Virus record (IMG/VR): IMGVR_UViG_3300046007_005129
Location: 1 to 29,413 of that record
Strand: one strand, 5' to 3'
DNA: 29,413 nucleotides
Origin: a virus
Part shown: one piece after another, positions 1-29,413 of the stretch
How the letters are laid out: each line of letters starts with the position of its first letter
Position numbering within the stretch: the first letter of the stretch is position 1
Notes under the pieces: generated by a model
Seen by the model: the letters and a program-made list of their open reading frames with translations, nothing else
What the model was told of the DNA's origin: nothing
Database searches by the model: none
Position numbers and translations under genes: made by a program

Positions 1-532
1 GAATGAAGAATGCCCCGTCTGTTGGATCAAATGGTTGTGTACCACCAGTACGAAACATACCCCAATCAACAATTGCATTAGATGGGCATAATGCGTTGAT
101 GGAAGCTTCGAACTCCGCATATAATACATTTGCTCCAAATACCGGAAACTCTGCATAACTTCGTACGGTTGCACCTCCTGATGTCGTAAGACTACTACCA
201 TTTGTAATCAACCCATTTGGGTTCCACGTCGCTGTGACCGTAGTAGTTGCATAACTATGTTTTCCTGTGTTTTGGGCAGAGTAGTTGAATGTCTCTGAAT
301 CAAGCATATTATCTATTGCTGTGCGCAAACGATAATCTTCATCCGTTTCTGGAGAGTAAAGCGATGGTGTGCCTGTTCGCGCACCTGGATCATTGACTGA
401 AAAAAATCTGACTGCTCCGACATTTGCAGGCGCGCCACCTGCATTTGTTTCTAGTATAACTTTTAATTGATTGCTGCCCGTAACTTCTGCTACTGTTCCC
501 GAAGTATTGCCTTCTATTCTAATACCTGCCAT
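1..532 (-). CDS. Putative virion structural protein, C-terminus outside the window
   Basis: The reading frame starts at ATG 532 (MAGIRIEGNTSG...) and stays open to the window edge, so about 177 residues are visible and the C-terminus is missing. The N-terminal part reads as a short beta-rich module (GTVAEVTGSNQLKVILETN). It is followed by a segment with SPETDEDYRLR, ETFNYSAQNTGKHSY and a run of beta-prone residues. I do not recognise an enzyme motif. The gene lies 13 bases downstream of the large SHAEG-repeat fibre and is co-directional with it, so it most likely belongs to the adhesion or tail-structure block. No SD is visible: the bases before the ATG are AATAAAGAATAAAAT. The structural role is inferred from position and composition only. 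Confidence 0.7.
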   Translation of the reverse strand, partial: MAGIRIEGNTSGTVAEVTGSNQLKVILETNAGGAPANVGAVRFFSVNDPGARTGTPSLYSPETDEDYRLRTAIDNMLDSETFNYSAQNTGKHSYATTTVTATWNPNGLITNGSSLTTSGGATVRSYAEFPVFGANVLYAEFEASINALCPSNAIVDWGMFRTGGTQPFDPTDGAFFI

Positions 533-545
533 ATTTTATTCTTTA

Positions 546-3545
546 TTAATTGTTATTAATTGTGTATCTTACTTTGAACGTTCCATTCAATCTTAATTGC
601 GATAAAGCAACAATATCAAATGATGTATTGTCAATTATATTGTCTGGCATAACCGTTCCATACAATGAAAATATTTGATGTTCCATTGCATTATGATCTG
701 CTGATGCCGTACTCATTATATAAATATGTATGTTTGAGTTATTTGTGACATTTGGAGTAGAAATTGATGCTGTTGCATAATTGCTTCCCGGAGGTGCTCC
801 AAAATCTATTGTTGCTTCGCCTTTAACGATGCTTGATACAGTACCTCGCAATGATCCGGTAATTGCAACACCAGCCGCGGTTGACTTGATGGATGTTTGA
901 ATGCTACCGGTGGCATCCAACATATTGATGGTACCATTCGATACCCAAATGTCTTTCCAGGCCTGTGTTGCAGATCCTAAGCTAAATGATGATGTTACTG
1001 ATCCAGATACTGCTGGTAGAATTGAACCTGACATTAGCAATGAGCCTGATATGGTCACATTACCGGCTGCTGCTACTAGTAGATTGTGTTGTATTGAATT
1101 ATTAGGGTCTCCATCTCCTACAATAAATGCACCTTGATCGGATATAGGTTTATTCCCTATACCCACTACGGATTGGTACCAGCCTAGTGTTTGGACCTCG
1201 TACCCAGCTGCATGAGAGTACTCTCCTATAGTTTTAGACTGAAGACCTTCTGTGTGGGAAGAATTACCTAAGGGCACATCAGCAGTGGGCGGATTTGGAG
1301 TTCCATAAACACCTATTTTTATTCGATTGAAATTCGAAAACGTAGTAACTGTGTTATCGACTAACGTTATTTGCGTTAACGATGATGTAAATGCTGAGGA
1401 TGATACTTCGAATAGGTATGTATTTTGTAGTGTACCGTTAATAGTGTCAAGATCACCACTACTATCAAAAACTACCGCGAAACCACCAGCACCAAAATTC
1501 CCTGTTTGATCACCATATATTGGTTCGAGGTTAATAACGCCGCCGGTTATGTGAGCATTTATTCGATATGCATTGTATCCAGCTGTTGTACCTTCACCTT
1601 CTGCATGTGAGTAAGAGCCATAAGTAGTACCTTGGCCTTCTGCGTGTGAGGCTGCACCGTATGCTTCACCACCGCCTTCTGCATGGGAGTATGGACCATA
1701 TGCCTTGCTTTCGCCTTCTGCATGGGAGTATGGACCATATGCCTCGCTTTTGCCTTCTGCGTGTGAGTATGCACCCTGCGCTGTTGAACTATTACCTTGT
1801 GCATGAGCTGCATATCCTCCCCATACCTGATCTCCGGTGTTGCTAGCAAAATTCGTAATACTACCAATGCTAGCTGTGCTAGTAAGAAAACTAGTGCCAG
1901 TTACATGCACTAGTGTATTTGTTCCGTTGAAAGAACATGAAGCGGCTGTTAAATTGGTATAGGTGTAGATGGCGCCATATTGTGAATCATCTACACCTAT
2001 TAAATTTCCTGCGTCAAATAGTCCAAGTCCGGATAAGTCTCCATATGATGAAGAAATCGTAAATACACCTGATGCGGTCATTGTAGCGTAATAGCCGGAA
2101 GCATTACCGGTGATTGTACTCTCACCTTCTGCATGAGAGTTATTTCCATATGTTGTTGCGGAACTTCCTTCGGCATGGGAGTATAGTCCATATGTTGATG
2201 CACCATTACCTTCTGCATGAGAGTTATTTCCATATGTAATTGTACTACGACCTTCAGTGTGTGACCCCACTGATGTTGCAATTGTGCCCTGACCTTCTGC
2301 ATGAGAGTAATTACCAACTGCCTGTGTATTATATCCTTCTGCATGGGAGTGAGGTCCGGTTGCGGTTGTTTGTTGACCTTCTGCATGGGAGTATGAACCT
2401 GATGCAATCGTGCTGTCACCCTCTGCATGAGAAGCTTCTCCTATTGCTTGTGTAGTTCGTCCTTCAGTGTGGGAGTAGTTTCCAATCGCTTTAGTACCAT
2501 TACCTTCAGCATGAGATCCTATACCAATAGCTTGAGATACTCGTCCTTCAGCGTGAGAGTATTGGCCAAAAGTTTGAGTTTGTTGTCCTTCTGCATGAGA
2601 GAAGTCTGCTACTGCATTTGTGTAAAATCCTTCGGCATGTCCTGCGGTCGCAGTACTACTACCCCCACCTGCCCAACTACTATAAGGATAATCCAAACTA
2701 CCAAATACCAGTTTAATATCGGTTATTGATGTATTAGTTAACGTGATAGTGGTAGTTGAACCATTCCATATGGAACTACTAACTATGAATGAAGTGTTAT
2801 CCGGATATGCGTTGCTATCATAATATAAACGATCTCCAGCTTCAAATACAGTAGTTAAATCTTGGTTCATTACTATAACGCCGGCGGTTATTGCGTTAAC
2901 ATTATACAATGTGTTAGTAAAAGTAGCAGATCCAGAACCTTCTGCGTGTGAGTATGGCCCCGTCGCAAGAACGTCCCTCCCTTGTGCTTGAGAGAATGTT
3001 CCGTCAGCTGATCCGCCTAACGATTGACTTAATTGCCCTGCTAAAGTTAATACTGAGCCGTTAAATGTTAAATTTGTTTCGCCGTTAATCGTACCGGTAC
3101 CGGTGGCAGTTAGTATGTTGTTGTTAGTGTTGTTTGTAATTGAACTATTTATTCCGGTGGCATCAGCTGCAATTGTTGCAAACGATGAACTTAATGCTTG
3201 TGATGCAAAAGATGCAGTTGCGTTAAGTATACCCGTATTAGCGCCTGCTACTGTATAAGTTAGTGGTGCTCCTGTATGGATAGCTATTGGGGCTGGGTTA
3301 TTTATAGAGGAGGAGGTGCCTGACTCCACCATTGTTAATGCAAATGATCTTGTATCTGCAGTAGTTAGAATTTGTATTGCAGATTTAGATGCACTAGTTG
3401 CAAAAGATGCACTAACTGCTTGGGTTGCATATGATGCGGTTCCAAATAACGATGATGTTATTCCTCCGGTTACGCGTAGCGATCCGGTGACTTCTGAGTT
3501 CCCTGTAGAAAGGAAACCGTTGCGTATTTTAAATTCGTTTGGCAT
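546..3545 (-). CDS. Large trimeric-type tail fibre / adhesin with SH(A/T)EG head repeats
   Basis: This 999-residue protein starts at ATG 3545. Residues 1-130 hold a phage-fibre N-terminus with ASYATQAVSASFATSASK-type repeats. From about residue 199 there are 19 copies of SH(A/T)EG spaced about 13-14 residues apart. This resembles the YadA/hemagglutinin head repeat that folds into a trimeric left-handed beta-roll. The repeats form three blocks (about 316-474, 581-652 and 763-781, with one isolated copy at 199), separated by three non-repeat modules of about 100 residues. Residues 890-999 form a distinct C-terminal domain ending in a strand-rich FKVRYTINN. By family analogy this is a surface-exposed receptor-binding fibre. 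It is the longest gene of the adhesion block and follows a 74-residue gene by 44 bases. A promoter-like box lies at 3571-3584, and there is no clear SD. Confidence 0.8.
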   Translation of the reverse strand: MPNEFKIRNGFLSTGNSEVTGSLRVTGGITSSLFGTASYATQAVSASFATSASKSAIQILTTADTRSFALTMVESGTSSSINNPAPIAIHTGAPLTYTVAGANTGILNATASFASQALSSSFATIAADATGINSSITNNTNNNILTATGTGTINGETNLTFNGSVLTLAGQLSQSLGGSADGTFSQAQGRDVLATGPYSHAEGSGSATFTNTLYNVNAITAGVIVMNQDLTTVFEAGDRLYYDSNAYPDNTSFIVSSSIWNGSTTTITLTNTSITDIKLVFGSLDYPYSSWAGGGSSTATAGHAEGFYTNAVADFSHAEGQQTQTFGQYSHAEGRVSQAIGIGSHAEGNGTKAIGNYSHTEGRTTQAIGEASHAEGDSTIASGSYSHAEGQQTTATGPHSHAEGYNTQAVGNYSHAEGQGTIATSVGSHTEGRSTITYGNNSHAEGNGASTYGLYSHAEGSSATTYGNNSHAEGESTITGNASGYYATMTASGVFTISSSYGDLSGLGLFDAGNLIGVDDSQYGAIYTYTNLTAASCSFNGTNTLVHVTGTSFLTSTASIGSITNFASNTGDQVWGGYAAHAQGNSSTAQGAYSHAEGKSEAYGPYSHAEGESKAYGPYSHAEGGGEAYGAASHAEGQGTTYGSYSHAEGEGTTAGYNAYRINAHITGGVINLEPIYGDQTGNFGAGGFAVVFDSSGDLDTINGTLQNTYLFEVSSSAFTSSLTQITLVDNTVTTFSNFNRIKIGVYGTPNPPTADVPLGNSSHTEGLQSKTIGEYSHAAGYEVQTLGWYQSVVGIGNKPISDQGAFIVGDGDPNNSIQHNLLVAAAGNVTISGSLLMSGSILPAVSGSVTSSFSLGSATQAWKDIWVSNGTINMLDATGSIQTSIKSTAAGVAITGSLRGTVSSIVKGEATIDFGAPPGSNYATASISTPNVTNNSNIHIYIMSTASADHNAMEHQIFSLYGTVMPDNIIDNTSFDIVALSQLRLNGTFKVRYTINNN
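1590..2600 (-). repeat. DNA-level SHAEG repeat array within the fibre gene
   Basis: Degenerate direct repeats of about 39-42 bases each encode one SH(A/T)EG unit; on the plus strand they read as variants of CCTTCTGCATGGGAGTA. Two adjacent units at about 1673-1750 are almost identical over a 39-base period (TGCATGGGAGTATGGACCAT at 1680 and again at 1719). The array is interrupted at about 1812-2114 by a non-repeat module. Such near-identical units could allow unit gain or loss by recombination. Confidence 0.8.
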
Positions 3546-3570
3546 ATCTGTTCACTATCCGAGATTATGT

Positions 3571-3584
3571 TTATTATAAATATG
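3571..3584 (-). promoter_or_regulatory. ATATTTATA box upstream of the SHAEG fibre
   Basis: The coding strand reads CATATTTATAATAA, about 26-39 bases upstream of ATG 3545 and just after the stop of the preceding gene. It belongs to a set of about ten similar boxes in the window. Promoter function is inferred from recurrence and position. Confidence 0.4.
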
Positions 3585-3589
3585 TTGGA

Positions 3590-3814
3590 TTATGATTCTG
3601 GGTATATTATTTCGATTTCTGTTGGTTCGCCAAGATATTTGATTGTTACTTCATCTGATATGATGAAGATACGTCCTTCGTTTTCTTGGGCTTCTGTGTA
3701 CGTGCGAGTAACTGCTTCTGGGTTAACGGGGATTCCTTCGCCTTTGTTTATTAAGTCGATAGCTTGATGTGCTTCTTGCTCGGTTATGAATATGTGTACT
3801 TTAATAGATGCCAT
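3590..3814 (-). CDS. Small hypothetical protein (74 residues)
   Basis: The protein begins MASIKVHIFITEQEAHQAID and is acidic towards its C-terminus. The sequence predicts a mixed alpha/beta fold, with a first strand (KVHIFI), a helix (EQEAHQAIDLINKGEG) and further strands (RIFIISDEVTIKYL, EIEIIYPE). I do not recognise the family. It overlaps the 3' end of the arabinofuranosidase-like gene by 14 bases (3801-3814), which suggests translational coupling within the accessory adhesion cassette. A cytoplasmic role, for example as a chaperone or assembly factor for the fibre proteins on either side, is possible but only suggested by position. Confidence 0.65.
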   Translation of the reverse strand: MASIKVHIFITEQEAHQAIDLINKGEGIPVNPEAVTRTYTEAQENEGRIFIISDEVTIKYLGEPTEIEIIYPES

Positions 3815-4619
3815 AGTATGCGTTTATGTTTGTTTCAATAGCTGTTCTTATTGGTGAATTATCAAAAAATATTAACTCTAACAATCCGTCATAACCACCA
3901 ACACCCGAAGCCGTTCTTTCTGTCTCAAAATTTGTCCACCCTGTAAAATCTAAACCCTCGCATGAAAAAGTTTTAAATCCATTTGCATTTGTCCAGATAA
4001 TACCTCTATTATTTCCTCCAGTGTATAGTACAGAATTTATATAAAAAGTTGGCGTGCCTACATTTTGCCAAGAAGCGGCAGAATTTCCACTTTGAGAAAG
4101 AAGTAAAAAATCTAAATTTGAAGCTTCTGAAAGCAATGTTCGTGCGCTTGATGTTGTTAAATTATAAACAGCAAACATTGAAATACCCGTTGTTAACGAG
4201 TTTGATTTTGTGAAACATTGATTTGCACTTAATTGTCTAATTTGAGGAAACGCACCAACGATATCAAGTGTTCCCGAATTGACTATCCTTGGCTGATTGG
4301 CTGCTGTTAATTGCGTGAAATTATCAGTATTTCCAGATTGGTCATACCAAGTAGTTACAAAACCATTTCCCGCGCCAACGAAGGAAAGCAAAGCAGCCGT
4401 ATCTAAATCATTACCACTAAAACCTATGTCTTGCTCCGCATTATCACTTGACCTCCGGACACGCATACAAGCACCCGTGTAAGCTGTCCGAAGTTTACGA
4501 ACGGAATAAGCAGCCGTAGCAGGGTACAAGTCTAATAGCAATGAAGGTGGTATTATCACAGGTGGTGTACCTATAATATTTCCTCCTCTCATTGTTATAT
4601 ATCTACCTGCGATGCTCAT
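3801..4619 (-). CDS. Arabinofuranosidase-B-like / concanavalin-like carbohydrate-binding structural protein
   Basis: This 272-residue protein has a short variable N-terminus (MSIAGRYITMRGGNIIGTPP). Residues 37-67 contain AYSVRKLRTAYTGACMRVRR and SSDNAEQDIGF, and residues 86-97 contain GFVTTWYDQSGN. These are hallmark strings of the alpha-L-arabinofuranosidase B catalytic-like (concanavalin-type) fold found in many phage structural proteins. The remainder (IRQLSANQCF, NNRGIIWTNANGF, ELIFFDNSPIRTAIETNINAYYG) fits a laminin-G-like sandwich with the usual C-terminal helix. I infer that it binds or cleaves host surface glycan as an accessory adhesin. I cannot tell whether the catalytic carboxylates are kept. 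No SD is seen before ATG 4619. Confidence 0.65.
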   Translation of the reverse strand: MSIAGRYITMRGGNIIGTPPVIIPPSLLLDLYPATAAYSVRKLRTAYTGACMRVRRSSDNAEQDIGFSGNDLDTAALLSFVGAGNGFVTTWYDQSGNTDNFTQLTAANQPRIVNSGTLDIVGAFPQIRQLSANQCFTKSNSLTTGISMFAVYNLTTSSARTLLSEASNLDFLLLSQSGNSAASWQNVGTPTFYINSVLYTGGNNRGIIWTNANGFKTFSCEGLDFTGWTNFETERTASGVGGYDGLLELIFFDNSPIRTAIETNINAYYGIY

Positions 4620-4661
4620 TTATAAGTTGTACTTAGGATTAGTTATAATGTAACGATTTAT

Positions 4662-4898
4662 TTATACCTCAAACTGCTTTAACCATTCAACTACCATCGG
4701 CTCAACGTCCGAATCTTCCCACGTTTCGATATATGGCATATCCTCAGCACGCACTCCAAATAATGCGCTTTCCGTAGTTAGCAAGATGTCAACAGACAAG
4801 GTTTTACTTATCGCCTTGTCGCCTATCGTGTCAAGGTATATGCTTATTGTAGGATTTTCAATCTCTACGTTGAATTGTTCAAATTTATAAGTTGCCAT
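4662..4898 (-). CDS. Small hypothetical protein (78 residues)
   Basis: The protein begins MATYKFEQFNVEIENPTISI and continues with beta-prone segments and an acidic C-terminus (YIETWEDSDVEPMVVEWLKQFEV). No family is recognised and there is no membrane segment or signal peptide. The gene lies between two putative receptor-binding proteins, 6 bases after the DUF1566-like gene and 42 bases before the arabinofuranosidase-like gene. It may be a small partner or assembly protein of this cassette. The start is the only ATG near the open frame's 5' end, and no SD is seen. Confidence 0.6.
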   Translation of the reverse strand: MATYKFEQFNVEIENPTISIYLDTIGDKAISKTLSVDILLTTESALFGVRAEDMPYIETWEDSDVEPMVVEWLKQFEV

Positions 4899-4904
4899 AA
4901 TTTT

Positions 4905-5546
4905 TTATGTTAAAGTTGTTCCTGTTACTGTGAAGGTTCTGCAAGGTATGTATTGCACCACAGTTGCTAATGTTTTAGCTCTTTGCAAATATGATGCGTG
5001 TGTTATTGTTTGAGCGTTTAATGATGATACGGTTATAGTTGTTGATGTCCATAATTCCCAAGTTGTGGATATACTAAACGGAGCATAATTTAACCTAGTT
5101 GTTAGGTTCCAATTTAATGTATTATTTAACTCATTAAAATTTGGCAGTCTCCATCCACTTGTAAAAGTTCCAATGCTAACAGCTAAAGCTCCATCAATAG
5201 CGTCATTCCAACTTACATTTATTCCATTAAAAGTTCTTCTATACCCCAACACATTACTCCCATTATAAGTTGACCAATCAATTACAATGTTATTAGTATA
5301 TGTCTGACCGCCTAACTCATCCGTGAATCTGTTCGTGTTTCCAAATGGGTTGTTACTTGCAAGTACAGTAAATGAAGTTGCTCTACCAGCTTCTAAATCA
5401 CCGTCATCACCTGTACGGTAAGATGTAGTCTGCCCTGTCTTCATTAAAGTAGCCGTTGGAAGTGTAACCGAGGGAGGGTTAGGTGAGGATAATACGCTAT
5501 TTAATTTACCACCCGTTATATTCACATTTTTTAATACTATTCCCAT
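4905..5546 (-). CDS. DUF1566 / Lcl C-terminal-like domain adhesin
   Basis: This 213-residue protein opens with a short adapter (MGIVLKNVNITGGKLNSVLS) and a proline-rich linker. The domain has a conserved FxD..GGQTYTNNIVIDW start, a Trp-Asn-Asp-Ala stretch (VSWNDAIDGA, 111-120), the hallmark GWRLPNFNEL (131-140) and LWTSTT (165-170). This pattern matches the DUF1566/Legionella collagen-like C-terminal domain, a C-type-lectin-type fold used in surface adhesins and sometimes diversified by retroelements. It follows the 811-residue fibre with a 4-base gap. I infer a role as receptor-binding tip or accessory adhesin. No reverse transcriptase is present in the window, so diversification is not indicated. 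Confidence 0.65.
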   Translation of the reverse strand: MGIVLKNVNITGGKLNSVLSSPNPPSVTLPTATLMKTGQTTSYRTGDDGDLEAGRATSFTVLASNNPFGNTNRFTDELGGQTYTNNIVIDWSTYNGSNVLGYRRTFNGINVSWNDAIDGALAVSIGTFTSGWRLPNFNELNNTLNWNLTTRLNYAPFSISTTWELWTSTTITVSSLNAQTITHASYLQRAKTLATVVQYIPCRTFTVTGTTLT

Positions 5547-5550
5547 AACT

Positions 5551-7986
5551 TTACAATATGTTTAAAGTTGTTTTAACTTGCCATCCTGTTGTTAAAGATG
5601 CAGATACTGCTATGCGAGCTACACTACCTGTCATTACAACATCAAATGCAATTTGAGATGTATCTCCAATATCTGTGGTTGTGGTCTCTGCATAACTTGC
5701 AGTTCCATTTCTCCACACAGACATTACTTGTCCTGCCCTAGCATTTGATGATGATATTGCAGTATAATTTACGAATGCTCCGGAGTATGATCCTGTTTGT
5801 ATATCATATATAGTTTGATAGCTAGCAGTTGCTAGGATTGAGATCTGTTGTGTTGAAAAAATAGAGGAAGATACCCCATACATGATATTTCCATTATCTT
5901 CTACACTAAATATAGAATTTGATCCTGTATCATATATTTGCAGGAGTGATCCTGTTGTGGAATTTTCCACCACAAATAGTTGTCCTGCTGACCCTGATAC
6001 TATAAGTAATGGTTCATTTGGGTCGTCTTGGTCTATTACTGATAACAGCTCACCTATGCTTCCGGTTACTAGGAATAATGGTTGTGCTGAACCTGAACCT
6101 TGTACTCTTAAAGTACCTGATCCTGTGGTAGTGAAAGTTGTTTGTCCTGCTACTTTGAAAGAACCTGTTATCTCTACACTGCTATCTCTTGTAATTGGGT
6201 TTGAACCTGACCACTTAGAAGATACAATCCCAGTTAATTGAGAACCATCTCCAATGAATGAACCTGTGAATGAACCCGTAAATGAACCGTTTCCACTTGC
6301 AGCAAATGAAGCGCTAGTAGCAAATGATGCACTAACCGCTTGTAATACATATGATGCAGTTGAAGCTAATACCGGCGTACCATTCTCCCATGTTCCTGAG
6401 TTATAAACAAGCGATTGTCCATTACTAGGAGTAGTAATCGTTACATCAGATAAATCATTTAGATTTTGTGCAACTGCACCAGCGCCAGATGAACCACCGG
6501 CAATGTTTCTAAAAATACCACTATTAATGACTCTGTTGTTACTGGTATCGGCGATGTTGTTAGTTTGCCCTTTTAATACCAAATAACCTATGAATATCAA
6601 CGAGTTGGCAGTGAAATCACCTTCTGTGAAACTATCAGTGGCTAAATACTGTAAAGCATTTAATAAAGTAGTATAGGTAGTTTGGCCGTAGTATACTGTT
6701 GATCTTCCAGATACTGGATTAAAGAATACACGTTGGATTTGCCAATCGCCCGATGCCATTGTGTTCAATACGCCGGTACCGTCATCCCAATAATCGGGAT
6801 CAATTGTTGTATAGAATGCGCCACCATTGTTATCTAAACGAATCCCCGATCCGGATCTATATGCTCTGGCAATCGATGCAGTGGGTGTTGCAGCACCATT
6901 GTAGTGTGATGGGCTGTTTGGATCTTGTGAATAAAACCCTCCTAAGGTAAAAGCAGTACCACTGCCTACTCCAAAACTCAAGCTTCCTGGATGGGCTTGT
7001 ATTGAGAAGCCACTAACCTTTAGTGGTCCAAATGCTCGGACGAATGCGCTTTGTTGTGAATCACTATCGTATGTAGTTTGAACATTGCTCCCAATTCCAG
7101 TAATTGAAATGTAGTTTGGATGGGTAACACGCCCTAACGGAATTGCTTGTTCATACTGTGTTTGATCAAAAAAGTTAGTTTGCTGATGTATTGTCCCTGC
7201 ACTGTCAACGTATATGTATGTGTTTTGTGATGATGTTAAATATGTTGCTGATGCTGAATAATTAGCCCACGCTACATATGTAAATAAAGGGTTAATTTCT
7301 TTAGTAAATGTTGCATTAGGATCTAAAATAACACCAGAACCGGATGATACATAAATCATCGACCCACTACTTGTTATCTTACCTCCATATAAAAGACCAC
7401 TACTTATTCCACCTTCTAACCACTTAAACTTAACTAAATTACCATCTTGTCGATAATATAAATCATAGCCTTGTTCTGTGTTAGATGCAGATGTAAATAG
7501 GAATGATGCTGTTTCGTTTGTATTGCCAGGATCTTGTGCTGGGTCTAATCGGAATGTTCCTGCTAACGTTAGATCGGCAAGTGCATTCATTGATCCGGAT
7601 ACATAAATCGAACCAGATAAATTTGTTTGACCTAGTAAGTTGTTAGTACCAATTTGTGTGGTTGAACCGGTTATGTTTAGTGACCCGGTAATAGTTTGAT
7701 TTCCGATAAATACGTTCGACCCGGTGGTTGCAAATGATCCGGTATTAAATGATTGAGTCGGCAATCCTGTTAATCCACTACCATTACCAATAAACGATCC
7801 AGTAAACGATCCTGTGGCATATGATGCAGTGAATGCATTGAATGAGCTTGTGGTTACAAATGAACCGGTGTTTATAGTAGTACCGCCACCGCCGCCATTT
7901 AAAGCAAACGATGCGGTTACTGCATAACTTGATGAAATGTTATATAAAGACCCGGTTTGTAATTGTCCTGGTTTAAATTGTCTCAT
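5551..7986 (-). CDS. Tail fibre protein with GSFTGSF / ASFA repeats
   Basis: I chose ATG 7986 (MRQFKPGQLQTGS), giving 811 residues. It overlaps the stop of the gp15-like gene as TAATG and has AAGGTGG at SD distance; a GTG at 7995 is also open. The N-terminus holds low-complexity Ser/Thr/Gly/Ala strings (SSSYAVTASFALN, FTGSFIGNGSGLTGLP). A related copy of GSFTGSFIGDGSQLTG recurs near residue 570, next to ASYVLQAVSASFATSASFAA. Between these lies a larger beta-rich domain with aromatic strings such as YDLYYRQDGNLVKFKW. This composition is typical of long fibres in marine and Bacteroidota T4-like phages. Lying directly after the neck/tail-completion genes, it is probably a tail fibre or collar-attached fibre. 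The precise location in the virion is not known. Confidence 0.75.
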   Translation of the reverse strand: MRQFKPGQLQTGSLYNISSSYAVTASFALNGGGGGTTINTGSFVTTSSFNAFTASYATGSFTGSFIGNGSGLTGLPTQSFNTGSFATTGSNVFIGNQTITGSLNITGSTTQIGTNNLLGQTNLSGSIYVSGSMNALADLTLAGTFRLDPAQDPGNTNETASFLFTSASNTEQGYDLYYRQDGNLVKFKWLEGGISSGLLYGGKITSSGSMIYVSSGSGVILDPNATFTKEINPLFTYVAWANYSASATYLTSSQNTYIYVDSAGTIHQQTNFFDQTQYEQAIPLGRVTHPNYISITGIGSNVQTTYDSDSQQSAFVRAFGPLKVSGFSIQAHPGSLSFGVGSGTAFTLGGFYSQDPNSPSHYNGAATPTASIARAYRSGSGIRLDNNGGAFYTTIDPDYWDDGTGVLNTMASGDWQIQRVFFNPVSGRSTVYYGQTTYTTLLNALQYLATDSFTEGDFTANSLIFIGYLVLKGQTNNIADTSNNRVINSGIFRNIAGGSSGAGAVAQNLNDLSDVTITTPSNGQSLVYNSGTWENGTPVLASTASYVLQAVSASFATSASFAASGNGSFTGSFTGSFIGDGSQLTGIVSSKWSGSNPITRDSSVEITGSFKVAGQTTFTTTGSGTLRVQGSGSAQPLFLVTGSIGELLSVIDQDDPNEPLLIVSGSAGQLFVVENSTTGSLLQIYDTGSNSIFSVEDNGNIMYGVSSSIFSTQQISILATASYQTIYDIQTGSYSGAFVNYTAISSSNARAGQVMSVWRNGTASYAETTTTDIGDTSQIAFDVVMTGSVARIAVSASLTTGWQVKTTLNIL

Positions 7987-9206
7987 TATGCCCACCTTCC
8001 ATTAATAATTATGGTGTCTGTGGAATCTATGGTATAACCTAATGTTGAAGTATCAAATACAATGGTTTGTGTTGTCGTGTCAGCCGGTGTCCATGTATAT
8101 ACATCTTTATCAATATATTGTCCGTTAACGTATACATTGAATTCATTTTTCGTTGCAACAGTTAATGAAACTGGGTTGATTTTTGCATATGCATTTACTG
8201 TAACAGTTGTGGATGATGAATATGATGCAGTTTTATCAGTTAATGCCGTTAAATACAACATGGTGTTTCCATCTATTGTTGCATTAGTTCCGCCACTAAC
8301 TGTTACAGTACCACCATTACTAATATAATTTTGTGCTTTTAATAACGATGGTGGAACAACTGTACTACTAAAAATATCTTCAGAAACATCAACAACTTGA
8401 TCAAATGTTAATTTTTTCAAAGAAAACATTTTTCTTAATGTAGATCTGCGTGCTTCTTGCTCTGATAACAATGTTCCTAAAACAGTTAATGGTATTGTTG
8501 CTCGCACTAAACGATCTTCTCCAACAGTGTTAACAGTTTCAAATGAAACTTGTCCTATGGTAGTAGAAAATTTATTTGCTTCATTACCCCATGCAAATCT
8601 ACCATATGGGAGTATTTGGTCTACAAGTGAATTCATTTGAGCTGTAAAGTCACACCATAACATCATTTCATATTCAATCGTAACATATTTTGGAATATCT
8701 GCAATATAAACTTTTTCAGATTGAGCCGGATCATTTGTTGGAATCGGAAATAGTTCATCTTGATAACGATTTCTTTCATTGTACTTAGTTTTATATATTC
8801 GTACGTTTTCAGACTGAGGTCGATTTGCATCTAATGATTTTACTGAATCTCGTTCTGTTACTGAATTTCGTTTTAACATGATTACCGGTGATTGTAGCAT
8901 TCCCTTTTCATCGCGGATATATCCCAATCTACGAACATTATCCCATTTTTCTCCGTTAGAAAATATGACAGGTACGGGTATCAATTGTTCTTGTGATACA
9001 ATTTGCGGTTGAATTTCATTATCAATAAACCACTTAATTGCATAATCAATATCATAAATTGTTCGTTTTGCAGTTCGTATGACATCATCATCTCTACGAA
9101 TTTGTTCTGAGCGATTCAGTATTAAATCTGATTGCAACCCTTCGGTTTGTAAAGGATTTGGTTTATTTGTTTTTTGGTCAATATTTTGTCTATTCAGTCT
9201 TGGCAT
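7986..9206 (-). CDS. 15: Tail completion / sheath-stabiliser protein, gp15-like, with C-terminal extension
   Basis: In T4, gp15 caps the tail tube and sheath and joins the tail to the head neck. The support here is order (directly after gp13- and gp14-like genes) and sequence pattern. The middle of the protein contains VTIEYEMMLWCDFTAQMNSL followed by VDQILPYGRFAWGNE and RATIPLTVLG, which parallels the T4 gp15 stretch with MIYELSIFTRYEDDMFQIVE and QILPYFQPHF. At 406 residues it is much longer than T4 gp15 (272). About 110 C-terminal residues form an extra beta-rich domain ending NEFNVYVNGQYIDKDVYTW and DTIIINGRWA, like a small decoration or Ig-type module. The start overlaps the upstream stop (TAATG at 9206) and has AAAGGA as SD. 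Confidence 0.65.
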   Translation of the reverse strand: MPRLNRQNIDQKTNKPNPLQTEGLQSDLILNRSEQIRRDDDVIRTAKRTIYDIDYAIKWFIDNEIQPQIVSQEQLIPVPVIFSNGEKWDNVRRLGYIRDEKGMLQSPVIMLKRNSVTERDSVKSLDANRPQSENVRIYKTKYNERNRYQDELFPIPTNDPAQSEKVYIADIPKYVTIEYEMMLWCDFTAQMNSLVDQILPYGRFAWGNEANKFSTTIGQVSFETVNTVGEDRLVRATIPLTVLGTLLSEQEARRSTLRKMFSLKKLTFDQVVDVSEDIFSSTVVPPSLLKAQNYISNGGTVTVSGGTNATIDGNTMLYLTALTDKTASYSSSTTVTVNAYAKINPVSLTVATKNEFNVYVNGQYIDKDVYTWTPADTTTQTIVFDTSTLGYTIDSTDTIIINGRWA

Positions 9207-9724
9207 TAAAATCCTTTATATGCAAAATTATTGTTTCCGCCTCTACGTAGATTTTTTATACCTTGTGGTGTTTGTCGTGTTGCATGTGCATCACATAAAA
9301 CAGATACACTATAACCATGTTGTGAACCATTTGGCCATGTTTCGGGATTTTTTCCAGTAAAATATTGATTAGCATCTACATTGTCAATTTCATAATATTC
9401 ATTATCCCATAATATGATATCGCCAACTTCGGGATAAAAATCTGCTTGTTCTAATATATCTCGTGTTATTGCAAATTGAGCTGTTCGCGTATATGTATGA
9501 CCGTAATCATCCATAGTTGCAGTTTTGTTTTCTTTTGTAATTAAACATGGAATTAATATTGAATCATAATATGATTTTGCATCAGATTCGCCATATATAT
9601 TTGAATTGCTCCGTTCTACAATTAATTTATAGAATTCAATTTCAGTATCAATAATTGCATTTAATAATTCTGAGTTAATTGATGCTAAAAATTTTGCATC
9701 TCTCATTCCACCAAATAATGCCAT
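9206..9724 (-). CDS. 14: Neck protein, gp14-like
   Basis: This 172-residue protein begins MALFGGMRDAKFLASINSEL. The C-terminal half contains YPEVGDIILWDNEYYEIDNV followed by DANQYFTGKNP. This parallels the T4 gp14 segment with [20 protein letters not shown], in the same place relative to gp13 and gp15. It is shorter than T4 gp14 (256 residues). By family knowledge gp13 and gp14 close the packaged head and form the neck to which the tail attaches. The gene has one of the strongest SD sequences in the window (AAGGAGA six bases before ATG 9724). It overlaps the gp15-like start by the TAATG arrangement, indicating one operon. Confidence 0.65.
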   Translation of the reverse strand: MALFGGMRDAKFLASINSELLNAIIDTEIEFYKLIVERSNSNIYGESDAKSYYDSILIPCLITKENKTATMDDYGHTYTRTAQFAITRDILEQADFYPEVGDIILWDNEYYEIDNVDANQYFTGKNPETWPNGSQHGYSVSVLCDAHATRQTPQGIKNLRRGGNNNFAYKGF

Positions 9725-9735
9725 ATTTTATCTCC

Positions 9736-10974
9736 TTATCCCACATAAATTTTTAATGGAACTTTGCCTAAAATTTCAATCATTTGCGTTGATTCTGCAT
9801 TTTGACGTGTTAGCATCTGTTCTTTAGTTAATTTATCTAAAAATTCTCTCAATTGCCCGATAAGTGCATCTTTTTCAGCTTGTCCTTGTGAAACTAAATC
9901 AGAACCATTTAATGTTACTTCTGCATTAGGTATTGGAATTGATGAATATTTACTACGTACATATCCTAACATTTCTTTTACTAGTGCAGAACCGTATTTA
10001 ATTATCCAAGCACGCCCCATATCATTAATGCTACTGTATGTTTGATATGTATATGGTATATTAGATGCGTCACTTACAACCCCGTTTAAAAGTGCTGTAT
10101 TACCGAATAAAAGTGCATCGCGATCTTTTTCATCTGCAAATATATATTCTACCCAAACTTGACCGTAAAATATAGTAGATGCTGAACTTCCGGTACCGGT
10201 TGTTGGGATTGGATAAAATTTAATATCATCTCCGTGTATCTCAAATGAATAATGAGACTTACGTATTTGATCATTGAATTCAATTGCTTGAAGTCTCAAT
10301 AAATCTGCATGTATTGGCATCATCATGAAACTAATCGACGGTGAAAATCCTCCGAAGTTAAATGAATCTAATAATTGTTGAGAACCTAAACCCGTTCCTA
10401 CGAATGGATCGAAATATCTAGCAATGGCAGGAGGTGGTTGATGCATTACTCGTTTAATTTCAATCGAACTAGTTGGAGATAATGATCCTCCGGCTGCTGA
10501 CATTGATGCTGAAACTGTATTTCTTATACTATATGTTTGTTGGCCCGGTACCATTGGAATTTCAACTTTATGCCAACGTACTGTTCCGCCGGAGTCTGCT
10601 TCCGTTCCATATGCTTTAGATAATTTTGTAATATATCCTAACGAAGTTCCTACAACTGCCCCGGTAAATCCTTGTGGACCTAAAAAACTAGATCCTGTTT
10701 GTATACCCAACGTACTCATCAAATTGTTAGTAATATTAATCTGATTGATTTGATTGGAATACTCCATCACAGCAGCTTCGAATGCAGTATAAAAATTTAT
10801 GTCTTCAAGCTCAACATCCATTATCGGATATCCAACATGTTGTGCAGCAAATTTTGCAAATCGATCTGCATGTTGTTGAAACATTGGATCTGTATCAAAA
10901 AACCCAAATGGTGTAGATCCAGTTGTGAATGAAGAAGAACCTGGCCATATTGGTTTATCTTGACTATAATCCAT
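9736..10974 (-). CDS. 13: Neck / head-completion protein, gp13-like
   Basis: This 412-residue protein contains, near residues 22-70, FGFFDTDPMFQQHADRFAKF, then AAQHVGYPIMDVELEDINFY and TAFEAAVMEYSNQ. This is the N-terminal pattern I associate with neck proteins (gp13 type) of marine T4-like phages. Further on it has KFYPIPTTG and QVWVEYIFAD. It lies directly before the gp14- and gp15-like genes, as in T4. By family knowledge gp13 joins the portal after packaging and prevents DNA leakage. SD: AAAGGAAA before ATG 10974. A promoter-like box at 10985-11000 precedes it. The name rests on order plus pattern, not on an alignment. Confidence 0.65.
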   Translation of the reverse strand: MDYSQDKPIWPGSSSFTTGSTPFGFFDTDPMFQQHADRFAKFAAQHVGYPIMDVELEDINFYTAFEAAVMEYSNQINQINITNNLMSTLGIQTGSSFLGPQGFTGAVVGTSLGYITKLSKAYGTEADSGGTVRWHKVEIPMVPGQQTYSIRNTVSASMSAAGGSLSPTSSIEIKRVMHQPPPAIARYFDPFVGTGLGSQQLLDSFNFGGFSPSISFMMMPIHADLLRLQAIEFNDQIRKSHYSFEIHGDDIKFYPIPTTGTGSSASTIFYGQVWVEYIFADEKDRDALLFGNTALLNGVVSDASNIPYTYQTYSSINDMGRAWIIKYGSALVKEMLGYVRSKYSSIPIPNAEVTLNGSDLVSQGQAEKDALIGQLREFLDKLTKEQMLTRQNAESTQMIEILGKVPLKIYVG

Positions 10975-10984
10975 TACGTTTCCT

Positions 10985-11000
10985 TTTTATATATAAATAT
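10985..11000 (-). promoter_or_regulatory. ATATTTATATATAAAA box upstream of the gp13-like gene
   Basis: The coding strand reads ATATTTATATATAAAA between the PhoH-like gene stop and the SD of the gp13-like gene. It is one of the best copies of the recurring box. Confidence 0.45.
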
Positions 11001-11005
11001 CCGTA

Positions 11006-11665
11006 TTAATCATTTAGACGATTTAAAATATCATCTAAAGCTTCATGTCGATGATTATCTAGTAAAATAATTTCATTCACCCATTTCGAATCTCGTAATT
11101 TAGGAACTTCATGTGTAGCAGAATCATTTTTAAATTTTAAATCTACTTGATATTTGTCTCCGCATAATATCATGATACTATCTTTACCTAGACGAGATAA
11201 AACCATTTTCAATTGTTCTTTAGTTAAGTTTTGAAATTCATCCACAATACAAACTGCATTATCAAATGTTCTCCCTCGAAAGTGTGCTAATGAAACTAAT
11301 TCAATATTTTCTTCCTTTTCCATTTTTTCTAGAAGTTCTGGTTTATTATAAACCTTGCGCATATTACTACGAATTGGAACTAACCATGGCTCCATTTTTT
11401 CATTTAATGAACCAGGTAAAAATCCGTTATCTTCATTTGAAACTGTTGGACGTGTTATGATGATTTTATCAATTTTTCGTTTAAAAAACATATCTAACGC
11501 AATTTGAACTGCTAACAATGTTTTTCCGGATCCGGCTTTACCTAATATAAAATTGAATGGTGTTTCAATGATTTGTGATTTTGCTTGTTTCTGTTCATCT
11601 GATAATATAATTGAAAACTTAATATCATTCTTTGGTGGTGTTTTTTCTTTATTCGTTGTAGCCAT
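11006..11665 (-). CDS. PhoH-like P-loop ATPase
   Basis: This 219-residue protein has a Walker A GKAGSGKT (42-49) and a Walker B IVDEFQN (around 140-146, acidic pair D142/E143). It also has the sensor-like ILCGDKYQVD (166-175) and a C-terminal DNHRHE. Together with TRPTVSNEDNGFLPGSLNEK (71-90) these identify the PhoH/helicase-1-like family, which is widespread in marine phages and proposed to be an RNA-binding ATPase or helicase. Its physiological role in phages is unsettled. Here it sits inside the late head-neck operon, between the 91-residue gene and the gp13-like gene, rather than among replication genes. The start at ATG 11665 has only a weak SD (TAGGT). Confidence 0.85.
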   Translation of the reverse strand: MATTNKEKTPPKNDIKFSIILSDEQKQAKSQIIETPFNFILGKAGSGKTLLAVQIALDMFFKRKIDKIIITRPTVSNEDNGFLPGSLNEKMEPWLVPIRSNMRKVYNKPELLEKMEKEENIELVSLAHFRGRTFDNAVCIVDEFQNLTKEQLKMVLSRLGKDSIMILCGDKYQVDLKFKNDSATHEVPKLRDSKWVNEIILLDNHRHEALDDILNRLND

Positions 11666-11687
11666 AATAACCTATTTTAAATTAAAA

Positions 11688-11963
11688 TTAAAATAATTTT
11701 GTTAGAGTTGTGTCTTGAAGTGTCATGTCTTTTAGTGTCTCAATTTTACCTAAACATGCAGTTCGAAGAGCTTTAAATGTATCTTTAGGTGCATATGGAG
11801 TCATTACTTTAATAGTAATTAATTCTTTGTCTGGACCTAGGTCTTGTTCAATATGAACCATTAATACTAAACTAATTGCTCGTATACGATCTAATACGTC
11901 AACTAGACGACCATCATATCTAATGATTGTCTGCATTGAATATTTACTATAAGGTACTGCCAT
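11688..11963 (-). CDS. Conserved small hypothetical protein (91 residues)
   Basis: The protein begins MAVPYSKYSMQTIIRYDGRL and continues with an alternating helix/strand pattern (VDVLDRIRAISLVLMVHIEQ, ELITIKVMTPYAPKDTFKAL). It looks like a compact soluble alpha/beta protein. No membrane segment or known motif is seen and I do not recognise it. It is the first gene after the gp23 terminator, carries its own upstream box (11976-11989), and precedes the PhoH-like gene by 22 bases. No SD is seen (AAAAGAAAAATATT before the ATG). Confidence 0.65.
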   Translation of the reverse strand: MAVPYSKYSMQTIIRYDGRLVDVLDRIRAISLVLMVHIEQDLGPDKELITIKVMTPYAPKDTFKALRTACLGKIETLKDMTLQDTTLTKLF

Positions 11964-11975
11964 AATATTTTTCTT

Positions 11976-11989
11976 TTAATATAAATATT
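11976..11989 (-). promoter_or_regulatory. AATATTTATATTAA box after the gp23 terminator
   Basis: The coding strand reads AATATTTATATTAAAAGAAAAA, 13-26 bases before ATG 11963 and immediately downstream of the gp23 terminator. A terminator followed by this box fits restart of transcription for the PhoH/neck genes. Confidence 0.5.
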
Positions 11990-11999
11990 GCACAGTAAA

Positions 12000-12025
12000 A
12001 AAGGGATGACCGAAGCCATCCCTCT
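12000..12025 (-). terminator. Rho-independent terminator with UUCG loop after gp23
   Basis: The coding strand reads AGGGATGGC-TTCG-GTCATCCCT followed by TTTTTT. This is a nine-pair stem (one G-U pair) closed by a C(UUCG)G tetraloop, with a U-tract on the minus-strand transcript. It lies about 50 bases past the stop of the major capsid gene. Confidence 0.9.
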
Positions 12026-12075
12026 TTTTAATTCTTTAATTCGTTAAACGGTTAAATGAATTAATCAATTAACTA

Positions 12076-13740
12076 CTAAAGAGTGTTTAATCCGTGAACG
12101 TATACTTTTCCGTAGAATTCTGGACGAACTACTTTCTTCGCGTAACGTGTCATGACACCTTTACGTGGAGTGAAGTTAACTGGATCGTATACAAGTGGAG
12201 TCATAATCAATGGAATATATGGACTAAATACAGCACCTGTTTCAAGGAACTGAGACCCACGGAATCCCATAAGGATTACATTCTCTAACATATATGGATT
12301 TTTGTAAACTGTGTAACGATTATTGATTGCACCAATTTTTTGTACACCTGCTGCAAATTCCATTTTAGTACCATCTGTGTCAGCGGCAAATCCTGGGATA
12401 GACTCAAGAATAGTTGCAACTGCAGGAGACGTTACTAAGAAGTTAGCACCACCACGCAATGTTTTTTGGTGAATCTTGTTACTTACTTTTTGAAGTTTAG
12501 TACCAAGAGTTTGGAACCATCCACCTTGAGTGTTGTAGAATCCATCACCCAATGCACCAGCTACACCTGCAGCTACAGTTTCAAATGCACCAGTTGATGT
12601 GTTATAAATTGTATTGTTTCGAGCTGACCAATATTCAGTTGTTGGAGCTGCTGCAATCAACATATCAAGGATTTCAAGATCGATTTCCATTGATACATAC
12701 TCAGAAAGCATTGAAGTCAATTCAGCTTCAGCATCAATTGAATGGTAAGCATTTAAATCTTGAGCAAATTCAGGAGTCCAAACTGCTTTCAACTTACGAG
12801 TCTTAGCAACGATTGGCTCAGATTGCATTTCAAGGTTAATTTCTGGGATATCAATATCCGTACCAGAATTAATACCACCGTTATTATAAGCAGTACCTTT
12901 AAATGGATTAGCATCTTCAAAATCACCACGAGTGATATCTGTAGGTTGTTTGCTATAGTTCAATCTCAATGTACCAGCACCAATTGAAGAAGAAACAAAT
13001 GCAGCATTTGCAGTTGAAAGAACGAATGATGCAGTGTAATTGCTAGTAATAGTTGAGAATGCTTGTACTGGAACGATTTCAACAGATGCAGAAGTAAATG
13101 TGAATGAACGAACTGCGTAAAGATCTGCGTTAGTAGGAACGTTAACTGTCAACATTTTCCAGCTAGCAGATCCAGAATAAGCAGAGTCACCATTAACTTG
13201 TGCTGTTGTTGGTTGAGAACCTGTTGCAGCAGTTACGATAGATGATGTTTCATTGATTGAATATCCGAAACGACCTGCACCATAAAGACCTCCTGATGGA
13301 TCGCCAGATGTAGTAGTAACACCGAACATTGAATCGTCTGCGTTTGGAGAACCAAATGGATCACCTGTACGGTTCAAGTTATCTGCATCAAATCCTGGTT
13401 GAGCTGTACCATATTTAAAGTCTAGGAAGAAAATAAGACCTGATGGCAAGTTCATTGGTTGAACAGAAACGAATTCTTTTGCTGCAAATTCAGCAAAAAT
13501 ACGACGAACCAATGGAAGAGCAACACCTGCCCATTCTTCTGATCCTGCTGCAACACCTGTAGATGAAGCTTCTTTTACTAGTTGACGTGCTTGGTTTTCA
13601 AGCAATTGAGCCATACCTGCTTTTTCGGTTTCGCCCTTAAGACCTTCTAATAGTCCGGTCTTTTCCCACTTCGAAGTCAATGCTTTTGCAGCATTTCGTT
13701 GAACGAAGTCGTTTGTTTGTAATAAATTTGAAATACTCAT
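12076..13740 (-). CDS. 23: Major capsid protein, gp23-like
   Basis: This 554-residue protein opens MSISNLLQTNDFVQRNAAKA and contains WEKTGLLEGLKGETEKAGMA and QLLENQARQLVKEA, a typical gp23 N-terminal region. It is followed by VALPLVRRIFAEFAAKEFVS and VQPMNLPSGLIFFLDF, characteristic of the T4-type HK97-fold capsid protein. The C-terminus (VVRPEFYGKVYVHGLNTL) is also typical. It lies immediately after the scaffold gene (21-base gap) and is followed by a strong terminator, as expected for the most abundant virion protein. In T4, gp21 cleaves the gp23 propeptide after an (L/I)xE sequence; LLE strings near residues 30-50 are candidates, but I cannot fix the site. The SD AAAGGAAA precedes ATG 13740. 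Length is close to T4 gp23 (521). Confidence 0.95.
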   Translation of the reverse strand: MSISNLLQTNDFVQRNAAKALTSKWEKTGLLEGLKGETEKAGMAQLLENQARQLVKEASSTGVAAGSEEWAGVALPLVRRIFAEFAAKEFVSVQPMNLPSGLIFFLDFKYGTAQPGFDADNLNRTGDPFGSPNADDSMFGVTTTSGDPSGGLYGAGRFGYSINETSSIVTAATGSQPTTAQVNGDSAYSGSASWKMLTVNVPTNADLYAVRSFTFTSASVEIVPVQAFSTITSNYTASFVLSTANAAFVSSSIGAGTLRLNYSKQPTDITRGDFEDANPFKGTAYNNGGINSGTDIDIPEINLEMQSEPIVAKTRKLKAVWTPEFAQDLNAYHSIDAEAELTSMLSEYVSMEIDLEILDMLIAAAPTTEYWSARNNTIYNTSTGAFETVAAGVAGALGDGFYNTQGGWFQTLGTKLQKVSNKIHQKTLRGGANFLVTSPAVATILESIPGFAADTDGTKMEFAAGVQKIGAINNRYTVYKNPYMLENVILMGFRGSQFLETGAVFSPYIPLIMTPLVYDPVNFTPRKGVMTRYAKKVVRPEFYGKVYVHGLNTL

Positions 13741-13761
13741 TTCTTTTTCCTTTTTTTAATG

Positions 13762-14724
13762 TTATAGCAATCCTGCTAATTTTTTCCAACGGTTAGCTAA
13801 TTCAAATCCTTCCGTTAAAACTTGTGTTGATTCTTTCTTTGGAGCTGTTGTTGCAACTGCTTTAGATGCATATGACTCTTTAACAACACGTTTTTTGGTT
13901 GGTCGGTTGAATGACTCAGCTAATGTAGTAAATACTAATTTTACTTCTCTTGTATTTCCTGCACGGTCAAAGTTTTCAATTACTTTCATTTTTTGACCTT
14001 CAGTTAATTCAAAATTGCGGAACAATTTATTTGTGTAAAGAAGTTTTGCGTTAAGTAAATTAACTTCACTTAAAATAGTTTTAAGTTCACGAACGGTACG
14101 GTATGCTTCTTGAAGTTCTTCTTCTTTAGCAACCATTTCCATTTTCATGTCATCAGTTTCTTCTACTTCCTCTTCCTCTTCTTCCTCACGAAGAATAGCT
14201 TCAATAATAGAATCAATATCTTCAGACATCATATCATCTTCTTCTTCGTATCCAACTGTTGGCATTTCTTCTTCAACATCCATTTCCATTTCTGCCTCAG
14301 ACAAATCACCTTCCAATTCACGGATGATTGCTTCTAAATTTAAATCTTCTTCTTCTGCACCTTCTTCTCCGAACTCGTCTGCTTCTACTTCTGCCGGAAC
14401 TTCTGATGTCATTGCGTCTTCGTCTGCAGGTTCTGAAATTTCATAATCGTAAGTGTCGCCATCTACTGAGAATGAAATATCATTGTCAACCCATTCAACT
14501 CCGTCGCCGCCTTCTTCAGCACCAACTTCCATGTCCATATCCATGTCCATTTCAGGTTCTGCAACTTCTTCGTCACCCATATCGCCTTCGATTTCTTTAG
14601 CTAACATAGCTTCGACTCTAGGACGGAAGGCTTCTTGAAGTGCAATTTTTGCGTTTGCTAAAGCCGTTTCTTTTACAGCACGTGCGTCAGCAATTGCTTC
14701 TTTTAGCAAATCTGATTTTGCCAT
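13762..14724 (-). CDS. 22: Prohead scaffold (core) protein, gp22-like
   Basis: This 320-residue protein has a basic/helical N-terminus (MAKSDLLKEAIADARAVKET), then a very acidic low-complexity middle (about residues 50-200, including MDMDMDMEV and runs of Glu). A helical coiled-coil-like part follows (EELQEAYRTVRELKTILSEV), and it ends FELANRWKKLAGLL, a C-terminal pattern typical of gp22 in T4-like phages. Its place directly before gp23 is as in T4. The scaffold nucleates the prohead and is later degraded by gp21. SD: AAGGAGA six bases before ATG 14724, among the strongest in the window. The leader upstream (14725-14860) has two hairpins and a promoter-like box, so gp22-gp23 is probably a separately controlled unit. 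Confidence 0.9.
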   Translation of the reverse strand: MAKSDLLKEAIADARAVKETALANAKIALQEAFRPRVEAMLAKEIEGDMGDEEVAEPEMDMDMDMEVGAEEGGDGVEWVDNDISFSVDGDTYDYEISEPADEDAMTSEVPAEVEADEFGEEGAEEEDLNLEAIIRELEGDLSEAEMEMDVEEEMPTVGYEEEDDMMSEDIDSIIEAILREEEEEEEVEETDDMKMEMVAKEEELQEAYRTVRELKTILSEVNLLNAKLLYTNKLFRNFELTEGQKMKVIENFDRAGNTREVKLVFTTLAESFNRPTKKRVVKESYASKAVATTAPKKESTQVLTEGFELANRWKKLAGLL

Positions 14725-14754
14725 TGTTTCTCCTTAAATTTGTTTTTTGGAAAT

Positions 14755-14772
14755 AAGATTATTTAAAATCTT
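14755..14772 (-). other. Small inverted repeat in the gp22 leader (proximal)
   Basis: AAGATT-6-AATCTT forms a six-pair AU-rich hairpin 30-50 bases upstream of the scaffold start. It could be an mRNA 5' stabilising element, but it is weak on its own. Confidence 0.35.
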
Positions 14773-14799
14773 AATAGAATTTTTTATATAAAGGTATAA

Positions 14800-14822
14800 A
14801 CGCTATATAAAGAAAATAGCGT
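14800..14822 (-). other. Inverted repeat in the gp22 leader (distal)
   Basis: ACGCTAT-9-ATAGCGT forms a seven-pair hairpin about 76-98 bases upstream of gp22. There is no U-tract on either side, so it is not a terminator. It may be a leader hairpin or a protein-binding site. Confidence 0.4.
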
Positions 14823-14826
14823 ATTC

Positions 14827-14841
14827 TAAAATAAATATAAG
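14827..14841 (-). promoter_or_regulatory. TTATATTTATTTTAG box, candidate promoter of gp22-gp23
   Basis: The coding strand reads GCTTATATTTATTTTAG just downstream of the bS21 terminator and about 100 bases before gp22. It resembles the recurring box and is the natural place for a promoter driving the capsid unit. A second TTTATATAAAAAA stretch lies near 14780-14792. Confidence 0.4.
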
Positions 14842-14861
14842 CAGAAAAGAAAAACCAGTAA

Positions 14862-14890
14862 AAAAGCCCTAACTTTTTAGCTAGGGCTTT
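14862..14890 (-). terminator. Rho-independent terminator after the bS21 gene
   Basis: The coding strand reads AAAGCCCTA-10-TAGGGCTTTTTT, a nine-pair perfect stem followed by a U-tract. It starts 10 bases past the bS21 stop codon. A long A/T run on the other side may allow weak function in both directions. Confidence 0.9.
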
Positions 14891-14899
14891 AAATTAATA

Positions 14900-15145
14900 T
14901 TAATTTTCGTTCTTAGAACGTATTCGTTGAATATATGAAGCTTTGGATTTTTGATCTCTTTGTATCACACTTGGCTTAATATACTCCTTGCGTTCTTTAA
15001 CTATATTTAATATGTTTGCAGCTTTTACTTTTCTTTTCCACGCTTTAAGCGCATGTGTCAAATCATACATTTCTGTCCCTACAACGCTTACTGCTAATGC
15101 ATTACCTGGAACGATTTGTTGGTGTTGTTTTTGTTTTTTACTCAT
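14900..15145 (-). CDS. rpsU: Phage-encoded ribosomal protein bS21
   Basis: This 81-residue basic protein matches bacterial bS21 across residues 30-76: ALKAWKRKVKAANILNIVKE, RKEYIKPSV, then IQRDQKSKASYIQRI. These align with the ALKKFKRK..GI..E.R.R..F.KPSV..R..K...Y.Q frame of bS21. The KPSVxxR and AxYxQ elements resemble the Bacteroidota version more than the proteobacterial one (KPTTER). It carries about 25 extra N-terminal residues (MSKKQKQHQQIVPGNALAVS...). bS21 is a small-subunit protein near the 3' end of 16S rRNA and affects initiation. bS21 genes are known from other phages, where they are thought to join host ribosomes. No SD precedes ATG 15145 (AATAAGTTAT). It is followed by a strong terminator and then the capsid genes. 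Confidence 0.85.
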   Translation of the reverse strand: MSKKQKQHQQIVPGNALAVSVVGTEMYDLTHALKAWKRKVKAANILNIVKERKEYIKPSVIQRDQKSKASYIQRIRSKNEN

Positions 15146-15150
15146 ATAAC

Positions 15151-15609
15151 TTATTGTTTAACTTTAAATCTAAATTTATTGATTCCTGGTGATTGTGATA
15201 TATAACCTTGAATACGTTGCGATTCTTTATATGGATCTTCACCTAAACGAAAATAAATATATCCAGCTTTCGAACCAGACTTAGTATCATATATTTTTTT
15301 AGTAATTACATCGAAGCCTTTTTTCTTTGCCCACATAAGAATATCAACCATAGTTTGTTTAGCTAATGCAGGATCAGTAAATAACATTTCGACGCCGCCT
15401 TGATAATCAGTAATTTTATTTACTAGTTCAGCTTCATCTAATTCGGCATTTTCTAATTTAACATCTAAACCTTGATCTGTCATTTTTTTAATATCAGCTG
15501 GTTTTGATATTTTTGACATTCTAACCGATCCTTTTGTAGAAGGAGTACCCGGAGTTACTTGTTCAGTTAATCCAAAAAAGTCTCGATATAATTTTTTAAG
15601 TTTATTCAT
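15151..15609 (-). CDS. Hypothetical prohead-region protein (152 residues)
   Basis: I chose ATG 15609 (MNKLKKLYRDFFGLTEQVTP) over an in-frame TTG two codons upstream, because ATG is followed by a typical N-terminus and AAGG lies about 11 bases before it. The N-terminal 20 residues are amphipathic and end in LTEQ, a possible (L/I)xE cleavage site for gp21. A linker (PGTPSTKGSVRMSK) and a compact alpha/beta domain follow (KQTMVDILMWAKKKGFDVIT, AGYIYFRLGEDPYKESQRI). The family is not recognised. The gene lies between gp21 and gp22, where T4-like phages often carry core or internal head proteins. Confidence 0.65.
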   Translation of the reverse strand: MNKLKKLYRDFFGLTEQVTPGTPSTKGSVRMSKISKPADIKKMTDQGLDVKLENAELDEAELVNKITDYQGGVEMLFTDPALAKQTMVDILMWAKKKGFDVITKKIYDTKSGSKAGYIYFRLGEDPYKESQRIQGYISQSPGINKFRFKVKQ

Positions 15610-15620
15610 TATCAATATAC

Positions 15621-15632
15621 CTTAAATATAAG
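15621..15632 (-). promoter_or_regulatory. Weak ATTTA box upstream of the 152-residue gene
   Basis: The coding strand reads CTTATATTTAAGGTATATTGATAATG. The TATATTTA core resembles the recurring box, and its 3' end also provides an AAGG SD-like string. Confidence 0.25.
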
Positions 15633-15654
15633 TAATTACTTGTTATTATCCAAA

Positions 15655-16032
15655 TTATCCAACACGGAAGTATCTGTTTAAATGCTGTCCGATATTTTCA
15701 TATGCCATAGACATACGATCTTGTGCTTCTTTTAATTCTTGAGCAGCTTGTTGAAAATCGCGATAATCTTCATGCATTCGTTTGTTATTTTTCTTATGAG
15801 CTACATTTGACATCCAATCCGGTCCTTCTGTCATGATTCTATCAGCACCGTCAACTATTCGTTTTACTCGTTCAACTAGTTCTTCAATATCACCTTTACC
15901 ATAAACAGATTCTCCTAATGCTGTAAAATTTTTCACTTCTTCAATGAATGACTGTTTTTCTTCACGAGTCATTGGTTTGGGTGCATCTTCTAAAATAGTC
16001 TCTAGGATGAATTTTAAATTTGGAGATTTCAT
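15655..16032 (-). CDS. Hypothetical prohead-region protein (125 residues)
   Basis: The frame is open to a GTG at 16062, but I prefer ATG 16032 (MKSPNLKFILETILEDAPKP). It follows the gp21 stop as TAATATG and has TAGGA nine bases before it. The protein is mostly helical and charged (EEKQSFIEEVKNFTALGESV, ELVERVKRIVDGADRI, QQAAQELKEAQDRMSMAYEN). The first 16 residues contain two ILE strings, possible gp21 processing sites. No known family is recognised. Position between the protease and the scaffold suggests a core or internal head component. Confidence 0.65.
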   Translation of the reverse strand: MKSPNLKFILETILEDAPKPMTREEKQSFIEEVKNFTALGESVYGKGDIEELVERVKRIVDGADRIMTEGPDWMSNVAHKKNNKRMHEDYRDFQQAAQELKEAQDRMSMAYENIGQHLNRYFRVG

Positions 16033-16033
16033 A

Positions 16034-16660
16034 TTATATAATCCTACATTTACCATCTTCACATAAAATTGATGTAATGATGTTATTTACTTTTTCATAT
16101 TTGTTTGTATTTGTATTTACTGATTCATTCATTCTTGTAGGACGCATAAATGCCCCATGAGTTGATGGGTTAGAAACAAAATCCCAACATATTAGTTCAA
16201 AATCTTCTTGAACTTCAACAGCGCTTTCATTACGTAGTTCTTTAACCGATCCTAATCCGCGAGATGATATACCTAAAGTAATACCGGCTTTAAACAGTTC
16301 TTTAAGTATTTTTCCGGAAGGTGTATCTAATATCTGTACAGCACCTTTTAAATCATCCCCATCCCACCAAATTTTTAAAACGTTGTGCGACACGTTGTTT
16401 AGATTAACTATAGAAGATTCTGGATGATCTAATTCACCTAATGCTCTATGCTGATCAATATATTCTGTTTGATATCGTCTACATTCGCGTTCTAAAATAT
16501 TTTTAGGATATATTCTTCCGTTTTGATTTTTTGCACCTGCTCGTTGTAAAACTCCTTGTACTACAAAACCACCTGGTATTCCATATGCAGCACCGTTAGA
16601 TTCCGTTAAAGAACCAACCGGTTTAAATGGCATATATTCTACTATTAGTTGTTTTGACAT
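16034..16660 (-). CDS. 21: Prohead core maturation protease, gp21-like
   Basis: This 208-residue protein belongs to the T4 gp21-type serine protease family (MEROPS S80, herpes-protease-like fold). It has GELDHPE with the likely catalytic His79, and LGISSRGLGSV with the likely nucleophile at Ser132/Ser133. It also has a typical YPKNILERE element (51-59) and WDFVSNPSTHGAFM (around 165-180). In the family it cleaves scaffold, core and capsid proteins after (L/I)xE sequences and then itself. It lies two bases after the previous gene and has an AGGGGAAT SD-like string before ATG 16660. Length matches T4 gp21 (212). Confidence 0.93.
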   Translation of the reverse strand: MSKQLIVEYMPFKPVGSLTESNGAAYGIPGGFVVQGVLQRAGAKNQNGRIYPKNILERECRRYQTEYIDQHRALGELDHPESSIVNLNNVSHNVLKIWWDGDDLKGAVQILDTPSGKILKELFKAGITLGISSRGLGSVKELRNESAVEVQEDFELICWDFVSNPSTHGAFMRPTRMNESVNTNTNKYEKVNNIITSILCEDGKCRII

Positions 16661-16661
16661 A

Positions 16662-17366
16662 TTATTCCCCTAATGATCTTATTTTTTCTGATATTTTTAT
16701 CAATCGTTCTGATATTTTTGTTAATGCTTTCGTAGTAGAAGGTCCATATGACGTCGATGTTACTCCTGATTCTGTTTTTAATTTGGAATTATAATTTACC
16801 AATGTTTCAATTTCAGAAAGTTTTTTTGCAATTTCTTGTATTGTTTTTTTAACTTTAACAGACGGTTTAACATCTTCAGATTTAAAATTGCGATAATTTT
16901 CAACCAATTGTTCGTATTTTTGTTCTATTACATCTTCAACTTTAAGTTTTGATTTTCTAGTTTTTGCATCATGATCTTTTTTGTGTGCAGTGCCAGGTGA
17001 ATTTGTAATATCTTTAGATGGATATTCCATATCTTTATTCCACCAAATATCATGATTAATAGCAAATGGAAATTTATCATTCTGAACTTCTTCATCAAAT
17101 TCAACTGTTTGATATTCTCCAGGCTTATATGTTTTTGAAACTGATTTTGTAGATTCATTTACTCCAGAAGCATATCCAAGTTTTTTATTTTTCCATTGAC
17201 CTGGTTTAGCAAATGCTGCAGGTGTATTAAATCCAGCAACTCCCCCGGTTGCTGAAATTTCATCTAACTCATCTTCATCACCTAGTTCATTATCTGGTGA
17301 TATCATATCACTATCTTGTTCTAATTCAAAAAATTTATCTTCTATTTCTTTAAGAAATGACTTCAT
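16662..17366 (-). CDS. Hypothetical prohead-region protein (234 residues)
   Basis: The protein begins MKSFLKEIEDKFFELEQDSD, a short amphipathic charged N-terminus reminiscent of the capsid-targeting leaders of T4 internal head proteins. It continues with acidic low-complexity, a Gly/Ala-rich segment (ISATGGVAGFNTPAAFAKPG) and YASGVNES. A middle domain carries DIWWNKDMEYPSKDITNSPG and HKKDHDAKTRK, and helices lead to the C-terminus (TKALTKISERLIKISEKIRS). I do not recognise a family. It overlaps the upstream gene by ATGA (17363-17366), has AAAAGGA as SD, and ends one base before the gp21 start. By position it is a candidate core or packaged head protein. Confidence 0.7.
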   Translation of the reverse strand: MKSFLKEIEDKFFELEQDSDMISPDNELGDEDELDEISATGGVAGFNTPAAFAKPGQWKNKKLGYASGVNESTKSVSKTYKPGEYQTVEFDEEVQNDKFPFAINHDIWWNKDMEYPSKDITNSPGTAHKKDHDAKTRKSKLKVEDVIEQKYEQLVENYRNFKSEDVKPSVKVKKTIQEIAKKLSEIETLVNYNSKLKTESGVTSTSYGPSTTKALTKISERLIKISEKIRSLGE

Positions 17367-18220
17367 GAATGAATTCCTTTTAATTCGCTAACTAAGTCAA
17401 AATAACGTAGCAATGATAAAATATGAGATTCTTTAATTGTTTTCATTGTTTCTACATTGCATAACATTTCAGAAAGTTTTGATACTTTAATTTTAGTAGC
17501 AGGATCTGTTATATGTTTTGCCTGTGTAGCTAAATCTTTTTTAATAGTCGGAATAATTGTTTGAATATATTCTTTTAATGCTGCTGTATCATTTACATTT
17601 GTAATATATTTGTTTAACAAATGTTTTTGTGATTCGGATAATACGGAATATTTTTGATTAAACTTATCTACTAATAACTGATACGACAATAAACGCATAT
17701 CTTTGGATTGTGATTCAAACGTTTCTAGTAATTCATCTTTTTTACTTTTACTAGTTTTTTGTTCAGTAATTAATCCGTGTGATATAATTGCTTCTTTACA
17801 CTCCATTATTTGTTTTGGATTATCCGTTTCATGATATTCAAAAAGCATATTAATAGATGCTAAAACTTTGTAATTGGATATATGCATTTTAGCTAAGTCA
17901 GAAAACACAAACTTTTCAGAAATTTCTTTAACTAAATTATATCTTTGACGTCGTAATGTAGTTTGATTTAAGTTCGAATGAGTTGCTTTGACTGTACGAA
18001 TATAATCTAATGCCTGAGCTTCGCTCTTAAAATGTTCTTTAACTAAAGTATTATACAGATGTAATTCTTTTGCTAATTCGGTATTTCTTCCAAAGTATTT
18101 TTTAATTATATCAATTGTAACTGATTTATTTGAAGATAATGTTTCTGACGTTAATTTTCTAACCAACATTTCAAATAGAATACCTGTGTTCTTGTATTTT
18201 GAATGTTTTAGTTTTTTCAT
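17363..18220 (-). CDS. Conserved T4-like head-cluster protein (285 residues), function unknown
   Basis: The protein starts MKKLKHSKYKNTGILFEMLV and is almost entirely helical and basic. Strings such as IDIIKKYFGRNTELAKELHL and LRRQRYNLVKEISEKFVFSD occur early, and LSLLRYFDLVSELKGIHS at the end. The N-terminal KxSKYKNTGxLFExLVRxxT pattern recalls a protein found between portal and protease genes in marine T4-like phages, where T4 itself has the core proteins gp67 and gp68. It might be a prohead core protein or portal-assembly factor, but that rests on position only. ATG 18220 is preceded by an ATATTTATTAAAAA box; the nearest AAGG is 13 bases away, too far for a good SD. Confidence 0.7.
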   Translation of the reverse strand: MKKLKHSKYKNTGILFEMLVRKLTSETLSSNKSVTIDIIKKYFGRNTELAKELHLYNTLVKEHFKSEAQALDYIRTVKATHSNLNQTTLRRQRYNLVKEISEKFVFSDLAKMHISNYKVLASINMLFEYHETDNPKQIMECKEAIISHGLITEQKTSKSKKDELLETFESQSKDMRLLSYQLLVDKFNQKYSVLSESQKHLLNKYITNVNDTAALKEYIQTIIPTIKKDLATQAKHITDPATKIKVSKLSEMLCNVETMKTIKESHILSLLRYFDLVSELKGIHS

Positions 18221-18241
18221 GGGTTATACGTTGCCTTAATC

Positions 18242-18255
18242 TTTTTAATAAATAT
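18242..18255 (-). promoter_or_regulatory. CATATTTATTAAAA box upstream of the 285-residue gene
   Basis: The coding strand reads CATATTTATTAAAAAG in the 43-base gap after the portal gene. It is a member of the recurring set. Confidence 0.4.
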
Positions 18256-18263
18256 GTTTATAA

Positions 18264-20108
18264 TCACAAAATGTTATTTTCATCTAGTATCGTACCTGCA
18301 TCTTTATCTGATACGGAATTATCGGTTGATTTTAGTGATTCAGTAATTATTGATACTCCTTTATTTTTTTTAGATTTTAATTTTTTAACGAAGCTTTCAA
18401 CTGCAATTGTCGTACCGGCTGCGTTTCTAAAATTAGGATCTGGCTGAAATGCATTTTTTTGATTTTCCGGATCGAATGCTTGTTTTAATTCTTTTCTACC
18501 GGATGGATCCCATCCAAATGCATTTTTATGTTGTCCAGATTTAATTCCTTCCGGTGGACGTCCGCCAGTATCTGTGTCTTCAACTTCTTTGCTTGACATA
18601 TGCACGGTTGCTAAATCATGTGGTGTACCAAATGAAATTCCTGTAATTGCTGGATCATTACCTTCTTGTTCAATTTGATTCTGACGGAAACGAAGTTTAA
18701 GATCTTCGATAACATTAGTACGTTCTTGCAACCATTGTTCTTCTGACATATTAAAAATAAATTCATATATGTATTGATCGGAAACTAATTTAGAATCTTT
18801 CATTGCATTAGCTAATGTTATTTTTTCATTCATTAGCGCAACTTTTTGTTGATCATAGATAATCGATGGAGCTGTTAATTGCAATTCAAAGCCAACTAAA
18901 TCTTCTCCTTCAAATCCTTGTGCATATAAATGTACAATAGCAATCTTAGTTAATTCAGAAACTACAATTTTTTGTATACGTTCAATTGTTCTAGCAAATC
19001 GAATATCCATTGATGCTAATGTAGTTTTACCTTCAACTGCTTCAGCATATCCTAGAAATGGCTTTGGAATTTTAAGTGCAGCCATCATTTTATCTTTGAT
19101 ATATTCAATATCATCCATACCGGTAAAAGTCATACCTGGCAATGTATCAATTTGAGTAGATGATTGTCCTCCCCGAACTGGTAAATAATAATCTTCCAAC
19201 ATGTTATTTAAGTTGAATCGTAAATTGTAATTACCAGTTTGTGGATCAACGTGTGGAATTTTTTTCATCTTGTTGATAATTTGTTCCATAAATGAGTCAA
19301 CTTCATTTGGCGGAATATTACCGATATCAATTTTAAAAATACGTTTTTCTGGAGCACGCATAATACGATGAATCAACATTGCATCTTCCATCATCATTAA
19401 TTTTTGAAATTCTTTACGAGCTCCTTCTAACATAGATCTACCGTATGGTAAAAAGTTAGAATCAGACAGCATACGAAAATGTGCTATTTCAAATGTATCA
19501 TATGTCATTTGTTCTGAAGCGATATTTTTAAATTTAATTTCATATTCGCCAGTTGCTTCATTGTATTCTTCCCAACGTTCCATTTCGTAACTAGAAAATG
19601 GACGAGCATTAATAATTCCGTATTCTTCAGCAATATCCAATTTAAGGAAAAAGTCTCCATATTTAGCTAAATTACGAATCCATGCCCATAGATTAAATTC
19701 TATATTTAATACATCGTAAAATAAATTATAAAGAATTTTTTGTACGTTTGTTTTATTTGATTTGATTGTTAATATTTCTCCAAACTGATCTGCTAATGTA
19801 GATTCATCAGAATAAATATCTAATGCCGAATGTATAATCGGATCTTTATCCATCATTTCGTAATCTGCATAAAGTTGCATACGATTTTGATGCATATAAT
19901 AGTTGGAATCATATCCACCCATTCCGCCTACACGATGTCTATTAGCACCATGTAATCGAGTATATCTGTCAGCTATTTTACTTTGACCTAAATTACCGGC
20001 ACTTTGTAATCGATTTGTATCGACTATTTTTAGTTGATCTTTTCCGTATGCCCGAACAATTACATTGGTAGTAAATAGATTCTGTAAACGTTTTCTTAAT
20101 GACGCCAT
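18264..20108 (-). CDS. 20: Portal vertex protein, gp20-like
   Basis: This 614-residue protein has the T4-type portal signature: DPIIHSALDIYSDESTL early, NLAKYGDFFLKLDI, then MLEGARKEFQKLMMMEDAML and IHRIMRAPEKRIFKIDIGNI. These are followed by GQSSTQIDTLPGMTFTGMDD and KMMAALKIPKPFLGY. This arrangement is diagnostic for gp20. The dodecameric portal nucleates the prohead, is the docking site of the terminase and later of the neck. It lies 48 bases after the terminase gene and before the protease/scaffold/capsid genes, as in T4. The C-terminal about 100 residues are polar low-complexity (TGGRPPEGIKSGQHKNAFGW). Length is somewhat above T4 gp20 (524). A recurring box lies directly upstream, and no SD is seen before ATG 20108. 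Confidence 0.95.
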   Translation of the reverse strand: MASLRKRLQNLFTTNVIVRAYGKDQLKIVDTNRLQSAGNLGQSKIADRYTRLHGANRHRVGGMGGYDSNYYMHQNRMQLYADYEMMDKDPIIHSALDIYSDESTLADQFGEILTIKSNKTNVQKILYNLFYDVLNIEFNLWAWIRNLAKYGDFFLKLDIAEEYGIINARPFSSYEMERWEEYNEATGEYEIKFKNIASEQMTYDTFEIAHFRMLSDSNFLPYGRSMLEGARKEFQKLMMMEDAMLIHRIMRAPEKRIFKIDIGNIPPNEVDSFMEQIINKMKKIPHVDPQTGNYNLRFNLNNMLEDYYLPVRGGQSSTQIDTLPGMTFTGMDDIEYIKDKMMAALKIPKPFLGYAEAVEGKTTLASMDIRFARTIERIQKIVVSELTKIAIVHLYAQGFEGEDLVGFELQLTAPSIIYDQQKVALMNEKITLANAMKDSKLVSDQYIYEFIFNMSEEQWLQERTNVIEDLKLRFRQNQIEQEGNDPAITGISFGTPHDLATVHMSSKEVEDTDTGGRPPEGIKSGQHKNAFGWDPSGRKELKQAFDPENQKNAFQPDPNFRNAAGTTIAVESFVKKLKSKKNKGVSIITESLKSTDNSVSDKDAGTILDENNIL

Positions 20109-20115
20109 ATTTTCT

Positions 20116-20132
20116 TTTTATAATAAATATAA
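20116..20132 (-). promoter_or_regulatory. TATATTTATTATAAAAA box upstream of the portal gene
   Basis: The coding strand reads TATATTTATTATAAAAAGAAAATATG in the 48-base gap between terminase and portal. The box ends about 8 bases before the start codon. Confidence 0.45.
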
Positions 20133-20156
20133 CTATACGCAGATCTACATTGTTTT

Positions 20157-21737
20157 TTAACGTATCAACCAAGTTAAATCTTGATCGCCGTCACCTGGAT
20201 TCCAGTTCCATCCAGTATCTCGTAACGTTGTTCTGCCGGTATAAATGGTAGGATTTGTTTTTTGAAATGATGATAATGCACGTTTATTTAAATCTATACC
20301 ATGTTGGCGTAATTTTAATGCAGTATCACGTAACCACAATGTAATTGCAAATGACATAACTAAATCATCGTTATAGCCTTGTTGTGCTTGTGCTTTACCA
20401 TTTAACCATACAAACACTAATAGTTCTTGTATTAGTCTCTTACTACGAATTAATGGAGTTTTTTCTCGCATATACATTTCTAATGCAGATATCATTAATG
20501 GCCTTGTACGAGATGTAGTTGATACACCTGGAACCATTTGGGTTTTATCTTTCATATCATAACCTTTCTTAAGTTGAACATCTGCATCTACATATCCATC
20601 ATCTTTATATGTATAATGTAAATTTTGATATCCTCGATCTAAGGCCGGTTGAATTGCAGCCCAACCAATATTTGCATTTTCAATTGCTAGCAATGCATTG
20701 TTCCATTCAGTTGCAACTGTAACTAACATGTTACCAAAATCATTTGGTGCAATTTTACCTTTATATTCTGCAACTTGTCGTACTGATTCTACATCAAATA
20801 TTTGAAATGTTGAAAAATCAGCGCCATCACCTCGAGCGACGTCTGCTACTACTGTATAGTCTCGTGCATAATCCGGATATTCCCAAACCCAATAATTTCC
20901 GTCAAATCCTCGCCGTTCAATTGGTTCTTCGGTGGCAGAATCATATTCTAATAATAACGGGCCATCAACAACAGTATGTCCAGAACTTACGAAGTCACAA
21001 TCACATTCTTGTGCTGCACCGCGTTCACCTAATAATTGTGTTTGTTCATCACGCCATACTTGATCTCGTTCTGGGTGTACGGTCCAATGCAATTTAATTG
21101 TATGAAATCCGTTTATGTCTGCTTCTGCATCTGCCCAGGTTTGATGAAACCAATTACCAACACCATTAGGAGTAGATAATACTATAGCACCACCACCCGT
21201 TGATAATGTTGCTTGAGATGCAATCCATATTTCTTCAATGTTCCGTATGAATGCAGCCTCATCAACAATTAACAAAGACAATGCTTCAGAACGTGCACCG
21301 GTGGTTGCCGATGATACTGCTTTGATCTGCGAACCATTTTTAAATTTCAATGAAAGTTTATTATCCGCTTCAACATTTCCTTTTAACCAACTTGGCAAAT
21401 TTTCATGCATGACGCGTACTTTTGTTACTAGGTTTTTTGCTACTTCCTGTGTAGTTGCAATAACTAATACATTGAAATCTTCTGCAAATAACATGCTCCA
21501 TAAAGCAAATCCGGCAGATAATGTTGATATACCTAACTGTCGAGACTTAAGAATAACATTGTATCGATTATCTCGTAATTCAGTTAATGAATCTTCCTGA
21601 AATGGAAATAAATTAAATTTAATCTTACCCCGCTTCGGATGTTGTATATAACAATAATTGCGCATGAAAAATACAGGATCTTTAGCACACATCATGTACT
21701 GTTGCTGTATTATTTGCTTTATATTAGGTTGAGACAT
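20157..21737 (-). CDS. 17: Terminase large subunit, gp17-like
   Basis: This 526-residue packaging motor has an ATPase domain with a Walker A-type SRQLGIST (65-72), Walker B LLIVDEA (155-161, D159/E160) and coupling motif STPNG (188-192). The RNase H-like nuclease domain has VVADVARGDGADFST (first metal Asp299), AIENANIGWA (Glu353) and YNDDLVMSFAI (Asp457/458). All key residues of a headful-type terminase appear present. The motor docks on the portal, pumps DNA into the prohead and cuts the concatemer. It is followed by the portal gene and preceded, after 3 bases, by the putative u-spanin-like gene. No small terminase subunit is recognised nearby. Length is somewhat shorter than T4 gp17 (610). 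There is no SD before ATG 21737. Confidence 0.95.
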   Translation of the reverse strand: MSQPNIKQIIQQQYMMCAKDPVFFMRNYCYIQHPKRGKIKFNLFPFQEDSLTELRDNRYNVILKSRQLGISTLSAGFALWSMLFAEDFNVLVIATTQEVAKNLVTKVRVMHENLPSWLKGNVEADNKLSLKFKNGSQIKAVSSATTGARSEALSLLIVDEAAFIRNIEEIWIASQATLSTGGGAIVLSTPNGVGNWFHQTWADAEADINGFHTIKLHWTVHPERDQVWRDEQTQLLGERGAAQECDCDFVSSGHTVVDGPLLLEYDSATEEPIERRGFDGNYWVWEYPDYARDYTVVADVARGDGADFSTFQIFDVESVRQVAEYKGKIAPNDFGNMLVTVATEWNNALLAIENANIGWAAIQPALDRGYQNLHYTYKDDGYVDADVQLKKGYDMKDKTQMVPGVSTTSRTRPLMISALEMYMREKTPLIRSKRLIQELLVFVWLNGKAQAQQGYNDDLVMSFAITLWLRDTALKLRQHGIDLNKRALSSFQKTNPTIYTGRTTLRDTGWNWNPGDGDQDLTWLIR

Positions 21738-21740
21738 ATA

Positions 21741-22109
21741 TTATTTTACAACTTGAAAAATTAATATCGAGGTAAGTATACCGGCGCCGAACCAAATTGT
21801 TTTATTGTCATACCATTTTGGTTGTAATCGTTTTTCTCGTTCAACATATAAATTTACATTCTTTTGTAGTAAATCTATTTGCTGTGTTTTATATTTTAAT
21901 TGTACAGAATCTAATTCAATTAGTTTGTTTTGTTTGTTAATTAATATTTCTTGTTGTGATATGATGTCATCATTAAGATCTGTAACTTTATATAATGAAT
22001 CTAATGTAAATGAAATATCTTTAACTTCTTGTTCTGTAAAACATGTATCTGGAACTTGTTGTGAAAAACATGTTATAGGAAATAATAATATGAGTAATAA
22101 ACGTTTCAT
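21741..22109 (-). CDS. Exported coiled-coil protein with C-terminal membrane segment (spanin-like candidate)
   Basis: This 122-residue protein has an N-terminal signal sequence (MKRLLLILLFPITCFSQQ) of the kind common in Flavobacteriia. It has a coiled-coil-prone middle rich in Gln, Asp and Lys (LNDDIISQQEILINKQNKLI, KTQQIDLLQKNVNLYVE) and a C-terminal hydrophobic segment (TIWFGAGILTSILIFQVV). A protein anchored near both ends with a periplasmic coiled coil recalls the one-piece (u-)spanins that fuse inner and outer membranes at lysis. PITC is a poor lipobox, so attachment of the N-terminus to the outer membrane is uncertain. It is 3 bases from the terminase gene and follows another membrane/coiled-coil gene by 2 bases. 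Other options are a holin partner or an envelope protein. Confidence 0.7.
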   Translation of the reverse strand: MKRLLLILLFPITCFSQQVPDTCFTEQEVKDISFTLDSLYKVTDLNDDIISQQEILINKQNKLIELDSVQLKYKTQQIDLLQKNVNLYVEREKRLQPKWYDNKTIWFGAGILTSILIFQVVK

Positions 22110-22111
22110 AG

Positions 22112-22456
22112 TTATTTTTTATTAGGTTTACGACCACGTCGCGTTTTGTTTAAAATATTTTCTTTCGCTTCCTTTACAGTTTTTGGTTCTTCAACAGTAA
22201 CTGTTTCTTTTTGTTGTTTTAAATCTGAAATTATCTGTTCTTGTTGTTTAATTTCATCTTTAACTTCTTGTCGTTGTTCTTCTACAACTTCAACTTTTCC
22301 TTGTAAATTGTCAACTTTTTGTTTATTATCATCAATTTGTTTATCTAACTTGTCAAGTTTTTTTGTTTTAGTTACTAATATAATTGACATAATTATACCT
22401 CCTAATGCAATAATTGCTCCTATTATGATAGCCCAATATTTTTTAATCGTTTTCAT
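22112..22456 (-). CDS. N-terminally anchored coiled-coil membrane protein (i-spanin-like candidate)
   Basis: The open frame begins at ATG 22468 (MEKKMKT), but I prefer the second ATG at 22456 (MKTIKKYWAIIIGAI, 114 residues), because GGAG lies seven bases before it, within the first codons of the longer form. Residues 8-30 form one transmembrane helix (AIIIGAIIALGGIIMSIILV). A long charged coiled coil follows (LDKLDKQIDDNKQKVDNLQG, QRQEVKDEIKQQEQIISDLK), and the tail is basic (NKTRRGRKPNKK). This is the topology of an inner-membrane spanin, and it is adjacent to an exported coiled-coil protein. It overlaps the preceding gene by 14 bases. The lysis role is inferred from topology and pairing only. 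Confidence 0.7.
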   Translation of the reverse strand: MKTIKKYWAIIIGAIIALGGIIMSIILVTKTKKLDKLDKQIDDNKQKVDNLQGKVEVVEEQRQEVKDEIKQQEQIISDLKQQKETVTVEEPKTVKEAKENILNKTRRGRKPNKK

Positions 22457-23090
22457 TTTTTTCTCCATTTAAGTTTGCTAAAAATTTTTCTTTAAATTTT
22501 TCAAATTGTTGTTGTATTGTTTCTTCAAATTCTTCCGGAGTCATTTTTGCGGTCCATGTTTCCTTAGCTCCGTCAGAATTTGTTACAAAATTAGAAGCAG
22601 TTGTATATGCTTCTTTCAACATTTCTACATCTCGTTCTGCAGCTCGTAGCCATGCTAATGCATTCTCTCGAATTTTATTTTGTTCATATTCTTCATACTT
22701 GCCATCTTTTTTTAATTCATGTTCCATTTCAATAACACAATCAAAACACATACCGTGTAGTTTTTGCATTTTTCGATCTAATGGATGTTTACCTAAACAT
22801 GTACATGTTTCTTTACGGCAATTAGGAAATGAACGTATTTCATCTCGAACTTCTTGCAATACGTCGCTAGATTTTGTTTTTTTGATTCGGAATCCATCAC
22901 GTTGTTCAATTACGTGTGTAATACCAGTTGTAGAATCAGTTTCTTCCCAAATTTCGCCTACTAATCGTTTTCGATTTTTTTCAGCAGTTTCCGTTGCATC
23001 AGAAAACCCAATAGTCTTTTTTGTTTGAAACTTGTGATTGCCTTCCAACATTTGTTGAATGGCTTTGACATTTTGTAACTTTTTTGACAT
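22443..23090 (-). CDS. Cysteine-cluster (probable zinc-binding) protein of unknown function
   Basis: This 215-residue protein has a central cluster NCRKETCTCLGKHPLDRKMQ followed by KLHGMCFDCVIEMEHEL. The spacing CxxxxCxC-(18)-CxxC suggests a structural zinc site. Flanks are charged and helical (MTPEEFEETIQQQFEKFKEK at the C-terminus). I recall no assigned function. Position two genes before the large terminase makes a small-terminase or packaging-accessory role worth considering, but nothing in the sequence proves it. It starts 13 bases after the PAEET-repeat gene and overlaps the next gene by 14 bases. No SD precedes ATG 23090. Confidence 0.7.
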   Translation of the reverse strand: MSKKLQNVKAIQQMLEGNHKFQTKKTIGFSDATETAEKNRKRLVGEIWEETDSTTGITHVIEQRDGFRIKKTKSSDVLQEVRDEIRSFPNCRKETCTCLGKHPLDRKMQKLHGMCFDCVIEMEHELKKDGKYEEYEQNKIRENALAWLRAAERDVEMLKEAYTTASNFVTNSDGAKETWTAKMTPEEFEETIQQQFEKFKEKFLANLNGEKNEND

Positions 23091-23102
23091 ATAACTTTAT
23101 TT

Positions 23103-23972
23103 TTATTTTTTCTTATCAGAACCAATCCGTTCTAATTTATTAATTGCATATGTTCGCAACATCTGATAGAAGTTTTTTGAATCATCATTACTTAAGTTAT
23201 CCGTAGACTGTTTTATGACTGTTGCAATTGCTTTAATTTTTTCTACCGTACCAGGCATCTCTTTAATTGTTTTAACAAAACGATCTGTATTCAATGCTAA
23301 TTTAGTATCTGGTTCTAATTTAGCTTCTGCATCTTCTTCGCCAGATTCTGGAGTTTCTGTAGAAGTCGGTGCCATATCAGCTGCTGGTGGAGTAATTGGT
23401 GCTGCTGATGAGGCTGGTGGAGGTGTTGATGTTACATCTGTTGGTACATCTGTTGGCGCTGCATCTGTAGGTTCTGCAGGAGTTTCTTCTGCAGGAGTTT
23501 CTTCTGCAGGCACTGCATCTGTAGGCTCTGCCGGAGTTTCTTCTTCTGGTGCTGCTTGTTCTAAAAGAACTTTTTGTATTTTTCTACGAATATATTCTCG
23601 AACCAATTGTTCTTTTTGTTCTCTAGTTAAATTTTCAATCTTATCTTTAATGACATCTTTAATTTCTTTTTCTTCAGCATCTTGACGTTTTTTTAATCGT
23701 TTTGCTGCTGTTTTAGGATCATAGTCGCCATCTTCTAATTCTTTGTATAAACGATCATCTGCATCATATTTAATATTCAATGATCCGTTATCTACAACTT
23801 CCTTATCAGTTTTACGTAAAACATTAAGTTGTTTTTCACCTGTAGATTTTGGATTTAATTTTTCATCTTTATCGTCAAATGTATAATCCTTTAAATCTTT
23901 TCTAGCTGCTATTTTTTGAGATTTTTCTAGATCTTTCGGTGCTTTATATTTGCTTTTATGTTTTTGAGCCAT
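23103..23972 (-). CDS. Low-complexity Pro/Ala/Glu/Thr-repeat protein, function unknown
   Basis: This 289-residue protein has three parts. The N-terminal part is charged and helical (MAQKHKSKYKAPKDLEKSQK ... EQLVREYIRRKIQKVLLEQ). A disordered linker (about 140-215) is built from PAEETPAEPTDA-type repeats with Thr/Pro/Ala-rich extensions. The C-terminal helical part is LALNTDRFVKTIKEMPGTVE followed by KIKAIATVIKQS and NFYQMLRTYAINKLERIG. I do not recognise a family. The LLEQAAPEE string before the linker is a possible gp21 cleavage site. It may be a scaffold-like, internal or linker virion protein. The SD-like string AGGAT lies eight bases before ATG 23972, and a recurring box lies upstream. 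Confidence 0.7.
   Translation of the reverse strand: MAQKHKSKYKAPKDLEKSQKIAARKDLKDYTFDDKDEKLNPKSTGEKQLNVLRKTDKEVVDNGSLNIKYDADDRLYKELEDGDYDPKTAAKRLKKRQDAEEKEIKDVIKDKIENLTREQKEQLVREYIRRKIQKVLLEQAAPEEETPAEPTDAVPAEETPAEETPAEPTDAAPTDVPTDVTSTPPPASSAAPITPPAADMAPTSTETPESGEEDAEAKLEPDTKLALNTDRFVKTIKEMPGTVEKIKAIATVIKQSTDNLSNDDSKNFYQMLRTYAINKLERIGSDKKK
23461..23560 (-). repeat. Short tandem repeats encoding PAEET/PTDA units
   Basis: The 15-base unit TTCTGCAGGAGTTTC (plus strand) occurs at 23472 and 23487 and starts again at 23502. The larger block GCATCTGTAGGNTCTGC recurs about 54 bases later. These encode the disordered linker of the 289-residue protein. Confidence 0.75.
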
Positions 23973-23985
23973 TTAAATTATCCTA

Positions 23986-24001
23986 TTTTTATATAAATAT
24001 A
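23986..24001 (-). promoter_or_regulatory. TATATTTATATAAAAA box upstream of the PAEET-repeat gene
   Basis: The coding strand reads TATATTTATATAAAAATAGGAT. It overlaps the gap after the nucleotidyltransferase-ligase gene stop (24002) and lies 14-29 bases before ATG 23972. Confidence 0.45.
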
Positions 24002-26497
24002 TCATCGTGCGTATTTCAATACGCCTAGTATTTGATTTACTGGTGCAAATGCCCCTGTCATCTTATATGTGTTGCCTTGGAATGTAAATACGATTCCTTC
24101 TGAAGGAACAATTGAATCAAACCCGCCTAATTTTTGTATGCGTCGTAATTCCAATTCTAACTTGTTTAATGTATCAGCGTTAGGTGAATTTTGCAATTCT
24201 CGTATTAAATCAGCCATTTCTGTTTTAATTGTTTGTACCGTTTTATTTGGATTAGCTGCTAAAAAATTAGATGCATTCTGTAAAACTAATACACCTAACC
24301 GCAAAAAGATTGATTCAAATGGTTCTAAGTTTTGTTTTCGATATTGTTTGAAATCTTTTTTATCAAATTCAGTTATCCAATTTTGAAATTCTGGATTATC
24401 GACTTGTTTTTTGAGCATTGCAATGTTTGTAGATTTATCATCAAACGCCCAACGATATATTAATGTATTTAAAACATTTTCCGGAATATCATATCCTATT
24501 TGTTGAGCTTTGGTTTGAATAACATCTTTCCACCACGCTTTATGATATTCTCTAATTAAATCCGTTTCGTTTAAATTATATTTTTTTTGCAATTGATCTA
24601 ATTCATTAAAAAAAGCAGCTTGTTGATCTTCAAAATCATATACTTTACCTAATTTAATACGTTGTGGAGGAATAAATGAAAATGTGTTTTGCATATGCGC
24701 ATTTGCATCTTGTATGATATTCTGCATCAATGTTCCGCCTTGCAAATTAGTTTCAATTGCATTACCTTTTTCATCATATTCTACTAAATTATGAAATTGT
24801 AAATGTGCTCTATCATATGCAATAACATTACGTGTTGCCGGATAAATTATTTCCATGTTTGCAAATACACGACCATTTTTAAATACATTTTCTAATGTGT
24901 CTGGCGCTACTTTTTGCATTGCAGCTGTTACATCTTGGGTCATTTCTCGAAATGCATCTACAACTAATTTATATCCCTGTGATGCATCGGCTCCATTTTT
25001 TTGTATAGATTCTTGATACTTTCTTTCAAAATCTGCAACTAGTTGATCCGGCGTCATAGGATTAATTATAGTACCTTTATTTCTTGCAAATCCTGGTTGA
25101 CCATTTTTCCATGTAATGAATATATTTTGACCATCTGTTTTTTCAGTTACAGCTTGTTCTATGTCTAATCTTCCAGATAATGCTCTAGATATCAATTCTC
25201 GTATATCATTAAATGATAACCCATGATCATCCCATGGATGTGCCATATGACCTGCAGCGCCACCTTCGGTTATTAATTTACCTTTAGGTGTTGCTGATTC
25301 AATTGTATATATTATATCATTTGGATTATTCGATTTCCATGGCCGTCGTTGTGCTTTTATTGTTCTAGGTATCAATTTGATTTGACCTAATTGTGAATCA
25401 AATTCCAATTGAAAGGGCATATGAATTGGAATATCAAATTGATAATCAGATGTTATTGCTGTCGGGCGTTTTGTTGATAATTGTTGTGCAATTTGATCGC
25501 CATGTTCTATTGATAAATCTCTAAATAAATTTTCTAAATCATCTAAACGTATAGTTCCTTCATTTCTCGGATCATTTAATCGTTCAATGAAATGTGTAAC
25601 CTGACCTTGGAAATCTACATCAATTCCAAAACGTTTAAAGAAACGATCGATAATCGGTTCGATTGATTTTAATTCTTGACGAGTAATGTAATTTTCACTA
25701 AGTACGCCTTCCATTAATTTAGCACCAAATACTGTTTTTTTGAATGTATCAAAATCATAAGTAAATGATTTTCCGGAGTTGTTATCTAAAAATGAACGTA
25801 GCTTTTTTATTTTTTCTGCATGCCGTTTTTTTTCTTTAGGAAACATCATTGATTCGAATACTGATATATCTGCAGATAATTGTTTAGTCCACCATTCCGG
25901 AGAAAATGTTTTTGATTCTTGTAATCCTTTCAACATGGACCATGCATTTTTTACTTTAGCATCATCATATTTTGGATATGATGCACGAAATATAGCATAA
26001 TCATCTGTTGCAATTGCATTTCGAACAGTTGTGGCTGATATCGGTGTTCCGTCTTCATATGCTAATGGATCAACGTTAATACTAAGTTCTATTGCGTCGA
26101 TTCCATTTGGCATCGTTCTACCTTTTTTATCTCCAATTGTTATGTATTTATCTACATTAGGAACAAAATCTTTAGTTCGTACGTAATCATCTCCTTTTGT
26201 TGAAGCAGCCATAGCATAACGTCCGGTTGCATCTTCTGGCAATGCAAATAAGTATTCGTATGCTGCCATTATCGGAGAATTAAATTCGGTAGGTTGTATT
26301 TCAATATTAGGATTATTATTTAGTACATTGAATAAATTAATTGTTTGGTCTCTAGTAATTCCGTCTCGTTCTTTAGGTCCGATTAGAAGTATAACGCGAT
26401 CTACATCTGCAGATTGTGCATATCGATTAGCTAATTCTAAATGCGCTCCCGTCAATGGTTTAAATCCGCCGGGAAATAAGACTGTTATTCGATCCAT
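24002..26497 (-). CDS. Nucleotidylyltransferase fused to a polynucleotide-ligase-like domain
   Basis: This 831-residue protein appears to have three parts. Residues 1-190 are a HIGH-superfamily nucleotidylyltransferase: VLFPGGFKPLTGAHLEL carries the (H/T)xxH motif as T16-G-A-H19, and TPISATTVRNAI carries the ISxTxxR motif (153-159). The middle (about 265-400) holds ELKSIEPIIDRFFKRFGIDV and DIPIHMPFQLEFDSQLGQIK, a pattern I recall from uncharacterised proteins of marine T4-like phages. The C-terminal part has covalent-nucleotidyltransferase (ligase) motifs: motif I TEKTDGQNIF with Lys453, motif III FANMEII (Glu549), LQFHNLVEYD, motif IV SEGIVF (Glu800) and motif V YKMTG (Lys812). It may adenylylate a small molecule and join or modify nucleic acid ends, but the substrates are unknown. 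It sits in the structural region with a recurring box upstream. Confidence 0.75.
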   Translation of the reverse strand: MDRITVLFPGGFKPLTGAHLELANRYAQSADVDRVILLIGPKERDGITRDQTINLFNVLNNNPNIEIQPTEFNSPIMAAYEYLFALPEDATGRYAMAASTKGDDYVRTKDFVPNVDKYITIGDKKGRTMPNGIDAIELSINVDPLAYEDGTPISATTVRNAIATDDYAIFRASYPKYDDAKVKNAWSMLKGLQESKTFSPEWWTKQLSADISVFESMMFPKEKKRHAEKIKKLRSFLDNNSGKSFTYDFDTFKKTVFGAKLMEGVLSENYITRQELKSIEPIIDRFFKRFGIDVDFQGQVTHFIERLNDPRNEGTIRLDDLENLFRDLSIEHGDQIAQQLSTKRPTAITSDYQFDIPIHMPFQLEFDSQLGQIKLIPRTIKAQRRPWKSNNPNDIIYTIESATPKGKLITEGGAAGHMAHPWDDHGLSFNDIRELISRALSGRLDIEQAVTEKTDGQNIFITWKNGQPGFARNKGTIINPMTPDQLVADFERKYQESIQKNGADASQGYKLVVDAFREMTQDVTAAMQKVAPDTLENVFKNGRVFANMEIIYPATRNVIAYDRAHLQFHNLVEYDEKGNAIETNLQGGTLMQNIIQDANAHMQNTFSFIPPQRIKLGKVYDFEDQQAAFFNELDQLQKKYNLNETDLIREYHKAWWKDVIQTKAQQIGYDIPENVLNTLIYRWAFDDKSTNIAMLKKQVDNPEFQNWITEFDKKDFKQYRKQNLEPFESIFLRLGVLVLQNASNFLAANPNKTVQTIKTEMADLIRELQNSPNADTLNKLELELRRIQKLGGFDSIVPSEGIVFTFQGNTYKMTGAFAPVNQILGVLKYAR

Positions 26498-26509
26498 ATA
26501 AATTCTTTT

Positions 26510-26523
26510 CTATATAAATATTA
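26510..26523 (-). promoter_or_regulatory. TAATATTTATATAG box upstream of the nucleotidyltransferase-ligase gene
   Basis: The coding strand reads TAATATTTATATAGAAAAGAATTTATATG. It lies in the 33-base gap after the 899-residue gene and 13 bases before ATG 26497. Confidence 0.45.
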
Positions 26524-26530
26524 ATTACTG

Positions 26531-29230
26531 TTATTCTGGTAACAATCCACCTGAATATGATGCTGTCGATGATCCTACTATTCTACTAGTACGATATACA
26601 AATTGTTTCATTTTTAATTCACTATTTGCACTACCAGATCCAAATTGTTGTTCTGCTAACATATATACTCTAATATATTTTCCTTGACAATTTGCAAAAT
26701 TTGTTTTGCCGGTGGTAGAATTAACTATTTCGATAGTTCTAGAATTACCATGAGTAGCTCCAGCTGAGACAGCAAGTATATTAATAGCTGTACTTATTGG
26801 TTGTGGGGAGCTCCAAGTATTATAAGCATTAATTCCTGGGGTTATATTGCTATTACTAGCAGATTGTATAAACCATTGGCCTATAACAGTTCTTAGTATC
26901 CCCGTATCATTAAAATATTCGGTAGTCAATGATATTTGCATTCTTGTTTCGCCTGGTAATATAAATGTTTCAAATATCGATGATGTTACCGGCGTTCCGC
27001 CGTTGCCTATATTACCAGTATATGAAAATTCGCTGCGATCGAAATATACTATACGACCTACATTTAATGCATCGACATATTGTGAATTTGAATCAAATAA
27101 TACATCACTGCCATTAACTGCTAAAAATGCAGATGCAGTAACATTACCTTCCGCGGTTAATAAAAATCCACTCGATGAAATTTCTAATTGTCCATTGCTA
27201 CCTGATATATATTGTGAATTTGGATCTCCTAAAAAGAATGTCTCAGTGTGTACATCTAATTCGGATGGATTTGTTGAATATCGAAAATAATTGTTAGCAT
27301 CTCCATATAATTCTAATCCGACACCACTGTATGGAACTCCGCCTTTTGTTCCTAATGACGTTGGCATAGCAGATCCAGACCACATTAAGAATCCAGGAAA
27401 GCCGGCAGCAAATCCTTCATATCCTAAAGATCTTATATATCCGGTATTTTTATATCCGGATATTGCAACGCCAGTTTCTAATGAATCAGCTACATATAAT
27501 GACCCGGTGAGCATGGAATATTCTCCATCAACATAACGATTGCCACCCTGCCAATTCAAATTGTTTATGTAGTTAATTTGTTTGCTTTTAACACCATCTA
27601 CATTGTAGTATTCAATTTTAAATGATAATTGATTTCCAGATTTATGTGCTGTTGGAACTAAACTACGAAATCTTGTGTATTGTGGTGTATATCCGGTTTC
27701 ATTGTCTGACGTTGTTCGTACATCTGAAATTTGCCATTCTCCGGACTCAATAATAAATATTAATGAACCATTACCGGTATTATCTGCGTTGAATTGAAAT
27801 GAATAATCATCAAATCTTTGATTATTTGTTGATACTTGTAATTCACCGACACGTTTACCAAATTTTCTAGAAAATTCTTGATTAAAATAATCTGTAGAAC
27901 TAAAATTGAATGCACTTCCAGATAAATATATTGACAGTTTAGGATTTGTGTTTCCTATTTTAGTACCTAATGCATCAATTGTAATAATATATGAACTATT
28001 TTCAATGAATATTCCATTAAATGCAGGTTTTAATTCAGCAGTAGAAATAGTATTTTGAGCATCAATATTAACATTGCTTATTATACGCATAGCATTACTA
28101 ATTGATGCAGTAGTCCAAGTTAATGTAGGAGCAGTTACTTCTGAATTTGCTTGATATGAATGACCTTCCCAATAAGTATCGATAACACTTTGACTGTAAA
28201 ATATTCCTAGATTTTCATATGGATATAATGATGCTGTACTAGAAACAAATATTTCCGTTTCAATTAATTCAATGTCATTGATTAATTCCCAAGTACCCAC
28301 CGTACCGTTATTACTCATAAAAGTTTTAATACGAGATATATCTCCGGTAGATGGTTCTAATGCATCAATTTGAATTGAAGCAAATGATTCTGAATTTTGT
28401 GTGGGTACATATGTAGGAGATGCTTCATATTCTAAAGAAAATGTAGAATAGTCAAAAGTAGTATATGTATGAGTAGATATACTTTGGCTACTATACACCA
28501 CATACTCAGTATCTAACAATGCTAAAGTTGGACTTAATATCTTTTTAATCTTTGATTGAAATTGTGTATTAGATATAGTATAATTAGGAGTAGGGGCTGG
28601 ATTAATCGGATTAGCTACAGTTATAGTTCCCGTTGACATATCACCCGTAAAAAATCCCCCGGTAATTTCTAATGATGGATTACCATTATAATTAAAATAT
28701 CTTACAGTTCCAGTAGTATATGTCGGAAACTGAGTTCCATTAGGATATACTCGATCTAATTGAACTCCTACTTGTTCCGTTATTTCTACATTTGGTAATT
28801 GTTCAAAAATTATTTCCGAATCATTGGCAATATTAGGATTAACTGGCACAGTTCGTGTCCATTTAATATTACCTTTACCTCGCCATTCTTGAGGAACATT
28901 AGCAGCTTCACCTAATAATGTTATCGTGCAATCACCAGGAGATGTGTCTTCATATATATAAATTGCAATTACACGAGACTTATCTTCATCTAAATAATTT
29001 ATAACTTCTGAATATATTGGATCTCCATTATAATCTAAAACTTCTATATTTAGATATGATCCGACTGATAATGAATTAGGATTACCTCGTAATTTAAATA
29101 AATTTTTACCTGCGGTTAATCTGTTAGGAAATTCCGATATTTGAAAGTAGTTTGGAGATGTTAATGAAGTATCAGTAAACCAAACGTCAATAAATTGTAA
29201 ACCTTTATAAACTGCTTCTTTTTTTCTCAT
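26531..29230 (-). CDS. Large virion structural protein (fibre- or baseplate-associated)
   Basis: This 899-residue protein starts MRKKEAVYKGLQFIDVWFTD and is beta-rich throughout. Residues 1-110 look like a compact beta domain (NLFKLRGNPNSLSVGSYLNI, ITLLGEAANVP). A Ser/Thr/Asn-rich middle follows. Around residues 600-700 there are fibre-like strings (GFPGFLMWSGSAMP, TETFFLGDPNSQYISGSNGQ, LEISSSGFLLTAEGNVTAS) of a kind common in tail-associated proteins of Bacteroidota phages. The C-terminal domain has KYIRVYMLAEQQFGSGSANS. No enzyme motif is recognised. A structural role in baseplate or fibre is inferred from composition. It lies 30 bases after the gp46-like gene end. No SD precedes ATG 29230. 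Confidence 0.65.
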   Translation of the reverse strand: MRKKEAVYKGLQFIDVWFTDTSLTSPNYFQISEFPNRLTAGKNLFKLRGNPNSLSVGSYLNIEVLDYNGDPIYSEVINYLDEDKSRVIAIYIYEDTSPGDCTITLLGEAANVPQEWRGKGNIKWTRTVPVNPNIANDSEIIFEQLPNVEITEQVGVQLDRVYPNGTQFPTYTTGTVRYFNYNGNPSLEITGGFFTGDMSTGTITVANPINPAPTPNYTISNTQFQSKIKKILSPTLALLDTEYVVYSSQSISTHTYTTFDYSTFSLEYEASPTYVPTQNSESFASIQIDALEPSTGDISRIKTFMSNNGTVGTWELINDIELIETEIFVSSTASLYPYENLGIFYSQSVIDTYWEGHSYQANSEVTAPTLTWTTASISNAMRIISNVNIDAQNTISTAELKPAFNGIFIENSSYIITIDALGTKIGNTNPKLSIYLSGSAFNFSSTDYFNQEFSRKFGKRVGELQVSTNNQRFDDYSFQFNADNTGNGSLIFIIESGEWQISDVRTTSDNETGYTPQYTRFRSLVPTAHKSGNQLSFKIEYYNVDGVKSKQINYINNLNWQGGNRYVDGEYSMLTGSLYVADSLETGVAISGYKNTGYIRSLGYEGFAAGFPGFLMWSGSAMPTSLGTKGGVPYSGVGLELYGDANNYFRYSTNPSELDVHTETFFLGDPNSQYISGSNGQLEISSSGFLLTAEGNVTASAFLAVNGSDVLFDSNSQYVDALNVGRIVYFDRSEFSYTGNIGNGGTPVTSSIFETFILPGETRMQISLTTEYFNDTGILRTVIGQWFIQSASNSNITPGINAYNTWSSPQPISTAINILAVSAGATHGNSRTIEIVNSTTGKTNFANCQGKYIRVYMLAEQQFGSGSANSELKMKQFVYRTSRIVGSSTASYSGGLLPE

Positions 29231-29246
29231 TACATACCATATTCAT

Positions 29247-29262
29247 TTTATATAAATATTTA
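29247..29262 (-). promoter_or_regulatory. TAAATATTTATATAAA box upstream of the 899-residue structural gene
   Basis: The coding strand reads TAAATATTTATATAAAATG. The first TAA is the stop codon of the upstream gp46-like gene, and the box ends 17 bases before ATG 29230. Confidence 0.45.
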
Positions 29263-29413
29263 GGTATGTTGAATCTGGCTGTATCCGGATATTTTATCAA
29301 CAGATATTAATTTATCTACCATATCCCTCATCGAATCAACATGACTAATAATAATAGAAAAATCAAATTTAAGTCGTAAATAATTAAATAAATTTACTAC
29401 TGCAGAAATATGT
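29260..29413 (-). CDS. 46: SMC/Rad50-like recombination ATPase, C-terminal end only (gp46-like)
   Basis: A frame open from the window edge to the TAA at 29260-29262 encodes the last 50 residues: HISAVVNLFNYLRLKFDFSI, then IISHVDSMRDMVDKLISVDK and ISGYSQIQHT. The FSIIISHVDSMRDMVD string matches the C-terminal ATPase part of the Rad50/gp46 class, in which a conserved His follows the Walker B region (ISH). It ends with the usual short basic/polar tail. In T4-like phages gp46 with the nuclease gp47 forms the recombination and DNA-end-processing complex. Most of the gene, including Walker A and the coiled coil, lies beyond the window, so the assignment rests on a short C-terminal fragment. Confidence 0.6.
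   Translation of the reverse strand, partial: HISAVVNLFNYLRLKFDFSIIISHVDSMRDMVDKLISVDKISGYSQIQHT

Follow-up and report, generated by a model that had tools for sequence, protein, structure and literature searches.

Of all ribosomal proteins, bS21 is the one most often carried by bacteriophages, and the stretch of viral DNA analysed here (an IMG/VR virus record of 29,413 bases, hereafter the window) raises the question of what this protein may do when it is encoded among the head genes of a phage that appears to infect Bacteroidota. Within the Flavobacteriales, Shine-Dalgarno (SD) sequences are otherwise almost absent (McNutt et al., PMC9976891), and in Flavobacterium johnsoniae the loss or mutation of bS21 raises the translation of strong-SD reporters (PMC9976891). 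That Bacteroidetes phages can encode bS21 next to their capsid genes is already known (PMC9723584), and Chen et al. (2022) proposed that the phage protein is taken up into Bacteroidetes ribosomes to the benefit of late phage mRNA, while the anti-SD stays occluded (PMC9723584). The initial annotation of the locus had suggested that the phage protein replaces the host copy in favour of late phage mRNAs, and that it switches SD usage: the former idea is not new, since it has been published for Bacteroidetes phages (PMC9723584), and the latter gains comparative support below (from contrasts between clades and between early and late genes), at the level of a correlation and with the aromatic residue at position 54 still in place.

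The bS21 gene, its tail and the head operon

The window protein exceeded the cut-off of Pfam PF01165 (Ribosomal_S21; E 2.5e-9, 37.1 bits, cut-off 27), fell marginally short of the NCBIfam S21p equivalog TIGR00030 (28.9 bits vs a cut-off of 28.95), matched the S21 PHROG (E 6e-4) and had F. johnsoniae bS21 as its closest PDB chain (7jil_z, E 1.9e-6), which bears out the identity initially assigned to it. Its AF2 model (mean pLDDT 80, tail at low confidence) displays the three-helix bS21 arrangement (helices 25-41, 44-50 and 57-79), with the same helices as the F. johnsoniae protein, its closest solved relative. The position of F. johnsoniae Tyr54, whose aromatic ring stacks on the 3' tail of 16S rRNA and helps to hide the anti-SD, is occupied by Tyr71, and is aromatic in 52/52 distinct proteins (23 Tyr, 29 Phe) of what we term the W clade (loci with a window-type bS21 and shared synteny, ~85 of which were gathered in two scans of viral contigs). 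The retention of this residue predicts, on its face, that anti-SD occlusion continues. In Escherichia coli, bS21 contacts both the SD and the 3' end of 16S rRNA through its N-terminal region, and Arg17 and Arg21 lie against the SD (PMC10123108). Aligned for such anti-SD contacts (by eye), as the initial annotation had proposed, the phage protein keeps the equivalents of these arginines (Lys34 and Arg38) together with aromatic 54, and departs from bacterial bS21 in its tail. The F. johnsoniae protein differs from the phage one in having no tail; it is autoregulated and its own gene bears an extended SD (PMC9976891), whereas the phage gene has none.

The first 15 residues of the phage protein (consensus M(S/N)KKQKQHQxIVPGN) are nearly invariant among the 52 distinct W proteins (mean entropy 0.51 bits, vs 1.05 for core residues 28-75) and were found in 0/32 bacterial bS21 proteins. 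As phage residue 16 is the one that pairs with Met1 of the host protein in the alignment, and the usual N-terminal strand spans residues 16-27, the extra N-terminus amounts to ~15 residues and not to the 25 first supposed. Since the Val, Pro and Gly codons of the tail vary freely, selection on it acts on the protein and not on RNA, and its reading as a conserved RNA element was ruled out. The relatives were ranked by likeness to the window protein, so that the frequency of the tail among them need not be that of all phage bS21. We found no paper in the open-access literature that describes the tail or tests SD use in bS21 phages, and a tail more conserved than the bS21 core, with no bacterial counterpart among the 32 proteins, appears to be new.

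All 27 inspected genes of the window lie on the minus strand. Read in that direction they run terminase, portal, two small genes, protease, 135-aa gene, 154-aa gene, bS21, scaffold and gp23 capsid (Table 1), which agrees with the site before scaffold and capsid given at the outset. The gp17, gp20, gp21 and gp23 homologs thus follow the order of a T4-like myovirus head module, and bS21 sits inside the terminase-portal-protease-capsid region, as in the phages of Chen et al. (2022). A Pfam search of the 320-aa product at the scaffold position gave no match. The window protein is confirmed as a bS21 that a T4-like phage encodes within its head operon.

The 154-aa product is a probable internal head protein cut by the prohead protease: its N-terminus (MNKLKKLYRDFFG(L/I)xE) is conserved and a second (L/I)xE precedes AQL, both resembling the sites at which T4 internal head proteins are cut by the prohead protease. 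Beyond these sites a ferredoxin-like domain is modelled with confidence, whose structural matches include bS6 chains, level with many other folds. Since bS6 forms the anti-SD pocket together with bS21, the neighbour was considered as a bS6 mimic; this reading is unsupported, the bS6 chains being tied with ACT, NikR and EF-1beta domains. Homology to its positional counterpart in Microcystis phage Mel-JY01 was likewise rejected by profile comparison. In one sub-group (L142, L145-L149, L157) the gene is enlarged to ~326-336 aa, with a domain inserted after the first cleavage site. Elsewhere in the window (both on the minus strand) we observed a 999-aa tail-fibre-like protein (546-3545; >20 SHAEG/SHTEG repeats, with a likeness by eye to YadA-type head repeats) and an 831-aa protein (24002-26497) with no Pfam match, whose Mel-JY01 counterpart is annotated as cytidylyltransferase-like; the latter is possibly a nucleotidyltransferase fused to other domains.

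Table 1. Features of the window around the phage bS21 gene.
Feature	Position	Strand	Evidence
Terminase large subunit gp17	20157..21737	minus	PF03237 E 2.2e-11; phrog_2 E 2.6e-42
Portal gp20	18264..20108	minus	PF07230 E 3.4e-66
Prohead core protease, gp21 type	16034..16660	minus	PF03420 E 6.8e-32; leader AGGGG at 16667-16671
154-aa gene directly upstream of bS21	15151..15615	minus	always adjacent; (L/I)xE sites; ferredoxin-like C-terminal domain
bS21 (rpsU-like), 81 aa, ATG start	14900..15145	minus	Pfam PF01165, 7jil alignment
bS21 residue map: 1-15 phage-specific tail; 16-27 normal N-terminal strand; 28-81 bS21 core
Tail codons, MSKKQKQHQQIVPGN	15101..15145	minus	conservation over 52 distinct proteins
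SD AAGGAG of scaffold gene, next to bS21	14730..14735	minus	31/33 distinct leaders
Prohead scaffold-like gene, 320 aa	13762..14724	minus	between protease and gp23; acidic; homologous in all relatives
SD AGGA of major capsid gene	13748..13751	minus	38/38 distinct leaders
Major capsid gp23	12076..13740	minus	PF07068 E 3.1e-73
SD AGGA of 412-aa gene (9736-10974), behind late-promoter-like TATTTATATA	10981..10984	minus	16/25 leaders
SD AGGAG of 172-aa head/neck-region gene (9206-9724)	9732..9736	minus	22/24 leaders

Relatives and host

Approximately 80 IMG/VR relatives carry the same neighbours on the same strand, far above chance, and where the flanks suffice the W order is terminase, portal, 285-aa, 234-aa, protease, 135-aa, 154-aa, bS21, scaffold, capsid, 91-aa, PhoH and 412-aa, all on one strand; the long W contigs span 110-169 kb (G001, G002, G003 and G014). 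The closest cultured phages are Flavobacterium phage immuto, which shares the syntenic T4-like head region and the same early and late promoter types without bS21 and without SD, and Mel-JY01 (PP395634.1; L053, L351-L353), which together with its relatives has an N-extended bS21 at the same locus and strand and SD-rich leaders, but carries Lys/Arg for aromatic 54, another N-extension, and SD on early genes as well. The W and Mel-JY01 clades are sisters in the capsid tree (97/100), and in the bS21 tree their proteins likewise form one group, separate from the bacterial and Chen-like sequences (96/89). Judged from these trees, a single gain of bS21 and SD in the W/Mel-JY01 ancestor would be the simplest history, so that the correlation between the two comprises few independent events; as the contrast between SD and no SD comes mostly from one clade, it may represent one historical event.

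When phage bS21 loci were compared in 25 clusters, SD use hardly departed from that of shuffled leaders wherever the protein is of canonical length, and was enriched wherever it is N-extended, the exception being a small N-extended locus without enrichment (L040). Two further contigs (G661 and G662) combine W synteny and an N-extended bS21 with Arg in place of aromatic 54, use SD (32 and 36% vs 16 and 17%) and have TAnnTTTA promoters (4/31 and 4/17); altogether, this residue was replaced by Arg/Lys in three sister groups that use SD (the Mel-JY01 clade and G661/G662).

The jumbo phages of Chen et al. resemble the W clade in the placement of bS21 among terminase, portal, protease and capsid, in aromatic 54, in their predicted Bacteroidetes hosts and in the late role proposed for the protein (PMC9723584). 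Their bS21 lies on the strand opposite to the structural genes (as in L042-L052), whereas that of the W clade is on the same strand throughout; moreover, the Chen-like loci L042-L052 encode a tailless bS21 of 59-64 aa and show no SD excess, in contrast to W. The same study found bS21 only above ~70% TerL similarity (PMC9723584), and the window TerL is 26-29% identical to those of the Chen-like loci (which we do not equate with the paper's named genomes). Outside this group, Pelagibacter phage HTVC008M also encodes a bS21, which was shown to enter E. coli 70S ribosomes (PMC6375957), but it is of alphaproteobacterial origin, has 67 aa and serves a host that is not SD-blind in the Bacteroidota way. 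Alternative bS21 proteins likewise alter which mRNAs get translated in Francisella (PMC9578407), although these homologs are cellular paralogs, not phage proteins, and have no link to Bacteroidota anti-SD occlusion.

The affiliations of the bS21 relatives, the conserved aromatic 54, the early promoters (described below) and the 50-54 genes common to W and immuto point to a Bacteroidota host. The 50 confirmed bacterial bS21 relatives all came from Bacteroidota-labelled records with the exception of one contig, and the Bacteroidota-type core recognised in the initial annotation stands. The exception (L120) was binned under the name Polynucleobacter, but its bS21 is identical to those of Crocinitomicaceae, and the contig is likely a bin contamination. 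Neither a search of 395 genomes with the capsid protein (no match) nor a DNA search of 240 Crocinitomicaceae-family genomes (no convincing spacer) named a host. The signs of a Bacteroidota host do not amount to proof: W and Mel-JY01 have as many genes in common (56-61). In Mel-JY01 itself, TTG-N18-21-TAnnTTTG occurs in 16/76 upstream regions (0.6 expected); such Bacteroidota-type promoters render its recorded Microcystis host doubtful, and this cyanobacterial assignment may be an error, with the phage possibly coming from a Bacteroidota companion of the cultured strain. A 158-kb T4-like contig in a Crocinitomicaceae-family genome (G500:C147; L343-L350) has SD-rich leaders and no bS21; its TATAAT-type promoters argue against its use as an example of an SD-using, bS21-free Bacteroidota phage and indicate that it was probably misbinned.

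Shine-Dalgarno usage and its early/late split

Counting GGAG, GAGG or AGGA at -20 to -5 of the start as an SD motif, we recovered it in 37% of W head-region leaders (12% when shuffled) and in 22-25% of all leaders on the long W contigs (7-9% shuffled), figures in which some starts are wrong owing to the simple longest-ATG caller; Bacteroidota contigs (4.4 vs 4.0%) and immuto (3.1 vs 4.7%) remained near the shuffled level. The energies of pairing to the 16S tail of F. johnsoniae point the same way as these counts, the motif peaks sharply at -15 to -6 in the W and Mel-JY01 clades (with no such peak in the immuto clade), and AGGAG occurs 53 times, vs at most 12 for its non-overlapping permutations. 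Gene by gene, SD was present in the capsid leaders of W (38/38) and of Mel-JY01 relatives (14/14) and absent from those of immuto relatives (0/19); for the scaffold the respective counts were 31/33 (29 with AGGAG or GGAGG), 8/10 and 0/10, and for the protease 22/36, 0/14 (AGGTG or GGGGG instead) and 0/18. The leader of bS21 itself has an SD in 2/40 W loci, and many late genes (terminase, portal and the 91-aa gene) have none. The phage SDs are of ordinary strength, and those of Bacteroidota rpsU pair below -13 kcal/mol (PMC9976891). The presence of SD together with a tailed bS21, and its absence in bS21-less relatives and in phages with a bS21 of normal length, appears to be new; this use of SD indirectly argues against a full occlusion of the anti-SD.

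The W relatives have repeated early promoters (TTGACACG...TTAnnTTTATAT) of the form TTG-N18-21-TAnnTTTA (17/56, 9/66 and 12/42 on W contigs vs ~0.5 expected), a form shared by immuto (24/59 upstream regions vs 0.4 expected); Bacteroidota contigs carry TTTG instead of TTTA (45/324). An earlier assignment to sigma-70 (TTGACA/TATAAT) was replaced by TAnnTTTA on the evidence of the sites themselves and of immuto. With early and late classes defined by promoter motifs only (the window itself has no early region), SD was found in 2/47 W genes behind early promoters, in 35/66 behind the late motif TATTTATA and in 96/447 elsewhere (early vs late, Fisher p 1.3e-7 on three of the four contigs, which are related genomes and not independent). 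The early leaders are A-rich and without SD, and early genes of G002, G003 and G014 (L055, L069, L178) share the leader AAAGAGAGATATG behind TTGACACG...TTAnnTTTATAT. In the immuto clade the same late motif is followed by SD in 0/12 cases (genome) and 3/59 (loci), and the SD can therefore be put down neither to the type of promoter nor to the length of the leader. In the Mel-JY01 clade SD also stands behind early promoters (10/18), and the timing there does not fit a switch. Judged by these comparisons, the early/late split in W seems to be new.

A possible switch of translation initiation

Early in infection, unmodified SD-blind host ribosomes would translate the SD-less early phage genes; the bS21 mRNA, since it too has no SD, could be translated by the same ribosomes. 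Phage bS21 made from the head operon would then enter the host 30S in place of Bacteroidota bS21. There its altered N-terminal side, with the conserved basic and Gln-rich tail lying where mRNA exits and SD meets anti-SD, would free the 16S 3' tail for SD pairing, to the advantage of late mRNAs that bear an SD (those for scaffold, capsid and neck proteins, among others). We consider such a switch, in which bS21 turns SD-blind ribosomes into SD-reading ones, to be the best single explanation, with a chance close to but short of even; that each infection would run on two initiation codes (SD-less early on host ribosomes, SD late on ribosomes with the tailed bS21) is put forward more tentatively. 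The main doubts about the switch lie in the aromatic residue that is kept, the moderate strength of the SDs and a host assigned by comparison.

This last doubt leaves some room for a W host that already uses SD (a Bacteroidota/FCB member or another phylum), with bS21 as a passenger of some general role, a reading that we hold to be improbable but worth weighing. It draws on the loss of aromatic 54 in the SD-rich, N-extended Mel-JY01 clade and G661/G662, on the SD of Mel-JY01 early genes and on the Microcystis host recorded for that phage; such a host would not require W early genes to be without SD (2/47), and the match of W early promoters to a proven Flavobacterium phage and the Bacteroidota-like bS21 core with aromatic 54 speak against it. 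The mode of action proposed by Chen et al., in which bS21 replaces the host copy and boosts late phage translation with SD recognition unchanged (the SD motifs having some other purpose), is in our estimate unlikely: the conserved aromatic 54, the location of bS21 among late genes, as in the published phages (PMC9723584), and the late genes that lack SD (terminase, portal, the 91-aa gene and others) accord with it, but it leaves unexplained why properly spaced AGGAG/AGGA were gained specifically in W and are absent in bS21-less and canonical-bS21 phages.

Distinctly less probable is that the SD-bearing late mRNAs exploit ribosomes lacking bS21, after the phage has displaced or degraded the host protein, and that phage bS21 only keeps these ribosomes functional. 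In F. johnsoniae, mRNA with a strong SD is indeed favoured by ribosomes without bS21, and the same work suggests that a phage protease might act on the host protein (PMC9976891); no displacing or degrading factor was identified here, however, and the phage SDs are weaker than that of rpsU. That the phage bS21 acts off the ribosome, packaged in the head or as a decoy, we regard as very improbable: although it adjoins a probable internal head protein and packaging of phage bS21 has been floated (PMC9723584), its tail has no (L/I)xE capsid-targeting site and the SD-contacting residues are kept as Lys34/Arg38.

Taken together, the W clade and immuto put the question of the role of phage bS21 into a form sharp enough to test, as they share head genes and promoters and have SD only where bS21 is present. 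If the association is causal, it would represent a viral rewiring of translation initiation via one ribosomal protein, and the phage bS21 would be a naturally evolved means of exposing the anti-SD in Bacteroidota, in which expression based on SD does not otherwise work.
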